This document shows positions 1 through 64,000 of a DNA stretch of 64,000 nucleotides, piece by piece. The DNA comes from Desertivirga xinjiangensis (lineage in GTDB: Bacteria > Bacteroidota > Bacteroidia > Sphingobacteriales > Sphingobacteriaceae), in the NCBI RefSeq assembly GCF_024436435.1, contig NZ_JAFMZP010000002.1, positions 558,001 to 622,000 of the forward strand, read 5' to 3'. The position numbers and the translations under genes were made by a program. Position 1 is the first letter of the stretch. Every line of letters begins with the position of its first letter. Below the pieces are notes generated by a model, which saw only the letters and a list, made by a program, of their open reading frames with translations, ran no database searches and was not told the origin of the DNA.

Positions 1-2217
1 AATCCTTTTATTGGTGCGAGTACCAGTGTTGGAGATGCCGGTGTTTACCATGGATTGGGAAAGACATTTCCGGGAGCAACAACACCTTATGGTATGGTTC
101 AGGTTAGCCCAAACACTATTACCGGCGGCGATAACGGTTCTGGCTACAGCAATGAACATACCAGCATTGAAGGCTTTGCTTTTACGCAGATGAGCGGGGT
201 AGGATGGTTTGGTGACCTTGGAAACTTTTTGGTGATGCCAACGACAGGACCAATGAAAACCAATTCAGGAACTCTTGAAAAGCCGGATTCAGGGTATCGC
301 TCGAGGTATGATAAATCTTCGGAAAAAGCTTCAGCTGGTTATTATAGTGTGTTTTTAACGGATTATAAGATAAAGGCAGAAGCCACAGCTACACCTCACA
401 GCGGAATGTTGCGATTTACTTTTCCAAAGAACCAACAGTCAAGGTTGCAGATTGATTTGGCAAGAAGGGTAGGGGGGACCTCGACAGAACAATACGTTAC
501 AGTGGTGGGCAGTAATGCTATAAAGGGCTGGATGAAATGTACGCCGGAAGGTGGCGGTTGGGGAAATGGAGATGGACAAGCCAACTATACCGTCTACTTT
601 TATGCCGAATTCAGTAAGCCATTAGTGAATTATGGCGTTTGGTCAGCAGATATCCCCGACGGCGCAGTCAGGAAACGCGAGGAAGTTACTAGCGCCGCTT
701 ACCAGAAAATTATAGCGGAATCTGAAATTTTGAAAGGCGTAAAAGATAAACAGGGGAAACACTTAGGTTTTTTTACCGAATTTGATACTAAAGACAATGA
801 GGGGGTCTTGCTAAAGGCCGGAATTTCATTCGTAAGTATGGAAGGGGCAGAAAACAATCTCCGGAACGAAATTGAAGACTGGAATTTTAATGCTGTAAGG
901 AAGAAAGCCACGAGGTTATGGAATGAATCCCTTTCAAAAATTAACATCGAAGGTGGAAGTGAAGAGCAGCGCAACGTTTTTTATACTTCGTTGTACCATA
1001 CTCAGATAGATCCAAGAGTATTTGAAGATGTAGACGGAAACTATATCGGCGGAGATTTTAAAGCTCACCAGTCGAAGGATTTTACCAAGCGTACTATTTT
1101 TAGCGGCTGGGATGTTTTTCGCAGTCAAATGCCCTTACAAACTATGATTAATCCAAAACTGGTGAATGATATGATCAACTCACTTGTATCGCTGGCGGAT
1201 GAGAAAGATAAAGATTACCTGGAAAGATGGGAATTTTTGAACTCTTATAGTGGCTGTATGATCGGTAATCCGGCAGTCTCTGTAATTGCCGACGCCTATG
1301 CTAAAGGTATTAAAGGGTTCGATATAGAAAAAGCATACCGGTTGTCTGTAAACAGTGTGGAGAAGTTCGGCAATGGTGAAAAAGGCTATGTCAGCGAGGG
1401 TTTTGGAATTTCACATACCCTTGAATACGCTTATTTCGACTGGTGTGTGGCGCAGATGGCCAGATCATTAGGAAAAAATGCTGATGCAGAGAAGTATCTG
1501 AATAGATCGCAGGCGTATCGAAATATCTTCGATGCGGAAAAAGGTTGGTTCAGGCCGAAAGATAAAAACGGAAACTGGGAGCCCTGGCCACAGGAAGGCC
1601 GGCTGAAACAATGGTACGGTTCTATTGAAAGCAATGCTTATCAGCAAGGATGGTTTGTTCCCCAGGACGTAGATGGGATGGTTGCTCTCATGGGAGGAAA
1701 AGAAAAGGTGCGTCAGGATTTAACAACTTTTTTTGACAAGGCACCTGAGGATCTGATGTGGAACGACTATTATAATCACGCTAATGAACCGGTTCATCAT
1801 GTGCCGTTTCTTTTCAACCGCCTTGATGCGCCCTGGTTAACTCAAAAATGGACGAGGGAGATCTGCAGAAGGGCTTACAAAAACTCGGTAGAGGGTTTGG
1901 TCGGTAATGAAGACGTTGGTCAGATGTCTGCCTGGTACGTGTTAGCGGCTAGTGGGTTGCATCCGATAGCGCCTGGCGACACCCGCTATGAGATTACCAG
2001 CCCCGTGTTCAATAAAATTGTTCTTAACGCAGATAGTGATCACCCTTTTACCATCGAAGCTGCAGATAATTCGGAGGCCAATGTGTATATCCAGAGCGCA
2101 ACTTTAAACGGGAAAGAATATAACAAATGCTGGATAGATCATACAGAGATCGTCAAAGGGGGAATCCTGAAACTGAAGATGGGCGCCAGGCCGAACCAAA
2201 ACTGGGGTTTAAACTAA
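1..2217 (+). CDS. GH92 family alpha-mannosidase (5' end outside window)
   Basis: This is the 3' part of a glycoside hydrolase family 92 gene. The family consists of calcium-dependent exo-alpha-mannosidases that trim mannose from N-glycans or mannan. The frame is open from base 1, and the first visible residues (NPFIGASTSVGDAGVYHG) are the conserved beginning of the mature enzyme, so little more than the signal sequence should be missing. Other family blocks are PGATTPYGMVQVSP, DPRVFEDVDGNY, YNHANEPVHH and GNEDVGQMSAWYV (about codons 635-647 of the visible frame). An internal TTG at 55 would remove the conserved start and is unlikely to be used. The Lnt-like gene follows after 34 bases in the same direction. 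Export to the periplasm or cell surface is inferred from the family, not seen. It may belong to a polysaccharide utilisation locus extending to the left. Confidence 0.93.
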   Translation, partial: NPFIGASTSVGDAGVYHGLGKTFPGATTPYGMVQVSPNTITGGDNGSGYSNEHTSIEGFAFTQMSGVGWFGDLGNFLVMPTTGPMKTNSGTLEKPDSGYRSRYDKSSEKASAGYYSVFLTDYKIKAEATATPHSGMLRFTFPKNQQSRLQIDLARRVGGTSTEQYVTVVGSNAIKGWMKCTPEGGGWGNGDGQANYTVYFYAEFSKPLVNYGVWSADIPDGAVRKREEVTSAAYQKIIAESEILKGVKDKQGKHLGFFTEFDTKDNEGVLLKAGISFVSMEGAENNLRNEIEDWNFNAVRKKATRLWNESLSKINIEGGSEEQRNVFYTSLYHTQIDPRVFEDVDGNYIGGDFKAHQSKDFTKRTIFSGWDVFRSQMPLQTMINPKLVNDMINSLVSLADEKDKDYLERWEFLNSYSGCMIGNPAVSVIADAYAKGIKGFDIEKAYRLSVNSVEKFGNGEKGYVSEGFGISHTLEYAYFDWCVAQMARSLGKNADAEKYLNRSQAYRNIFDAEKGWFRPKDKNGNWEPWPQEGRLKQWYGSIESNAYQQGWFVPQDVDGMVALMGGKEKVRQDLTTFFDKAPEDLMWNDYYNHANEPVHHVPFLFNRLDAPWLTQKWTREICRRAYKNSVEGLVGNEDVGQMSAWYVLAASGLHPIAPGDTRYEITSPVFNKIVLNADSDHPFTIEAADNSEANVYIQSATLNGKEYNKCWIDHTEIVKGGILKLKMGARPNQNWGLN

Positions 2218-2251
2218 GGTTAATAGATTATATCCAGCTTACTCTGACGTT

Positions 2252-3769
2252 TTGAAAATTTTGAGATCTGTAATACGCAAACAGCACCTGCCAATGTTTT
2301 TGTCAGGTGCTTTTGCGGCTTATGTAGTCTCGAATGCTATTTTTGTCTTTTCCTGGTTTTGCTACGTACCTTTGTTTTTGCTGCTAGCGAATGCTGGTAA
2401 AAGGCAAGTTTTTTTTTCGGGACTTGCTTTTGGGCTCGGGATTTCATCTGTGATATTTTTTTGGATGTTGGGAGCGGCAAAGGAATTCAGTGGCAATCAT
2501 GTTACTTATTCCATTTTTGTTACCGCATTATCAACGGTCCTCTTCGCTTTCTACTGGGGGGGAGTGATTGTGGTGATTAACCGGACCCTCAAAGGGAGAT
2601 TTGATAACAGTTTTCTCAAAGCTGCATTAGTCGCGAGTGTTTTCGTGCTTGCGGAAAGCGTGCTAACATTTTGCTTTCAGCAAATGCCCTATTATCTCTT
2701 TATCAGCGGGTATGGTTTGTTGAATAACTTATATACTATTCAATTCGCATCTTTTCTGGGCTTACCGGTGTTAACTTTTGCGGTGATCTGTGTTAATTAT
2801 TTACTGGCGGATGCTATCTTATCAAAAAGATGGAATAAGCTCTTGCTGCCAGTGGGGATAATAGTGATGCTTATCTCTGGCGGCTTGCTGATCAAATCTA
2901 ACATTGATAACAAAATTTTGTCGGGAGCTCCCATAAAGGTTGCAATAGTTGCTGAAAATGTACCTCCACAACTGCGTTGGGATGAACATGGCGGAAAGAT
3001 CTTAGCACAAAGACTTCTAAGTCTGAACAGGCAAGCGGCAGTTTGGAATCCTGACATAGTGTTATGGTCGGAATCTTCAATTCCCTGGACATATCGCGAG
3101 GATGACGATCTCTTAGGGGAGATTTTAAAAGAACCATACCCAGCTCAAACCACCCAGATCATCGGGATGATGGGAGAATATTCAAAAAGTGAGGTTTATA
3201 ATTCAGCCTATGCCATCTCGCGTGATGGAAGGGTGATAGGCAAGCATGATAAAACGTATTTACTTAGTTTTATCGAGACACCGGTTTTCGGTTTAAATAT
3301 GCCATTCCAGGATCTGGATGGTTATTTGATTAAAAACGGAGAGGGGACAAAGCCAGTTTCTACACCCAAAGGAAAAGCTGGCATTGCTATTTGCAATGAA
3401 ATAATAAATCCGGAGGCAAGTATTTTGCAGGTTAGAAACGGAGCAGAATTCTTACTCAATTTGAGCAACGATGCCTGGTTCAAGGACGGTGCTATTATTG
3501 AAGTTCATTTTTTATACGGAAGGCTAAGCGCCGTAATTAACCGCAAAGATGTGGCCCTGAACAGCAACAACGGCCTTTCCGGCCATGTTAAGGCCAACGG
3601 AGAGGTGCTGTCCAAACGAAAAAGCAAAGACATGTTTGTTGAATTAGCGACGATCAGTCCCAATAATTACGATAACTCGGGAAATTATCATCCTTTCTTG
3701 GTACCGATCCTCTCACTTTTATTCTTCTTATTCTCGGTTTGTACAAGACGAATTTCCAACTCTGGCTAA
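2252..3769 (+). CDS. lnt: apolipoprotein N-acyltransferase-like protein (Lnt)
   Basis: The protein (505 residues) has the architecture of Lnt, the inner-membrane enzyme that adds the third acyl chain to the N-terminal Cys of lipoproteins. About six hydrophobic segments fill residues 15-215, followed by a periplasmic nitrilase-fold domain from about residue 225 and a last hydrophobic segment near the C-terminus. The expected Glu-Lys-Cys triad is visible: E274 in WSESSIPW, K334 in KHDKTY and C381 in AICNE, with spacing close to that of the E. coli enzyme; LLNLSNDAWF follows. The chosen start is TTG; an ATG at 2294 would remove 14 residues. The gene sits between the GH92 gene and an uptake locus full of lipoproteins. 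It is divergent outside the motifs, so a specialised Lnt paralogue is possible. Confidence 0.82.
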   Translation: MKILRSVIRKQHLPMFLSGAFAAYVVSNAIFVFSWFCYVPLFLLLANAGKRQVFFSGLAFGLGISSVIFFWMLGAAKEFSGNHVTYSIFVTALSTVLFAFYWGGVIVVINRTLKGRFDNSFLKAALVASVFVLAESVLTFCFQQMPYYLFISGYGLLNNLYTIQFASFLGLPVLTFAVICVNYLLADAILSKRWNKLLLPVGIIVMLISGGLLIKSNIDNKILSGAPIKVAIVAENVPPQLRWDEHGGKILAQRLLSLNRQAAVWNPDIVLWSESSIPWTYREDDDLLGEILKEPYPAQTTQIIGMMGEYSKSEVYNSAYAISRDGRVIGKHDKTYLLSFIETPVFGLNMPFQDLDGYLIKNGEGTKPVSTPKGKAGIAICNEIINPEASILQVRNGAEFLLNLSNDAWFKDGAIIEVHFLYGRLSAVINRKDVALNSNNGLSGHVKANGEVLSKRKSKDMFVELATISPNNYDNSGNYHPFLVPILSLLFFLFSVCTRRISNSG

Positions 3770-3828
3770 GCTCTGTCTCCTCTCATGAACAGCCTGTAAT
3801 TACTAGATTTCATGCTCTTGTTTTTTTT

Positions 3829-3866
3829 ATTAAAATTATAATTTTAATTTGCTAAAATGTTTTAGT
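3829..3866. promoter_or_regulatory. palindrome and LacI-operator-like site upstream of the T9SS gene
   Basis: The short gap before the T9SS protein gene holds a 20-bp perfect but all-A/T palindrome (3829-3848) and, next to it, GCTAAAATGTTTTAGT (3851-3866). The core CTAAAA-TG-TTTTAG has the form of a LacI/CcpA-family operator. The 15-mer TTGCTAAAATGTTTT (3849-3863) recurs with one change at 5075-5089, in front of the SusD gene. Operator function is inferred from symmetry and recurrence; no LacI-family gene lies in the window. Confidence 0.4.
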
Positions 3867-3900
3867 TGTATTAATTTAGCCTAAACTAATATAAACCATT

Positions 3901-5070
3901 ATGGATAAAACGCTACTCTTATTTACGCTGTTGCTGTGTGTTGCGGGCAGCGCATTTTCGTCGACCTTAGTTCAGGGGAGCTGGCGCTGGCGCAATGACG
4001 ATGGCAATGAGAACACTGCCACTTTTAAAGCTGCAGAAAATACATCGATAACTATAAACGACTATGGTGTAATCAGGCTGAGAGTAAGGGTTGAAAATCA
4101 GAGCACAACACAAACTCATGCTGTCGGAGCTTTAAAGTACTCAACCTCACTTACAGATGTTCCCGTTCTTATTACGAGTGATCCTTCTGTCAACGCATTT
4201 GTCTATGTACAAAGTGATCTTGCGCCGGATAGTAAGGAGCCGACTACAAACAGCAGTTTTTTAACCACTGTAAACACGGCTGGTCTATCACCGTTTGATT
4301 ACGCTGCTGGTCAATATTTTGATCGAGAGAGGTTTTTGGCAAATAATGATGACAAATCTCCTGTTGGCCCCTCAACGTATTCTGATATGGAGTTTGTAAT
4401 TAGGCCAACTGCTAACGTTTTACCAGGTACCACCTATTACTTTATAGCTGAAAATACGAAATCCGACGAGCAGGTTCCATCAAATGAAAATAACTTTGCG
4501 GTATTAAAGACAGCTAGTACATTGCCAGTTGATTTTGTGAGTTTCCAGGCTAAAACTGATAAGGACCGGGTGCAGCTTAGCTGGATTACAGCTTCTGAAA
4601 AAAATAACGACAGATTTGAAATCAGTAGAAGTACAGATGCCCGCAGCTGGCAATCGATTGGGGAGAAAAAAGGGAAAGGTACGTCAAGTAAACCTTCTTC
4701 TTATAATTTTGTCGATCATCTGCCATTGAACGGTACATCGTATTACCAGTTAAGTCAATATGACTTTGACGGAACTAAAAAAGTGTTATCCGTACAATCA
4801 GTTAACCTGTCGTTAAAACCTTTTGTTGATGTACAGGTGTTCCCTAATCCTGCCACGAGTGAAATAAATCTTTCGCTGCGCAACTACCCGGGGCAAGGGG
4901 CCGAGGTCAGTCTATTCAGCCAGGACGGGAAATTGATCCATAAAGAACGATTGAAGAAAGATATAGAATTACATAAACTAAGTATAAACCAAATGCCGGA
5001 AAAGGGGGTGTACATCCTTAAGGTGGTCGGGGACGATTTGAACCTTTCAAAAAAGGTTATAATTTTGTGA
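3901..5070 (+). CDS. secreted protein with type IX secretion C-terminal sorting domain
   Basis: The protein (389 residues) begins with a signal peptide (MDKTLLLFTLLLCVAGSAFS). Its first 200 residues form an unrecognised beta-rich region. Residues about 205-300 resemble the fibronectin-III-like module often found ahead of sorting tails (LPVDFVSFQAKTDKDRVQLSW, then YYQLSQYDFDG). The last 75 residues are a type A T9SS sorting domain (VQVFPNPATSEINLS, ending GVYILKV...KKVIIL). It should be carried across the outer membrane by the type IX system and processed at the tail. None of the machinery is encoded here. A LacI-like operator sits about 35-50 bases before the start, and a second one lies just after the stop. 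I do not recognise the N-terminal domain, so the substrate or partner is unknown. Confidence 0.8.
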   Translation: MDKTLLLFTLLLCVAGSAFSSTLVQGSWRWRNDDGNENTATFKAAENTSITINDYGVIRLRVRVENQSTTQTHAVGALKYSTSLTDVPVLITSDPSVNAFVYVQSDLAPDSKEPTTNSSFLTTVNTAGLSPFDYAAGQYFDRERFLANNDDKSPVGPSTYSDMEFVIRPTANVLPGTTYYFIAENTKSDEQVPSNENNFAVLKTASTLPVDFVSFQAKTDKDRVQLSWITASEKNNDRFEISRSTDARSWQSIGEKKGKGTSSKPSSYNFVDHLPLNGTSYYQLSQYDFDGTKKVLSVQSVNLSLKPFVDVQVFPNPATSEINLSLRNYPGQGAEVSLFSQDGKLIHKERLKKDIELHKLSINQMPEKGVYILKVVGDDLNLSKKVIIL

Positions 5071-5074
5071 TGAA

Positions 5075-5089
5075 TTGCTAAAACGTTTT
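5075..5089. promoter_or_regulatory. LacI-operator-like site upstream of the first SusD gene
   Basis: TTGCTAAAACGTTTT, with core AAAACGTTTT as a perfect 10-bp palindrome, begins 4 bases after the T9SS gene stop and about 195 bases before the SusD start. It differs by one base from the site at 3849-3863. The duplication suggests that one regulator controls both units. This is an inference; no binding data are available. Confidence 0.4.
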
Positions 5090-5284
5090 TATTTATGAGG
5101 GTGGAAGTAGAACTATCCTTTACCATTAGAACTTACCTTTTATGAGCAGTTTGCCTCCACCAGGGCTACAATTCCTGTCTCCGAAGAGGTTTACTAAAAA
5201 TTAACCAATGAACCCTGTATGAACCCAAATGTTGAGAAACGAATTGTTCATGCATGTTCATCGCCATTAAACAAATTATTTGTA

Positions 5285-7015
5285 ATGAAAAAATGTAAGT
5301 TTTTTTTAACTAGTCTGGCGGCTTGCACATTTTTATACGCTTGTCAGAAAGACAGCTTTTTGGACCAAACGAGCTCCACAGATCTGAATGAACAAGCAGT
5401 TTTCGCCGATAGTGCCTATACCCTCGATTTCTTGTCTGGTATATACGCGGATATTGGTTTTGCCACTGCTCCAAAAAGGTTTGGCGGCGGAGGCCTGGAT
5501 GCCTGTACCGATGAGGCCGAAGGCGCATCTTCAGGTGCGATTAACACCTATATTCAATTCGCCACAGGCACTGTCAATCCGGACATTATTACCGATGATG
5601 CGTGGAGGGTATCTTATTCCAATATCAGAAGATCAAATATCTTGCTGAAAAACCTGCCTAATACTGAGTTAAAAGAAAATACGAAAAAACGGATAAAAGC
5701 AGAAACCAGGTTTTTACGCGCCTATTATTATTTTATCCTTCTTGAACATTACGGTGGTGTAACTCTGATGGGAGATAGTGTTTATAACTCTAAAGACATA
5801 GTTCCATCTGCCAGGAATACCTTTAAAGAATGTGTTGACTATATTGTCAGTGAGCTGAACGCTGCGGCGGCCGACTTGCCCTGGATACATGTGGGAGACG
5901 AGTACGGGAGGATAAATGGGGCAGCCTGTAAAGGGCTTAAAACCAGGGTTTTGTTATACGCCGCCAGTCCGTTGTTTAACGGTGGCAGCATAGCCACTGC
6001 CGAACCGCTGAAGTCGATAACCTCATATCCCAGCTACGATAAAGATAGGTGGAAATTAGCCCAAGATGCCGCATTGGAGATCCTTAGTGGTCCTTACTAT
6101 TCATTGCATATCAACAATTCTACAGAGCCTGGCTATGGCTTTTATGAAGTGTTCCACCTGCGATCAAGTACTGAATTGATTTTGGCGAGGATGCAGAAGG
6201 CAAACAGAGATCTGGAGGCTGTTTGGAACCCGCCAACCCATGGTGTAGACAATCCTGGTGCATATCCCTATTTAGAGTTAGTTAATGCTTTTGGAATGCG
6301 AAATGGTAAGAATATAGATGACGAAGACTCGGGGTATGACCAAACTCAGCCCTATAAGGACCGGGATCCCCGTTTTGCGAACACCTTTACCCGGGATCAA
6401 TCCTTAGTGTATCATACCCCTGAGCTAATCAGGATTCCTGTCAATATTTATATTGATAAAACTAATCCTAATAATGTTACTTCGGGCCAGAACGCGATTT
6501 ACAAAGGAACGCCAACAGGCTATTATACCTTTAAAATGCTTCACCGGGAAGTGGTTGCCAACTGGTTTAACGTAGTTACACCCCGTTGCTTCCCTATTAT
6601 CAGGTATGCTGAAGTATTGCTGAATTTCGCAGAAGCGAGAAATGAGTATTTGGACGCACCAGATCAGCAGGTGTACGATGCAGTAGAGCGTATCAGGCAA
6701 AGAGCCGGTTTATCTCCTTATCAATTGCCAACCGGATTAACTCAGGAAGATATGCGTAAAGTGATCAGAAACGAAAGGCAAAAGGAACTGGCCTTTGAAG
6801 GTCACAGGTTTTTTGATGTTCGCAGATGGAAGATTTCAGAGGAGACGGATAACCGTTTGATGCATGGCACCGAGCCTGTTAAAACGGCATCTGGCACTAC
6901 TTACAACACTATAGAAGTGAGAAAACACAATTTTAATCCACGTATGTATCTATGGCCGATTCCACAGGCTGAAGTAGTGAAGTCTGCTCAGTTGCTGCAA
7001 AATCCCGGATATTAA
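5285..7015 (+). CDS. SusD/RagB-family nutrient-binding outer membrane lipoprotein (first copy)
   Basis: SusD-like proteins are surface lipoproteins that cap a SusC barrel and bind the imported glycan or peptide. The ATG at 5285 is preferred to the one at 5219. It gives a clean lipoprotein leader (MKKCKFFLTSLAACTFLYAC), whereas the earlier start would bury it behind 22 hydrophilic residues. The family blocks are present: the TPR-like helices (RIKAETRFLRAYYYFILLEHYGG), RYAEVLLNFAEARNE, NERQKELAFEGHRFFDVRRW and the C-terminal MYLWPIPQAEV...NPGY. It is clearly paralogous to the second SusD at 11644. Unusually it is the first Sus gene of the unit, with no SusC directly upstream. Its nearest SusC starts at 8530, after two lipoprotein genes. 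Confidence 0.93.
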   Translation: MKKCKFFLTSLAACTFLYACQKDSFLDQTSSTDLNEQAVFADSAYTLDFLSGIYADIGFATAPKRFGGGGLDACTDEAEGASSGAINTYIQFATGTVNPDIITDDAWRVSYSNIRRSNILLKNLPNTELKENTKKRIKAETRFLRAYYYFILLEHYGGVTLMGDSVYNSKDIVPSARNTFKECVDYIVSELNAAAADLPWIHVGDEYGRINGAACKGLKTRVLLYAASPLFNGGSIATAEPLKSITSYPSYDKDRWKLAQDAALEILSGPYYSLHINNSTEPGYGFYEVFHLRSSTELILARMQKANRDLEAVWNPPTHGVDNPGAYPYLELVNAFGMRNGKNIDDEDSGYDQTQPYKDRDPRFANTFTRDQSLVYHTPELIRIPVNIYIDKTNPNNVTSGQNAIYKGTPTGYYTFKMLHREVVANWFNVVTPRCFPIIRYAEVLLNFAEARNEYLDAPDQQVYDAVERIRQRAGLSPYQLPTGLTQEDMRKVIRNERQKELAFEGHRFFDVRRWKISEETDNRLMHGTEPVKTASGTTYNTIEVRKHNFNPRMYLWPIPQAEVVKSAQLLQNPGY

Positions 7016-7027
7016 CCAATAGTTATC

Positions 7028-7465
7028 ATGAAAAGACGAATATTCACATTTTTTTACCTGCTGTTCGGCACTCTTGCTTTCGTTGCATGTGAGGATGAGT
7101 TAGCTGCAACAATTACCGACGAATCCCTGAAAGAGGTTACCGGGACCTGGAAAGTGGTTTCGCTTACGAGGAATGGAGAAGAACTGGCCCAAAGGCTGGA
7201 TCTGAGCAGGTTCAGAATTACCTTTAACCCTGATGGAACTTACGCTTTGCAAGACAAATTAGCTTTTGCTGTTGCCGGCCCTGGAACCTATAAGCTGAAT
7301 GATCCTCAATATCCTTATAGTTTAATTCTTACAGAACAAACTAAGGAAGCGCAACCTGTCAAATTTCAATTTCCGGTAATCGAAGGAAAAAGACAAATGA
7401 GCCTCACCTTTAGCCCTGGATGCAGTAGCAATACTTATCAATATAATTTTGTAAAAGAAAAGTAG
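7028..7465 (+). CDS. small lipocalin-like lipoprotein (DUF5004-like)
   Basis: This is a 145-residue lipoprotein with leader MKRRIFTFFYLLFGTLAFVAC (Cys21). The mature part has the lipocalin-like pattern of Bacteroidota DUF5004 proteins: VTGTWKVVSLTRNGEE near the start, then FNPDGTYAL and a GTYKL turn, ending in a beta-strand pair. It starts 12 bases after SusD and its stop codon directly abuts the next ATG, so it is part of the same operon. Small lipoproteins in this position often assist ligand binding at the cell surface; that role is inferred from context. The DUF number is assigned from memory of the pattern, so the family name is tentative. Confidence 0.7.
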   Translation: MKRRIFTFFYLLFGTLAFVACEDELAATITDESLKEVTGTWKVVSLTRNGEELAQRLDLSRFRITFNPDGTYALQDKLAFAVAGPGTYKLNDPQYPYSLILTEQTKEAQPVKFQFPVIEGKRQMSLTFSPGCSSNTYQYNFVKEK

Positions 7466-8473
7466 ATGAAGATGAAATACTTAATTGAGAATATTCGATA
7501 CCTCTATCTGCTGCTAGGTATAGCTGTAGTGATCTTTCTGATTCAATGCGGCCTCAATGCATTCACGATAGAAATGCCTGATTCCGGTAATGCAAACGAA
7601 GTTGCAGTTTTTAAGTTGCACGGTAGTACCGAATCCGTTATTGATAACTCTGCTCCGGATCCAACTTATTCAACCAGACTCTTGGTAGGGATTATGGTTC
7701 CAAAAAGTTGGAATGCGAGGCAAAACGCTGTGTTAAGTTTCAAAAGCGGTAAAGGAGATGAGGCGAATATGGTTCTGATTCCTGATTCTGAGGTCGAGCC
7801 GGCATCTGGCCTCAACTGGTCGAATGCGGCGAAACGAAGATTTGGTATAGGGCCCAACCTTTTCGACGATTTCGAGTGGCTGGTCTACAGAAGTAATAAT
7901 GTATACGTATTCAGGAACGATGACGATATTAATATTGATGTGACGATTTCCTGCAAATTGGGTCCGGAAAATATGATCGCAAAACTAGGGTTCTTCCTGG
8001 GATCTTCAAAAGAAAACTTAAGACCAGAGGATACCGATTATACCAAGTTTGCTTTTTCAGATCAGTTCGAGGTAAAAAACGGGACGGGAGAAGTGATTGA
8101 TTTTGTAAATCCACAGTTGAGCAAAATAGAGCCGGTAAAAAGCTTGGATAATGACATCGTTACCTTCACTTTCGATTCAGGCGTGACTCACACTGCTCTT
8201 AGCAATACGGACGATCTGTATCTGTGCGCTAAGGCGTATGGTGAGAACAATACGGTTATCTCTGAAGTCTGTGAACAAACCGCCAGGACCAGGCTGTCAG
8301 CCTTGGGAGGTAAGCGCTACCGACTTGATCTATGGCCGAAAGGTTTTTTTGATGTTCCTTCCGACGTTATCATCTCGAGAATAGAGTACCACTATACGGA
8401 TGTAACCGGAAACATTAAAGTAGGGTTTGCCAATACCGCGGATCCCTTCAAGTTTACTTTCATATGTCGTTAA
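7466..8473 (+). CDS. Sus-locus lipoprotein of unknown function (DUF4961-like)
   Basis: The 335-residue protein has one N-terminal hydrophobic segment ending in LIQC (Cys28), so it is probably a lipoprotein, though Gln before the Cys is not the usual lipobox residue. The rest is beta-rich, with two apparent immunoglobulin-like halves (about 35-180 and 200-335), and contains no catalytic motif that I recognise. Its ATG follows the previous stop with no gap, which suggests translational coupling. Proteins with this look (DUF4961) are common beside SusC/SusD pairs and DUF5004 lipoproteins. I infer an accessory binding role at the outer membrane. The family assignment is tentative. Confidence 0.6.
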   Translation: MKMKYLIENIRYLYLLLGIAVVIFLIQCGLNAFTIEMPDSGNANEVAVFKLHGSTESVIDNSAPDPTYSTRLLVGIMVPKSWNARQNAVLSFKSGKGDEANMVLIPDSEVEPASGLNWSNAAKRRFGIGPNLFDDFEWLVYRSNNVYVFRNDDDINIDVTISCKLGPENMIAKLGFFLGSSKENLRPEDTDYTKFAFSDQFEVKNGTGEVIDFVNPQLSKIEPVKSLDNDIVTFTFDSGVTHTALSNTDDLYLCAKAYGENNTVISEVCEQTARTRLSALGGKRYRLDLWPKGFFDVPSDVIISRIEYHYTDVTGNIKVGFANTADPFKFTFICR

Positions 8474-8529
8474 ACTGACTATGCGAGATACCATTAAACC
8501 CTGAAAATAAGAAATTTAAATTAGTATTT

Positions 8530-11500
8530 ATGATGCTAAATTGCTATATCAAAAAGAGCACTCTGGGGATCCTGTTGCTTTTTTCAGGCCTGATTGCCGT
8601 TAAAGCACAGCAGGCTGAACCAACTGCTGCCACAGGCGGCTTCAAGGAAACCAGAGATTCCCATAAAATAAGTGTTGTCGATGAGTTTGCCAAGCCGGTA
8701 AGCGGCGCTGCAGTATATTCAAAAGCTGGAAAGCTCCTGGGTACCACCGGAGCGGATGGGATTACAAATGTTAATGGGGCTGATGAAACCATTACGGTTC
8801 GTCTAGCCGGATATTATCCCAGAACGATCAGAAATATCAGGAATACTACTGTAAGATTGACCGTCGATTACCTTCAGTCTGCCGACTACACCAATGTTTT
8901 GTATGACAGGAAAGCGAACAAAGAGATCCTGGGTGCAGTATCGACCGTAAACAACAATCAGCTCAAGACAACTCCGACCTCTCTGTATTTAAATGCACTA
9001 ACCGGAAGGTTGCCGGGCTTTTATACTCAGGAAGTCAGAGGTTTTCGTTCTGCCAGAACAACACCGACAACCTACAACGATCTCGCAGGCTCCCTTCCAA
9101 GTGAAGCAACGCGGTATAGTTCGAATTTTACTGATAATTCGGAGATCAACTACAATTTAAGAGGCTTACAACCGGTGACTATAATAGATGGAGTCCAACG
9201 CGATATTTATTCGTTAGATCCTGAAAATATAGAATCAATATCGGTTTTGAAAGATGCACTTTCTACACTTTTGTTGGGCCAAAAAAGTTCACGTGGTGTC
9301 TTGCAAGTCACTACTAAAAAAGGAGTAGCTGGTCCGCCCAGGATTTCGTTTACAGCACAAACAGGTATCCAGAACCCGTTAAAAATTGCAAAGCCGCTAA
9401 ATGCTCACGAATACGCTTATCTATACAATGAGGCCCTGCAAAACTCCGGAAGGACGCCAGCTTTCACGGAGGCGGATTTCAACGCTTTTCGTTCCGGTGA
9501 TTCCCCTTATTTATATCCTAATGTAAACTGGTATGATGAGGTGCTGCGGGATGACGCGCCTATCATCAAATATAACTTAGGTGTTAATGGAGGAGGAAAA
9601 ACTGCCCGTTATGCTCTTTCTTTAAGCTATATGAATCAGGAAGGGATGTTTAAAAGCATTAGTGACCTAAATACGAACCTAAGCCTTGACCGTTATCTTA
9701 TCAACAGTTCAATAGATATAGATGTTGCTAAAAATTTTAATATAGGTTTGCAACTTTTCGGTAGAGTGCAGGACGGCAGGCAGCCTGGTGCCGGTACAAA
9801 CAACATTTTGGATGCCCTGCACTATACACCGAACTATGCATATCCGGTCTTTAACCCGGACGGCAGTTTCGGCGGATCTTCCTTATACACAACTAACCTC
9901 TATCAACAAGTTACAGAATCTGGATACTTATTAGATAATAACCGGGACTTGATGGGAAATTTGGACCTGAAGTATAAATTCGATCAGTGGCTTCCAGGTT
10001 TGTATGCAAATGCTAAGATTAACGTGACTGCAGCGTCTTCAAGCTTAGTTGACAGAAGCAGGCGGCAGCCTGTCCGTGATCTGAGTTATGATGCTTTAGG
10101 AAACCCGGTATACGCCCGCTATGGCCTCATCTCGGATCAGCCGAACTCCTTCGCGATAACCTCAACCACAAATTCGTTTTACGCTCAGGGAGCAATTGGC
10201 TACGATACTCGGATCGGTGATGATCACCAAATTGGAACCAAACTTTTTATTGATCAGCAAATTGCTAACTACCAGTTTGATTTGCCGGCTAAGTATACCA
10301 ATATAGCTGCGACCGGAAACTATAGCCTCAAAAATAAATATTTTGCTGAGGCTGCAGTGAATTATTCAGGATTCAATCGCTTTCAATCCGGCAATAGATT
10401 TGGACTATTCTATGCCTTTGGTTTAGGCTGGGATGTTGCCGGCGAAAGTTTTATCAGGGATAACATAAACTGGATCGATCAATTGAAGTTCAGAGCCACT
10501 TATGGACAAACCGGCAATACCAATGAAGGCGCACTGGGGTACTATTCATGGAGAGCTTCTTATGGCCAGGATGGAACCAATGGTTACGAGGTTGGCCCTC
10601 AATATGCATTTGTGAGTGGCCTGGTAGAAAGGGGGCTGGCAAATGTAAATGCAACGTGGGAAAAAGCCCGCAAGCTGAATGTAGGTTTAGATATGGCTTT
10701 CTTTAAGTCGCATTTCAAGGTTACTGCCGACTATTACCGTGACAAATATTTTGATTTGTTGCAGTCAAGAGGTTCATCGATCGAACTCATTGGTATGGGA
10801 TATCCCAATGAAAACATTGGTAAAAATCTCTACACAGGACAGGAACTCATGCTTACTTACCAGAATAATATCAACAGCTTTAATTATTTCATTACAGCGA
10901 ATGCTTCCAGGATGAAAACAGAGGTGTTGTACATGAATGAAATGCAGCAGAAGTATGCCTGGAATTATAGGACAGGTATGCCGGTTGGTCAAACTTTCGG
11001 TTACCTGGCCGACGGTTTGATACAGACTCAGGCAGAAGCAGATGCTGCGCCACGACTAGCCGGTACTAAAGTTTACCCGGGCGACATAAAACTGGTTGAC
11101 TTAAATGACGATGGGGTAATCAATATCTATGACCAGACAGCACTCGGCAATACCAAACCCATTATTTATTTCGGTACTACCTTAGGCTTCAATATCAGAG
11201 GTTTCGACTTGAGTGTGTTACTGCAAGGGGTTAAAAACCGGTCTTACCAACAAATTGATTACTCCTTCGGATCTAATGGCGATCGTCAGGGTTATGAATA
11301 TCTTTTAGGCAGATGGACACCGGAGACTGCGGCCACTGCCACTTATCCAAGACTGACCATAGGTGCTAACGGAAACAATACCCCATTCTTAAACAACTCC
11401 AGTTTTTGGACCCACTCAGGTGAGTATCTGCGTATCAGAAACTTAGATATAGGCTACACGCTACCTTTCAGTGTAACTAACCGCATTAAGGTAGCGGGTC

Positions 11501-11631
11501 TGAGGATATTCGCAAATGCACAGAACTTATTTACCACCACGCCTTACGACAGGTTAGACCCGGAGGTTTATGGCGATACCGCATATCCCATTCAAAAAAT
11601 CTTCAATGTCGGCGTAAATATCAAATTATAA
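8530..11631 (+). CDS. SusC/RagA-family TonB-linked outer membrane transporter (first copy)
   Basis: This is a 1033-residue outer-membrane barrel that imports a large ligand with energy from TonB. After the signal peptide (about residues 1-27) comes a carboxypeptidase-regulatory-like domain (about 45-115), a plug (about 130-265) and a 22-strand-type barrel. The plug is of a divergent subtype. The usual LKDAS-TAIYGSRG block reads VLKDALSTLLLGQKSSRG, and the IDG block reads VTIIDGVQ, while IRG becomes NLRG. The C-terminus ends in a barrel strand (IFNVGVNIKL). The second SusD starts 12 bases downstream and is its natural partner. The gene follows the DUF4961-like gene after 56 bases in the same direction. 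Confidence 0.93.
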   Translation: MMLNCYIKKSTLGILLLFSGLIAVKAQQAEPTAATGGFKETRDSHKISVVDEFAKPVSGAAVYSKAGKLLGTTGADGITNVNGADETITVRLAGYYPRTIRNIRNTTVRLTVDYLQSADYTNVLYDRKANKEILGAVSTVNNNQLKTTPTSLYLNALTGRLPGFYTQEVRGFRSARTTPTTYNDLAGSLPSEATRYSSNFTDNSEINYNLRGLQPVTIIDGVQRDIYSLDPENIESISVLKDALSTLLLGQKSSRGVLQVTTKKGVAGPPRISFTAQTGIQNPLKIAKPLNAHEYAYLYNEALQNSGRTPAFTEADFNAFRSGDSPYLYPNVNWYDEVLRDDAPIIKYNLGVNGGGKTARYALSLSYMNQEGMFKSISDLNTNLSLDRYLINSSIDIDVAKNFNIGLQLFGRVQDGRQPGAGTNNILDALHYTPNYAYPVFNPDGSFGGSSLYTTNLYQQVTESGYLLDNNRDLMGNLDLKYKFDQWLPGLYANAKINVTAASSSLVDRSRRQPVRDLSYDALGNPVYARYGLISDQPNSFAITSTTNSFYAQGAIGYDTRIGDDHQIGTKLFIDQQIANYQFDLPAKYTNIAATGNYSLKNKYFAEAAVNYSGFNRFQSGNRFGLFYAFGLGWDVAGESFIRDNINWIDQLKFRATYGQTGNTNEGALGYYSWRASYGQDGTNGYEVGPQYAFVSGLVERGLANVNATWEKARKLNVGLDMAFFKSHFKVTADYYRDKYFDLLQSRGSSIELIGMGYPNENIGKNLYTGQELMLTYQNNINSFNYFITANASRMKTEVLYMNEMQQKYAWNYRTGMPVGQTFGYLADGLIQTQAEADAAPRLAGTKVYPGDIKLVDLNDDGVINIYDQTALGNTKPIIYFGTTLGFNIRGFDLSVLLQGVKNRSYQQIDYSFGSNGDRQGYEYLLGRWTPETAATATYPRLTIGANGNNTPFLNNSSFWTHSGEYLRIRNLDIGYTLPFSVTNRIKVAGLRIFANAQNLFTTTPYDRLDPEVYGDTAYPIQKIFNVGVNIKL

Positions 11632-11643
11632 GAAAGAGACAAT

Positions 11644-13329
11644 ATGAAAAAGATATATATGAAATGGTTGGCAGTGGCAGGGTTGGCTAGTCTACTTTTT
11701 TCGTGCAAAAGCGATTTGGAGACCGAACCGATCGAGTTGCAAACGTTAGATCAGATATTTAATAGCAAAGATTCTGCTGGTGTAAATGCTGAAAGGTTTT
11801 TGTTAGACATTTATACCCGTCTTCCCCGGACGTACAATCGAGTCGGAGATGATTATTTAGACGCGTCAACCGATGATGCAATTTCATCCAATCCGGCGAA
11901 CGTGTCCGTTCTGCAGTTGGCTCAGGGCTTGAATACTTCCGAGAATTACCAGGATAACCAGTGGGCTAACTGCTACAGTGGCATACGTCAGGTTAATATT
12001 TTCATTAACAACATTGACAACGTTCCGTTAAAAGGTAAATTAGCCAATGGAACTGGCTTTAATGCGGTTTGGAAATCGGAGGCGAGGTTCCTGAGAGCGC
12101 TCTACTATTTTGAACTGGTTAAGCGCCATGCCGGCGTTCCTTTGTTAGGCGACAGGGTTTTTCAATTAGGGGATGATATTGAACTTCCAAGGAACTCTTT
12201 TGAAGAATGTGTGAACTATATTGTTAGCGAATGCGACGCCATTAAAAATACCCTGCGTACAAACCCCTTTGATCTTAACTTTATCGAGCGGCCGACTAAG
12301 GGAGCCGCTTTGGCCTTGAAGGCCCGGGTTTTACTTTATGCAGCAAGTCCCCTGTACAACGGTGGCAACATAGACGCATCCAATCCTTTAACCGGGTATA
12401 CAAACTTTTCGGCAGAAAGATGGCAAAAGGCTGAGCAGGCTGCTCTCGAGTTAATTGACATCAATCAGTTTGAGCTTCTGGACGATTTTAAGAGCGTATT
12501 TATTACACAAGGCAATAAAGAGCGTATCTTTTCCAGGCAAGGAGGAACCAATGTGAACATTGAAACGGCCAACGGGCCAATAGGCTATACTACTGTTGTA
12601 AACAATGGCCGGACGAGCCCAACTCAGGAGCTGGTAGATGCATTTGGCATGGCTAACGGTCTCCCGATTACAGATCAAGCTTCCAACTATCAGGAAGATA
12701 ACCCTTATGCAGGAAGAGACCCAAGGTTTTATGCGACTGTTTTTCATAACGGATCACAATGGTTGGGTCGGCAAGTTCAAACTTATGAAGGTGGGGCTGA
12801 TAAACCGGGCGGCAGCAAACAGCAGACCAGGACCGGATATTATGCCCGAAAATTCATGGGGAACTTTGAAAGCCTTCTAAGGTACGATGATGTTAATCAT
12901 GATTTTATCTTATTTAGATATGCGGAAGTGCTTTTGAACTACGCAGAAGCCAGAAACGAGTTTTTAGATGCCCCGGATGAAGAAGTTTACCAAAACGTGG
13001 AAGCTATCAGAGAGAGAGCGGGTTTGAATCCTTTTCAATTGCCCTCCGGCCTGACCAAAGTGCAGATGCGGGATATTATTCAGAATGAGCGTCGCAAAGA
13101 GCTGGCCTTTGAAGAACACCGCTTCTACGACGTAAGAAGGTGGAAACAGGCAGAGGATCTGTTCAACAAGCAAGTGCATGGAATGACTATCTATAAAACA
13201 GGAACGGGTACCATATACCAGGAAGTACCTGTATTGCAACTCAATTTTAATAAAAAGATGTATCTGGCTCCTATACCATTTTACGAAGTGATAAAAAACA
13301 GGAAAATGGTTCAAAATCCAGGCTGGTAG
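11644..13329 (+). CDS. SusD/RagB-family nutrient-binding outer membrane lipoprotein (second copy)
   Basis: The 561-residue protein starts with a lipoprotein leader ending LLFSC (Cys21 of the ORF). SusD blocks are present: WKSEARFLRALYYFELVKRH, RYAEVLLNYAEARNE, NERRKELAFEEHRFYDVRRW and MYLAPIPFYEV...NPGW. It is similar over its length to the first SusD, especially in the last 130 residues (the block LDAPDEEVYQNVE matches LDAPDQQVYDAVE), so the two probably arose by duplication. It lies between two SusC genes, 12 bases after one and 31 bases before the other. The adjacent upstream SusC is the most likely partner. Confidence 0.93.
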   Translation: MKKIYMKWLAVAGLASLLFSCKSDLETEPIELQTLDQIFNSKDSAGVNAERFLLDIYTRLPRTYNRVGDDYLDASTDDAISSNPANVSVLQLAQGLNTSENYQDNQWANCYSGIRQVNIFINNIDNVPLKGKLANGTGFNAVWKSEARFLRALYYFELVKRHAGVPLLGDRVFQLGDDIELPRNSFEECVNYIVSECDAIKNTLRTNPFDLNFIERPTKGAALALKARVLLYAASPLYNGGNIDASNPLTGYTNFSAERWQKAEQAALELIDINQFELLDDFKSVFITQGNKERIFSRQGGTNVNIETANGPIGYTTVVNNGRTSPTQELVDAFGMANGLPITDQASNYQEDNPYAGRDPRFYATVFHNGSQWLGRQVQTYEGGADKPGGSKQQTRTGYYARKFMGNFESLLRYDDVNHDFILFRYAEVLLNYAEARNEFLDAPDEEVYQNVEAIRERAGLNPFQLPSGLTKVQMRDIIQNERRKELAFEEHRFYDVRRWKQAEDLFNKQVHGMTIYKTGTGTIYQEVPVLQLNFNKKMYLAPIPFYEVIKNRKMVQNPGW

Positions 13330-13360
13330 TTTAGGGTAGTTAACAGTTCAATTAAAAGAA

Positions 13361-16300
13361 ATGAAAAAAGTCTTATATATTATTTTATTGATTTTTTCAA
13401 TAGCTCCTGCTCTTGCTGTTGGTCAGTCTGTGGTAAGGGGTGTCGTGCGGGATGCCAGTGGGCCCTTGCCTGGTGTTACAATTACTGAAAAAGGGCTAAA
13501 GAATGTAGTCGTTACTGATGTGGCTGGTAAGTTTTCAATCTCTCTTAAAGGGGGAGGAATACTTGTCTTTACAAGTATAGGATACGTTTCCGTAGAAAAG
13601 AAAGTAAAAGCGGGTGACAATGTGGAGCTCACCTTACAATCCAGCAGTCAGGATCTTAACGAGGTGATGGTAGTGGGATTCGGAACGACCAAACGTATCA
13701 CAAATACAGGTGCGATCAGTTCTGTGAAAGGAGCCGATATTCGAAATATACCGACGTCCAGCGTCCAAAACGCAATGGCAGGGAGAGTATCCGGCTTTGT
13801 TTCTGTGCAACGTTCAGGCCAGCCTGGTCGCGATGCTTCCGACTTTTTTATCCGAGGAGTTAGCTCCTTAAATAGTGAAGGAAATCAGCCCCTAATCATC
13901 GTTGATGATATTGAGTATACTTATGCTCAGTTAGCTCAAATCAATGTCAATGAAATTGAGAGTATTTCCATCTTAAAAGATGCGTCTACAACAGCGATCT
14001 ATGGTATTAAGGGTGCAAACGGAGTTTTAGTAGTGAAGACCCGCCGTGGAACTAAGGGTGCGCCCAAAGTGAACGCACGATTTGAGTCGGGGGTGCAGAG
14101 TCCGGTTTCCCGCCTGAAATTTTTGGATTCGTATGAAACAGCGCTTTTGGTCAATGAAGCAAGAGTGAATGATGGCTTATCACCAACGTTCAGTGAGGCT
14201 GCATTAGAACATTTCAGACTGGGTGATGACCCCTATGGACATCCCAACGTAAACTGGTATGAAGAGATATTCAAGCCTTCAAGTATGCAATACAATAGTA
14301 ATGTTGATATTTCCGGGGGGACTGAATCGGTGAAATACTTCATCTCCGGCGGCGCTTTTACCCAGGACGGTAATCTTTATAATTTTGAGGACGAAGGTAA
14401 CCAGGTAGACAACAACTATTACTACAGGAGATTTAATATGCGCTCCAATCTGGACGTGCAGGCAACCAAATCTCTCAAATTAAGGTTAGATATGCGCGCT
14501 AACTTCGGTAAGATTAATACCCCCAGAGCAGGAAACATAGTGGGAGAGGTGTTTGACTTTTCCAAGATACATCCTTATTCTGCGCCGTTTTTAAATCCCA
14601 ACGGTTCTTACGCGTATGCAAGCGACACTCAAAATCTGTTGCCTACAATAAATGCCCGTCTGGCAACCGCTGGTTACAGGTTAGACAGGCGCAGCGACTT
14701 AAATATCCTGTTTGGTGCAACTCAGGAATTGGAAAGCATCACAAAAGGCTTGTCGTTCTCCGGCCGCATAGCCTATGCCGGGGTAGAATCTACCGTTCGC
14801 GATCAGGGCAGGGAAACCCCGCCATCATATCTTTACAATCCCAACAGCGATACATATGTACTGAATGGTACGAAGTATGTACTTGATAACTACACTTTGC
14901 GCGCAGAACAAGGTGATTATAACAATAGGGTAAACGTTCAGGCGTATTTTAATTACGCCCGCACCTTTGGTGATCATAGTTTGAATGGCTTATTGCTTTA
15001 TAACAGAGAATCGTATAAGGAAAAAGATGCATTTGTAGCAGCGAAAAACTGGATCCCTCAGAACTTTCAGGGGCTTACTTTCAGAACGGGATATGACTAC
15101 AAACAAAAGTTTTTAATAGACCTTACTGCAGCCTATAACGGTAGTGACCGTTTTAATGCCGACAAAAGGTACGGGCTTTTTCCTGCTGTTTCTGTGGGGT
15201 ATAATTTGGCTAAAGAAAACTTTTTCGACGAGAAGCTGAAGTTTATAGATCTCTTTAAACTGCGTGGCTCATTTGGAGAGGTAGGTTCGGATAGGGTTAG
15301 AGGAAATCAATATTTGTTTGACCAAACATATCAATCCGGAGGGCCTTATTCGTTCGGTGAGGTAAGTAAAGATGTGAACACGATTTATGAAGGCCCGCTG
15401 GGCAATAGTAACGTAACCTGGGAAAGGAGCAGGACCCTCGATATAGGCGCAGATATCAATTTGTTCAACAACAAGGTATCGGTGGTAACGGATTATTTCA
15501 ACACCTTAAGGTATAAGCAGCTGATCCCGTCAAACTCTTTGCCGCTAAATATCGGTGTTGGTATTTCGCCTACCAATATCGCGAAGGTGAGAACCAGGGG
15601 TATAGAACTCGAGTTAGGTTATAACGATAATATCGGTTCATTTAGTTATAACATCAAGGGGGTACTTACCTATTTCAAAAGCAAAATCTTATATATGGAT
15701 GAACCGGCACCAGCATATCCATGGCTAGCCAAAACCGGTTACCAGATTGATCAGCCCTTTGGCTTCTTATTCGATGGCTTTTATACGGAAGACAACATTG
15801 CTACAAGTGCTAAACCTAACACCAGCGTTGATATCGTGCCCGGCGATCTAAGATACAAAGATTTGAACCAGGACGGTGTGATTGACTTAAACGATATAAC
15901 AGCCATAGGCAAACCAAATACGCCTAATACTAGTTATGGTCTTACTCTTGGCGGTAATTTTAAAGGGTTTAGTTTTAACGTCTTGTTCCAGGGCACTACT
16001 GACTATTCCTTTTATGTTAAAGGCAATGGTATTGAACCGTTCCAAAGCCAGTTCCAGCCTATTCATCAGCAGCGCTGGACGCCGGCAACAGCCGCCTCCG
16101 CAAAATTTCCGCGTCTGTCTACTAACCCCACTAGCATAAACAGCCCCGGAGCTTATCTGTCTGACTTTTGGTTGATCGATGCAAATTATCTGAGACTAAA
16201 AACGGTGGAAGTCGGTTATCAACTGCCGCAAAAGTGGCTGCCAGCTAAAATGAATAATGCCAGGCTTTACCTGAGCGGTTACAACCTGCTGACCTGGACT

Positions 16301-16405
16301 AACTACTCCCTATACCAGCAGGATCCTGAGGTTACTTCAAACACCGCGGGAGATGCTTATCAAAACCAGAGAGTGGTAAATCTGGGTCTTCAGATTGGTT
16401 TCTAG
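13361..16405 (+). CDS. SusC/RagA-family TonB-linked outer membrane transporter (second copy)
   Basis: This is a 1014-residue transporter with a signal peptide (MKKVLYIILLIFSIAPALAVG). It has a complete carboxypeptidase-like domain (VVRGVVRDASGPLPGVTI, GYVSVEKK; about 24-100), a TonB-box-like stretch LNEVMVVGFGTTK, a canonical plug (FIRGVSSL, LIIVDD, ILKDASTTAIYG) and a barrel ending VNLGLQIGF. It ends the operon and is followed by a strong terminator. No SusD gene follows, so its lid lipoprotein may be one of the two SusD copies upstream, perhaps the unpaired first one. The plug segment LKDASTTAIYG is identical to one embedded in the alpha-2-macroglobulin gene at 54.6 kb. Confidence 0.94.
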   Translation: MKKVLYIILLIFSIAPALAVGQSVVRGVVRDASGPLPGVTITEKGLKNVVVTDVAGKFSISLKGGGILVFTSIGYVSVEKKVKAGDNVELTLQSSSQDLNEVMVVGFGTTKRITNTGAISSVKGADIRNIPTSSVQNAMAGRVSGFVSVQRSGQPGRDASDFFIRGVSSLNSEGNQPLIIVDDIEYTYAQLAQINVNEIESISILKDASTTAIYGIKGANGVLVVKTRRGTKGAPKVNARFESGVQSPVSRLKFLDSYETALLVNEARVNDGLSPTFSEAALEHFRLGDDPYGHPNVNWYEEIFKPSSMQYNSNVDISGGTESVKYFISGGAFTQDGNLYNFEDEGNQVDNNYYYRRFNMRSNLDVQATKSLKLRLDMRANFGKINTPRAGNIVGEVFDFSKIHPYSAPFLNPNGSYAYASDTQNLLPTINARLATAGYRLDRRSDLNILFGATQELESITKGLSFSGRIAYAGVESTVRDQGRETPPSYLYNPNSDTYVLNGTKYVLDNYTLRAEQGDYNNRVNVQAYFNYARTFGDHSLNGLLLYNRESYKEKDAFVAAKNWIPQNFQGLTFRTGYDYKQKFLIDLTAAYNGSDRFNADKRYGLFPAVSVGYNLAKENFFDEKLKFIDLFKLRGSFGEVGSDRVRGNQYLFDQTYQSGGPYSFGEVSKDVNTIYEGPLGNSNVTWERSRTLDIGADINLFNNKVSVVTDYFNTLRYKQLIPSNSLPLNIGVGISPTNIAKVRTRGIELELGYNDNIGSFSYNIKGVLTYFKSKILYMDEPAPAYPWLAKTGYQIDQPFGFLFDGFYTEDNIATSAKPNTSVDIVPGDLRYKDLNQDGVIDLNDITAIGKPNTPNTSYGLTLGGNFKGFSFNVLFQGTTDYSFYVKGNGIEPFQSQFQPIHQQRWTPATAASAKFPRLSTNPTSINSPGAYLSDFWLIDANYLRLKTVEVGYQLPQKWLPAKMNNARLYLSGYNLLTWTNYSLYQQDPEVTSNTAGDAYQNQRVVNLGLQIGF

Positions 16406-16429
16406 TTCAGGAAGCTTTTATACCAATAT

Positions 16430-16456
16430 AGCCGCCCTTACGGGGCGGCTTTTTTA
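16430..16456 (+). terminator. rho-independent terminator closing the Sus-like operon
   Basis: A perfect 8-bp GC-rich stem (AGCCGCCC with GGGCGGCT) closes a 5-base loop and is followed by six T. It lies 24 bases after the stop of the last SusC gene and ends the operon before the Lgt-like gene. Confidence 0.93.
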
Positions 16457-16507
16457 ATTTTTCATGGCAGATTGACATTAATACATTAAATTGTACCTGA
16501 TACAGCT

Positions 16508-17674
16508 ATGTTTCCTACTCTATCCTCCCTTGTCAATTACTTGTTCGGCACTAGTTTTTCGTGGCTGGTTCCCACTTTCGGTTTTTTTGTAGCGATGGCA
16601 TTTATCCTGTCTTATTTTACATTCTTAAGTGAATTTAAGCGTAAGGAGAAAGAAGGCGTGATCAAACCCTTCACGCAGGAAATTATAACAGGAGGAGGAG
16701 CGAGTTTCAAGGACTATTTCGAGTTTGGCTTGCTTGGCTTTTTGATCGGACTTAAGGTTGTAGGTGCGTTTATTTATTACGCATCATTTTCGAGGGCCCC
16801 CTTAAAGTTTATTTTTTCATTGCAGGGAAGCTGGCTGTTTTCCTTGTTGGGCTGCGTATGTTTTTGCTTTCTTATTTACACTTACAAAAAGAAGGAGAAG
16901 TTGACGAAGCCGCGGAAAGATAAGGTGATCATGCATCCTTATCAGCTAATGCCAAAACTAATTATCTGGGCCGCAGTTTGGGGCTTCCTGGGCGCTAAAG
17001 TCTTTAATTTCTTAGAAAATTTTCAGCAGTATCTGGGACATGACCTGATCTATTTTTTGAAGTACAGTGGTCTCACTTTCCTTGGAGGATTGACCTTTGG
17101 AGCTATCAGCTACCTGTGCATTGGTTATAGGCGTGGAATGAAATTGATTGACTTAGCAGATATAGGATCTCCGGGGATGCTGGTAGCTTATGGCGTTGGA
17201 CGAATAGGATGCCAGCTTTCTGGCGACGGCGATTGGGGGATTCTGAATACTCATCCCAAACCTTTCGCCTGGCTGCCTGATTGGATGTGGTCATCCCAGT
17301 TCCGATATAACGTCTTAAATGAAGGCGTATATATCAATGGCTGCACTGGAAACTATTGCTCCGAGTTACCTTATGGTGTGTTTCCTACCTCATTTTATGA
17401 ATCGGCGATTATCTTAACTTGCTTTTTGTTGTTATGGGTCTTCAGAAAGAAGATCAAATTGCCGGGACTGGTTTTTTGCTTCTATCTGTTAGTAATGGGA
17501 GTAGAGCGCTTCTTTATGGAAAAAATAAAGTTAAATTACAAGTATGAAGTGTTTGAAGCCAGCTTGTCCGAAGCGCAAATAGTAAGTTTGTTATTCATTG
17601 CTTTAGGTACTACTATTGGCACGTATATTCTTGCTAACAGGAACAAATCGCCGAACATGTCTGTCCAATTCTAA
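16508..17674 (+). CDS. prolipoprotein diacylglyceryl transferase-like membrane protein (Lgt family)
   Basis: Lgt transfers diacylglycerol from phosphatidylglycerol to the lipobox Cys, the first step of lipoprotein maturation. This 388-residue protein has about seven to eight hydrophobic segments. It carries the family signature around residues 231-244 (GRIGCQLSGDGDWG) and the later PTSFYES block near residue 295. In the classical enzyme the signature is GRxGNFxNxE; here Asn is replaced by Cys (GRIGC). The protein is also longer than E. coli Lgt, so it belongs to a divergent Bacteroidota branch and may not be the main Lgt of the cell. It is separated from the Sus-like operon by a terminator and faces purL. 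Start ATG at 16508. Confidence 0.75.
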   Translation: MFPTLSSLVNYLFGTSFSWLVPTFGFFVAMAFILSYFTFLSEFKRKEKEGVIKPFTQEIITGGGASFKDYFEFGLLGFLIGLKVVGAFIYYASFSRAPLKFIFSLQGSWLFSLLGCVCFCFLIYTYKKKEKLTKPRKDKVIMHPYQLMPKLIIWAAVWGFLGAKVFNFLENFQQYLGHDLIYFLKYSGLTFLGGLTFGAISYLCIGYRRGMKLIDLADIGSPGMLVAYGVGRIGCQLSGDGDWGILNTHPKPFAWLPDWMWSSQFRYNVLNEGVYINGCTGNYCSELPYGVFPTSFYESAIILTCFLLLWVFRKKIKLPGLVFCFYLLVMGVERFFMEKIKLNYKYEVFEASLSEAQIVSLLFIALGTTIGTYILANRNKSPNMSVQF

Positions 17675-17713
17675 GATTGAGTCCATACGCGGCTGGACAG
17701 AGATCCGTCTTCT

Positions 17714-17759
17714 ATTAAAATCCGAAGTGATGCTTGCGCTTGACACTTCGGATTTTAAT
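17714..17759. terminator. bidirectional terminator between the Lgt-like gene and purL
   Basis: ATTAAAATCCGAAGTG (17714-17729) and its exact complement at 17744-17759 form a 16-bp perfect stem with a 14-base loop. A/T-rich outer ends supply a U-run in both directions. It lies between two convergent genes. Confidence 0.88.
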
Positions 17760-17798
17760 TTTCTGCTAGTTCCGGTAACGGCAAAAGCTAGCTATATA

Positions 17799-20700
17799 TT
17801 AGGATTGTGCTTTCTCAATCCATTTGCGGGCATTCACAAACGCCTCTATCCATGGCGAAACCTGATCGGTACGGCCTTTTGGATAGTGTGCCCAGTGCCA
17901 TTGGAAAATGGAGCGCTCTATATGCGGCATCATAACCAGATGTCTACCAGAATCGTCACAAAGCATAGCCACATCGAAGTGAGAGCCATTGGGGTTAGCC
18001 GGATATTGCTCGTATGCATACTTAGCAACGATCTGATAACGATCTTCACTGTAAGGAAGATGGAATCGTCCTTCTCCGTGAGACACCCAGACCCCGAGAG
18101 TCGATCCTGCAAGGCTAGACAGCATAACAGAATTATTTTCGGCGATCTTTAAGGATGTAAATATACTTTCGTGTTTGCCACTTTCATTGTGCAGCATTTT
18201 AGGTTTCTCTTCGTGGTTTCTGTTTATCAGTCCCAGTTCAACAAATAGCTGGCAGCCGTTACAAATCCCCACAGAAAGTGTGTCCGGACGGTTGAAGAAG
18301 TTTTCCAGGGCCAGCCTTGCATTTTCATTGTAGATAAAAGCTCCGGCCCATCCTTTGGCAGATCCTAAAACGTCTGAATTTGAGAAACCACCTACAGCAC
18401 CAATAAACTGAATGTCTTCCAGATTTTCGCGTCCGGAGATCAGATCGGTCATGTGAACGTCCTTCACATCAAAACCGGCCAGGTACATCGCGTTTGCTAA
18501 TTCCCGCTCAGAGTTGCTTCCTTTTTCCCTAATAATTGCTGCTTTTGGACGTGTTTTAGTGTTATCAAAAACAGGTTTTTGTCCGTCAAAGTTTTTAGGA
18601 AAAACGTATTTTAATGGTAAGTTCTTGTAGTTTTCGTAGCGCGCTGTTGCCTTTTCTACGCCACTTTGCATTTTATCCAGCAGGAAAGATGTCTTAAACC
18701 AAACATCACGCAGGTGAGCAATATCAAAGTTAAAACTATCATTGCCGTTAGTTACCTCCAAAGATGCAGATGTACTAACGGTACCAATTTTAAATAGTTT
18801 AATGCCTTTGTCTGCAAATGCTGATACTACTGATTGTGAGGCCTGAAAAACAACACCAATGTTTTCAGCGAATAACAATTTAACTGAATCTGCTTCGCCG
18901 ACAGCCGACAGGTCAATCGTAGCACCCAGATCATTGTCTGCAAAACAAAGCTCTAGTAGAGTGGTAATTAAACCACCACTTCCTATGTCATGTCCTGCCT
19001 GGATGTTTCCGGCTTTTATCTGATCTTGCAGAACGTTAAACGCATTTCTCAAATATTCTGCATCTTTAACATCAGGACTTACAGCACCTATTTTGTTTAG
19101 TATCTGAGCGAAGGAGGAGCCGCCCAGTTGATGTGCATCGTTTGATAGATTGATGTAATAGATTGAACCGCCATCTTTTTGCAATACAGGTTCTACTACT
19201 ATATTGATGTCGTCGCAATGGCCTGCTGCAGAAATGATCACCGTCCCGGGGGCAATAACCTCAGCGTCGCGGTATTTTTGCTTCATCGAAAGGGAATCTT
19301 TTCCAGTAGGAATGTTGATTCCAAGACTAATAGCAAATTCGGAACACGCTTTTACCGCTTCGTACAAGCGGGCATCTTCGCCTTTATTTTTACAAGCCCA
19401 CATCCAGTTGGCCGATAAGGAAACACTTGTCAGTCCGTCTTTTAATGGAGCCCAAACGATGTTTGACAACGCTTCAGCGATAGCATTGCGGCTTCCTGCT
19501 GCAGGATCAATCAGAGCAGACAATGGGGCATGTCCCACGGAAGTGGCAATACCATCTTTACCCTGGAAATCTAATGCCATCACCCCGCAATTGTTTAATG
19601 GCAGTTGCAATGGTCCGGCACACTGTTGTTTAGCAACTTTTCCCCCTACGCAGCGGTCCACTTTATTTGTTAACCAATCCTTGCAAGCAACAGCTTCGAG
19701 TTGTAATACTTGTTCAAGATAGTTCGATAGGTTCTCTTTTTGGTAGCTTAAATCCTGGTAAATACGTTCTACGGTAACATCCTCCATAGTGATTTTAGGA
19801 GAGTTGCCAAACATATCATGGAGCTCCAGGTCTATAGGTTTGATGCCGGTAGATGACGATTCAAAAGTAAACCGGTGATCGCCGGTAACTTTCCCTACAG
19901 CGTACATCGGCGTGCGTTCTCTTTCTGCGATCTTTCTCAAAGTTTCGATATGCTCATTGCCGATCACAAGGCCCATCCTTTCTTGTGACTCATTTCCCAC
20001 GATTTCTTTTGCAGAAAGGGTAGGGTCGCCCACAGGAAGTTTATCCAGGTCTATTTTTCCACCGGTGGCTTCCACTAGTTCAGATAAACAGTTAAGGTGT
20101 CCGCCCGCACCATGATCATGGATAGAAACTATAGGGTTTTCGGGACTTTCAATCAAGCCCCTGATGGCATTGGCCGCGCGTTTTTGCATCTCAGGATTTG
20201 AGCGCTGGATGGCATTTAACTCGATACCTGTCCCGAATGCACCTGTATCTGCAGAAGAAACGGCAGCGCCACCCATTCCGATCCTGTAGTTTTCTCCTCC
20301 TAATATAACTACGTCGTCGCCGGGAGTTGGTGTCTTTTTTTGCGCCTGATCAGTCTTGCCATAGCCAATACCGCCCGCAAGCATGATCACCTTATCATAT
20401 CCTAGTTTTTGATCGCCTTCCTCATGTTCGAACGTAAGTACTGAACCTGTGATGAGGGGCTGTCCAAATTTATTACCAAAGTCTGTTGCGCCGTTAGATG
20501 CTTTTATGAGGATGTCCATTGGCGTTTGATACAGCCATTGACGCTCCTGCATATGGTTTTCCCAGGTTCTGCCAGCTTCAAGACGAGAGAGGGCTGCCAT
20601 GTATACTGCTGTTCCGGCCAGGGGAAGTGAACCTTGCCCGCCTGCCAGCCTATCTCTTATTTCGCCGCCAGATCCGGTTGCAGCACCATTGAAAGGTTCA

Positions 20701-21464
20701 ACCGTTGTCGGGAAGTTATGCGTTTCGGCTTTTAGAGAGATCACAGAGTCAAAGTCCGATTCTTTATAAAAGGCGGGGATATCGGCTCGTTCAGGAGCAA
20801 ATTGTTTGACCCTTGGGCCTTTTACGAAGGCGACGTTGTCTTTATAAGCCGAGACAATACCGTTAGGATTTGCCTCAGAGGTTTTTCTGATCAGCTTAAA
20901 CAGAGAGGTTGGCTGAACTTGTCCGTCGACCACAAACTCACCGTTAAATATTTTATGCCGGCAGTGCTCTGAGTTTACCTGCGAGAAGCCGAAAACTTCA
21001 GAATCTGTTAAAGGTCTGCCAAGCTTTTTAGAAAGCTGATTTAAATAGTCTACTTCGTCATTGCTCAAGGCCAGGCCTTCCTGAATGTTGTAGGCCGCTA
21101 TATCATCTATTTCTAGGATAGGTTCAGGTTGAATTGCTATCGTAAACACTTCCTGACCAATATTTTCGTATTTCTGGAATAGCATGGGGTCGAAAGCAGT
21201 GAAGTCTTTAGCTGCTTTTTTAAATTCCTCGATCCTTATGATGCCTTCCATTCCCATATTTTGGGTAATTTCTACAGCATTTGTGCTCCATGGAGTTATC
21301 ATTGCAGCCCTGGGGCCGATATAATAGCCTTGCAGGTTGGTTTCAGGCAACAATTTTGCATCGCCGAAGAGCCATTCAAGTTTAGAAACTTCATTACCGG
21401 AAAACTGATTGTTTGATTGAAGGACAAAAATCGCGTCAGATGGATTTTTAAAGAAATAGATCAT
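17799..21464 (-). CDS. purL: phosphoribosylformylglycinamidine synthase, single-chain type
   Basis: PurL converts FGAR, ATP and glutamine to FGAM in step four of purine synthesis, in the cytoplasm. The 1221-residue chain is the large form seen in proteobacteria and many Bacteroidota. It has an N-terminal PurS-like part, a linker with the NSEHCRHK motif, two AIRS-type ATP-binding halves (for example KAETHNFPTTVEPFNGAATG and GHDIGSGGL) and a C-terminal class I glutaminase. The nucleophile is C1068 in GICNGCQ, and the catalytic His-Glu pair is in MPHIER near the end. It is a stand-alone gene, convergent with the Lgt-like gene and divergent from the Crp/Fnr gene. I saw no purine riboswitch in the short leader. 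Confidence 0.97.
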   Translation of the reverse strand: MIYFFKNPSDAIFVLQSNNQFSGNEVSKLEWLFGDAKLLPETNLQGYYIGPRAAMITPWSTNAVEITQNMGMEGIIRIEEFKKAAKDFTAFDPMLFQKYENIGQEVFTIAIQPEPILEIDDIAAYNIQEGLALSNDEVDYLNQLSKKLGRPLTDSEVFGFSQVNSEHCRHKIFNGEFVVDGQVQPTSLFKLIRKTSEANPNGIVSAYKDNVAFVKGPRVKQFAPERADIPAFYKESDFDSVISLKAETHNFPTTVEPFNGAATGSGGEIRDRLAGGQGSLPLAGTAVYMAALSRLEAGRTWENHMQERQWLYQTPMDILIKASNGATDFGNKFGQPLITGSVLTFEHEEGDQKLGYDKVIMLAGGIGYGKTDQAQKKTPTPGDDVVILGGENYRIGMGGAAVSSADTGAFGTGIELNAIQRSNPEMQKRAANAIRGLIESPENPIVSIHDHGAGGHLNCLSELVEATGGKIDLDKLPVGDPTLSAKEIVGNESQERMGLVIGNEHIETLRKIAERERTPMYAVGKVTGDHRFTFESSSTGIKPIDLELHDMFGNSPKITMEDVTVERIYQDLSYQKENLSNYLEQVLQLEAVACKDWLTNKVDRCVGGKVAKQQCAGPLQLPLNNCGVMALDFQGKDGIATSVGHAPLSALIDPAAGSRNAIAEALSNIVWAPLKDGLTSVSLSANWMWACKNKGEDARLYEAVKACSEFAISLGINIPTGKDSLSMKQKYRDAEVIAPGTVIISAAGHCDDINIVVEPVLQKDGGSIYYINLSNDAHQLGGSSFAQILNKIGAVSPDVKDAEYLRNAFNVLQDQIKAGNIQAGHDIGSGGLITTLLELCFADNDLGATIDLSAVGEADSVKLLFAENIGVVFQASQSVVSAFADKGIKLFKIGTVSTSASLEVTNGNDSFNFDIAHLRDVWFKTSFLLDKMQSGVEKATARYENYKNLPLKYVFPKNFDGQKPVFDNTKTRPKAAIIREKGSNSERELANAMYLAGFDVKDVHMTDLISGRENLEDIQFIGAVGGFSNSDVLGSAKGWAGAFIYNENARLALENFFNRPDTLSVGICNGCQLFVELGLINRNHEEKPKMLHNESGKHESIFTSLKIAENNSVMLSSLAGSTLGVWVSHGEGRFHLPYSEDRYQIVAKYAYEQYPANPNGSHFDVAMLCDDSGRHLVMMPHIERSIFQWHWAHYPKGRTDQVSPWIEAFVNARKWIEKAQS

Positions 21465-21481
21465 GCTTAGTATTGTAGCTG

Positions 21482-21489
21482 CAAATTTA
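21482..21489 (-). promoter_or_regulatory. candidate -7 promoter element of purL
   Basis: Read on the minus strand this is TAAATTTG, a full match to the Bacteroidota -7 consensus TAnnTTTG, 18 bases upstream of the purL ATG. No good TTTG -33 element was seen at the usual distance, so the call rests on one element. Confidence 0.4.
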
Positions 21490-21631
21490 CCCTTTTTATT
21501 TAAAAGTAATGATTTTGATATGAAAATCTGATTGGGGGTGCTTCAGGAGTGATTGGACCGAAAAGAGCCTGATTTTATCAGCTCGTCATTCACATCCTAA
21601 ACTTTCTTATTTTAGTGCTTAAATTAAGGGT

Positions 21632-22216
21632 ATGAACGAAGATCTGAAGCAATTAAAAGCCTTGATGAATGCTATGGGCTCCTTAAACGAGGCCGACTGG
21701 GAGTGCTTTGCTGCAATCTGGAAACCATATTCGTCCCCGCGGAAGGTTGCCCTTACACATGTGGGCGAAACCGAAAAGTATCTTTATTTCGTGCTGGATG
21801 GAGTGCAGCGTGTATACTATTTTGATAGCCAGGGAAGGGAAGCTACAATCGTATTTATGTATCCACCATCGTTTGCCGGGGTACTCGATTCCTTTATGCT
21901 TCAGCTGCCTTCTAAATACTGCTTTGAGACGTTGAGCACTTCCCGCTTTTTGCGAGCATCGTTCGTTGATGTGAATGCTTTGATGAAAAGCCGCCCGGCA
22001 CTGCAAGGATTAATTTTACAGGGGATGTCGCAAGTGTTGTCAGGGTTGCTGGAACGCCTGGTTGAATTGCAGTCTTTCAGTTCTGAAGAAAAATTCAGCC
22101 GGTTTTTGGCTCGCAGTCCGCACATCCTTCAGCTGGTACCCCATAAATACCTTGCAAATTATATTGGCATTGACGCTACTAATTTCAGCAAGCTGATCAA
22201 CAAAGTAAAAATTTAA
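21632..22216 (+). CDS. Crp/Fnr-family transcriptional regulator
   Basis: The 194-residue protein has a cyclic-nucleotide-binding-like beta-roll in residues about 25-115 (FVLDGVQRVYYFDSQGREATIVFMYPP). A dimer helix follows, and then a C-terminal helix-turn-helix (KYLANYIGIDATNFSKLI). The HTH is short, as is usual for the small Crp-like regulators of Bacteroidota, and the Arg-Ser pair needed for cAMP binding is not obvious, so another ligand or none is likely. The DinB-like gene follows 62 bases later in the same direction and may be its target or operon partner. It is divergent from purL. Confidence 0.85.
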   Translation: MNEDLKQLKALMNAMGSLNEADWECFAAIWKPYSSPRKVALTHVGETEKYLYFVLDGVQRVYYFDSQGREATIVFMYPPSFAGVLDSFMLQLPSKYCFETLSTSRFLRASFVDVNALMKSRPALQGLILQGMSQVLSGLLERLVELQSFSSEEKFSRFLARSPHILQLVPHKYLANYIGIDATNFSKLINKVKI

Positions 22217-22278
22217 ATCATGGTATTTACCAAGATTTAAATAAAAAGTGCCTGGCATTTTTGCAGTAAAAAATAACT

Positions 22279-22866
22279 GTGATGATCTTTAAAAAGAAAC
22301 AACTTTTGAACACTCTCAGTGATCGCGCGCAAGCGCACCTCGATATTGTTAAATCCCGTTTTAAGAATCAGGGAGAGCAGGAATTATTGCGTTTCCCTGA
22401 AACTGGCGGCTGGAGCATTGCTCAGTGCCTGGAACACCTCAATTCTTATGGAGACTATTATTTGCCACGAATTCGGGCTGTATTGAATATCGGTACCGAA
22501 AGTGAAGAAGCAGATTTTAGAAGTGGTTGGTTAGGCAATTATTTCAGTAATATGATGGAACCATCAGAAAAGAAGTATAACGCATTTAAAGGGCACCTAC
22601 CGGTTACAAATTTAGACCCCGGTGCTGTGGTTGATAAATTCATTTCTCAGCAGCTGGAATTGCTGGATCTGCTCAGAATTGCCCGGACCTCCAGGCTTAA
22701 CAACAGGATACCAATCTCAATCTCACCCTTAATACGCTTGAAATCCGGTGATGTTTTTCGTTTTGTTATAGCGCATAATGAGCGGCATATGCAGCAGGCT
22801 TTGAGAAATTTAAAGAGAGTACAGGTAAGTGATTTATCGCCGGTGCCTGAGATAGAACAATCTTGA
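22279..22866 (+). CDS. DinB-like (YfiT/DinB superfamily) protein
   Basis: The 195-residue protein is an all-helical DinB-superfamily member. This fold holds a metal with three His and is used by thiol-dependent transferases and hydrolases. Visible metal-site candidates are the His in QCLEHLN (about residue 54) and the two His in AHNERHMQQA (about residues 171 and 175). The substrate is unknown; such proteins in bacteria without mycothiol or bacillithiol remain mostly uncharacterised. It follows the Crp/Fnr gene and probably shares its transcript. ATG 22279 and ATG 22282 are both possible. Confidence 0.75.
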   Translation: MMIFKKKQLLNTLSDRAQAHLDIVKSRFKNQGEQELLRFPETGGWSIAQCLEHLNSYGDYYLPRIRAVLNIGTESEEADFRSGWLGNYFSNMMEPSEKKYNAFKGHLPVTNLDPGAVVDKFISQQLELLDLLRIARTSRLNNRIPISISPLIRLKSGDVFRFVIAHNERHMQQALRNLKRVQVSDLSPVPEIEQS

Positions 22867-22873
22867 ACTTAAT

Positions 22874-22883
22874 TAGCGCTTCT
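22874..22883 (+). repeat. intergenic motif TAGCGCTTCT
   Basis: This 10-mer lies 8 bases after the DinB-like stop and is followed by a short hairpin (GCCCT...AGGGC). Copies or near copies occur at 51832, 51844 and 58444, all in intergenic DNA. It may be a degenerate dispersed element or part of a terminator; the function is unknown. Confidence 0.25.
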
Positions 22884-22927
22884 TGCCCTAAGCAGGGCCA
22901 TATATACGTTACCCAAAAGGAGGTTTT

Positions 22928-22987
22928 ATGAACTCAAAACCAGGCAGACAATGGTCGATGCAATTTGCTAGGCCATTGTCTGCATAA
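22928..22987 (+). CDS. possible 19-residue small ORF with consensus Shine-Dalgarno
   Basis: An AAAAGGAGG sequence stands 5 bases before an ATG that opens a 19-codon frame (MNSKPGRQWSMQFARPLSA). Strong Shine-Dalgarno sites are uncommon in Bacteroidota, so this stands out in a gap of about 130 bases. The 3' half of the frame overlaps a perfect hairpin that probably ends the opposite-strand unit, so chance is a real alternative. No homologue is known to me. Confidence 0.25.
   Translation: MNSKPGRQWSMQFARPLSA
22944..22983. terminator. hairpin downstream of the 22996 gene
   Basis: GCAGACAATGG (22944-22954) pairs perfectly with CCATTGTCTGC (22973-22983) around an 18-base loop, just beyond the stop of the minus-strand gene ending at 22996. 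A modest T-rich stretch follows on the minus strand. It is probably the terminator of the two-gene minus-strand unit. Confidence 0.55.
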
Positions 22988-22995
22988 TTGATTAA

Positions 22996-23523
22996 TTATT
23001 CTACGTTAATGGTTGTAGTTACAGCTACTGAACCGCTGGTCTCATATCCCGCGGGGACTTCTGCGTTTTTGCCTTTCATGGTTAAGAATAGGATACAAAC
23101 TAATACTCCTAAAACGATAGAGAGTGTTTGTTTGTCCTCTCCTTCATGAAAAATGCTTCCTGCGGTTAGGGGAATTTCTTGGCCATCAACGGCCTTTACA
23201 GACTTTAGCTGGATTTCCACAAAGCCTTCTTTACCGAGCCCCTTCGCTTTCTGTACTCTTAATACCTGGCCTCTCGCAAGAGATCCCGCTTTTATAACAG
23301 TTTTTTCATTTGCTTTTACGTCGTAACGAACTTTAAAGTCTATTATCTGACCAGGAGCCAGCGTCGACGATGAAAGTGACGTTGCAGTTTCTAATATAAC
23401 AGACGTTCCGGCGTTCAGGACGACGCCATCAGCACGCATACGAAAGGACATTGATAGTGTAGCGACAATTAAAAGGCAAGCTACCAGTCTGAACTGAAGA
23501 GATTTGGAAATTGAAGTTAACAT
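22996..23523 (-). CDS. secreted or membrane protein of unknown function
   Basis: This 175-residue protein has an N-terminal signal-like segment (LVACLLIVATLSMSF), a beta-rich middle (about 35-130, with repeated Gly-rich turns such as IKAGSLARGQVLRV and DGQEIPLTAGS) and a single hydrophobic segment near residue 135-150 (TLSIVLGVLVCILFLTM). The topology is therefore a periplasmic domain anchored near its C-terminus. It starts 11 bases after the YidD-TPR gene stops and is certainly co-transcribed with it. I do not recognise the family; the combination hints at an envelope role, but no function can be assigned. Confidence 0.65.
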   Translation of the reverse strand: MLTSISKSLQFRLVACLLIVATLSMSFRMRADGVVLNAGTSVILETATSLSSSTLAPGQIIDFKVRYDVKANEKTVIKAGSLARGQVLRVQKAKGLGKEGFVEIQLKSVKAVDGQEIPLTAGSIFHEGEDKQTLSIVLGVLVCILFLTMKGKNAEVPAGYETSGSVAVTTTINVE

Positions 23524-23534
23524 AATTGTGAAAA

Positions 23535-24758
23535 TTAGGGTTGTATATTAAATAGTAATTTGTTTTTAAGATCTTCTTTTTGACGTTGGTTATAACGCTG
23601 TGCGCTCTTACTCGCTCCATAAATATTTCCGATATAAAAGCTAAGATTGAAAACTCCCGTAAGCAGCCCCATGCCGATATTCTTCTTTGAAAAATTGGAG
23701 TAAGTGGCATAGGTAAGCAAGCCATTGATGATAAATGCAGACAATGCCGTTTGCCTGTGACCCGCATAAGCATATCCGGCTCCTGGAACGATTGAAATTG
23801 CTGCAGCAACCGCTGGTTTTTTTTCTTTAAGGGGTAATGAGGCATCGAGAACGCTTATTTTTCCATCACGTGTTTTATCGGGAAATGGAAGACCTTTGAG
23901 GCTTTGCAAGGTTGATCGTGAATTTTCCCAATCATGTAACTGGGAGTAGTTGGAAACCTTCAACAAAGCAACTTTTGTTTTCATAAATTCATCAGACGGC
24001 TTCCTTTCGAGTCTATCTGCAATCTTTAAGCTTTCCTGGAAATTGTTCAGTTTATACTGAATGGTAGCTATCTGATACAATACTTCCGGATTGTCTTTGT
24101 ATTCCGGGGAACAATGAATCTCGTAAGAATAAAGTGCTTTTTCAAATTCACCCAGAGCATTGAAACATATCAGTTCATTTAAGAAAAGCTCTTCGCTCAA
24201 ACGACCCGTGCTGAGCCTTATTCGTTTTAGCTCAATAATCGCTTCGTGATAAAGGCCATCGTTAATCAGCGATTTTATAAGAGTGTTTTTTACGCTGCTG
24301 TCAGGCTGGGCATCAGAGTAAGCAAATGTTGGAAGTTTTCTTTTAAAGTATAAATTTGCTGGAGTTTGTTGATAGACGGGGAAATCAATGTTTTTAAAGC
24401 CATTTTCCTGCAATGTTAGTGCATAGTTCTTATGGTCATGCCCGCACCTTAAAAGTCTGTCGGAAGTAAGCAAAAAAGCGTGTAAAAAGTTTGTTTCTTT
24501 GAAAGATTTCAGCCCGAAATTTGAGCAGCTCGGATACATAGGACATTCCTGGCCTCTAATTTCGCTGATGTAATTTTGGTAAAAACGTATGTAGTCTTCT
24601 GTTGAGGATTCCTTCGTTTGGATTTTCTCACTAGAATAGCTGACGCGGGAGGTAAGACTATTGCCGTCAACTTTAGACGTAAAAGTCTGAGCATATGTTA
24701 AATTAAAGCAACCAATTCCAATCGAGGAAGTGATGATAAGGTGTGATAAGCGGTACAA
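23535..24758 (-). CDS. YidD-domain protein fused to TPR-like and C-terminal membrane region
   Basis: The 407-residue protein has a YidD (membrane protein insertion efficiency factor) domain at about residues 55-107. It is recognised by FYQNYIS, CPMYPSCSNFG and RLLRCG with Cys 72, 78 and 105. A TPR-like helical part follows (about 150-290). The end is a region with two or three hydrophobic stretches (VPGAGYAYAGHRQTALSAFIINGLL) like the DUF5683 pattern. Ordinary YidD is a cytoplasmic-side peripheral protein of about 70-90 residues. Here the first 23 residues (ending NLTYAQ) look like a cleavable signal peptide, so this YidD module may be exported. It forms a two-gene unit with 22996 and is divergent from the NAGPA-type gene. 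Confidence 0.75.
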   Translation of the reverse strand: MYRLSHLIITSSIGIGCFNLTYAQTFTSKVDGNSLTSRVSYSSEKIQTKESSTEDYIRFYQNYISEIRGQECPMYPSCSNFGLKSFKETNFLHAFLLTSDRLLRCGHDHKNYALTLQENGFKNIDFPVYQQTPANLYFKRKLPTFAYSDAQPDSSVKNTLIKSLINDGLYHEAIIELKRIRLSTGRLSEELFLNELICFNALGEFEKALYSYEIHCSPEYKDNPEVLYQIATIQYKLNNFQESLKIADRLERKPSDEFMKTKVALLKVSNYSQLHDWENSRSTLQSLKGLPFPDKTRDGKISVLDASLPLKEKKPAVAAAISIVPGAGYAYAGHRQTALSAFIINGLLTYATYSNFSKKNIGMGLLTGVFNLSFYIGNIYGASKSAQRYNQRQKEDLKNKLLFNIQP

Positions 24759-24872
24759 GATGGTTCTAAACTCTGGGCAAATTTATAAAAATCACTTAAT
24801 CTTTAAATAGCTTTGCTTGATTTTATAAAAAAAATTCCTGTAATAACCTTATTATTATCCTGTAATTAATTG

Positions 24873-25766
24873 ATGTATATGTATCGTAGTCAAAAAAAAC
24901 AATTTTCGCTTATCGCAAGCTTATTGTTTATGGTATCCACCTTATCTTTTAAAACTTTTGCACAAACAGATTCATTAAAAGTTGTAAAGGCGAAATGGGG
25001 GGTGAAGAAAATTGCACCGAAAATCCATTTAAAGCAGTTTGGGTTTACTGATAGTTCGCTGTTTAATTCCAATCAATACATCAGCATCCTCGAGATCAGA
25101 AGAGGCCGGAGATATGAGATTGACCTAGTCTTTGAAAAAAAATTGCTAAAAAGAACGAGTGAGTTTGGGAAAGAGAACCGGGCTATTGCTGCCATTAATG
25201 CTGGGTTTTTCAATATGAAAAAAGGAGGTTCGGTAGATTATATTCGCTCCAACGGCCAGCTTATTGATTCCAATGTTTTGGGAAAGAGCGGACAGCGTGC
25301 ACCTCATCAGCAGGCGGCTATATTAATTAAGCAGGGTGTAGTGGATATTGAAAAATGGGATGGAACAAACGATTGGGAAAAGCATCTGGATGGAGAGGAT
25401 GTGCTGGAGTCCGGACCTGCGCTCCTAATTGACGATCAGGTTCAAAGGCTTGATTCTGTTTCACATAACTCTTCTCGTCATCCCCGGTCTGCTTTGGCCT
25501 TGAAAAATAGGAATAAGATATTATTTGTTGTAGTTGATGGCCGGGATGCTAATGCGGCAGGCATGAGTCTTTTTGAGCTTAGTAAAGTGTTGAAATGGCT
25601 GGGCAGTCGCGAAGCGATTAGTATGGACGGCGGCGGATCTTCTGCTTTATGGATAGACGGACAACCTGAAAATGGAGTTGTAAGCTATCCTTCGGATAAT
25701 AAGATATGGGATCATGTGGGAGAAAGGAAGGTGGCAAATGCTTTGGTTGTCAGGAGAAGAAAGTAA
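24873..25766 (+). CDS. exported phosphodiester glycosidase (NAGPA-domain) protein
   Basis: The protein (about 297 residues) has a signal peptide (LIASLLFMVSTLSFKTFAQ) and a NAGPA domain. That domain is named after the enzyme that uncovers mannose-6-phosphate, and in bacteria it is found in cell-wall and exopolysaccharide-related glycosidases. Family blocks are AAINAGFFN (about residue 105), ESGPALL, HPRSALAL, VVVDGRDANAAGMSL, and SMDGGGSSALW near residue 250. The substrate is not known. ATG 24873 or 24879 is preferred over a TTG three bases earlier. It is a single-gene unit ended by a strong hairpin and divergent from the YidD-TPR unit. Confidence 0.82.
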   Translation: MYMYRSQKKQFSLIASLLFMVSTLSFKTFAQTDSLKVVKAKWGVKKIAPKIHLKQFGFTDSSLFNSNQYISILEIRRGRRYEIDLVFEKKLLKRTSEFGKENRAIAAINAGFFNMKKGGSVDYIRSNGQLIDSNVLGKSGQRAPHQQAAILIKQGVVDIEKWDGTNDWEKHLDGEDVLESGPALLIDDQVQRLDSVSHNSSRHPRSALALKNRNKILFVVVDGRDANAAGMSLFELSKVLKWLGSREAISMDGGGSSALWIDGQPENGVVSYPSDNKIWDHVGERKVANALVVRRRK

Positions 25767-25849
25767 AATTCACGTTTGGTTTAACGAAATCTAAGACAAT
25801 CTTCTGCTTGTTTTTGAAACACCGAGTAACCTTTAGCAGTATTTGGATA

Positions 25850-25896
25850 GTTAAAAAAGTAACTGTTTTCCTGGAGGAACCAGTTACTTTTTTAAC
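25850..25896. terminator. bidirectional terminator between the NAGPA and GH28 genes
   Basis: GTTAAAAAAGTAACTG (25850-25865) and its exact complement at 25881-25896 make a 16-bp stem with a 15-base loop and A/T-rich flanks on both sides. It is located one base from the GH28 stop codon, between two convergent genes. Confidence 0.9.
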
Positions 25897-25897
25897 T

Positions 25898-27253
25898 TCA
25901 CTTTACGTGCGATGGCACTTTTACTTCTTTGCCAATGATCACGTTATTAAACACAATATTTTCAGTATTGCTGAGACTTAATCCTGTGGCGGCGGAATCA
26001 ATGGTAACATTGGAGAAATGTATATCCCTCACCTTTTTTGTTGGGAAACCTTGAATAACAATAGCAGCGTTAGTTGCTCGTCTGAATTTTACGCTGTCGA
26101 CAAAGACATTCCGTATATCAGTTGCAAAACCTTTTCCTTCTCCATGGTAATATGACGTGATGAAGAAGGCGTCTTCTACGTCCCCAAATTCAACGTTATT
26201 CACATAAATATTACGGATAAAGCCACCCCGGTCCGGATTAGACTTTAAATAGATGCCGCGCTTGCAATAGCCGCCGTAAGTGCAGTTTTCAACAAAAATA
26301 TTTTGTACCCCCGCCGACATCTCACTACCAATCACCACGCCGTGAAGCCCTTTAAACCTGCAATTGCGAATGATGATGTTTTCAGAGCTAGTGGCTGTTT
26401 TCCGGCCTTCGTGGTCACGCCCGGCTTTGATGGCGACATTGTCGTCGCTGTTGTTGAAATCAATATCCTCAATCAATATGTTCTTTGAGTATTCGGGGTC
26501 GAAGCCGTCGTTGTTTTTATTAAAGGCTTCGAATTTCATTTTTCGTGCAGTGATGTTTTCTGACTTTAGGAAATGTACACACCAGAAAGGGGAGTTTTTG
26601 ATAGTCACACCTTCCATAAGGATATTCTTACATTCGAAAAACTGGATGAGTTGTGGGCGCAGGAAATGTCCTTTGCCGAATATTCGTTCTTTCAGAGGGA
26701 CGTCTTCGTGATTCATCCTCCGGCTTAAAAGTTGACTTTCTTTTTGTTGCGCATGCCATTTGGCGAAAGAGTCACTGGCATTTCCGTCAATGATACCTTC
26801 ACCAATGATTGCCACATTTTCAAGCTGATACCCGTAAATAAATGGACTATAGTTGTAAAGAAAGGTGCCTTCCCAACTGGTGAGTACCACTGGCAAGTAA
26901 TCTGATGGATTGGTTCCGAAAACCAGCTTCGATCCCTTTTGTAACTCAATGCAAAGATTACTTGTCAGATGTATGGGGCCCTTGACAAGGTAAGTGCCAG
27001 GGGGAACTATTATTTTTCCTTCGTTCTGTTCTTTACATGTTTGAATAGCTTTGTCGAATGCAGGTTTACAGTCCGTAATTGAATCGCCGACAGCACCAAA
27101 TTTGGTGATCAGCATCGTGTTTTCGGAAATTTTAGGGGGAACGATGTTCTTGAGAATTTCGTCACGCTTTCCGGTCCGGGAAGAATCTTTTTTAGGAGCA
27201 CGACTGCAGGAAACGGTATAGACGGATATAAAAAGGAGAAAAATGTATTTCAT
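25898..27253 (-). CDS. GH28 family polygalacturonase-type lipoprotein
   Basis: This 451-residue protein belongs to glycoside hydrolase family 28, right-handed beta-helix enzymes that cut galacturonan or rhamnogalacturonan. The leader MKYIFLLFISVYTVSC makes it a lipoprotein (Cys16). The mature enzyme starts with the family block ITKFGAVGDSITDCKPAFDKA. The catalytic motifs are visible: NNDGFDP, SDDNVAIKAG (the Asp pair), GLHGVVIGSE (the His) and RGIYLKS (the Arg-Lys motif region). It is likely to act at the cell surface or in the periplasm on pectin-derived oligosaccharides. There is no SusC/SusD beside it. A short unidentified frame ends 7 bases upstream, which suggests that the gene was once part of a larger operon. 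Confidence 0.92.
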   Translation of the reverse strand: MKYIFLLFISVYTVSCSRAPKKDSSRTGKRDEILKNIVPPKISENTMLITKFGAVGDSITDCKPAFDKAIQTCKEQNEGKIIVPPGTYLVKGPIHLTSNLCIELQKGSKLVFGTNPSDYLPVVLTSWEGTFLYNYSPFIYGYQLENVAIIGEGIIDGNASDSFAKWHAQQKESQLLSRRMNHEDVPLKERIFGKGHFLRPQLIQFFECKNILMEGVTIKNSPFWCVHFLKSENITARKMKFEAFNKNNDGFDPEYSKNILIEDIDFNNSDDNVAIKAGRDHEGRKTATSSENIIIRNCRFKGLHGVVIGSEMSAGVQNIFVENCTYGGYCKRGIYLKSNPDRGGFIRNIYVNNVEFGDVEDAFFITSYYHGEGKGFATDIRNVFVDSVKFRRATNAAIVIQGFPTKKVRDIHFSNVTIDSAATGLSLSNTENIVFNNVIIGKEVKVPSHVK

Positions 27254-27260
27254 GAGGATA

Positions 27261-27530
27261 CTATTTTAAGAGCAAAGGGCTTTCTGATTCAACAGGCCAC
27301 ACAATATAAGAATAGGTTTTTGTTTGGGGCGAGTCTGCAAACTCATTTTTATCCTCATTAGAACGTGGCTTCAATGAACGCTTATCAAAGCTGGGAATCA
27401 ATTGTAAATAACCGATATCTAAGAAGTATTTAACCGCTACTGGGCGCCAGCTTTCCAAACCTGGTACGCGCTTGGTAGGGGTTTTGTACAGGTTATTTGG
27501 CAACTCTTCCCAGCGCCTTTCAAAGCTTAG
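27261..27530 (-). pseudogene. unidentified short frame, possibly the 3' remnant of a lost gene
   Basis: An open frame of about 89 codons runs from just after a TAA at 27533-27531 to a stop 7 bases before the GH28 start. It has no ATG; only a TTG at 27503 could start it, giving 80 residues. The composition is protein-like, with Trp, Pro and aromatic residues (FERRWEELPNNLYKTPTKR, YSYIVWPVESESP), unlike an antisense shadow, and no gene lies on the other strand. I do not recognise it. The tight spacing to the GH28 start fits the tail of a truncated upstream gene of the same operon. A small independent gene is the alternative. Confidence 0.35.
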
Positions 27531-27579
27531 TTAGAAGTATGGATAAAATGAAAACCCTGCTCGTCTTGGAAATTATGCA

Positions 27580-29859
<2,280 letters not shown>

Positions 29860-29912
29860 TTAAGTTTATAAAACGAATAGTTTTTTAGTACTCTCAGTTA
29901 AATTGCTCGCTA

Positions 29913-29944
29913 TAAAGTTAGGATGGTGATGGGTATAATCAAAA
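29913..29944 (-). promoter_or_regulatory. katG promoter (-33/-7)
   Basis: Read on the minus strand, TTTTG (29944-29940), a 19-base spacer and TAACTTTA (29920-29913) match the Bacteroidota promoter TTTG-N19-TAnnTTTG except for the last base. Transcription would start near 29906, giving a leader of about 50 bases. Confidence 0.6.
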
Positions 29945-29964
29945 TCAATTAAACCTATATTGTG

Positions 29965-29979
29965 ATAGCTAAAATCTAT
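29965..29979. promoter_or_regulatory. OxyR-like half operator upstream of katG
   Basis: ATAGCTAAAATCTAT matches the OxyR half-operator consensus ATAGntnnnanCTAT at every fixed position. It is centred about 66 bases upstream of the predicted katG start site, where OxyR activates in other bacteria. A further CTAT at 29955-29958 could belong to a degraded second half. No oxyR gene is in the window; the regulator is inferred. Confidence 0.5.
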
Positions 29980-30204
29980 TTCACTAAATGAAAATTTTGA
30001 TCAAATTTCAAACAATCGATGACTTGGGTGTTGTGAAGGGGGTGGTTATACTTATAATATCTCGCTTAACATCTGGATGGATTAAACGAACTACATGATT
30101 TTCCATGTTCTGATGTGAAAGATTTAAAGACATGTACGATACCTTGTATGAAGATTCTGAGGGAAACCATTAAGTTTAGAAAATAAAAGCATTAAAATAT
30201 TCAA

Positions 30205-31281
30205 ATGAATTCATTTCTTCTAAGTGCAATACTGGCAATTACTTCGCTTTCATTGACTGAGGGCGCAACAGCCCAAAAGAAACTTTTTTACACCAAAGCT
30301 TCTGAATTGGGTCGCGTGGGGCAGATCCTTCCTACTGCTAACCTTTTTCACCGGATTGACACGGCAACTTATCCAAATTTGCCAGCTGTTGTAAAGACCC
30401 TACTTACCCAGTCTGCGGGAAAGGCTTTTGTTTTTACAACGAATAGTAATACAATTGGTGCAAAATGGTGCGTGAGTCCAAGAAAGCAATCAGACAACCT
30501 TACTGCGATTAATCAGAAAGGCCTCGATTTGTACATTAAAAGGCAGGGCGAATGGGTATGGGCAGGTGTTGGAAGGCCGAAGGCTAACTGCACCGAGCAA
30601 ACTATCGTTGGCGATATGGATAATTCAGATAAAGAGTGCCTTCTTTACCTTCCTCTTTATGATGAAACCATTTCGCTGGAAATCGGTGTAGAAACTGGCA
30701 GCACGATTGCTGCGAGTGCGTCGCCGTTTAAAAAAAGGGTGCTGATCTACGGCTCCAGTATTGCACAGGGAGCTTCTGCCAGCAGGCCTGGTCTGGCTTA
30801 TCCTGCGATGTTATCAAGGAGAACGGGATTAAATTTCTTAAATCTTGGCTTGAGTGGAAATGCCAAAATGCATCGGGAAGTGGCCGATATGATTGTTGAC
30901 ATACCTGCCGATGCTTATATTCTGGATTGTGTTCCAAATTCTTCGCCGGATGAAATTAAAGAAAGAACGGCTTACCTTGTAAACTCTATCCGGAAAAAAT
31001 ATCCAAAAGCTCCTATTATTATGATACAAAGCCTCGTTAGAGAGCAGGGTAACTGGAATAACGCTACCAGAGAGCGTGTTGCGGCACAGAACCAATCGTT
31101 TCAGAGAGAGTTTGATGCTTTGATATCAAAAGGGGTAAAAGACTTGTATTTTATCAAAGAATCCAACTTCCTCGGGACAGACCATGAAGGAACTGTTGAC
31201 GGAACACATCCTAATGACATTGGCTTCGAAAGGTTCGTGAACGTTATAGAGCCTCAAATCGAGAAGATCTTAAAAGAATGA
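30205..31281 (+). CDS. exported SGNH/GDSL-type hydrolase with N-terminal SGNH_N domain
   Basis: The 358-residue protein has a signal peptide (to about residue 23, ATAQ) and an N-terminal beta-sandwich domain (about 30-175) as in the SGNH_N family. A C-terminal SGNH esterase domain follows. The catalytic set is visible: S185 in GSSIAQG, the oxyanion Gly and Asn in LGLSGNAKM, and D332/H335 in DGTHPND. Such enzymes are often carbohydrate acetylesterases; the actual substrate is unknown. Its stop overlaps the glycerate kinase start (ATGA), so the two are translationally coupled. This may link deacylation or breakdown of a sugar acid to glycerate metabolism. Confidence 0.85.
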   Translation: MNSFLLSAILAITSLSLTEGATAQKKLFYTKASELGRVGQILPTANLFHRIDTATYPNLPAVVKTLLTQSAGKAFVFTTNSNTIGAKWCVSPRKQSDNLTAINQKGLDLYIKRQGEWVWAGVGRPKANCTEQTIVGDMDNSDKECLLYLPLYDETISLEIGVETGSTIAASASPFKKRVLIYGSSIAQGASASRPGLAYPAMLSRRTGLNFLNLGLSGNAKMHREVADMIVDIPADAYILDCVPNSSPDEIKERTAYLVNSIRKKYPKAPIIMIQSLVREQGNWNNATRERVAAQNQSFQREFDALISKGVKDLYFIKESNFLGTDHEGTVDGTHPNDIGFERFVNVIEPQIEKILKE

Positions 31282-32417
31282 AGATACTCATAGCACCCAA
31301 TGCCTTCAAAAATAGCATTACAGCAAGTGAAGCTGCAATTGTTATTAAGGAAGGTTTAAGTACAAGCGTTCTGAAGGCATCCTATGAATGTTTTCCTATC
31401 GCCGATGGGGGCGACGGAACCGCTGCTTTGATTATGCAAAAGTGCCAGGGAGAAATTGTGGAAGTGACCGTTAGTGATCCCCTTGAGCGCGAGATTGCAT
31501 CTTCATTTGGCCTCATAAATGGCGGGAAAACAGCTATAATCGAAATGGCTGATGCTTCCGGTTTAAGATTGTTAAAGCCCGATGAGCAGGATCCAACTCT
31601 AGCTACTTCTAAAGGGACCGGGCAATTGTTAAAGATGGCTTTGGATAAAGGTGTCGAGGAGATTTTTTTAGGAATGGGAGGTTCGGCAACCGTTGATGGA
31701 GGTTTGGGAATATTGAAAGCCCTGGGAGTCAAATTTTTAGATTCTGAAGGGAATTCGATAGAGAATGTGCTACAGAGTTATAATTCGCTTTCTTCCATTG
31801 ATCTGTCGAAAGTGGATCAAAGGGTGTTTAATTGCCAGTTGACCGTCTTGTGCGATGTAGATAGCAAGCTTTTGGGGGAGGATGGAGCAGCAGCAGTTTT
31901 TGGTCCTCAGAAAGGAGCTAGTCCGGAACAAGTAAAAGAACTGGATGCTTTTCTTACTCAATTTAATCATATAACACTTCAGCAAACAGGCTTAGACATG
32001 TCTCAAATGAAATATGGTGGCACTGCTGGAGGGGCAGCTGCAGCTGTAGCTGCCTATTTTAATGCCAGGCTTGAAAATGGCATAAGTTACTTTTTGAAGC
32101 TTACCAGATTTGAGGATACTTTAAAAGCCTGTGACTTCCTGATAACAGGTGAGGGAGCCTTAGATCATCAAACGTTGCAAGGCAAAGGTCCTGTAGGGGT
32201 GGCGAAGGTTGCGAAAGAACGCGGCATTCCGGTGTTTGCTTTGACCGGCAAGGTTGCATTAAGCGATATACCCCAATTGCGAAAATATTTTGACGTTATT
32301 CTTCCGATAGGAAATCAACCTATGGGTTTAGATGATGCCCTTAAGTCAACACATGATAATCTGAAAAGAACTGCAGCTGAGCTGGGATATATGCTTAAAC
32401 TGGTTAAGAGCCAATAA
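31278..32417 (+). CDS. glycerate kinase (GarK/GlxK family)
   Basis: The 379-residue enzyme phosphorylates D-glycerate, feeding it into lower glycolysis. It starts MKILIAPNAFKNSITASEAA and shows the family blocks PIADGGDGT, EMADASGLRLL, GMGGSATVDGGLG, GTAGGAAAA and LITGEGALDHQTLQGKGP. Members of this family make 2- or 3-phosphoglycerate depending on subgroup; the sequence alone does not decide which. It overlaps the SGNH hydrolase gene by four bases (ATGA) and is the last gene of that unit. Only a weak hairpin is visible behind it, near 32444-32472. Confidence 0.93.
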   Translation: MKILIAPNAFKNSITASEAAIVIKEGLSTSVLKASYECFPIADGGDGTAALIMQKCQGEIVEVTVSDPLEREIASSFGLINGGKTAIIEMADASGLRLLKPDEQDPTLATSKGTGQLLKMALDKGVEEIFLGMGGSATVDGGLGILKALGVKFLDSEGNSIENVLQSYNSLSSIDLSKVDQRVFNCQLTVLCDVDSKLLGEDGAAAVFGPQKGASPEQVKELDAFLTQFNHITLQQTGLDMSQMKYGGTAGGAAAAVAAYFNARLENGISYFLKLTRFEDTLKACDFLITGEGALDHQTLQGKGPVGVAKVAKERGIPVFALTGKVALSDIPQLRKYFDVILPIGNQPMGLDDALKSTHDNLKRTAAELGYMLKLVKSQ

Positions 32418-32546
32418 AGTAATAGATATTCTATTGAAAAATTCCGGCAAACATGCCTGAGCTGTATGCCGGTAAAATGTGTTTTATTCGAGAATGAACA
32501 TGATGCCTGATTTATCCATCAGCGGTGACCCATCCCTGTATGATCC

Positions 32547-33401
32547 CTATTGTTCGGTGTACTCGATGTTTGTTTTTGCTGCCAGATACTTCCACTCTTC
32601 CAGGTCCCTGTTCAGCAGGTTCATTTTGTCCTGCGCCAGCTGATAGGAGTCTTCACCGAGAAAGAGATGCAGTGGAGGGCTAGTGCTTTCGGCTGCCTTC
32701 ATCAATACAGATGCTGCCTTTTTAGGATCGCCAGGCTGATTTCCATTAATGTTGCTCTTATGCAATTGTTCTACTTTGCGGACTTCCTCGTAAGCTTCCA
32801 ATGGGTTTTTTGGCGAGCCAAGAGAGCCACTGGTAAGGAAATCGGTGCGAAAATACCCCGGAGAAACAACAGTAGCATGGATACCGAACTGTTTTACTTC
32901 GCTGGCCAGGGCTTCTGTCAATCCGTGTACTGCAAATTTAGTCGCGCAGTAAACTCCGAAGCCAGGGAACAGACCTGTAAAACCTCCAATCGAAGCAATA
33001 TTGAAAATATGTCCCGACTTTTGTTCCCGCAGGTACGGCATTACCTTCCGGATCACGTTTAGAAGACCGAAAACGTTTACTTCAAAGTTTTCGCGCGATT
33101 CACTATCACTCAGTTCTTCCAGGCTACCAAGCAGTCCGTAACCTGCATTGTTCACTACTACATCAACCCGTTGAAACTTGCGAACCGTGTCTGCAATGGC
33201 CGCCTCTACGCTTCTTTCTGATTTAATATCTACCGCGAGAGGCAGAAACTGATCGGATTCAGCACTTACTGCCGCTTGCAACTCATTCAAGTTTCTTGAT
33301 GTAGCTGCTACCCGATAGCCGTTGTTTAATAATTGCTTAACCAGGCTTAGACCCAATCCTTTGGAAGCCCCGGTTATGAACCATACTTTTTTTGTTTCCA
33401 T
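32547..33401 (-). CDS. short-chain dehydrogenase/reductase (tandem copy 1)
   Basis: The classical SDR fold binds NAD(P): the Gly-rich motif is TGASKGLG, NNAGYG follows at about residue 86, and the catalytic pair YCATK has its Tyr and Lys near residues 156-160 with an upstream Ser (NIASIGG). The start METKKVWFITG is preferred. A longer frame back to 33470 would add 23 residues that overlap the neighbouring gene. It is 31 bases downstream of a closely related SDR gene and is probably co-transcribed with it. The C-terminal part (PLHLFLGEDSYQLA) is shared with the neighbour. The substrate is unknown; this subgroup is often annotated as SDR family NAD(P)-dependent oxidoreductase with no known reaction. 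Confidence 0.9.
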   Translation of the reverse strand: METKKVWFITGASKGLGLSLVKQLLNNGYRVAATSRNLNELQAAVSAESDQFLPLAVDIKSERSVEAAIADTVRKFQRVDVVVNNAGYGLLGSLEELSDSESRENFEVNVFGLLNVIRKVMPYLREQKSGHIFNIASIGGFTGLFPGFGVYCATKFAVHGLTEALASEVKQFGIHATVVSPGYFRTDFLTSGSLGSPKNPLEAYEEVRKVEQLHKSNINGNQPGDPKKAASVLMKAAESTSPPLHLFLGEDSYQLAQDKMNLLNRDLEEWKYLAAKTNIEYTEQ

Positions 33402-33432
33402 TTTTGTGTTAATAGTTTGATTTATTTGTTTC

Positions 33433-34272
33433 TTATCCGTGGTAAGCCATGGAGCGTGCAAGCTCTTCACTGCGTTTGAATTCTTCGGCGAGGAATTCCA
33501 GTTTTCTCATGGCCCGGTTGTAGGCATCCTCGCCCAGAAGAAGATATAAGGGAGGCTCTGCTGCTGTGGCAGTTTGAATGATTGCTGCTGCTGCCTTTTC
33601 CGGATCGCCGGCCTGCTGTCCGTTCATTTGCAGGTATTTCTCATGGGATTCACGTACGCTTTGATATTCCGCTATCGGGCATTCGGGAAGGGCTAAGGAT
33701 TCCTTTGTCAGGAAGCTGGTTCGGAATGCACCGGGTGCCACAATAGTTACCTTAACTCCAAATTCCCTTACATCTTCGGCAAGTACTTCAGTTAAACCTA
33801 CTATTGAGAATTTGGTGGCCGCATACATCGCCCAGCCGGTATTGGCAGCAATACCTGCAATGGAGGAGATATTAAAAATGTGGCCTGAATGCTGCCTCCG
33901 CATAATTGGCATTACATGTCGGATGACATGAAGAGTTCCGAATACATTGATATCAAAGCTATCCCTGCTTTCTTTATCGCTTAGCTCTTCGATGCTGCCG
34001 CCAATCCCGTAGCCGGCGTTGTTGACCACCACATCGATCCTTTCGAAGGTCTCAACCGTTCTGTCTATTGCAGCCTTAACACTCGAATCGCTGCCCAGAT
34101 CCACCTGGAGGGGAAGAAAGGAAGGGGAGTCTGTACCCACTACATCCTTTAATTGCTCAAGGTTTCTGGATGTAGCTGCAACGCGCTGCCCTTGATTTAG
34201 CAACTGTCGTACGAGGCTTAGTCCGAATCCTTTAGAAGCTCCTGTAATAAACCATGTTTTTTTGTTATCCAT
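33433..34272 (-). CDS. short-chain dehydrogenase/reductase (tandem copy 2)
   Basis: This paralogue of the adjacent SDR has the same layout: TGASKGFG near the N-terminus, NNAGYG, the Ser in NISSIAG, YAATK as catalytic Tyr-x-x-x-Lys, and the shared C-terminal segment PLYLLLGEDAYNRA. The ATG at 34272 (MDNKKTWFITG) is preferred over a frame reaching 34386, whose extra residues have no SDR counterpart. The pair probably arose by tandem duplication. The upstream AraC gene points in the same direction and may control both. The substrate is not predictable from sequence. Confidence 0.9.
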   Translation of the reverse strand: MDNKKTWFITGASKGFGLSLVRQLLNQGQRVAATSRNLEQLKDVVGTDSPSFLPLQVDLGSDSSVKAAIDRTVETFERIDVVVNNAGYGIGGSIEELSDKESRDSFDINVFGTLHVIRHVMPIMRRQHSGHIFNISSIAGIAANTGWAMYAATKFSIVGLTEVLAEDVREFGVKVTIVAPGAFRTSFLTKESLALPECPIAEYQSVRESHEKYLQMNGQQAGDPEKAAAAIIQTATAAEPPLYLLLGEDAYNRAMRKLEFLAEEFKRSEELARSMAYHG

Positions 34273-34454
34273 ATCTAAATCGTTTGATAGTTCAAAGGTA
34301 GCTCGCTTGTGAAGGGTGAGATTGTGAGATTCAATGAGATCTTTGCGAAATTCAAACAGTGGGAAGAAATGAGCAATTCTCAGCAATGTACAAGGTTATG
34401 CCAGGGTCAGCAAGAGGCGGCAAAGTCAGCAGGGGCAGGAAGATATTTTTACAG

Positions 34455-34492
34455 ACGCAAGCAAGCAAATCCGGGGACTTGCTTGCTTGCGT
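34455..34492. terminator. 14-bp perfect hairpin between the AraC gene and the SDR pair
   Basis: ACGCAAGCAAGCAA (34455-34468) pairs exactly with 34479-34492 around a 10-base loop. It lies 27 bases past the AraC stop. The T-run follows on the plus strand rather than on the AraC-sense strand, so it may be an attenuating hairpin or regulatory dyad rather than a simple terminator. Confidence 0.5.
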
Positions 34493-34519
34493 TTTCGCCA
34501 ATTCGCTTTAAAATTAGAG

Positions 34520-35440
34520 CTAAGCCGCCTGGCTATTCCTGAAGCTGCTGGGCGTTAAAAGCGTATGTTTTTTAAAGAAGTTATTGAAATGTGCGGGATC
34601 TTCAAATCCGAGGGAGTAAGCTATTTCGGAAATGTTCCAGTTGGTATGCTTCAAAAGTACCTTTGCTTCTGCGGTTAAGCGTTCTGCAATAAGGTGGGTA
34701 GTGGTCTTTCCTGTCGATTCTTTTATCGCCCTGTTCAGGTGATTAACATGTACAGCCAGTTGCTCTGCATAGTCTTTCGCTGAACGCATCGTCAGGCGCT
34801 GACCTGGACGCTCAATTGGGAACTGTCTTTCGAGCAGTTCAGTAAAGACAGCAGTGATACGTGTCTTTGCATCCGGGTGGTGATATAGCGTTTCTGTCGG
34901 CCTTGATTTAAGAGCGAAGTGGGTTAATTCGGTGACGTAGTTTCGGATGAGATCCATTTTGAAAGTATAGTCGGAACTGATCTCGTCCAGCATTTTAAGG
35001 AATATGGCGCTTACGTGTTCGTCTTGCAGGGGATCAAGTTTATATGCGGGATTACCCCCTGGAGTGTACATGGGAAGGTCGCCTAATCCTCCTCTAATTT
35101 TTTCTGTGAAGAACGATTTAGAGAAAATACAGAAAAAGCCGGTCTTGTCATCTGAGAGTGATTCCCAGGTGTAAGGTATATTGGGGTTAAAGAACATGAG
35201 TGTAGAGCCTGATATCTCAACGCTTTTATCGGCATAGTGATACCTGTTCTTACCCCGGATAAGACTGATCTTATAGAAGTCGCGGCGACTGTAATTCACC
35301 GGAAGGGCATTAGGCCCATGGCAATCTTCAAGCCGGAACACGTTAAAATGCCCCGTCTCCCGGTTTAGATCTCCAGGCAAACGGTCGAACTTTATCTTGT
35401 AGAAATCTTCGATAGTCTCTGTTTTCATTACTATGTTCAT
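34520..35440 (-). CDS. AraC-family transcriptional regulator
   Basis: The 306-residue protein has an N-terminal cupin-like sensor region (about 30-170; RRDFYKISLIRG, FFNPNIPYTWES). The C-terminal pair of helix-turn-helix units (about 210-303) is typical of AraC: YAEQLAVHVNHLNRAIKEST, then WNISEIAYSLGFEDPAHFNNFFKKHT, with PSSFR at the end. This N-terminal type occurs in regulators of small-molecule oxidoreductase genes, and two SDR genes lie directly downstream in the same orientation. Control of that pair is a reasonable inference. ATG at 35440 or 35428 could be used. Confidence 0.92.
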   Translation of the reverse strand: MNIVMKTETIEDFYKIKFDRLPGDLNRETGHFNVFRLEDCHGPNALPVNYSRRDFYKISLIRGKNRYHYADKSVEISGSTLMFFNPNIPYTWESLSDDKTGFFCIFSKSFFTEKIRGGLGDLPMYTPGGNPAYKLDPLQDEHVSAIFLKMLDEISSDYTFKMDLIRNYVTELTHFALKSRPTETLYHHPDAKTRITAVFTELLERQFPIERPGQRLTMRSAKDYAEQLAVHVNHLNRAIKESTGKTTTHLIAERLTAEAKVLLKHTNWNISEIAYSLGFEDPAHFNNFFKKHTLLTPSSFRNSQAA

Positions 35441-35544
35441 ACACCCGGTGTTATAAGGCCCTTATCAACGGCAATGTCTAAAGTTAGGATGAAAAAGTCA
35501 ATGTTGTTTGTAATATTCACATAATGTCTTGCGAAATTCAAACA

Positions 35545-36168
35545 TTAGAGTTTTTCAGCTAAGTCCCTGAAGGTATTAAGAGTTTTTTCGGATACACGGG
35601 TACTCATCCCCTCCAGCCAATGGCTTTTCTCCCTCACGCTGACGGATCTCAAAATCCAGGTAATTTCTGTAAGGAGCTTCGGGGAATGATCGGGGCCGAC
35701 AATGGCCCCTTTCATATCCACAATTTCCTGGTTTGAGAAGTTTTCCCAAAGCAAAACATTCACTTTCTCTTCTTCTTTTTCCATATGCTGGAGGTGGAAA
35801 GCAATGAAACGGTTGAAGTCAAGGAAGATTTGCATCCCCAGTTTCTGCCGTATGTGTACATCCTCTGCAATCCTAACATCGTTGATTAACTTAATTAGTG
35901 TCTCACTCAAACGCTGCCCATGTAAATGATCATTTTCAAGCTCCAGCATCAAATGTTCGTCGTATTTTGTCAAATGGGGGAAAATATACTGGTCTTCGTG
36001 AAAGGAATGCCGCTCAACCAATTCCAGAACTTCTGTCAATTTTATTAGAAATTTGTTTGTTTCATGCCTGGAAGAAAAATCAATCTTTTGAATAGCTATT
36101 CCGGTATGAAATAACATTCCCCTCAAGCCCTTATGGCTGTAATAAAATGTGTTATAACGCTGGTCCAT
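35545..36168 (-). CDS. hemerythrin-like domain protein
   Basis: The 207-residue protein has an N-terminal four-helix region with the His/Glu pattern of hemerythrin domains. It shows a His near residue 12 (YYSHKGLRG), HSFHEDQYIFP, NDHLHGQRL, and FIAFHLQHMEKEEEKV. These residues would hold a di-iron centre for oxygen or nitric oxide sensing, or iron storage. The C-terminal 60 residues are less conserved. The gene begins one base after the stop of the upstream lipoprotein gene, so the two are tightly coupled. A cytoplasmic location is expected because there is no signal peptide. Confidence 0.82.
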   Translation of the reverse strand: MDQRYNTFYYSHKGLRGMLFHTGIAIQKIDFSSRHETNKFLIKLTEVLELVERHSFHEDQYIFPHLTKYDEHLMLELENDHLHGQRLSETLIKLINDVRIAEDVHIRQKLGMQIFLDFNRFIAFHLQHMEKEEEKVNVLLWENFSNQEIVDMKGAIVGPDHSPKLLTEITWILRSVSVREKSHWLEGMSTRVSEKTLNTFRDLAEKL

Positions 36169-36169
36169 C

Positions 36170-36982
36170 TTATGTAGATATTAAGAAGAGTCGGTTTCTG
36201 CTATTTAATTTAAAATCTTCAAGCACTATCAAGTAAACCTTATTACCTGCATCGTATTTCACGCGATAGCGGGAAGGATAATGAACTCCTGTTTTAAGAA
36301 ATGCCTCAGGCTGAGCGATCAGGCTTACTGAATCCGGCTTTGATTGGAGATAAGCAAGCGTAACCATTGGCTCATAAAAGGTGACACGTTTATCATAGGT
36401 ACCGTAAAGGAAGGCCTGAGTGAATGTGCCGCTCATAGAGGAGGGATCGACCCAATGTTTGCCCATTTGAGGAACGCCGCCGGCTATTGGTACAAAGCTT
36501 TCCGGCAAAAACCGTGGCTCCGGTAAATCCTCGATTTTTGGGTCATCCCCAGTGATAGTTAGTCGTTCCTGCTCAGACATCATGTAAAAATGAACGTCGA
36601 AATGTGGTTTGTCAAAAACATTTTCGGGTGGATGTCCATGGGGGTTCCAGTCGAGTGTAACATGATCAAAAGGTGTATGCAGTTTTTGTTGCGGCAGTGG
36701 CAAAGTATAAGATGGTGCTTCCGCGTGAGTTGTATGCAGGTGACTGCCATTAGGAAGGTTTACCAAAGCTTGATCGGTAAGCTGCACTCCTACAGCTATA
36801 GGAGCACCTGTCTCGTCGGTGGTTATAAATGTTTTTGCCTTGCCATTGCCAACGGGCACTTCAATCCCATAGAAGGTTCCCGACTTATCATTTTTTTCGT
36901 CATCCTTTTTACAACTAGTTAAAGTTGAGTTCACCAAAAGTAAAGCCAATAGGCTACCATTAAACAAAGTTTTTGTTTTCAT
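36170..36982 (-). CDS. lipoprotein with DUF5602/TTHB210-like domain
   Basis: The 270-residue lipoprotein has leader MKTKTLFNGSLLALLLVNST then LTSC, followed by a Lys/Asp linker. The mature domain has a His-rich block, PHGHPPENVFDKPHFDVHFY (about residues 112-131), as in DUF5602 proteins. It could bind a metal. FVPIAGGVPQMGKHWVD and YEPMVTLAYL follow. No enzymatic activity is established for the family to my knowledge. Its stop is one base before the hemerythrin-like ATG. A metal- or redox-related pair is inferred from that coupling. Confidence 0.72.
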   Translation of the reverse strand: MKTKTLFNGSLLALLLVNSTLTSCKKDDEKNDKSGTFYGIEVPVGNGKAKTFITTDETGAPIAVGVQLTDQALVNLPNGSHLHTTHAEAPSYTLPLPQQKLHTPFDHVTLDWNPHGHPPENVFDKPHFDVHFYMMSEQERLTITGDDPKIEDLPEPRFLPESFVPIAGGVPQMGKHWVDPSSMSGTFTQAFLYGTYDKRVTFYEPMVTLAYLQSKPDSVSLIAQPEAFLKTGVHYPSRYRVKYDAGNKVYLIVLEDFKLNSRNRLFLIST

Positions 36983-37100
36983 TTGTTGTCGTTTAGATGT
37001 TTATGTGATGCTGGTGATAGATCGCCTGATAAGGCACCGCCTAAAAAGTTTTAAGCGATGCGTGGCATATCACAGTAAATTTTCATAGTATAGACAGAGA

Positions 37101-37574
37101 TTATATCATTTCTACACCATAGTCTTTCAAGGTTTCTGTGTTATGAGTGATTACGTGTGGAGGAGGAGGGCCCTGTAAAGGAGGTAAAGCCTTCATGTCT
37201 TCGGCCGGGGCGCTGTTATCCCAAAACCATTGGTCTAAACCGGCAGGACTAATCCACATTAATACTTTAGCAACATCTGTTTTAACCTGAAAGGTATGGC
37301 TTACTTCTTTCGGCAGATAGACATAGTCTCCTGCTGTTGCTTCAAAAAAGTCGTCGCCAATTTTAAACGTGATTTTCCCTTCTAGCAGGTAATAGGCTTC
37401 GTCTTCATTAGCATGAACGTGCTCTGGTGGTTCTGCACCAGGTTGCACGTCGATTTTCAGAAGTGCGTGGGCATCTCCCGTTTGCTCACCTTTAACTAGG
37501 AAGTGAAAAAGTGCACCGGGAATTGCTCTTGAATTACCGGGCTGAGGCTGATTTAAAAATCCTGGAAGTTTCAT
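37101..37574 (-). CDS. cupin-domain protein
   Basis: The 157-residue protein is a single small beta-barrel cupin. Motif 1 is EHVHANEDEAYYLLEG (His-x-His and Glu ligands, about residues 57-72), and motif 2 is around GDYVYLPKEVSHTFQV (about 83-98, with the third His). Such proteins may be dioxygenases or sugar-binding; the closest look-alikes are annotated only as cupin domain-containing. It is divergent from a MarR-type regulator gene, with a perfect palindrome 19 bases from its start. Repression by that MarR protein is therefore likely. Confidence 0.88.
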   Translation of the reverse strand: MKLPGFLNQPQPGNSRAIPGALFHFLVKGEQTGDAHALLKIDVQPGAEPPEHVHANEDEAYYLLEGKITFKIGDDFFEATAGDYVYLPKEVSHTFQVKTDVAKVLMWISPAGLDQWFWDNSAPAEDMKALPPLQGPPPPHVITHNTETLKDYGVEMI

Positions 37575-37592
37575 AATGTTTTCTTATTTTTG

Positions 37593-37607
37593 GTAAGTTT
37601 AACTTAC
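37593..37607. promoter_or_regulatory. MarR-type operator between the cupin and MarR genes
   Basis: GTAAGTT-T-AACTTAC is a perfect 7+1+7 palindrome in the short divergent region. It lies 19 bases from the cupin start and occupies the -33 position of the predicted marR-type promoter. Binding there would block both genes, which is the usual layout of MarR autorepression. A related half-site GTAAACTGAC follows at 37619. Confidence 0.5.
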
Positions 37608-37629
37608 TACAAATGCAAGGTAAACTGAC

Positions 37630-37637
37630 TATATTTG
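37630..37637 (+). promoter_or_regulatory. -7 element of the MarR-family gene
   Basis: TATATTTG fully matches TAnnTTTG and is 22 bases upstream of the ATG at 37660. The palindromic operator lies where the -33 element is expected. Confidence 0.5.
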
Positions 37638-37659
37638 GCAAATGTTTCTTTAAAAATAT

Positions 37660-38106
37660 ATGAAAAATCGTAAAAACACTGGTGCTTACCTAAGACAATT
37701 ACTGGATGAACTAATTGATAATCTTCATAATACGCTTGCCGGAGCTGGTTATGAAGAGATAAGACCTTCGCACGGTACCGTATTTCAGTATATCCGGGAT
37801 TCTGGCTCGAGAATCACAGAATTGGCTGCTGAAGGTAAAATTACCAAGCAGTCAATGAGTGCAATCGTTTATGAACTCGAAGAAAAGGGGTATTTGACGC
37901 GGAAGCCTGACGTTTCGGATAAAAGGGCGGTATTATTTATACTTACAGCGAAAGGAGAACAGGTTAAAGCGCTGGGCCAGTCTATTAATTATGAATTTGA
38001 AAAAAATTGGGAGGCGAAACTAGGGAAGAAAAAGTATGCCGATTTCAGAAATAGTCTCGAACTCTTGTGTGATGATACCACCTTATTGAAAACCGAAAAT
38101 AGTTGA
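37660..38106 (+). CDS. MarR-family transcriptional regulator
   Basis: The 148-residue protein has a winged helix-turn-helix. The HTH lies in RITELAAEGKITKQSMSAIV (about residues 51-70), followed by the wing YLTRKPDVSDKRAVLFILT (about 78-96), the hallmark of MarR proteins (DxRxxxxxLT). A C-terminal dimer helix follows. It is divergent from a cupin gene over an 85-base region that contains a perfect palindrome. It probably represses both genes and is released by a small ligand, which the sequence does not identify. Confidence 0.92.
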   Translation: MKNRKNTGAYLRQLLDELIDNLHNTLAGAGYEEIRPSHGTVFQYIRDSGSRITELAAEGKITKQSMSAIVYELEEKGYLTRKPDVSDKRAVLFILTAKGEQVKALGQSINYEFEKNWEAKLGKKKYADFRNSLELLCDDTTLLKTENS

Positions 38107-38172
38107 AAGCAGATATTTCTATCCTTGTATTAATATGTTCTTTTTACTTGTCATTTCTGTAAATACTTTATA

Positions 38173-39354
38173 ATGAGATACTACTTACTTCTATTAACAG
38201 TCCTTGTAATTTTTACGGGATGTGAAAAAGATAATAATGTTTTAAATGAGCCCAAGGTGAACGAGCCAGAAGTTATCGTGCCGGAAGCTAAAGAGTTTCA
38301 GGTGCTTGGCTGGACTCAGGCGGGAAATAACGACAACCTCGTGCCTGCCTTATGGACAGACGGCCGTCAGCTTAGCTTCCTGCCAACCCATATTAACGCA
38401 CACTATAAAATGAGCTTCAGCAGCAGGGCGGATGGAAATTGGTTATATTTTGGGATAGAAGATATTCATTCGCCATCTTCCTCAAAAGCTGTCATGTGGC
38501 AGGGTATTACCAAAACCGTTCTATCGGAAAAGACCCTGCATGCTGTTCAGCAGGAGCGTATTAATGGTTTCTCAGTAAATCCGGTCAGTAATGAGATTTA
38601 TATCCTTGCAGCCAATGAAAAAGACTATTATTACGACTATTATTACTACAAAGTCAGCAAAGGAGGGAACGCTGTTTCTAAGACTTCTATAAATGCAGGG
38701 GCGCATGGAATGCCTGTTTATATTCAGGCAAACGGTTCAGATGTTCATTTGATTACAGTTACTCAGGTTTATACTGATGTGAATTCTGAGGGGAAAACCA
38801 TTATCAAACATTTGAAAAATAATGTCCTTTATGCATCCTATGAGATTGACCTAAATGAAGAAATATACCTGTGGAACAACCTGTTTGTAGGTACAGCAGC
38901 TATTGTAAACGACGTATGTCATTTATTGGCTTATGCAGATCACTCCAATGATTATTATTACCTAAAGCTGAGCAAAGATGCTCCGATAGTGCAACGGCCA
39001 GTCCAAACAGATGGTTATACACCGTCTTTCGGTGCGGAAACCGGTAGCATTTTTTCAGGGTCAGGAGTATATGAAAACGGCCAGTTTTATATAGCTGCGA
39101 AAAATGGAGCCGGGGATGTGGCTTGCCTTGTAATTGACGTGACACCGACTATTCCAACAACTAACAAAGTTTCGCTCGAAACGGCTCAAACTCACACGGG
39201 GTATACTGCTTTGAAAACGTATAAATATGGGGATGACATATACATTAACGGAGTGGCTGACGATTATGGCGTTTATTGGAAAAATTCAAAGCTGATTGTT
39301 CCAGATAAAAGCGGTTTAAACCAGTCGAGGATAGCCCATATTAGTTATCAGTAA
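38173..39354 (+). CDS. lipoprotein of unknown function, propeller-like
   Basis: The 393-residue protein has a lipoprotein leader (LLLTVLVIFTGC, Cys17). A short acidic/Pro linker follows, and then a repetitive beta-rich body with recurring blocks of about 45-50 residues built around V/L-aromatic strands (VLGWTQAG, WLYFGIED, EIYILAANE, FYIAAKNG, DIYINGVAD). This suggests a beta-propeller. A Tyr-rich run (YYYDYYYYK) is near residue 155. No catalytic motif is recognised. It stands alone between the MarR gene and a convergent lipoprotein gene; location at the outer membrane is inferred from the lipobox. Confidence 0.6.
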   Translation: MRYYLLLLTVLVIFTGCEKDNNVLNEPKVNEPEVIVPEAKEFQVLGWTQAGNNDNLVPALWTDGRQLSFLPTHINAHYKMSFSSRADGNWLYFGIEDIHSPSSSKAVMWQGITKTVLSEKTLHAVQQERINGFSVNPVSNEIYILAANEKDYYYDYYYYKVSKGGNAVSKTSINAGAHGMPVYIQANGSDVHLITVTQVYTDVNSEGKTIIKHLKNNVLYASYEIDLNEEIYLWNNLFVGTAAIVNDVCHLLAYADHSNDYYYLKLSKDAPIVQRPVQTDGYTPSFGAETGSIFSGSGVYENGQFYIAAKNGAGDVACLVIDVTPTIPTTNKVSLETAQTHTGYTALKTYKYGDDIYINGVADDYGVYWKNSKLIVPDKSGLNQSRIAHISYQ

Positions 39355-39472
39355 CAGTTTTGCGTGGATCTTTTCAATGTTGTTGCTTTTCAAGAGCCTC
39401 ATACCACATGGATAAGATCTCAGGCTACTATTAAGGTGGATGGCCCAAATGTGGCCGAAGTTAATCAAGAAA

Positions 39473-39506
39473 TTTGGCAAGATCGCTTAAGGCGATTCTT
39501 GCCAAA
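39473..39506 (-). terminator. terminator between two convergent lipoprotein genes
   Basis: TTTGGCAAGATCGC (39473-39486) pairs with GCGATTCTTGCCAAA (39492-39506), with one bulged T and a 5-base loop. The A/T-rich flanks serve best as a minus-strand U-run (TTTCTT) for the gene ending at 39535. It may also stop the gene ending at 39354. Confidence 0.7.
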
Positions 39507-39534
39507 AATACCTGATTGCTTTTCAACGTGGTAT

Positions 39535-40344
39535 TTAATATATGTAAGTGACCAGGAAATTATTTGAATTAAACTTCAGAGACTGGAGCTGGTAATCTTT
39601 AATTTCATAGGTGAAAGTTTCGGTTTCTGTCTCCTGCACGGTGTTGTTATACATCAACGTTTTTGTCACTTTAAGGGGTAAATGTCTCAAAGTATTTAAG
39701 AAAGCAAAGTTGTATATCTGAAAGTCTTTAGCCACCAGGTGCCAGGGGTCTATCAATGGCCATGGATTTACAAAAAGTTCCTCTGAGTAGCCTTCGATGT
39801 CGAAAATAACTTTGCTATTAGGGTTTGTCTCACTTTGAGTTTCAATTTTTTTAGCCCTTTTTTGGCCATCGTACTCGTAGGTAGTGACGCTTTTTAAGAC
39901 ACTTCTCAAATCATCGAATTCAAAATACTTCATCTGTTTCAGGCTCAGGTCGGCATTGTATACAAACTCTAAACGCGTTCCCGGGTAAGTTGTGCCTACT
40001 AGTTTTTCAGTAATGCTGCTCACCTGTCCCTGTGGAGTGTACTGGTAATTCTCTTCCATCATATCCGATTTAATTACCTGAGTAAGCCTTTTGCCGGTGT
40101 ATTTAAATTCCCGGGTCATTGTAGTGGTACCTGCACCACCGGCTATTGTAGCTTTCACTGTACTGTCCGGATTGTAGGTATAAGTTTCTTCCCCTGAATT
40201 TCCCCATTTTATACTTTTTACAAGCTTAGGAGCGAAAACAGGATCTATAATAATTTCGTCAGAATTGTCGTCTTCTTGGCAGGAAGTAAAGGTCAGGCTA
40301 GATATCAGAAATAAAACGGCAGGTAAGGTAAAAATTGTTTTCAT
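39535..40344 (-). CDS. lipoprotein with YD-repeat-like strands (DUF4595-like)
   Basis: The 269-residue lipoprotein has leader ending LTFTSC (about residue 22) and an acidic linker. The body is made of repeated beta-hairpins of the YD/RHS type: ETYTYNPDSTVKA, REFKYTGKRLTQV, ENYQYTPQGQVSSI, TTYEYDGQKRAKKI. Such DUF4595-like proteins are common in Bacteroidota and have no established function. It is downstream of the methyltransferase gene and in the same orientation, but an intervening hairpin separates them. Family naming is tentative. Confidence 0.65.
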   Translation of the reverse strand: MKTIFTLPAVLFLISSLTFTSCQEDDNSDEIIIDPVFAPKLVKSIKWGNSGEETYTYNPDSTVKATIAGGAGTTTMTREFKYTGKRLTQVIKSDMMEENYQYTPQGQVSSITEKLVGTTYPGTRLEFVYNADLSLKQMKYFEFDDLRSVLKSVTTYEYDGQKRAKKIETQSETNPNSKVIFDIEGYSEELFVNPWPLIDPWHLVAKDFQIYNFAFLNTLRHLPLKVTKTLMYNNTVQETETETFTYEIKDYQLQSLKFNSNNFLVTYIY

Positions 40345-40493
40345 TATATAATACCGGAAATTATACCGGGCACCTATCCATACGTACTAGTCTAGCAAAA
40401 CGCTACTGGGAAAATTATTTTGTATAAACTTTTGGATCATGTAGTATGAATATATAAGCTTTGGTGGAAAGGAAGTTGCAGGCATACAGCTAA

Positions 40494-40525
40494 TTCCGGG
40501 TTGTGAGAAACTCTTTAACCCGGAA
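40494..40525. terminator. hairpin downstream of the methyltransferase gene
   Basis: TTCCGGGTT (40494-40502) and AACCCGGAA (40517-40525) form a perfect 9-bp stem with a 14-base loop, 13 bases beyond the methyltransferase stop. The following U-run is weak, so efficiency as a terminator is uncertain. Confidence 0.55.
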
Positions 40526-40537
40526 CCAGGAAGACGA

Positions 40538-41056
40538 TCACTTCTTCGGCACTGTCCACACATAAACTGTCTTTCCACCAACATCCAGCGTCTGTTCCGG
40601 CTTCCAGTCGCCCATATCGAAGGCATGAGAGACAATCCTGCTACCAGGCTTTAATTGCTTCAGGAGAATGGGTTTGAGCTTCATATTTATGTCGGGTAAC
40701 AAGTATAATGTAACTACTGTAGCTTTGCTGAAGTCAGTTTTGAATAGATCGGCTTCGACGAAATTGACCTTGGAGGTAACATTTTCCTTTTTTGCATTGT
40801 CGTTAGCCTCTTTAATTCTTTCAGGGTCGTAATCTATTCCTGTTCCCCGCACTCCGTAGCGCTTTGCTGCAGTTATTACAATTCTTCCATCACCACAGCC
40901 CAGGTCATAAAGGATGTCGCTCGACTTTACATTTGCAGCTTTCAGCATTGCGTCGACCACTGGCTGAGGAGTTGGAACATAGGGAACCTGGGCGACGGCC
41001 CAGCCTGATGCGCTTAGCATCAGCAGGAGAATGAGTAGATTTTTAAGGGTTTTCAT
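40538..41056 (-). CDS. class I SAM-dependent methyltransferase with N-terminal signal peptide
   Basis: The 172-residue protein has a Rossmann-type methyltransferase core. The SAM-binding motif is DLGCGDGRIV (about residues 51-60), the acidic end of strand 2 is GIDYDPER, and VEADLF and VVTLYLLP follow. It resembles the small family related to lysine methyltransferases of the FAM173 type. Unusually it starts with a clear signal peptide (MKTLKNLLILLLMLSASGWA, cleaved after VAQ). Export would put a SAM enzyme in the periplasm, where SAM is not known to be present. It is the last gene of a likely unit with the permease (32-base gap) and the FAD-Rieske protein. Confidence 0.8.
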   Translation of the reverse strand: MKTLKNLLILLLMLSASGWAVAQVPYVPTPQPVVDAMLKAANVKSSDILYDLGCGDGRIVITAAKRYGVRGTGIDYDPERIKEANDNAKKENVTSKVNFVEADLFKTDFSKATVVTLYLLPDINMKLKPILLKQLKPGSRIVSHAFDMGDWKPEQTLDVGGKTVYVWTVPKK

Positions 41057-41088
41057 TTTATATTGTTTAATGGATGATTATAGTCTGA

Positions 41089-42477
41089 TCATGCAGTAGA
41101 CTCAAAATATTTTTTTCTCTTCCGATTCTTTCGACCAAAAGCAAAATTTACGATCAGGCCGCTAAGCAGTATTACTATTCCCGCCAGTGCTCCCATACCT
41201 GTATACATGATGCTGGCATACAATAGGTAACAACTTGTGAAACAGAACACAAGCGGTGTTAGTGGATAAAAAGGAACCTTAAAAGGTCTGGCTTGCCTGG
41301 GTTCTTTAACCCTCAGCAGAAAAAGGGCTATTCCAACCAATAAAAAGAAGAACCAAAATACCGGAGCTGTATATTGTACTATTGTTTCGAATCCGCTCCG
41401 GGTAAAAAAGCCCATACTGATCAGAGCAAGTGCAATCAGGGCTTGAACCCAAAAAGCAGTTACAGGCGTTGAGTTTTTATAGTCCCATCGCCCCAGTTGT
41501 CCAAATGGTTTAAAATCCCGGCCCAAGGCAAAATTCGTTCTGGCACCTGTAAACATTGTTGCATTTGCCGAAGTTAATGCCGATAAAGCAACAATGCCTG
41601 CAAGGATCATAACTCCTGGGGGGCCGAACGTCGCTTTCATTACATCTGTACCCACAGCTCCGGATTTAGACATGGCATCAAGACCAAGGGTGTTCACGTA
41701 GGCAAAGTTAACAAGCAGGTAAATTAAGGTAATTGCAATCAAGCCGGTCATTAATGCTCTTACAATCTGTTGACTGCCAGCTTTCATTTCGGAAGAAATA
41801 TAAGCTGCCTCATTCCAGCCTCCAAAGGTTAAAAGAACAATAACCATAGCCATTCCAAAGGAACTGTCGGCTGAAGCCCTCGCAACATTATGAGTATGCT
41901 CAACGCTTGTATCGGCAAAGAACAAACCGGCGACAATCACAAAGAGCACGCCTATGACTTCCAGGCCTGTCAGAAGCTTTTGCGTACCGCTCCCGAATTG
42001 CACTCCTGCAATGTTTATCGCTGTGAGGGCAACCACCGCCAGAGCGGCATATATTATGGAGGAATACTTAATAGGATTGTAAACTTCGGCCATATAATCG
42101 CCAAAGATAAAGGCAAGTAATGCGATTGAACCAGTTTGGATAACAGTCATCCTGGCCCATGCAAACATGAATCCCATATTTTGTCCGTAGGCGCGGTAAA
42201 TAAAATGATAATCTCCTCCTGTATTTGGAAAGGCGGTGCTCAATTCAGCATAGCAAAGCGCCCCTATCAATGACATCAAACCCCCCAGAACCCAAACCGA
42301 AAAGAAAATCGTTTCATCAGCGGAATTCGCTGCAACAAGAGAGGGAGTGCGAAAAATGCCAGCACCTACTACAATACCAATGATCAACGCTATTGCATCG
42401 CTTAACTCCAACGTTTTTCGCGGCTCATTTAGCGTTGATTGCAGGTTATTAGCATCCGGGCTAGCATCTTTATTCAT
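41089..42477 (-). CDS. APC-family amino acid permease
   Basis: The 462-residue inner-membrane protein has about twelve hydrophobic segments. It has the APC-family first-helix motif GIVVGAGIFRTPS (about residues 34-46) and the later conserved blocks CYAELSTAFPNTGGDY and FGGWNEAAYISSEMK. The pattern fits LAT-type transporters of neutral amino acids; specificity cannot be read off. The N-terminal 25 residues are hydrophilic. It lies between the FAD-Rieske gene and the exported methyltransferase gene, all on the minus strand. The context suggests uptake of an amino acid or amine that the FAD enzyme could oxidise, which is an inference. Confidence 0.92.
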   Translation of the reverse strand: MNKDASPDANNLQSTLNEPRKTLELSDAIALIIGIVVGAGIFRTPSLVAANSADETIFFSVWVLGGLMSLIGALCYAELSTAFPNTGGDYHFIYRAYGQNMGFMFAWARMTVIQTGSIALLAFIFGDYMAEVYNPIKYSSIIYAALAVVALTAINIAGVQFGSGTQKLLTGLEVIGVLFVIVAGLFFADTSVEHTHNVARASADSSFGMAMVIVLLTFGGWNEAAYISSEMKAGSQQIVRALMTGLIAITLIYLLVNFAYVNTLGLDAMSKSGAVGTDVMKATFGPPGVMILAGIVALSALTSANATMFTGARTNFALGRDFKPFGQLGRWDYKNSTPVTAFWVQALIALALISMGFFTRSGFETIVQYTAPVFWFFFLLVGIALFLLRVKEPRQARPFKVPFYPLTPLVFCFTSCYLLYASIMYTGMGALAGIVILLSGLIVNFAFGRKNRKRKKYFESTA

Positions 42478-42577
42478 ACAAACTGAATTAAGAACTACTA
42501 TCTAACCACCAGAGTTGGTAACAGTTTTATTTTGTTTTGGTCTGTTACCCAGTGGTTTATTCTTGCTCAGTAAATTC

Positions 42578-44077
42578 TCAGATTTGATTTAATTTTTTTA
42601 AAGGGTTATAAGCCGGCCCTTCGAGCACTTCTCCGTCTATCGCGAAGCGACTTCCATGACATGGGCAGTCCCAGCTTTTTTCAGCGGCATTCCAGTGAAC
42701 AATGCAACCCATATGCGGGCAGATCGCTGATACTGCATGTAAGCTGCCACTTTCATTTCGGTAAACCGCGCATTTTGTGCCGTTTAATTTGATTACTTTG
42801 CCCTCATTTGGCTTGACCTCCGATAGTTCATTAGCGTCTTCTTTGAACAACCAGTCTTTTGCCAACTCGTAGGCTACCGTAAAATTCTCTTTTGCAAATT
42901 TGCTTGCAGACGCTAAAGGAGTAATTCGTGAGGCGTCATATGTTTTGCTCCATGGGTTCTCTATTTCCTGTATTTGATCGCTGATGATCATTGCGGCCAG
43001 GGTGCCGTAGGTTAATCCGTCGGCGGCAAAGCCTGTGGCGATATAAGTTTTGTTGTCTGCAATGCTTTTGCCGATATATGGAATTCCATCCGCAGGTTTG
43101 AACTGCTGTGCCGACCAGCGATACTCTACACTGGCAACGTCAAAGCGCTCACGTAAAAACGCTTCTAGTTTTTCGAAACTATCTGCGTTCTCTTCCTTGA
43201 GACCGACTTTATGCATCTGCCCCAAAGCCATCAGGATCTTACCTTTTGGAGAGTCTGCGGTTCTTACGGAATAATGCTCTGAAGACTGCATTTCCCAATA
43301 GACGCCGGCAGCCGGGTATTCACCCTTAAGGGTGACACCCACTGCATACTCCCTGTAAGCTTCCAATAGTGTATGTACAAAATAGATTCCTTTAGGTGTA
43401 TGCGTGGCCATAATGACCTGTGAGGCGGTGATATTTCCGGATGTTGTTTCAACTACACATGTCTCACCTTCTTTTACGTTGGTGGCACGTGTACCTTCAA
43501 AGATCTGGCAGCCGGAGGAGTAGATTTTTGTCGCCAGACCAGTAACATATTTAAGCGGGTTAAACTGTGCTTGATTTTGGAGGGAAAATCCCTCGCTAAC
43601 CGGCATAGGGTAGGATATATGTGGGAATACTTCAAGCCCCGCTGTTTCTGCTGCTTCCTTTTCTTTTATTACAAAAGATTCGCTTTTCCCTTCGACGCTG
43701 AACAATGTCCAGGGCACACGTTCAAAACTGCATTCGATTCCTTCATTTCCAGCGATTTGTTCAATAAGATCTATCGCGGCGGCTCTTGAATTCACCACCT
43801 CTTTCATCTTATTTGCATCAAACTTGCTTCCTACATTATGCAATCCTTCCCCGCCTATGGTGGCGTAGAGGTTTCCTGTTGAAAATCCAGTAGCTCCTTC
43901 GCCTATTTTACGAGCCTCAACAACTGCTACTGATTTGCCTGCTTTTGACAATAAATAGGCTGCTGTAATACCTGTAATTCCTCCGCCAATGATCGCCACA
44001 TCTACATTTAAATCACCGCGTAGTTGCGGATAGGTAGTTTCAGGACTTGCATCTCTCCAAACTGAAGGGTTTTCCAT
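42578..44077 (-). CDS. FAD-dependent oxidoreductase with C-terminal Rieske domain
   Basis: The 499-residue protein joins a DAO-type FAD domain to a Rieske [2Fe-2S] domain. The dinucleotide motif is VAIIGGGITGITAAYLL (about residues 28-44), and the second FAD contact region is TYIATGFAADGLTYG near 365-380. The Rieske ligands are C453, H455, C471 and H474 (CPHMGC and CPCH), with C458-C473 as the structural pair. Proteins of this design are known mainly from genome annotation; a deaminating or demethylating oxidase with its own electron outlet is plausible. No signal peptide is present, so it is cytoplasmic. It is the first gene of the unit with the permease, and divergent from dinB. Confidence 0.92.
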   Translation of the reverse strand: MENPSVWRDASPETTYPQLRGDLNVDVAIIGGGITGITAAYLLSKAGKSVAVVEARKIGEGATGFSTGNLYATIGGEGLHNVGSKFDANKMKEVVNSRAAAIDLIEQIAGNEGIECSFERVPWTLFSVEGKSESFVIKEKEAAETAGLEVFPHISYPMPVSEGFSLQNQAQFNPLKYVTGLATKIYSSGCQIFEGTRATNVKEGETCVVETTSGNITASQVIMATHTPKGIYFVHTLLEAYREYAVGVTLKGEYPAAGVYWEMQSSEHYSVRTADSPKGKILMALGQMHKVGLKEENADSFEKLEAFLRERFDVASVEYRWSAQQFKPADGIPYIGKSIADNKTYIATGFAADGLTYGTLAAMIISDQIQEIENPWSKTYDASRITPLASASKFAKENFTVAYELAKDWLFKEDANELSEVKPNEGKVIKLNGTKCAVYRNESGSLHAVSAICPHMGCIVHWNAAEKSWDCPCHGSRFAIDGEVLEGPAYNPLKKLNQI

Positions 44078-44203
44078 AGTGTCTTTTTTAATGGGTGTTA
44101 TGTAATAATGAATAGCAGGAAAAATGGTTTAAGAAAAGTTTGTCAAAACTCCGTAAGCAATGTCAGGATTTGAAAATTTAACCCCGCGTTTCGGTGCGGC
44201 CCT

Positions 44204-44211
44204 TATATTTG
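44204..44211 (+). promoter_or_regulatory. -7 element of dinB
   Basis: TATATTTG matches TAnnTTTG completely, only 6 bases before the preferred dinB ATG (44218). Transcription would start at or next to the ATG, implying a leaderless or nearly leaderless mRNA. No -33 element was found. Confidence 0.4.
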
Positions 44212-44217
44212 TATTTC

Positions 44218-45324
44218 ATGGCCAGCCTTGCAGTCACCTCATATCGGAAGATCATTCATATCGACATGGATGCTTTTTACGCGTCGGTGGAACAACGCGA
44301 CCATCCTGAATACCGCGGTAAGCCGCTGGTAGTTGGAGGTTTGCCCCAAGGCAGAGGTGGAGTAGTGGCTACGGCAAGTTATGAAGCCCGGAATTTTGGC
44401 ATTCGCTCGGCCATGTCTTCAAAACAGGCTCTTCAGCTATGTCCGGACGCCATATTTGTCAAACCGAGGTTTGAGGTGTATAAGGAAGTTTCAAGGAAGA
44501 TCCGTGAGATATTTAGCAGATATACCGATCTTATCGAGCCTTTATCATTAGATGAGGCCTATCTTGATGTGACTAATGACAAGTTAAGTGTCGGCTCTGC
44601 CCTCGAAATAGCCAGGCAGATAAAAGCAGCTATCAAAGACGAGTTGGCCCTTAGTGCTTCTGCAGGTGTTTCAATTAATAAATTTGTCGCGAAGATAGCC
44701 TCGGATATCAATAAGCCGGATGGCCTGACCTTTATTGGCCCCTCGTCTGTTAAAGGTTTTATGGAACAATTGCCTGTAGAGAAGTTCTTCGGAGTAGGCA
44801 AGGTTACGGCCGCCAAAATGAAGGGTATAGGATTATTCACAGGAGCCGATCTTAAAAGGTTATCTGAAGAAGAGCTGGTAAGGCATTTTGGGAAGTCAGG
44901 TCATTTTTACTACCAGATCGTAAGGGGAATCGATAAACGGGAAGTGCAACCGCATCGCGAAACAAAGTCGTTAGCTGCCGAAGATACTTTTGCTACTGAC
45001 CTTACAAGCCTCAAAGACATGGAGGCTGAACTGGAAAGGATTGCCAGCCTGGTATATGAACGTTTGCAAAAGAAAAACTTAAAGGGACGAACCATCACTT
45101 TGAAGATCAAATACAGCGATTTTAAACAGATCACAAGGAACAGGTCTTTTCCTTTTCCCGTATGGGATCTTAAAACGATCGTTGAATGTGCAAAGCAATT
45201 GTTAGCCGACACTTTTCAGGATGAACAGAAAGTGCGTCTCTTAGGGATTTCAATTTCAAATTTTGGCACCCCGGAGTCCATGCAAAAAAATGCTGCTAAT
45301 TCCGCGCAGCTGAAATTATTCTGA
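44218..45324 (+). CDS. dinB: DNA polymerase IV
   Basis: This Y-family translesion polymerase has 368 residues. The catalytic acidic residues are D16 in IDMDAFYASVE and D112-E113 in SLDEAYLD. SKQALQLCP, the helix-hairpin-helix FFGVGKVTAAKMKGIGL, and the little-finger domain (about 240-345) are all present. The C-terminus ends SAQLKLF, a beta-clamp-binding motif (QLxLF type). ATG 44218 is preferred; a GTG 24 bases earlier would add eight residues that overlap the -7 element. It is a single gene, divergent from the FAD-Rieske gene. I saw no clear LexA box, so SOS control is not shown. Confidence 0.96.
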   Translation: MASLAVTSYRKIIHIDMDAFYASVEQRDHPEYRGKPLVVGGLPQGRGGVVATASYEARNFGIRSAMSSKQALQLCPDAIFVKPRFEVYKEVSRKIREIFSRYTDLIEPLSLDEAYLDVTNDKLSVGSALEIARQIKAAIKDELALSASAGVSINKFVAKIASDINKPDGLTFIGPSSVKGFMEQLPVEKFFGVGKVTAAKMKGIGLFTGADLKRLSEEELVRHFGKSGHFYYQIVRGIDKREVQPHRETKSLAAEDTFATDLTSLKDMEAELERIASLVYERLQKKNLKGRTITLKIKYSDFKQITRNRSFPFPVWDLKTIVECAKQLLADTFQDEQKVRLLGISISNFGTPESMQKNAANSAQLKLF

Positions 45325-45502
45325 ATGAGCATTGTCTGAATTAATTTTTCGAAGATTCTGAATTTATTCCCACCGTCCATGAGAATTACGTGGCGGTTTG
45401 TGGCTACTGAATAACATTTGAAAGGTTATATCAGGCTTTCAATTAATTTAATTGATATTAAAATTTAATCTTCTTTCCTTCGTAAAGTTTGAGTAAGGCC
45501 TT

Positions 45503-47680
45503 GTGGACATAAATATTTATTCTGTTGTACTGTTTTTCTTTGGAATAGCAGCTTTTGTAATTTCAACCTTCTTATTCATCAGGATCAGGGATATAGGCAA
45601 ATACCTGAGTTTCGTGATTCTGTCAGCAGCACTGTGGGCTATTATGTATGCCGTGGAGCTTTTGCAGGTTGAATTGGAAAGGGCTTATACCATTGTTGAA
45701 ATTGAATATATAGGAATCACCCTGCTTCCTACTTTTTGGTTGATTTTTATAGTTAAGTTTTTACGACTGCATCAATATATAAACCTCAGAAATTTTCTCC
45801 TTCTGTTGTTGTTTCCATTACTGACCATAATCATCGTTTGGACTAATGAAAAACATCATTTTCATTACTCAGATGTTCAGTTAAACCAAAACGATTACTA
45901 CAGTGTATTCACTTTCACTCCGGGACCCTGGTACATTGTATTTACCATTTGGTTTTATGCAACACTTGCTTTCGGCTTATTCCTGCTTGTCATCAATAGA
46001 AGTAAAGAAAATAACCTGTTCAGGAAACAGAAGAACGCACTCATTCTGGCGTCGACCATTCCCTGGCTTGCTAATATTCTCTATTTAATTGGATTCCGGC
46101 TGGATGAAGGAATTGATATTACACCATTTTCGTTTATCATAAGCACATCGTTCTTTTCATATGCGCTTATTAAATACCAGCTGCTTGATATTCGTCCGGT
46201 TGCCAGCGAGCAGATCATCCAGGCCTTAAGGGAGGGTGTTTTGGTGAGCGATATCGGAAATAGAATAATTGATCTAAATCCGGAAATGAGTGCCATTTTA
46301 AATGCTGATAACAAAAATTTTATAGGAGCGAATCTCGATAAGTTCTTCCCGGAGTTGAAGCATTCTGAATTTACAGGTGAGATGGAAATTGTTCTGCAAT
46401 CTGAAACCGGGGAAAAAACATACTCTGTTACAATTAGCAATCTTAATGATAAAAAGGGCAACGCAATAGGACGGATATTTCTTTTCAAAGATATCAGTTA
46501 TTTAAAAGCTACTGAAAAGGTTCTTTTGAAAGCAAGGGAGGCGGCTGAGCAGGCTACTGCAGCCAAGGATCAGTTTTTGTCTACCATGAGCCATGAGATA
46601 AGAACTCCAATGAATAGTATACTTGGTTTCACGCATTTATTGCTGCAGAATGATCCGCGTGAGGATCAAAAAGAATATCTAAATGTTCAGAAGTTTGCTG
46701 CGGAGAACCTCATGGTACTGATCAATGACATCCTTGACTTTGCAAAAATTGAAGCGGGTAAGATCGATGTGGAGGAAATGAGCATAAACCTTAACCAGTT
46801 GGCTCAAAAAATATTTTCTACCTTTAAATCTGCGGCAGGTGAAAAGGGAATCAAGTTGGAACTGAATCTTCCTGCCGAGGGTATCCCGATGGTCTTGGGC
46901 GATCCCTTCAGAATTACCCAGATACTTACTAATCTCATAAGCAACGCAATTAAATTTACCCAGGAAGGGGTGGTTAGTGTGAATATTACTCCCGGTAAAC
47001 AGACTTTGGAAAGTATAGCTGTTTTATTTGAGGTGACAGATACAGGGATAGGTATTGCCGAAGACAAGATACACGTCATCTTTGAAAGCTTTACACAGGC
47101 GAGTTCTGATACTACACGTAAATTTGGCGGCACTGGTTTGGGACTTACTATATGTAAACGTTTGCTGGAACTGATGAATAGCGAAATGCATGTTAAAAGT
47201 ATACCTGGACGAGGATCGTCATTTTCATTCGAACTTTTGTTTAAACTTGTAATGGTGGCTCCCGAAGAAAAGCAAGATCAGGAAGAGGATAGTGTTCCGA
47301 AAGACCTAACAGGTAGAAAGATCCTGGTGGTGGACGATAATCCGATGAATGTTCTGCTTGCAAGCCAATTCCTGAAAAGATGGAACATTCAGGTGGGCGT
47401 GGCAAGAAATGGATTAGAGGCACTGAAAGAGGTGCAATGGAATGACTATGATTTGGTGTTGATGGACCTTGAAATGCCGGAAATGGATGGCTATACGGCC
47501 AGTCGTGAAATCAGGCTCCTGCCGGACCCCAAGTTCCAGCATTTACCTATTGTAGCACTATCTGCAAATGCAATGGCAGATGTTCAGGAGAGGGTGCTCG
47601 CTGCAGGTATGAAAGATTTTTTATCCAAGCCTTTTACCCCGCAATCGCTTTATGATAAAGTTAGTGCTGGATTCAGATAG
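45503..47680 (+). CDS. hybrid sensor histidine kinase with 7TM input and receiver domain
   Basis: The 725-residue membrane protein has an N-terminal 7TM sensor (about residues 5-225), of the type called histidine kinase N-terminal 7TM region. A PAS-like domain (about 230-335) follows. HisKA comes next, with phospho-acceptor H364 in STMSHEIRTPMNSILGF, then the ATPase domain with N box LISNAIKFT, DTGIGI and GGTGLGL, and a receiver with D655 in LMDLEMPEMDGY. It starts at GTG; the next ATG would cut the first helices. No separate response regulator is adjacent, so it probably passes phosphate on through a distant partner. It is convergent with rmuC. The signal sensed is unknown. Confidence 0.92.
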   Translation: MDINIYSVVLFFFGIAAFVISTFLFIRIRDIGKYLSFVILSAALWAIMYAVELLQVELERAYTIVEIEYIGITLLPTFWLIFIVKFLRLHQYINLRNFLLLLLFPLLTIIIVWTNEKHHFHYSDVQLNQNDYYSVFTFTPGPWYIVFTIWFYATLAFGLFLLVINRSKENNLFRKQKNALILASTIPWLANILYLIGFRLDEGIDITPFSFIISTSFFSYALIKYQLLDIRPVASEQIIQALREGVLVSDIGNRIIDLNPEMSAILNADNKNFIGANLDKFFPELKHSEFTGEMEIVLQSETGEKTYSVTISNLNDKKGNAIGRIFLFKDISYLKATEKVLLKAREAAEQATAAKDQFLSTMSHEIRTPMNSILGFTHLLLQNDPREDQKEYLNVQKFAAENLMVLINDILDFAKIEAGKIDVEEMSINLNQLAQKIFSTFKSAAGEKGIKLELNLPAEGIPMVLGDPFRITQILTNLISNAIKFTQEGVVSVNITPGKQTLESIAVLFEVTDTGIGIAEDKIHVIFESFTQASSDTTRKFGGTGLGLTICKRLLELMNSEMHVKSIPGRGSSFSFELLFKLVMVAPEEKQDQEEDSVPKDLTGRKILVVDDNPMNVLLASQFLKRWNIQVGVARNGLEALKEVQWNDYDLVLMDLEMPEMDGYTASREIRLLPDPKFQHLPIVALSANAMADVQERVLAAGMKDFLSKPFTPQSLYDKVSAGFR

Positions 47681-47721
47681 GAGCCTGATAGTTGAATAGT
47701 CCAATAAGAGGTTGTAAGTCC

Positions 47722-49401
47722 TTACTGGGAATTTTTTTCAAGTATCTGCGATAAATCCTCTTCAAAAGCAATATTCACGAGCTCCTGAGGAAGTTCTTTC
47801 TTAGTTTTCAATCCGAGGCTTTTCAGCTCAGCAGTCTGCCTTAGCAGGTTGCCATTCCCTGTACAAAGTTGCTTATACGATTCATTAAATTTATCCTGCG
47901 CAGAGTTCAAGTGATCGCCAACCTTCCGTAGGTTAGCCACAAAACCCACAAACTTGTCGTACAAGTCAGCTCCGGCTTTAGCTATTTTCTGCGCATTCTT
48001 GTTTTGGTATTCGCGCTTCCATAGATCTACAATCAGTTTTAGGGAAGTGATCAGATTGGTTGGACTGAGCAATAAGATACGTTTATCGTAAGCAAAGTTC
48101 CATAGGTTTGGATCGCCTTGCAGGGCTGCGTTGTAAGCAGCTTCACTTGGCACAAAAAGCATCACAAAGTCGAGCGCATGGTTGTAGTCATCATAACCTT
48201 TGGCGCTCAGACTGGTAATGTGGTTTTTTATAGCCAAAATATGTGCGTTTAATTCCTTTTTTTGTTCTTCAGGGTCTGACGCTTCGGTTAAACGGGTAAA
48301 TGCGTTCAATGAAACTTTGGAATCGATAATTACGCTCCGGTTATCGGGATACCTGATGACAGCATCAGGCCGCATTTTTTTTCCTTCTAAATCGGATTTT
48401 AGTGTTTTGCCGTCTTCACCAGTTAGTTCGTGCTCCATAAAATATTCGCGCCCCTTTACCAAACCGGATTTTTCCAAAATACTTTCCAGAATCATCTCTC
48501 CCCAGCGACCCTGAGTTTTCGATTCACCTTTCAAAGCACGGGTGAGGTTACGGGCCTCCTGGCTGATCACCTGGTTAAGCAGGGCCAGCTCTTTGACCTT
48601 TTCTCCCAAAGAAAAGCGCTCTTTTGATTCTTTTTCGTAAACATCCTCCACTTTCTTTTTAAACTCGTTGATGTTCATACCCAGGGGATCAAGTATGTCT
48701 TTAAGGTTGTTTTTATTCAGCTCGGTAAACTTTTCAGTTTTAGTTTCGAGAATTTTGTTGGCAATATTTTCGAACTCTGTATTGAACTTTTTCCCCAGTT
48801 CTTCGATTTCTTTCTTCTCCCTTTCTAGCTTCTCTTGCAATGAAATGTTTCGGGCAAGACTTGTTGCCAGTTCCTGGTTCTTTTCAGTTAACTGATTATT
48901 CGCAAGGTGCAGATCTTCTTTCAGGATAGCAGCTTCGTTGCTTAGTTGCCTGAAGCGCTCATCCATGGCATCACTGCCTGCTCTGGATATAACCAGCTGC
49001 TGATTCATTTCGTCGAGTTGCTGCTTTAGAATTCGTAATTCCTGTTTTGCTTCATCCAGCTCTCGGTCTCTGTCGCGAATAGACTGATGCGCTGTTTGCA
49101 GGTTTGCCGTTGCCGTGGATAACTGGTGATTTACCAACGAAAGATCATTGTATTTTATGCGAATAATTTCACTCAAGTCAGTAAGCTCTTTGTTCTTTTC
49201 ATCAAGATTTCTTTGGTATGCCAGTAGTTGCGTTTCTGAGTTTGCCCTGAGCGCGATATGCAGTCTTTCAAGTTCGTTGTATTTATGAATACCGGCCTCT
49301 CTTTCAGCCTGAATAGTTCTTTTCCATTTGGATTGGGAAATTTGCCAGGTGATGAGTATTCCGGTAACAGCGCCTATTGCGAAGCAAAAAATGATTTCCA
49401 T
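47722..49401 (-). CDS. rmuC: DNA recombination protein RmuC
   Basis: The 559-residue protein has an N-terminal membrane segment (about residues 3-20) and a long coiled coil (about 25-230; many Glu/Gln/Leu heptads). The C-terminal RmuC domain (about 290-500) contains the PD-(D/E)xK-like core in MRPDAVIRYPDNRSVIIDSK and the preceding GRWGEMILESILEKSGL. RmuC limits recombination at inverted repeats in E. coli, and its membrane-anchored nuclease architecture is conserved. The gene is alone, convergent with the histidine kinase, and divergent from the MBL hydrolase gene. Two symmetric half-sites lie upstream of its start. Confidence 0.95.
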   Translation of the reverse strand: MEIIFCFAIGAVTGILITWQISQSKWKRTIQAEREAGIHKYNELERLHIALRANSETQLLAYQRNLDEKNKELTDLSEIIRIKYNDLSLVNHQLSTATANLQTAHQSIRDRDRELDEAKQELRILKQQLDEMNQQLVISRAGSDAMDERFRQLSNEAAILKEDLHLANNQLTEKNQELATSLARNISLQEKLEREKKEIEELGKKFNTEFENIANKILETKTEKFTELNKNNLKDILDPLGMNINEFKKKVEDVYEKESKERFSLGEKVKELALLNQVISQEARNLTRALKGESKTQGRWGEMILESILEKSGLVKGREYFMEHELTGEDGKTLKSDLEGKKMRPDAVIRYPDNRSVIIDSKVSLNAFTRLTEASDPEEQKKELNAHILAIKNHITSLSAKGYDDYNHALDFVMLFVPSEAAYNAALQGDPNLWNFAYDKRILLLSPTNLITSLKLIVDLWKREYQNKNAQKIAKAGADLYDKFVGFVANLRKVGDHLNSAQDKFNESYKQLCTGNGNLLRQTAELKSLGLKTKKELPQELVNIAFEEDLSQILEKNSQ

Positions 49402-49436
49402 ATTTTCTTTATTGTAGCAGAGCAGTTAAAAATATT

Positions 49437-49467
49437 GTTATCAGTCACAACTTATCAGGCTGATAAC
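49437..49467. promoter_or_regulatory. inverted repeats upstream of rmuC
   Basis: GTTATCAG (49437-49444) faces CTGATAAC (49460-49467). Inside this lies the perfect 7+1+7 palindrome TTATCAG-G-CTGATAA (49452-49466), so the heptamer TTATCAG or its complement occurs three times within 31 bases. The position, 36-66 bases before the rmuC start, fits an operator. The protein that binds is unknown. Confidence 0.4.
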
Positions 49468-49585
49468 TTTTTCAAATATCGCATAAAAATGCTAATATCC
49501 TTAGTTTTTTAAGGTCTGATTTGACAATATCATGATAGCCAGGCGGAAGATAAATGCTAATATGCGCCCGTAAAATTTAGTTCAA

Positions 49586-50719
49586 TTGAATAGAAAGTCT
49601 ATAAAAATACTTAAGCGAATAATGTTCTCCTTTTTCCTGATATTTGTGCTGCTCGTTGCAGTTATCTTTTTTTATATGCAAAGGCCTGAATTTGGTGCCA
49701 GCCCATCGGCCAGACGCCTGGAGCAGATCAGAAAATCTCAGAACTATAAGGACGGAAAATTCGTAAATCAGCATTTTACCCCTGCGCTTACTGAGGGATA
49801 TAGTTATCCTGGTGTGCTGTATGAATTTATATTCTCTAAAAGAGAGCGACGGGTTCCTGTGGATAATATTCCATCAGTCAAAACCGATTTGAAAGCTCTT
49901 GAGCTGACAGAGGACGTGTTAGTTTGGTTTGGGCACTCGTCGTATTTTTTACAGCTTGACGGAAAAAGAATATTGGTCGACCCGGTCTTCAGTGGGAATG
50001 CCTCTCCGCTTCCTGGGAGTAATAAGGCCTTTGAGGGTACAGAGCGGTATTCTGTGGATGACTTACCTGAAATTGATTATTTATTTATCTCTCACGATCA
50101 TTATGACCATGCGGATTATGAAACGCTTATTAAGCTGAATGCTAAGACCGGGAGGGTTATCTGCGGTCTCGGTGTAGGCGAACATTTGGAACGATGGGGC
50201 TTTGCTGCATCAAAAATTGTGGAAAGAGATTGGTATGAGAAGGTTGAACTTGACAGCGGCTTTGTCGTGCACACTGTTCCGGCAAGGCATTTTTCGGGAA
50301 GAGGTTTCACACGAAACAATACATTATGGCTTTCTTTTCTATTGCAATTCCCCAGCCTAAAGATCTTCATAGGAGGGGACAGTGGTTACGATACTCATTT
50401 CGCGGAAGCCGGCAATAAATTCGGCCCCATAGACCTGGCGATCCTGGAAAATGGTCAATACGATATCAAATGGAAATACATACATATGCTTCCAGATGAA
50501 GTACTGAAGGCTGCGAAAGATCTGAAAGCGAAACGGCTGTTTCCGGTGCATTCGTCTAAATTCGCTATGGCTAACCACGCGTGGGATGAACCCTTAAAGA
50601 AGCTTACAGAACTCAATGAAAATCAAAACGTTCCTTTGATTACACCTGTTATTGGTGAACAGGTGAATCTGCGTGCCCAGGATCAACAGTTTAAACAGTG
50701 GTGGCGCGATGTTAAGTAG
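49586..50719 (+). CDS. MBL-fold metallo-hydrolase (UlaG/NAPE-PLD-like), membrane anchored
   Basis: The 377-residue protein has an N-terminal hydrophobic helix after a basic start, so it is exported or anchored. A metallo-beta-lactamase fold domain follows. The zinc motif SHDHYDHADY has H170, H172, D174 and H175. The segments VLVWFGHSSYFLQLDGKRIL before it and FIGGDSGYDTHF and FPVHSSKFAMA after it are typical of the UlaG/NAPE-PLD branch (COG2220). The substrate is unknown; phospholipid or phosphodiester hydrolysis is possible by analogy. TTG 49586 keeps the basic residues ahead of the membrane helix; ATG 49622 is the alternative start. Confidence 0.87.
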   Translation: MNRKSIKILKRIMFSFFLIFVLLVAVIFFYMQRPEFGASPSARRLEQIRKSQNYKDGKFVNQHFTPALTEGYSYPGVLYEFIFSKRERRVPVDNIPSVKTDLKALELTEDVLVWFGHSSYFLQLDGKRILVDPVFSGNASPLPGSNKAFEGTERYSVDDLPEIDYLFISHDHYDHADYETLIKLNAKTGRVICGLGVGEHLERWGFAASKIVERDWYEKVELDSGFVVHTVPARHFSGRGFTRNNTLWLSFLLQFPSLKIFIGGDSGYDTHFAEAGNKFGPIDLAILENGQYDIKWKYIHMLPDEVLKAAKDLKAKRLFPVHSSKFAMANHAWDEPLKKLTELNENQNVPLITPVIGEQVNLRAQDQQFKQWWRDVK

Positions 50720-50811
50720 ACATCAAACAGGTGTTAACTATGCTTAAGATAAAAAGTCTTCGAGAGCTCAAATACTTGTCAGTTTCAACTCAATACAACT
50801 TATAACTCATT

Positions 50812-51834
50812 ATGTCGCAGCGGAAGATTAAGCTCAGTATATTAGATCAGTCGATTGTTCGCCAGGGCGGCGATGCAAGGCAGGCTGTAATAGAAACGAT
50901 TGAAACTGTGAGATTAGCCGAGCGTCTTGGTTATACCAGGTTTTGGGTTTCTGAACATCATAATTCAAGAATGATCGCTGGCTCAGCCCCCGAGGTATTG
51001 ATGGTGAAACTGGCTGATGTAACTAACTCTATAAGAATCGGCTCAGGCGGAATAATGCTACCTAATCATAGTGCTTTAAAGGTTGCCGAGAACTTCAGAA
51101 TGCTTGAGACCCTTTTTCCAGGCCGCATTGACCTTGGGATGGGGCGGGCTCCGGGTGGAGACCGGGTAAGTGCGTCTTTGCTTAATCCCTCAAACGACTT
51201 TAGTGAACAAGGTTATCTTGATCAATTAGAGCATTTACAGGCATATTTTACGGATACGGCAGCAACTTCCTACGGAGCGATTCTGGCAGTGCCCCAGGCT
51301 CCAACGGTACCTCTTCAATGGATTTTGAGCTCCAGTGGAGGTAGTGCCGGTATTGCAGCCAGATATGGTCTTGGTCTTGCAGTGGCAAGGTTTATTAATG
51401 GTTTTGCATCTCCAGACCTTGTGGAATCTTACCGGAAGCAATTCAGACCTTCAGAGTATTTTCCGGAGCCAAAAGAGCTATTGTCGATTACTGTACTTTG
51501 CGCGGACACCGAAGAGAAAGCTTTGCAGCTTCGGAAGCTGTCTGATTACTTCTTATTGCAATTTGAACGGGGCAAGTTTGAGCCCATGGGCCCTTATGAG
51601 GAAATTAAGGACTACCAGTTCAGTCCGCAAGAACAGGAAAGAATTCAGTACAACAGCGGCAGGATCATTTCAGGAACGAAAGATCAGGTAAAAGAGCAGC
51701 TTACAAAACTTGCTGATGATTTTGATCTGGATGAAATTGTGGTGGCTACCATGACGTATTCGCAGGAAGACAGACTCCGTTCATTTGAGCTATTAGCCGA
51801 AGCTTTCGAATTAGTTCCCGGTATAAAGAATTAA
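50812..51834 (+). CDS. LLM-class flavin-dependent oxidoreductase
   Basis: The 340-residue protein is a luciferase-like monooxygenase of the group 1 family. Recognisable segments are FWVSEHHNSRMIAGSAPEVL (about residues 45-64), IRIGSGGIMLPNHS, GRIDLGMGRAPGGD and LQWILSSSGGSAGIAARYGL. It is a TIM-barrel that should bind FMN and an organic substrate; the substrate cannot be deduced. It is cytoplasmic. It follows the MBL gene after 92 bases and could be co-transcribed. The stop codon overlaps the first copy of the short motif TAACGCTTCT. Confidence 0.92.
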   Translation: MSQRKIKLSILDQSIVRQGGDARQAVIETIETVRLAERLGYTRFWVSEHHNSRMIAGSAPEVLMVKLADVTNSIRIGSGGIMLPNHSALKVAENFRMLETLFPGRIDLGMGRAPGGDRVSASLLNPSNDFSEQGYLDQLEHLQAYFTDTAATSYGAILAVPQAPTVPLQWILSSSGGSAGIAARYGLGLAVARFINGFASPDLVESYRKQFRPSEYFPEPKELLSITVLCADTEEKALQLRKLSDYFLLQFERGKFEPMGPYEEIKDYQFSPQEQERIQYNSGRIISGTKDQVKEQLTKLADDFDLDEIVVATMTYSQEDRLRSFELLAEAFELVPGIKN

Positions 51835-51866
51835 CGCTTCTACTAGCGCTTCTGGCGCACGCGTGC
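51832..51866 (+). repeat. tandem TARCGCTTCT motifs and GC-rich palindrome
   Basis: TAACGCTTCT (51832-51841, including the stop codon) and TAGCGCTTCT (51844-51853) form a short direct repeat. The palindrome GCACGCGTGC (51857-51866) follows. Related single copies are at 22874 and 58444. The role is unknown; the element could act as a transcription end. Confidence 0.3.
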
Positions 51867-51987
51867 CCCCTATGCCAACCCAGCCCTCCATATTTCCTGA
51901 AAAATAGTTTTCAGTCCTAAATTGAAAACCATAGTCAAACCCCGGTTAAATTTTTATTTCATTAATTATGGAAATTTAGGCATTTTT

Positions 51988-52019
51988 CAATCTGTAATTA
52001 AAATGATAATTACAGATTG
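51988..52019. promoter_or_regulatory. 13-bp perfect inverted repeat just before the alpha-2-macroglobulin start
   Basis: CAATCTGTAATTA (51988-52000) and its exact complement (52007-52019) are separated by 6 bases and end 9 bases before the ATG at 52029. On DNA this is a good operator; on RNA it is a stable leader hairpin next to the ribosome entry site. It cannot be a terminator for an upstream gene because no U-run follows. Confidence 0.5.
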
Positions 52020-52028
52020 CCCCGAGAT

Positions 52029-55000
52029 ATGAAAAAAACCTTTATCACCCTCTTGATTTCCTTTATTACTATCAACAGCATCTTTGCACAAAAGACGGCA
52101 GATAAATACAAAGTACTGATAACAAAGATAGATTCATTAGCAATTAAAGGCTTACCAAAATCGGCTTTAGCCGAGATTGGTAAACTCGAAGATCTTGCCA
52201 GGAGAGAAAAGAACACCCCTCTGCAAATTAAAGCTACCATCTACCGCATAACTTTTATGTCGTACCTGGAGGAAACTGCACTTGAATCGATTATTGCACG
52301 ATTAAAAACAGATATCAACCTTACAGCCTATCCTGTCAGACCTGTTCTTGAATCCCTACTGGGGGAGCTTTATTGGCGTTACTACCAGAACAATCGTTAC
52401 CAGTTCAGTAAAAGGTCCATATTGGAGAAACCTGATGATGACTTTACCCGCTGGGATCTGAAGACGATCATCCGTGAAGTGTCCGTCTTGTATAAGGCCT
52501 CTTTAAAAGAAACAGAGAAGCTACAAAGAACGCCTCTTGAGGCACTGGAAGGCGTTCTAATCGGTGATACGACAACACGATATTTACGCCCTACATTGTA
52601 CGATCTGCTGGCCCATCGTGCACTTGATTTTTTCCTGCATGAAGAAGCTGATCTTCTTAAGCCTAAACAACCCTTTACTCTCAGAGATGCTAAATTATTT
52701 GCAGGCAGTCGTGATTTTATAAACAGCCCCATTATTTCTTCTGATACTTTATCTACAAGTTATCAGGGGCTTAAGCTTTTGCAGGACCTCAGCCAATTTC
52801 ATCTGAATAAAGCTAATAGCGCCGCACTTGCAGACGTAGATTTAAAGCGTCTGGAGTTTGTTTTCAGGAAATCGGTGCATACTGATAAAGACAGTCTTTA
52901 TGTAAGAAACTTAAGGGAGCGTATTAAAACGCTTCCAAAAAGCGAGATAATTGGCGACGCCTTGATTTTATTATCCCGGTATTACATGCAGAAGGATAGT
53001 CTTAAGCTGGCACTAAATTATGCTGAACAGGCAACATTGATAAAGTCAGGAAGCCTGGCTGAGAAGAATGGCCGGTCGCTGATTATGCAGATCAGACACA
53101 AGGAAATTTCAGTGGCTGCTGAAAATGTAAATCTGCCGGATAACCCTATTTTAGTTTTCCTCAACTATAAAAACATCCAGGAAGTAAAGTATAACCTTTA
53201 TAAATTGACCGACAAGCAATTCGCAGAGATCAGGAAACTTGATGAAAATTATGAAAGATGGGGCAGTACATCTGTAAGGCCTTCGAAGGCGTTATTGAAA
53301 TACCTCTCGGCTAAAAAGGGATACGCCCAAGCTCAGTTTAAGATTAAAGATCCGCTCGATTACCGCAAGCATACTACAGAGTTTGCTCTTAAACCCCTGA
53401 CGACCGGAAACTACTTATTATTAACAGGACTTCCAGGAGACGTAGACAGCTGTTTAAGCCTGCTGCAGTTCAAAGTTACTAAGCTAAGTTATACATCGAG
53501 AGTTACACCGTCGGGAGATATTGAAGTTAGAACGCTTAACCGCGAAACAGGAGAACCGCTAGCCCATGTTACTGTCAGTCTGAAACGGGTTGAATATAGT
53601 TCAGGGCAGAGAGCGGATGTTCTTCTTGGCTCGGGAAAAAGCGATAAAGAGGGTAAATTTACCTATTCTGGTATGAGCGGTAGTTTTGGACAGACAACTA
53701 TAAGTTTGTCTCTTGCCGATGACTCTTACAAAGATGAAGGACATTACTTATATGGAGTATTGAAGAGCAAATCATCACCGAAAGACGTAACCAGAACTAT
53801 ATTGTTTACCGACCGTCATGTTTATCGCCCTGGTCAGTCGGTATATTTTAAAGGGATAAAGCTTGTACAAACAGGGGCAAGTTCAAGTATTCTGGTGAAT
53901 GAACCCACCAAAGTTTATTTAAAAGATGCCAACGGAAAAGATATAAGCTCGGCAGAGCTGAAGACCAATGAGTTTGGTACATTCAGTGGCTCATTCATTC
54001 TTCCTCCAGGTAGCTTGAACGGCAGTTTTCGCATACATTCTGATAATGGTTCAAAGCCGTTTCAGGTTGAGGAATATAAACGGCCATCCTTTACAGTGGA
54101 GGTAGATGCAGTAAAAGAAAGTTACCGGTTGGATGATTCCGTGATGGTTAAAGGCCGGGTCGCTGCATTTTCCGGATACGGCCTGTCCCACGCGAATATT
54201 GCTTACCGGGTCGTCCGAAAAAGGACAAATCACCGCAGGTTTCATTACTATGGAAATCCAAACCCGGGCACTGAGATACTTTCTGATACCATCGAAACGA
54301 ATGGAAGCGGGGAGTTTACTGTCAGATTTAAGGCCCTGCCTGAAGAACTTCCTTCCCAGGAAAATATGGTATATAATTTTGAGATCAGTATTGACGCCAT
54401 GGATATGAGCGGTGAAACGCATTCCGCTTTCGCGAATGTAGCCGTTTCTGAGAAGGTCTATACCATCAATCTGCTCTTGCCTGAAAGATTACTTCCCGGG
54501 GATGAGAAAGAGGGAACAGTGAATTCGGGAAGCTTTAAGCCAGGCAAAGGACCGCTGTATATTGTCGATGGGCGTGTCTTCGAAGATTTTAAAAGTTTAG
54601 ATCCATCGGAGATCGCGGAAATTCAGGTGCTCAAAGACGCATCAACCACGGCGATTTACGGTTCACGTGGAGCAAGTGGTGTTGTTCTCATCACAACAAA
54701 AAATAAAAACGAAACGAATGTTTCTAAAGCTGACCCTTTCAAAGTTCCTATAGGTTTAAGTAATCTCAATAATCAAAATCTGGATGGTGAAGTAAAGGTG
54801 AAGGTATATAGCCTGAAGACTCCGGAAAGAACAACTATAAAACGTCTGTGGACTAGTCCCGACCTGCCTATTCTTTCAAAAGATGAATTTTCTCAGCTGT
54901 TTCCCTATTACGAATATAATAACGACCTTAAGTATAAAAGCTGGCCCGTGATAGCACTTGTGGCGGCCAGGCAGCAAAAATTAAATGGGGAAAAAAAAGA

Positions 55001-58000
55001 GTCTCTGGATCTGTCTTTTCTGAAAAATGAGAAAAGCGGAGTATATAAGATAGAAGTTTTTGCTACAAACCGCACAGGTGATACTTGTTCTGCGACGTAT
55101 TTTACCAGTCTGATCATACAACCAGATGTTCCGGCGAAATCCGAGGATTGGCTTATCCCGGTAAAGACGGTGGTAATTCCTGGTAAAGAAGCTGAATTCC
55201 TGGTTGGCACAGGTATACCAGGAAACATATTAATGGAAACCTATGAGGCAGATCAGCTACTTTCCTCGCAATGGTTGAAAATTGGGAACAAGCAGGAATT
55301 GGTTAAGGTTCCTGTAAACGTAGATAGCAAAAACTTGCGGTTTCAATTTATAACGGTCTTTCAGAACCGTATGATGAGTAGCTATCATGACGTTTCCCTA
55401 CGGAAATCAGCCAGGGACCTGGAGATTCGTTTTCTGACACATCGCGATAAATTGCTGCCGGGACAAAAAGAGCAGTGGAAGCTTCAGGTTAAAGCTAAAG
55501 ATAAGCAAGCCGCTGAAATGCTGGCCGGGCTTTACGATGCCTCGCTGGATGACGTTGCGCAGCCGGACTCATGGACCGCCAATTTGAGGTTTTCGGAGGA
55601 GGTACCAGGTTATTTTCGTTGGAATGGCGGCAACTTTGTGCAGCAAGCAAACAGCTTACCATTTAGGTACCAATATATCAATAGCTCGGTTTCAGAACGT
55701 AATTATGAGTCTCTTGATTTATTAGGATCCAGGCATTTCAGTGGATATAATGATGTTTATTTCGGTTATTTAACAAAGCTTACTTCTAAAGCTAAGCACG
55801 AAGCAGGAGCAAAAATGGTACCCGGTGATGCTGTATTAAATGAAGTAGCGGTTGTGGGTTACGGTACCCAGAGGAAACAGGACCTTACCGGGGCTGTCAG
55901 TTCAGTTACAGCGCCTGGGGAGGAAAAGAGTATTATGATCAGGGGAACCAGTTCAATTGTCGAAGACAACAGTGTCTATGATTTTGCAGCAGTGCCTGCT
56001 CCCAAAAAAACAGAGACGGCCAGCATTCGAAAGAACTTCGCTGAAACAGCTTTTTTTTATCCGCACCTGCTTACCAACGAAAAAGGTGAAATCCTGATTG
56101 AATTTACAATTCCGGAGGCATTAACACGCTGGCGATTCAGGGCTTTTGCCCATACCAAAGACCTGCAGTCAGGTCATATTGAAACGGAGGTGGTTACACA
56201 AAAAGATTTGATGGTCTCGGCAAACACACCCAGGTTTTTCAGGGAGGGCGATACCATTAAACTATCTGCAAGAATAGCTAATTTAAGCAAGCGGCCAATC
56301 ACTGGAAAAGTGAAGCTGCAACTATTCAACGCGTTAAACATGCAGCCAGTAACCTTGTTGGTCAATGCCGGTGAGGCTGAACAAAATTTCGAGATAGGAA
56401 GCTCGCTTAATAAATCGGTTTCGTTTAAACTTGTTATACCTCCCGGCCTGGATGCCATTACTTATCGTTTAACTGCTGATGCCGGTAAGTTTAGTGATGG
56501 TGAGGAAAACACAATTCCAGTGTTACCCAACGCCATGGTGGTGACAGAGTCAATGCCTATGATGGTGCGGGCAGGCCAGACGAAGGACTTTACGTTTGAT
56601 AGATTGCTGAATAATACAAGCGAAACATTAGAGCATAAAACACTTACTTTGGAATACACATCCAATCCAGCCTGGTATGCTGTTCAGGCCTTGCCATACC
56701 TTATGGAGTTTCCTTACGAAGGTTCCGAACAGACCTTTAGTCGCGTTTTTGCCAATAGCCTGGCAAGTAATATTGTGAATAAGCATCCTCAGATTAAAAC
56801 AGTATTCGATCAATGGAAGAACCTTAACAGAGGTGCACTACTATCGAACCTGGAAAAAAACCAGGAACTTAAAGCGCTCCTGATAGAAGAAACTCCATGG
56901 CTGCAGCAGGCAGCCAACGAAGCGGAGCAGAAAAAACGGGTTGCTCTTTTGTTCGATCTAAACAAGATGGCTAATGAAATGCAATTGAATATTGAAAAAC
57001 TGCGTAAAATGCAGCGCTCTGACGGTGGGTTTCCCTGGTTTGCAGGATCCAACTACTCTGACAGATATATCACCCAACATATTCTGGCCGGGCTTGGGCA
57101 GTTGATGAATGTTAAAGCGGTACCAGATTCCAGGCTTTTGGAGGAAATTGGTAAGGAGGCTATGAAGTACCTGGACAATGAGATTGTACAGGATCATAAA
57201 GTAGCTTTAAATTATGAAAAGAAGCATAAGGTTAAGCTTAAGGAGTTATCATACATTACATTGCATGCCTTGTATGTTCGTTCTTATTTTCAGGACGAAC
57301 CGAAGTCTGCCCAATTGAAATTAGCTCTAAATTATTTCCTTCCAGTCCTTATCACAAGCTGGAAGTTCAAATCTGTTTATGAACAAGGACTCATGGCTGT
57401 CGTTATGCATAGAAATAAAGATATTGAAAATGCCAAAGCCGTAATCCGCTCGCTCATAGAAAGGGCCCGGCAATCTGATGAACTGGGGATGTATTGGCCG
57501 GAAAATAAGCTTGGATATTATTGGTATCAGTCGCCAATAGAAACCCAGGCCCTGCTGATTGAGTTTTTTACTGAAACCGGCGCCAGCCCGAAACATATCG
57601 ATGAAATGAAGATCTGGCTGCTAAGAAATAAACAAACTACAAACTGGAAAACAACTAAAGCTACAGCTCTGGCCTGTTATGCCCTTTTAATGCGTGGCGA
57701 CAACTGGTTAGCATCTCAGTCGCTGCCAGGCATCAGTCTTGGGTCAAAAACGTTGACCGATCTAAAACCAGGACTTAAAGCAGAAGCTGGATCCGGTTAT
57801 ATTAAAACCAGCTGGAAAGAAAGGGCGATAAAAACTGAACTGGGGAAGGTTAGTTTAAAAAATGATTCTAAGCTGGTAAACTGGGGAGCGCTACACTGGC
57901 AATACCTTGAACGCCTGGACAAGATCACCAGTGCAGAAACAGCCTTAAAACTTGAGCGCAAATACTTTATTCAGAAGCAAACTGATGCTGGTCCAGTATT

Positions 58001-58361
58001 AACTGCGATCGATAAAAACCATAAACCTAGGACAGGGGATCTGCTAAAAGTGGTGGTGTATCTGAACGCAGACAGGGATTATGAATACGTACAGCTGAAG
58101 GATATGCGTCCGTCAGGAACGGAGCCTGTGGATGTATTGTCTGGTTACAAGTATCAGGAAAGATTTTACTATTACCAGGTGACTAAAGACGTGTCAACAA
58201 ATTTCTTTATAAACAATCTTCCAAAGGGTAAATATGTATTTGAGTATCGCCTGAGGGTAGTGCAGTCAGGGAATTTCTCAACCGGGATCAGCAGCATACA
58301 ATGTTTATATGCCCCTGAATATAATGCTCACTCAGAAGGCGAGAGGATGGAGATTGATTAA
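52029..58361 (+). CDS. giant alpha-2-macroglobulin-like protein with embedded TonB-plug fragments
   Basis: The protein (about 2110 residues) is exported (MKKTFITLLISFITINSIFA, cut before Q). It contains an N-terminal helical/beta region, an MG2-type domain (about 588-690; TILFTDRHVYRPGQSVYFKG), the A2M core (about 1335-1430; ETAFFYPHLLTNEKGEILIE, PEALTRWRFRAFAHT), a helical thioester-domain equivalent (about 1560-1850) and a C-terminal receptor-binding-like part. At the thioester site PYEGSEQTF has Gly1565 where Cys is expected, so no thioester can form. Two pieces of a SusC-type plug are embedded in frame: residues 842-891 (PLYIVDG to VLITTK) and 1270-1310 (LNEVAVVGYGTQ to IMIRGTSSI). Their order is the reverse of that in transporters. 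ATG 52029 is preferred over TTG 52017. A role in envelope defence or protease inhibition is inferred from the family. Confidence 0.88.
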   Translation: MKKTFITLLISFITINSIFAQKTADKYKVLITKIDSLAIKGLPKSALAEIGKLEDLARREKNTPLQIKATIYRITFMSYLEETALESIIARLKTDINLTAYPVRPVLESLLGELYWRYYQNNRYQFSKRSILEKPDDDFTRWDLKTIIREVSVLYKASLKETEKLQRTPLEALEGVLIGDTTTRYLRPTLYDLLAHRALDFFLHEEADLLKPKQPFTLRDAKLFAGSRDFINSPIISSDTLSTSYQGLKLLQDLSQFHLNKANSAALADVDLKRLEFVFRKSVHTDKDSLYVRNLRERIKTLPKSEIIGDALILLSRYYMQKDSLKLALNYAEQATLIKSGSLAEKNGRSLIMQIRHKEISVAAENVNLPDNPILVFLNYKNIQEVKYNLYKLTDKQFAEIRKLDENYERWGSTSVRPSKALLKYLSAKKGYAQAQFKIKDPLDYRKHTTEFALKPLTTGNYLLLTGLPGDVDSCLSLLQFKVTKLSYTSRVTPSGDIEVRTLNRETGEPLAHVTVSLKRVEYSSGQRADVLLGSGKSDKEGKFTYSGMSGSFGQTTISLSLADDSYKDEGHYLYGVLKSKSSPKDVTRTILFTDRHVYRPGQSVYFKGIKLVQTGASSSILVNEPTKVYLKDANGKDISSAELKTNEFGTFSGSFILPPGSLNGSFRIHSDNGSKPFQVEEYKRPSFTVEVDAVKESYRLDDSVMVKGRVAAFSGYGLSHANIAYRVVRKRTNHRRFHYYGNPNPGTEILSDTIETNGSGEFTVRFKALPEELPSQENMVYNFEISIDAMDMSGETHSAFANVAVSEKVYTINLLLPERLLPGDEKEGTVNSGSFKPGKGPLYIVDGRVFEDFKSLDPSEIAEIQVLKDASTTAIYGSRGASGVVLITTKNKNETNVSKADPFKVPIGLSNLNNQNLDGEVKVKVYSLKTPERTTIKRLWTSPDLPILSKDEFSQLFPYYEYNNDLKYKSWPVIALVAARQQKLNGEKKESLDLSFLKNEKSGVYKIEVFATNRTGDTCSATYFTSLIIQPDVPAKSEDWLIPVKTVVIPGKEAEFLVGTGIPGNILMETYEADQLLSSQWLKIGNKQELVKVPVNVDSKNLRFQFITVFQNRMMSSYHDVSLRKSARDLEIRFLTHRDKLLPGQKEQWKLQVKAKDKQAAEMLAGLYDASLDDVAQPDSWTANLRFSEEVPGYFRWNGGNFVQQANSLPFRYQYINSSVSERNYESLDLLGSRHFSGYNDVYFGYLTKLTSKAKHEAGAKMVPGDAVLNEVAVVGYGTQRKQDLTGAVSSVTAPGEEKSIMIRGTSSIVEDNSVYDFAAVPAPKKTETASIRKNFAETAFFYPHLLTNEKGEILIEFTIPEALTRWRFRAFAHTKDLQSGHIETEVVTQKDLMVSANTPRFFREGDTIKLSARIANLSKRPITGKVKLQLFNALNMQPVTLLVNAGEAEQNFEIGSSLNKSVSFKLVIPPGLDAITYRLTADAGKFSDGEENTIPVLPNAMVVTESMPMMVRAGQTKDFTFDRLLNNTSETLEHKTLTLEYTSNPAWYAVQALPYLMEFPYEGSEQTFSRVFANSLASNIVNKHPQIKTVFDQWKNLNRGALLSNLEKNQELKALLIEETPWLQQAANEAEQKKRVALLFDLNKMANEMQLNIEKLRKMQRSDGGFPWFAGSNYSDRYITQHILAGLGQLMNVKAVPDSRLLEEIGKEAMKYLDNEIVQDHKVALNYEKKHKVKLKELSYITLHALYVRSYFQDEPKSAQLKLALNYFLPVLITSWKFKSVYEQGLMAVVMHRNKDIENAKAVIRSLIERARQSDELGMYWPENKLGYYWYQSPIETQALLIEFFTETGASPKHIDEMKIWLLRNKQTTNWKTTKATALACYALLMRGDNWLASQSLPGISLGSKTLTDLKPGLKAEAGSGYIKTSWKERAIKTELGKVSLKNDSKLVNWGALHWQYLERLDKITSAETALKLERKYFIQKQTDAGPVLTAIDKNHKPRTGDLLKVVVYLNADRDYEYVQLKDMRPSGTEPVDVLSGYKYQERFYYYQVTKDVSTNFFINNLPKGKYVFEYRLRVVQSGNFSTGISSIQCLYAPEYNAHSEGERMEID

Positions 58362-58443
58362 GTACAACGACTAGCTTTATTTAAAAGTGTAAAAAATTAA
58401 AACTGGCATGCCTGTATTAGAACTTATAAAAAGCTATCCTTAC

Positions 58444-58453
58444 TAACGCTTAT
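58444..58453 (+). repeat. intergenic motif TAACGCTTAT
   Basis: This near copy of the TARCGCTTCT motif lies about 83 bases after the alpha-2-macroglobulin stop, in the gap before the GH20 gene. It is followed by GTGCGGTGTGTGC. Confidence 0.2.
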
Positions 58454-58500
58454 GTGCGGTGTGTGCGAACAAACCGGCATTTTTTTGGACTCTTGTTTCC

Positions 58501-58533
58501 TTTGACACACAAAAATGTATATTTTAGCATTTG
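58501..58533 (+). promoter_or_regulatory. candidate promoter of the GH20 gene
   Basis: TTTG (58501-58504), a 20-base spacer and TAGCATTTG (58525-58533) resemble the Bacteroidota promoter, with one extra base inside the -7 element. It would place the transcript start near 58540. That supports the ATG at 58560 and argues against the one at 58515. Confidence 0.35.
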
Positions 58534-58559
58534 CGAACAACGCGATATACACTGCACAC

Positions 58560-60479
58560 ATGATACTTAGACAAATTACATTAATAGCCCTGTGTTGCTT
58601 GACTGGGCTTGCTGTTCTGGCTCAGAATACTGAAAGAAAAATTTCAATTATCCCTGAACCTGTTGACATCAACAGAACTGGAGGCCATTTTACCCTTCCT
58701 GCAAAAATAACCATCAGATCGGCGGAATCTCCAGAGGTTATGAACACTGCCAGCCTGTTAAAATCAAGGTTGGAGGCAGCGACTGGAGCAAGCGTAGAAA
58801 CCAGTAATACAGACGATACTTATACCATCAGGCTGCAGCTAAATGCTGATGAGGACGCAGTCTTAGGCAAAGAGGGTTACCGCTTGCAGGTTAGCCCCAA
58901 AACAATCATAATAAAAGCCAATCAGCCAGCCGGTTTGTATTACGGAGCACAATCATTGCTGCAACTCTTTCCGCATGAAATAGAAAGCGCCAGGCCCGTA
59001 AAAACAGAAAAATGGCAGATCCCTTGTGTCAATATAATGGATTATCCTAGATTTGCATGGCGCGGACTAATGTTCGATGTTTCACGGCACTTCTTTACTA
59101 AAGAAGAAGTAAAGAAGTTTATCGATAATATGGTGAGATACAAGTATAATATGCTTCATCTTCACCTTACCGACGATGAAGGTTGGCGCATTCAGATAAA
59201 AAGCTTACCCAAGCTTACAGAAGTTGGAGCCTGGAGGGTGAACAAGACCGGTCAGTTTGGTACATTTTCTCCACCGACGCCGACTGAACCCAGAGACTAC
59301 GGCGGCTTTTATACCCAGGATGATATTAAAGAGTTGATCAAATATGCTGCTGACCGCTTTGTGAACATAATGCCTGAAATTGATGTGCCGGGACATAGCC
59401 TGGCTGCAGTAGTATCTTATCCGGAACTTTCGTGTACTCCAGGGGTAGAAAAGTACTCCGTACGTGCGGGGGAGCCTATCATGGACTGGTCGCAAGGTGC
59501 CCCGCCCATCGCAATGCTTGACAATACACTTTGTCCCGCTAATGAAAAGGTGTATGATTTTCTGGATAAAGTGATCACGGAAGTTGCTGCCCTGTTTCCC
59601 TTTGAATATATTCATATGGGTGGTGATGAGGCCCCTCATAATTATTGGGAGAAGAATCCTGCTATATTGGAGCTTATGAAGCGAGAAGGATTAAAGACAA
59701 TGGAAGAGGTACAAGGATATTTTACTCGCAGGGTGGAGACTATTGTGCAGTCTAAAGGGAAGAAATTCATTGGATGGGACGAAATATTAAGTGGTTCGCC
59801 TTCTCAGTCAACGGCGGTAATGAGTTGGCGAGGGGTTGATGGAGGTATCAAAGCCGCAAATTCTGGTCACGAAGTGGTGATGAGTCCCCTAACTTACGCT
59901 TACCTGGATTATATGCAGGGAGATGTGGCGATCGAGCCTAAAATTTACGCCACCTTGCGTTTAAACAAATCTTACAAATTTGATCCGGCAGAAGGTATCA
60001 CTAATGTCAATTTAGTAAAAGGAGGACAGGCTAACTTATGGACCGAAAATGTTTACAACATGCGTCATGCTGAATACATGGTTTGGCCAAGAGGAATGGC
60101 TATAGCGGAGTCGGTTTGGTCACCTCCAGCTAAAAAAGACTGGACAAGCTTTTACCCCAAAGTGGAAGAGCATTTTAAACGTTTAGATTTTGCTGAAACA
60201 AAATATGCGCCAAGTATTTATGATCCAATTTTTCAGGCTTCCGCCGGACCACAAAACACTTTGATGGTGCAGTTAAGTACTGAAATTCCCGGTCTGGATA
60301 TTCATTACACTTTTGATAACTCTTTTCCTGATAATTTCTATCCCAAATATACGTCGCCTCTTATTGTGCCAAAAGACGCTAATACCTTAAAGGTGATCAC
60401 GTACCGTGATGGAAAGCCTATCGGCCGCATAATCACTGTGCAGATCAGTGACCTGAAGGGGAGAATTAAAAAGAAATAG
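58560..60479 (+). CDS. GH20 family beta-N-acetylhexosaminidase
   Basis: The 639-residue exported enzyme releases terminal N-acetylglucosamine or -galactosamine. From ATG 58560 it has a proper signal peptide (MILRQITLIALCCLTGLAVLAQ); an upstream ATG at 58515 would place 15 residues before it. The N-terminal GH20b domain (about 28-150) precedes the TIM barrel: YPRFAWRGLMFDVSRHF, LHLHLTDDEGWRI, EIDVPGHS, and the catalytic Asp-Glu in HMGGDEAPHNYWEKNP. W residues of the active site lie in MSWRG and NLWTENV. A C-terminal Fn3-like or chitobiase-C segment (YTFDNSFPDNFYPKYTSPL) ends the chain. It is a single gene with its own terminator. Confidence 0.96.
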   Translation: MILRQITLIALCCLTGLAVLAQNTERKISIIPEPVDINRTGGHFTLPAKITIRSAESPEVMNTASLLKSRLEAATGASVETSNTDDTYTIRLQLNADEDAVLGKEGYRLQVSPKTIIIKANQPAGLYYGAQSLLQLFPHEIESARPVKTEKWQIPCVNIMDYPRFAWRGLMFDVSRHFFTKEEVKKFIDNMVRYKYNMLHLHLTDDEGWRIQIKSLPKLTEVGAWRVNKTGQFGTFSPPTPTEPRDYGGFYTQDDIKELIKYAADRFVNIMPEIDVPGHSLAAVVSYPELSCTPGVEKYSVRAGEPIMDWSQGAPPIAMLDNTLCPANEKVYDFLDKVITEVAALFPFEYIHMGGDEAPHNYWEKNPAILELMKREGLKTMEEVQGYFTRRVETIVQSKGKKFIGWDEILSGSPSQSTAVMSWRGVDGGIKAANSGHEVVMSPLTYAYLDYMQGDVAIEPKIYATLRLNKSYKFDPAEGITNVNLVKGGQANLWTENVYNMRHAEYMVWPRGMAIAESVWSPPAKKDWTSFYPKVEEHFKRLDFAETKYAPSIYDPIFQASAGPQNTLMVQLSTEIPGLDIHYTFDNSFPDNFYPKYTSPLIVPKDANTLKVITYRDGKPIGRIITVQISDLKGRIKKK

Positions 60480-60494
60480 TTTATTCAGGTTTAT

Positions 60495-60531
60495 AAATAA
60501 AAAGTCACGGGTTTACCGTGACTTTTTATTT
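60495..60531. terminator. bidirectional terminator after the GH20 gene
   Basis: A 16-bp perfect stem (60495-60510 with 60516-60531; core AAAAAGTCACGG) closes a 5-base loop and gives U-runs both ways. It serves the GH20 gene and the convergent lipoprotein gene ending at 60549. Confidence 0.93.
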
Positions 60532-60548
60532 TGATGGATTAAAAAGAT

Positions 60549-61052
60549 TTAGTCCATGCTTTCGACTATTTTAGCTTCGAACTTTCCTTCCGTCAAAACC
60601 ATGCTGGCATCCCCGTTTAGTTCTTTAACAGTTGCCGAGAATGTTCCCTTAACTTCCTTATCATTTGAAGAAGTAATTTTAACCGTGGCTTCCTCCGCAT
60701 AGTATAATTTGGCTGCCGATTCTTTTCCTACAGTATAAAGGACCATCACCCCATCATCATCGTTATTGTCATCATCGCCTTCTAACACGTAGTCTCCTAC
60801 TCCATGAAAGTTGTCAATAGCAACAGTAACCGCTTCTGAACTATTAGAACCGTAAATCCCAAGCTCGTCTTCATCTGTTTTGTAGGCAAAAAGATGAGTA
60901 CTCGTTTTCTGAGATCCATCGACTTTGAATGACATTTTTGTTGACTTAACATCTTCTTCGTCATCAACTTTGTTGTCGTCATCTTTTTTACACGATGACA
61001 GTGTTGCCGCAAAAAGGCCAAGCATTAAAAATGCAGATGTAAATTTTTTCAT
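60549..61052 (-). CDS. small acidic lipoprotein of unknown function
   Basis: The 167-residue protein has leader MKKFTSAFLMLGLFAATLSS then Cys21, followed by a strongly charged linker (KKDDDNKVDDEEDVK). A beta-rich domain of about 125 residues is also rich in Asp and Glu (GDDDNNDDDG near residue 94). No known motif is visible. Small lipoproteins with this layout (DUF6252-like) are common in Bacteroidota. The acidic loop could bind calcium, but this is speculation. It is a single gene with its own terminator. Confidence 0.65.
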   Translation of the reverse strand: MKKFTSAFLMLGLFAATLSSCKKDDDNKVDDEEDVKSTKMSFKVDGSQKTSTHLFAYKTDEDELGIYGSNSSEAVTVAIDNFHGVGDYVLEGDDDNNDDDGVMVLYTVGKESAAKLYYAEEATVKITSSNDKEVKGTFSATVKELNGDASMVLTEGKFEAKIVESMD

Positions 61053-61233
61053 AAAAATAAAATGTTAAAATTTTATAGATGATTACGGAGCATATCAGTA
61101 AACAATTACAATGCAAGAAAAAAATGTTACTCTGTTTTTGGAACTGTAAAGTTTTGCCTGGCCGGCATTATGCGAAAGGAATCAGGAAAAGGGGGGAGTA
61201 AAAAGGGGAGAGCTTGAACGAATTATACACAAA

Positions 61234-61262
61234 CCCTATGAGGTGTTTTGCTACTCATAGGG
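61234..61262 (-). terminator. terminator downstream of the HPF-like gene
   Basis: CCCTATGAG (61234-61242) and CTCATAGGG (61254-61262) form a perfect 9-bp stem with an 11-base loop, 18 bases past the HPF-like stop. On the minus strand a TTTGTG tract follows. Confidence 0.7.
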
Positions 61263-61280
61263 CTTATAAATACTGAAAAA

Positions 61281-61595
61281 CTAATAAGTCTTAAGACGTC
61301 CCAAAGTGGTTTCCAAAGAAGCTTTAAGTTTATCAATAGCTCCTTTAACGGCTTGTTCTAGCGTATCTGCGTTGTTTGTAACCGCAATTGGCTTCAAACC
61401 TTCTAACTTTGCTTCGAGCATGCAGCGCTGATCGTTCCTGGTTTCTTTGCTGCCGTTCTCATCCGTAAGATGAACTTCGATCCTGGTAATCTGACTACCG
61501 AATCTGCTTAAAGCGTCTGTGATTACACCCGTGAAATAAGCATTCAGCCTTTCACTCCCAGCAATATTATTATCTGTATTGAATTGAATTACCAT
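61281..61595 (-). CDS. HPF/RaiA-type ribosome-associated protein
   Basis: The 104-residue protein has the beta-alpha-beta-beta-beta-alpha pattern of the short ribosome hibernation factors. It starts MVIQFNTDNNIAGSERLNAY, with IEVHLTDENGSKE in the middle and a C-terminal helix (TLEQAVKGAIDKLKASLETTL). These proteins bind the small subunit in the decoding region during stationary phase. It lacks the extra C-terminal dimer domain of long HPF. It lies 72 bases downstream of the YfiT-type gene in the same direction and may share its transcript; a terminator follows. Confidence 0.85.
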   Translation of the reverse strand: MVIQFNTDNNIAGSERLNAYFTGVITDALSRFGSQITRIEVHLTDENGSKETRNDQRCMLEAKLEGLKPIAVTNNADTLEQAVKGAIDKLKASLETTLGRLKTY

Positions 61596-61667
61596 TTATT
61601 TGTGTTTATGTGTGAAATTTCAACTCGTGTTATAACATAAAAAGTGTCCTCTTGTTCTCTGCTTATT

Positions 61668-62204
61668 TCAGTTGACCGCCAGCTTTATATGTGCCAGATG
61701 GTGTTTAAGATGCCACGCAGACATTGCAATCGCTTGTGCCTGGTTCACCGTAAATTTCCTCACGGGATGAAAGTACTCAATTTTCAAGTCCGAATCTTTC
61801 AGCGATTGGATGAGCAATACATATCTTTTGGTTAGTGCTTCGAGCATCATTATAGAATCATCAATATGCTCACTATTTCCATCAGCAGTATTAACCCAGG
61901 CATCCAGGTTAATAAGGGTCACTTCATTATAGTCGGGCTCAGTCAGAGCTTTTTTCATTCTAAAGAAATGCAGAAGCTGAATGTCGGCAACATGATGGAT
62001 TAACTGCCTAACATTCCAGCTATCAGGCCGGTAGGTTTTTGTCAAATCCTCAAAAGATAGGTTCGTGGCCACAGTTCTGTACTCTTTCGGTGCTTCCCTA
62101 ATTGTTTCGAGCATTGAAGCCATTTCTTCACGGCTGTAGCTGTCTTTTTTTACGAACGGTCCAATTGGGAACTTGAGTACATTAAGATCAAAAGTATTTT
62201 CCAT
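61668..62204 (-). CDS. YfiT-type DinB-superfamily protein
   Basis: The 178-residue protein is a four-helix DinB-fold protein of the YfiT branch (putative metal-dependent hydrolase or thiol transferase). The branch start is LKFPIGPFVKKDSYSREEM. Metal-site His candidates lie in IHHVADIQLLHFFRMK (about residues 69-84) and AWHLKHHLAHI (about 163-173). A bacillithiol-S-transferase role is known for Bacillus relatives. Whether this organism makes such a thiol is not shown by the window. It is the first gene of a likely unit with the HPF-like gene. Confidence 0.85.
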   Translation of the reverse strand: MENTFDLNVLKFPIGPFVKKDSYSREEMASMLETIREAPKEYRTVATNLSFEDLTKTYRPDSWNVRQLIHHVADIQLLHFFRMKKALTEPDYNEVTLINLDAWVNTADGNSEHIDDSIMMLEALTKRYVLLIQSLKDSDLKIEYFHPVRKFTVNQAQAIAMSAWHLKHHLAHIKLAVN

Positions 62205-62403
62205 TTAATAAGTTTCCTGTGATGCAAGTTCTCATAAAGAAGTCTTAATAGCAAGAAACGTATGGGATAATAAACATGATTCATGTCATTTTTTTCATAC
62301 GACAATGATCTGGTTGTGATCCTTTTCTAGATAGAGCTTTAAATAACGGCGGTGTTATACGTGTTTCTATATATAAATCAAGAACATTTATAATGAGCTT
62401 TCA

Positions 62404-62443
62404 CCTTTTAGCTTTTTGTCTGATATTTAAAAAAGCTAAAAGG
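62404..62443. promoter_or_regulatory. 14-bp inverted repeat upstream of the truncated TetR gene
   Basis: CCTTTTAGCTTTTT (62404-62417) and its exact complement (62430-62443) flank a 12-base spacer, ending 31 bases before the TetR-like start. It could be an autoregulatory operator. Because the sequence also resembles a hairpin with A/T tails, a terminator of minus-strand transcription entering from the right is the alternative. Confidence 0.45.
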
Positions 62444-62474
62444 ATTATTCATTTCAATCACAAACGTTAATACA

Positions 62475-62738
62475 ATGATGGAAAAAAAGGAGCAACTTCA
62501 GCAGGCTTATATTAACCACGTGCTGCTTAATGATGAGCAACCTAGAAGCGTTTTTGTTTTCGCTAAGGAGAATGAACTTGCCGAAGAAGAGTTTTATAAG
62601 TATTTCGGTTCGTTTGACAGTATAGAACAAAGTATCTGGAAAGTTTTGCTGGATACAGCGATCACTGAAGTGAAGGCCCAGGAGATCTGGCCGCAATACT
62701 CATCCCGTGAAAAAGTACTTTCTTTATTACTTTTATAA
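62475..62738 (+). pseudogene. truncated TetR-family regulator (N-terminal part only)
   Basis: The frame encodes 87 residues that begin like a TetR protein. There is a short N-terminal helix, an HTH-like region (VFVFAKENELAEEEFYKYFGSFDSIEQSIWKV has the family's F-x-KYF pattern), and the start of the second domain (YSSREKVLSL). It then ends abruptly, whereas TetR proteins have about 190-220 residues. The frame runs directly into the C-terminal half of an AarF kinase gene in another frame, with a junction near 62715-62735. This is best read as a deletion that removed the rest of the TetR gene and the front of the kinase gene. DNA binding might survive, but dimerisation should not. Confidence 0.65.
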
Positions 62739-63243
62739 TTTCCAGGAACACGAACTCAGGGCAGTGCATGCGGATCCCCATCCTGGAAATTTCCTCATCA
62801 CTGAAGAAGGGAAACTGGGTATCATTGATTTTGGATGCATCAAAGTGCTGCCTGACGATTTTTACTATCCATTCTTCTCCCTTGCGGCAAAAGAGGCTCT
62901 AAATGACGAAGCTGAAACTCTGCAGGCATTCAGGGATCTGGAAATGATCCTCCCTGGCGACAGCCCTCAGCAGATAGAGTTCTATTTTAGGAACTTCTCT
63001 GAGATGATCAATCTGTTCACTAAACCGTATACTAACAGCATATTCGATTTCAGTAAGAAGGAGTTCTTTGAGCAGATCTATGCTTATGGCGAAAAGATGG
63101 CGAAGATGCCTGAATTCAAACAAGCAAGAGGCGTTAAACACTTCATTTATATAAATCGTACCAACTTCGGGCTGTATAGTATACTTCATGAATTAAATGC
63201 GACAGTTAGAACCGATACGTTTCCACCGCATTTTAAAAAATAA
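62707..63243 (+). pseudogene. AarF/ABC1/UbiB kinase-like, C-terminal half only
   Basis: The frame retains the kinase-like catalytic loop HADPHPGNFLI and the metal-binding IIDFGC, followed by a helical C-terminus to a normal stop. The N-terminal lobe, including the KxGQ and Ala-rich signatures that define the family, is missing; full proteins have about 430-550 residues. Homology begins around the residues FYNFQEHELRAVHADPH, immediately behind the out-of-frame end of the TetR fragment. The remaining part cannot be an active kinase. Intact TetR-AarF gene pairs next to lipid genes are familiar in Bacteroidota, and the following gene is a fatty acid desaturase. Confidence 0.75.
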
Positions 63244-63328
63244 ATGGTACACTTACCATCCTAATATTACATTAATAATAGAATTGAGCAATACTATCCG
63301 GGTAAGCTATGTCGTTATATGTTCAATA

Positions 63329-63340
63329 ATATTCGAATAT
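63329..63340. promoter_or_regulatory. 12-bp palindrome upstream of the desaturase gene
   Basis: ATATTCGAATAT is a perfect palindrome 84 bases before the desaturase start. Such sites are typical targets of TetR-family repressors of lipid genes. The assignment rests only on symmetry and position. Confidence 0.3.
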
Positions 63341-63424
63341 CCATTTCCACTCCTTTTTTTAAAAAGCTTGTGATCTGTGTTTTGAAGATTTAAACAGCTT
63401 TTTATTTCTTATTAATTTCTATCT

Positions 63425-64000
63425 ATGTTAATTATTTTAAGCTTTTTTGTAGCGCATTGGTTCCTGTCGTTGTTTTTTCAAACCTTTTTTCAGCACCGCT
63501 ATGCGTCTCACAGGATGTTCACTACAAGTAAAACCTGGGAGCGTATCTTTTATATACTGGCTTATGTTTGTGAAGGCGCCTCCTTCTTAAATCCTCGTGC
63601 GTACGCTATCATGCATAGGGAGCATCACGCGTTTAGTGATACTGAGAAAGATCCGCATTCTCCTCATTTTTTCACTGATGTGTTTCAAATGATGGTGGCA
63701 ACTGTTAAAACATTCCGTGATCACGTCAAAAACGTGTCGAACCCAGAACTAAGGTTCAAAGGAAATTATCCCGAATGGCCACTTGTTGATCGAATAGGTT
63801 CGTCCATATTATCGAGGCTTCTTTTTGGCGCCGCCTATACCTGTTTTTATATCGCTTTTGCCACCCATTGGTGGCTGTTTCTACTACTACCTATTCATTT
63901 TTTAATGGGGCCAATTCATGGTGCTATTGTAAATTGGTGCGGTCACAAATACGGTTACACTAATTATGATAATAATGACAAGTCGAAAAATACTACACCA
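63425..64000 (+). CDS. fatty acid (acyl-CoA delta-9 type) desaturase, 3' end outside window
   Basis: The frame is open from ATG 63425 to the window end (192 codons). It encodes a membrane desaturase that introduces a double bond into a fatty acyl chain using a di-iron centre. The first two histidine boxes are visible: H24-x4-H29 (HRYASH) and H64-x2-H67-H68 (HREHH). The later block HGAIVNWCGHKYGYTN is also present; the third box should lie just beyond the end. Hydrophobic segments are at about 2-20, 40-55 and 135-165. It lies behind the damaged TetR/AarF pair, which suggests a membrane-lipid locus. A fatty acid hydroxylase is less likely given the box spacing. Confidence 0.9.
   Translation, partial: MLIILSFFVAHWFLSLFFQTFFQHRYASHRMFTTSKTWERIFYILAYVCEGASFLNPRAYAIMHREHHAFSDTEKDPHSPHFFTDVFQMMVATVKTFRDHVKNVSNPELRFKGNYPEWPLVDRIGSSILSRLLFGAAYTCFYIAFATHWWLFLLLPIHFLMGPIHGAIVNWCGHKYGYTNYDNNDKSKNTTP

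Follow-up and report, generated by a model that had tools for sequence, protein, structure and literature searches.

The closest described systems to the protein considered here are the bacterial alpha-2-macroglobulins (A2Ms) of type I (Escherichia coli ECAM/YfhM and Salmonella SaA2M) and of type II (Pseudomonas aeruginosa MagD), together with the SusC/RagA transporters and TonB, which parts of its bait region resemble. MagD is described as trapping protease non-covalently (PMC5764988), the bait of human A2M is placed at P690-T728 (PMC9352918), and VDEVVV is given as the putative TonB box of Bt1763 (PMC7782687). The window, that is, the whole stretch of 64,000 nucleotides analysed, carries one A2M gene whose bait departs from this picture; its features are the following.

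52029..58361, + strand: A2M-family protein of 2110 residues counted from ATG 52029; the open reading frame as listed begins at TTG 52017
53799..54041, + strand: MG2 domain, residues 591-671 (Pfam PF01835, E 1.3e-15)
54528..54710, + strand: second half of a SusC plug (residues 834-894), displaced into a loop within a later MG domain; E 7.7e-18 with our own SusC profile
55155..55493, + strand: weak match to A2M_BRD over residues 1043-1155, at 17.7 bits and so under the cut-off of 22.7
55758..56018, + strand: bait region and flank, residues 1244-1330, borders approximate (by position against human A2M; hypervariable among relatives)
55842..55865, + strand: TonB-box motif EVAVVGYG, residues 1272-1279 (aligned to the SusC homologue 8aa4)
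55866..55958, + strand: first plug half, residues 1280-1310 (QDLTGAVSSV by profile, IMIRGTSSI by eye)
55950..55994, + strand: TonB-linker-like segment SSIVEDNSVYDFAAV, residues 1308-1322 (own TonB: AAVVEDNSVHDFATI)
56046..56318, + strand: A2M core, residues 1340-1430 (Pfam PF00207, E 2e-21)
56721..56723, + strand: Gly1565 at the position of the thioester cysteine (PYEGSEQ, against PYECSEQ in L042 and other near relatives)
57945..58319, + strand: bacterial MG10 domain, residues 1973-2097 (Pfam PF17973, E 1.1e-29)

The MG2, A2M core and bacterial MG10 domains all score above their curated cut-offs, which places the protein in the A2M family. Its N terminus looks like a signal peptide by eye, a regular expression finds no lipobox, and the product is probably an exported, periplasmic A2M. 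The CXEQ thioester motif that marks type I is absent, while C.EQ is present in 60 of the 69 long A2M sequences; the remaining nine include L096, where a neighbouring repeat protein that is not an A2M was the longest open reading frame and which is still counted among the 69 and among the 177 genes below. Because L042, from a species of the same genus, and other near relatives retain the cysteine, its loss in the window A2M is probably local.

The initial annotation had described two pieces of a SusC-like plug in this protein, in frame, about 380 residues apart and in reversed order. Pfam Plug, TIGR04056, TIGR04057 and our own SusC profile (built without the diverged SusC at 8530) all match the first piece, TIGR04056 and our profile also the second, and the residue numbering is exact, residue 842 beginning at 54552 and residue 1310 ending at 55958 when counted from the ATG at 52029. 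Plug matches residues 840-885 (profile positions 56-107, E 3.4e-5, 24.8 bits, cut-off 23.9) and TIGR04057, a SusC signature, residues 861-891 (E 1.3e-15). The NCBIfam SusC/RagA model TIGR04056 matches the whole protein in two stretches (E 9.7e-31), the best being residues 834-959 on model positions 146-273; on the bait window alone, model positions 51-102 fall at residues 1244-1294 (E 7.2e-9), where our profile also places the first plug half (E 8.7e-9). Model position 146 onward thus precedes positions 51-102, and the order is swapped. The segment LKDASTTAIYG recurs, as had been noticed, in the SusC gene at 13361. The protein is nevertheless no SusC/RagA transporter, in which a plug is followed by a beta-barrel: TIGR04056 reaches 106.9 bits against a cut-off of 368.25, and no barrel is matched.

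The second piece lies directly before the A2M core, again as first described, and by position this site is the bait region. Residues 1327-1436 align with human A2M 725-834 (E 0.02), a placement that assumes identical numbering in the alignment and in the paper; the assignment is thus one by position, the A2M_BRD model itself scoring below its cut-off. The swapped layout is found again in L042 (pieces at residues 886-938 and 1332-1427; 52% and 69% identity to the window A2M across two matched stretches), which rules out a sequencing artefact. In the other aligned relatives the loop that holds the displaced half is short, and all six matches of the three plug-half motifs outside baits are the displaced halves of these same two proteins. 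The search of homologues for both pieces bears out the pair in the congener, these 2 being the only ones with the displaced half among the 76 near-full-length sequences of the 184; 179 of all 184 sequences extend at least about 490 residues upstream of the core, and shorter ones could hide displaced pieces farther upstream. The earlier interpretation of the two pieces is partly supported; the swap itself belongs to a wider patchwork among baits and is the lesser part of the finding.

This patchwork was followed through 184 A2M genes, or 177 after removal of seven near-duplicates (L110, L112 and L145 were left out for want of a core match). The profile of the SusC N terminus matches the bait in 63 of the 177 and finds nothing there in the other 114. 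Across all 184 genes, 73 matches lie within 330 residues before the core and two elsewhere (the window A2M and L042), against none in 561 shuffled proteins. A phylum-wide search gave, among the matches listed, 109 new A2M stretches (29 loci and 80 others); outside the class, a SusC match in the bait was seen in 2 of 54 A2M genes of the phylum. Curated models give the same picture: at E <= 0.01, in the best-scoring 150 of the 177 bait windows (ranked by core), TIGR04056 matches 58, CarbopepD_reg_2 43 and Plug 24. A barrel profile covering roughly its first 370 residues recovers 12 of 13 SusCs and matches none of the 184 A2Ms. The commonest bait motif is the TonB box, present in 45 of 177 baits compared with 2.0 in shuffles and 2 of 423 other windows. 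Of the 48 baits with two or more motifs, 12 have them in a changed order, one of these (L218) resting on a weak motif. The shuffles and comparison windows rule out a chance origin of the pieces. An odd bait motif, LYDELxDPxLRxEVE, was also seen.

The second component of the baits resembles the TonB linker. A linker profile matches 9 of 184 A2M genes, each time in the bait, and none of 561 shuffled proteins; the window segment scores 55, compared with at most 46 in 200 shuffles. We then compared 68 baits with one TonB per genome, taken as the best match to the TonB of the window genome; the near-copies L195/L197 are both in the set, as are two genes from G095, and the test treats baits as independent. 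Thirty-one of the 68 score against their own genome's TonB above all 200 shuffles, and in 19 of these the own TonB is best or tied among 83 (strictly best in 14). Within genera it is strictly best in 12 of 27 cases, with 3.9 expected (P 5e-5), in 12 of 25 without L195 and L089 (3.75 expected; 0 of 20000 permutations), and in 19 of 58 when the shuffle filter and the near-copy are dropped (7.9 expected; 0 of 20000 permutations). As a control, windows outside the bait were TonB-like in 0 of 256 cases, against 17 of 32 baits. Some genomes had been chosen for TonB-like baits and one genus for an odd motif: shuffles were beaten by 22 of the first 40 baits, which were partly picked in this way, and by 9 of the other 28, and for these nine the within-genus test gave no signal (own TonB strictly best in 1 of 7, with 0.5 expected). 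A smaller comparison of 40 baits with 56 TonBs gave similar figures (23 of 40 passing; own TonB best or tied in 14 of these 23; 11 of 21 in the within-genus test, with 3.6 expected, P 5e-5); L050 beats shuffles in the smaller comparisons and fails in that of 68 baits, which supersedes an earlier version lacking 18 of the 56 TonBs. For the window bait itself the own TonB ranks only 9th of 83, with three ties, and second of three in its genus. The odd motif, GSTKGVEG, found in the baits of the chosen genus, is located in the TonB linker of five of the seven genomes examined there.

Residues identical between bait and TonB use the same codon in 255 of 577 cases, with 246.4 expected; codon sharing is at chance, so the likeness is at the protein level and recent DNA copying from SusC or TonB is ruled out. 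Between the displaced plug half and the own SusC L121, 33 of 57 residues are identical and 11 codons are the same, with 11.4 expected. Copying from the SusC gene at 13361 is likewise rejected (7 of 25 identical residues share a codon, 8.8 expected). M56/BlaR1 peptidases were considered as the origin of the plug and linker pieces and rejected, the own genome having no such peptidase at E <= 0.001; in relatives there are long frames that match the TonB C terminus. A partner-binding motif would likewise be conserved at the protein level.

The position of the pieces, their enrichment in baits and near-absence elsewhere in these proteins, the lack of any barrel-profile match, a best match to the own TonB in many baits and a likeness in residues but not in codons are observed. 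On balance, we think it somewhat more likely than not that the bait is a self-mimic built from the TonB/SusC import system and would serve as a decoy for proteases. The decoy function, which we infer from sequence, would work as follows: a protease that can cleave flexible, exposed regions of TonB or SusC in the periplasm would cut the bait instead, and the cut would spring the trap, as in other A2Ms. Having glycine in place of the thioester cysteine, the window A2M could hold the protease only non-covalently. The second plug half, which a number of relatives have in the bait, would have moved here and in L042 to the loop of another MG domain with its residues kept. We know of no protease that cuts these baits. 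TonB itself degrades spontaneously unless ExbB is present and is cleaved by trypsin and proteinase K (PMC11658791).

The same pieces could instead be binding motifs and not cleavage lures, the TonB box and TonB-like segment recruiting TonB, ExbD or SusC so that the trap is placed at the import machinery or the bait is pulled by TonB. We regard this as unlikely. It would fit the prevalence of the TonB box and the loss of function of TonB-box mutants of one SusC (PMC7782687), and partner motifs could likewise track the host's own TonB; however, in L070, L051 and others linker or plug segments occur but no TonB box can be recognised, the linker segments look like TonB itself, a likeness not required of a TonB-binding motif, and the scrambled order of motifs also argues against recruitment. 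Still less probable is a bait that accepts nearly any sequence and passively gathers functionless pieces of SusC-type coding DNA. Human A2M with a GGS-repeat bait is functional after cleavage sites are restored (PMC9352918), the genome has 117 plug matches, two of them within its A2M genes, and a quick tree with several long branches implies at least 19 changes of the bait label, of which well supported branches require at least 11. The codon counts tell against such passive gathering, since SusC- and own-TonB-like residues are kept despite chance-level codon sharing, as passive decay would not keep them, and the profile of the first barrel part matches nothing. That residues 834-894 and 1244-1310 pack as one permuted plug domain in the window A2M and its congener, an option raised in the initial annotation, is very doubtful: each of the two species having the displaced half retains the other half as well, but they sit in different MG domains, 43 profile positions between them (102-144) are confidently matched by neither (IMIRGTSSI being read by eye), the displaced half is confined to those two among the near-full-length sequences, and the shuffled or single motifs of relatives cannot form a plug, so what is conserved there cannot be a plug fold.

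Returning to the self-mimic, we extend it only tentatively, with confidence a little short of even, to Bacteroidota baits in general: the lure would be assembled from, and evolve with, vulnerable periplasmic parts of TonB and SusC, and proteases that disable import would be trapped first. If baits do imitate their own cell's TonB system, the bait sequence would reveal the protected target, the proteases involved could be sought directly, and molecular self-mimicry would be maintained by selection in a part of the protein assumed to vary freely.

Compared with known systems, the window A2M shares with type I its MG domains and a bait ahead of the A2M core, and most of its relatives have CXEQ; it differs in a bait made of SusC and TonB look-alikes, in lacking the thioester cysteine and, by regular expression, the lipobox, and in having no PBP1c domain in the six neighbouring proteins scanned with Pfam. 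It resembles the type II MagD in having no CXEQ, whereas its near relatives such as L042 retain the cysteine. With SusC/RagA transporters (TIGR04056) the A2Ms share the N-terminal extension, TonB box and plug segments, but their pieces are swapped, partial or shuffled within the bait and come with no barrel match. Finally, relative to TonB (L235 in the own genome), the window A2M lacks a TonB_C domain by Pfam, while the baits carry linker segments like those of TonB, for example VVEDNSVHDFATIE and, in L070, GDPNAEVRIDQPVG.

By its tested domains, the protein encoded in the window is an alpha-2-macroglobulin (A2M):

52029-58361, + strand: A2M-family open reading frame of 2,110 residues, with MG2, A2M core and bacterial MG10 domains

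Two stretches of it resemble the SusC N-terminal region. In a profile built from nine SusC genes of the same genome, the second half of that region is matched by residues 834-894, and the stretch 834-959 aligns with positions 146-273 of the TIGR04056 model; residues 1244-1294 match model positions 51-102. The two pieces are thus swapped relative to the model, and the initial annotation, which had read SusC plug halves in reverse order here, was right in coordinates, residues and order. In a PDB sequence search, the second piece resembles residues 82-134 of the SusC homologue 8aa4 (E 0.00017), and residues 1327-1436 resemble residues 725-834 of human A2M (6tav, E 0.023). Since the human bait region is given as P690-T728 (PMC9352918), the second piece would lie in the bait region, if that numbering equals that of the 6tav alignment. 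The first piece lies in a loop of one of the later MG domains, which is probably the fourth when counted from MG2.

A family search of 121 genomes gave matches in 118, many of those listed being transporters caught through the plug piece. The A2M set comprised 51 fetched stretches with A2M genes, 26 named loci and 109 phylum-wide stretches among the matches listed. Across the aligned rows the stretch immediately upstream of the A2M core is hypervariable, and in most of them it is flanked by conserved YDASLD-like (upstream) and R-NF-ETAFF-like (downstream) motifs. The SusC N-terminus (CarboxypepD_reg domain, TonB box and plug) is readable in the baits of many genes, complete in, for example, L049, L082, L091 and L092, and partial or shuffled in others. 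With the SusC profile, 73 matches among 184 A2M rows fell within 330 residues before the core and two elsewhere, these being the two displaced halves; after near-duplicates were dropped, 63 of 177 genes matched. This profile recovered all 13 other SusC-type proteins and, of 561 shuffled ones, none. A second profile, covering roughly the first 370 barrel residues (12/13 and 0/561 in the same controls) matched none of the 184 A2Ms. Curated models agree on the SusC pieces: at E <= 0.01, 150 bait windows gave 58 matches to TIGR04056, 26 to TIGR04057, 43 to CarbopepD_reg_2 and 24 to Plug. Seven short SusC motifs were far more frequent in 177 baits than in shuffles and scarce in 423 non-bait windows of near-full-length proteins, a loose IRG motif excepted (16/423); their order was broken in 12 of the 48 baits holding at least two.

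The displaced half (834-894) occurs, among the 184 A2M rows, only in the window protein and the same-genus L042. It is absent from L070 (genome G006), the third genome of the genus examined. The 5.5 Mb genome bearing the window is very rich in TonB-dependent transporters, with 117 plug-domain matches, two of them in A2M genes. In its bait, a second A2M of this genome (L082, C19:309500-318000) has the CarboxypepD_reg domain, the TonB box and the plug in the right order; a third (L083) shows none of these.

SusC-profile matches were found in 39/53 genes of the family, own genome included, 20/49 in the rest of the class, 2/54 in the rest of the phylum (among the matches listed) and 2/21 named loci. 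A quick tree built from 124 cores requires at least 19 changes of the SusC-bait label (shuffled labels: 41), and 11 of these changes are forced by well supported branches.

Other motifs common to some baits (EDNxVYDFASxE, GDPNAxxRIDEPVG and VDQVRFPPPVV) are segments of the TonB linker, as in the own-genome TonB (L235). A linker profile from 18 TonBs matched 9 of 184 A2M rows (8 non-redundant), always inside the bait. Of 68 baits scored against 83 TonB linkers, the first 40 partly chosen as TonB-like, 31 had an own-TonB score above every one of 200 shuffled versions (22/40 in the first group, 9/28 in the rest). Own TonB was the top scorer of the 83, ties included, for 19 of these 31, and the sole top scorer for 14. 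Within each bait's own genus, testable for 27 of the 31, it was strictly best in 12 (P 5e-5), versus 3.9 expected with a random same-genus genome standing in; for the nine passing baits outside the first 40 this test was empty (1/7 versus 0.5 expected). With all baits, no shuffle filter and the near-copy L195 dropped, own TonB was strictly best in 19/58 versus 7.9 expected, a result reached in 0 of 20000 permutations. In 32 near-full-length proteins, 17 baits passed the shuffle test versus 0/256 non-bait windows. The window protein passes (55 versus 46 in shuffles); its bait is no close tracker of own TonB, which ranks ninth of 83 with three ties and second of three in its genus.

Another recurrent bait motif, LYDELxDPxLRxEVE, was spotted by eye in L080, L081, L087 and partly L045 and L066; a search for its donor protein found none. 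Relatives also encode frames of ~520-680 residues with a TonB C-terminal match (for example G084:C348:4429-4794), which may be fusions of membrane proteins with TonB parts and would then be a further non-transporter user of these pieces.

Recent copying from own TonB or SusC is ruled out by shared codons near expectation. Residues identical between bait and own TonB share 255 of 577 codons (31 baits), where codon usage in the gene predicts 246.4. The displaced half has 33/57 residues identical to an own SusC (L121), with 11 codons shared (11.4 expected), and 28/53 identical to L042, with 12 shared (9.5 expected). Synonymous sites that look randomised beside retained residues point to selection on the protein.

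In bacteria, A2Ms are regarded as periplasmic traps for proteases, triggered by bait cleavage (PMC4498604); TonB is reported to degrade spontaneously without ExbB, and trypsin and proteinase K both cleave it (PMC11658791). The bait would mimic exposed parts of TonB and SusC, so that proteases cutting these would presumably cut the look-alike bait too and then be trapped. In open-licence PubMed Central full text, some of it judged by title and start of abstract, no paper came up that connects macroglobulins or bait regions to TonB, SusC or the plug; a self-mimicking bait would be new, should its function be borne out.

In the window protein, the thioester motif CXEQ is replaced by PYEGSEQ:

56721: Gly1565, at the position of the lost thioester cysteine

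The motif is also lost, in scattered fashion, in L072, L073, L078, L079, L090, L100 and L101, L079 keeping the cysteine and lacking the Q. With PYEGSEQ, trapping by the window protein would have to be non-covalent, the mode demonstrated for MagD (PMC5764988).
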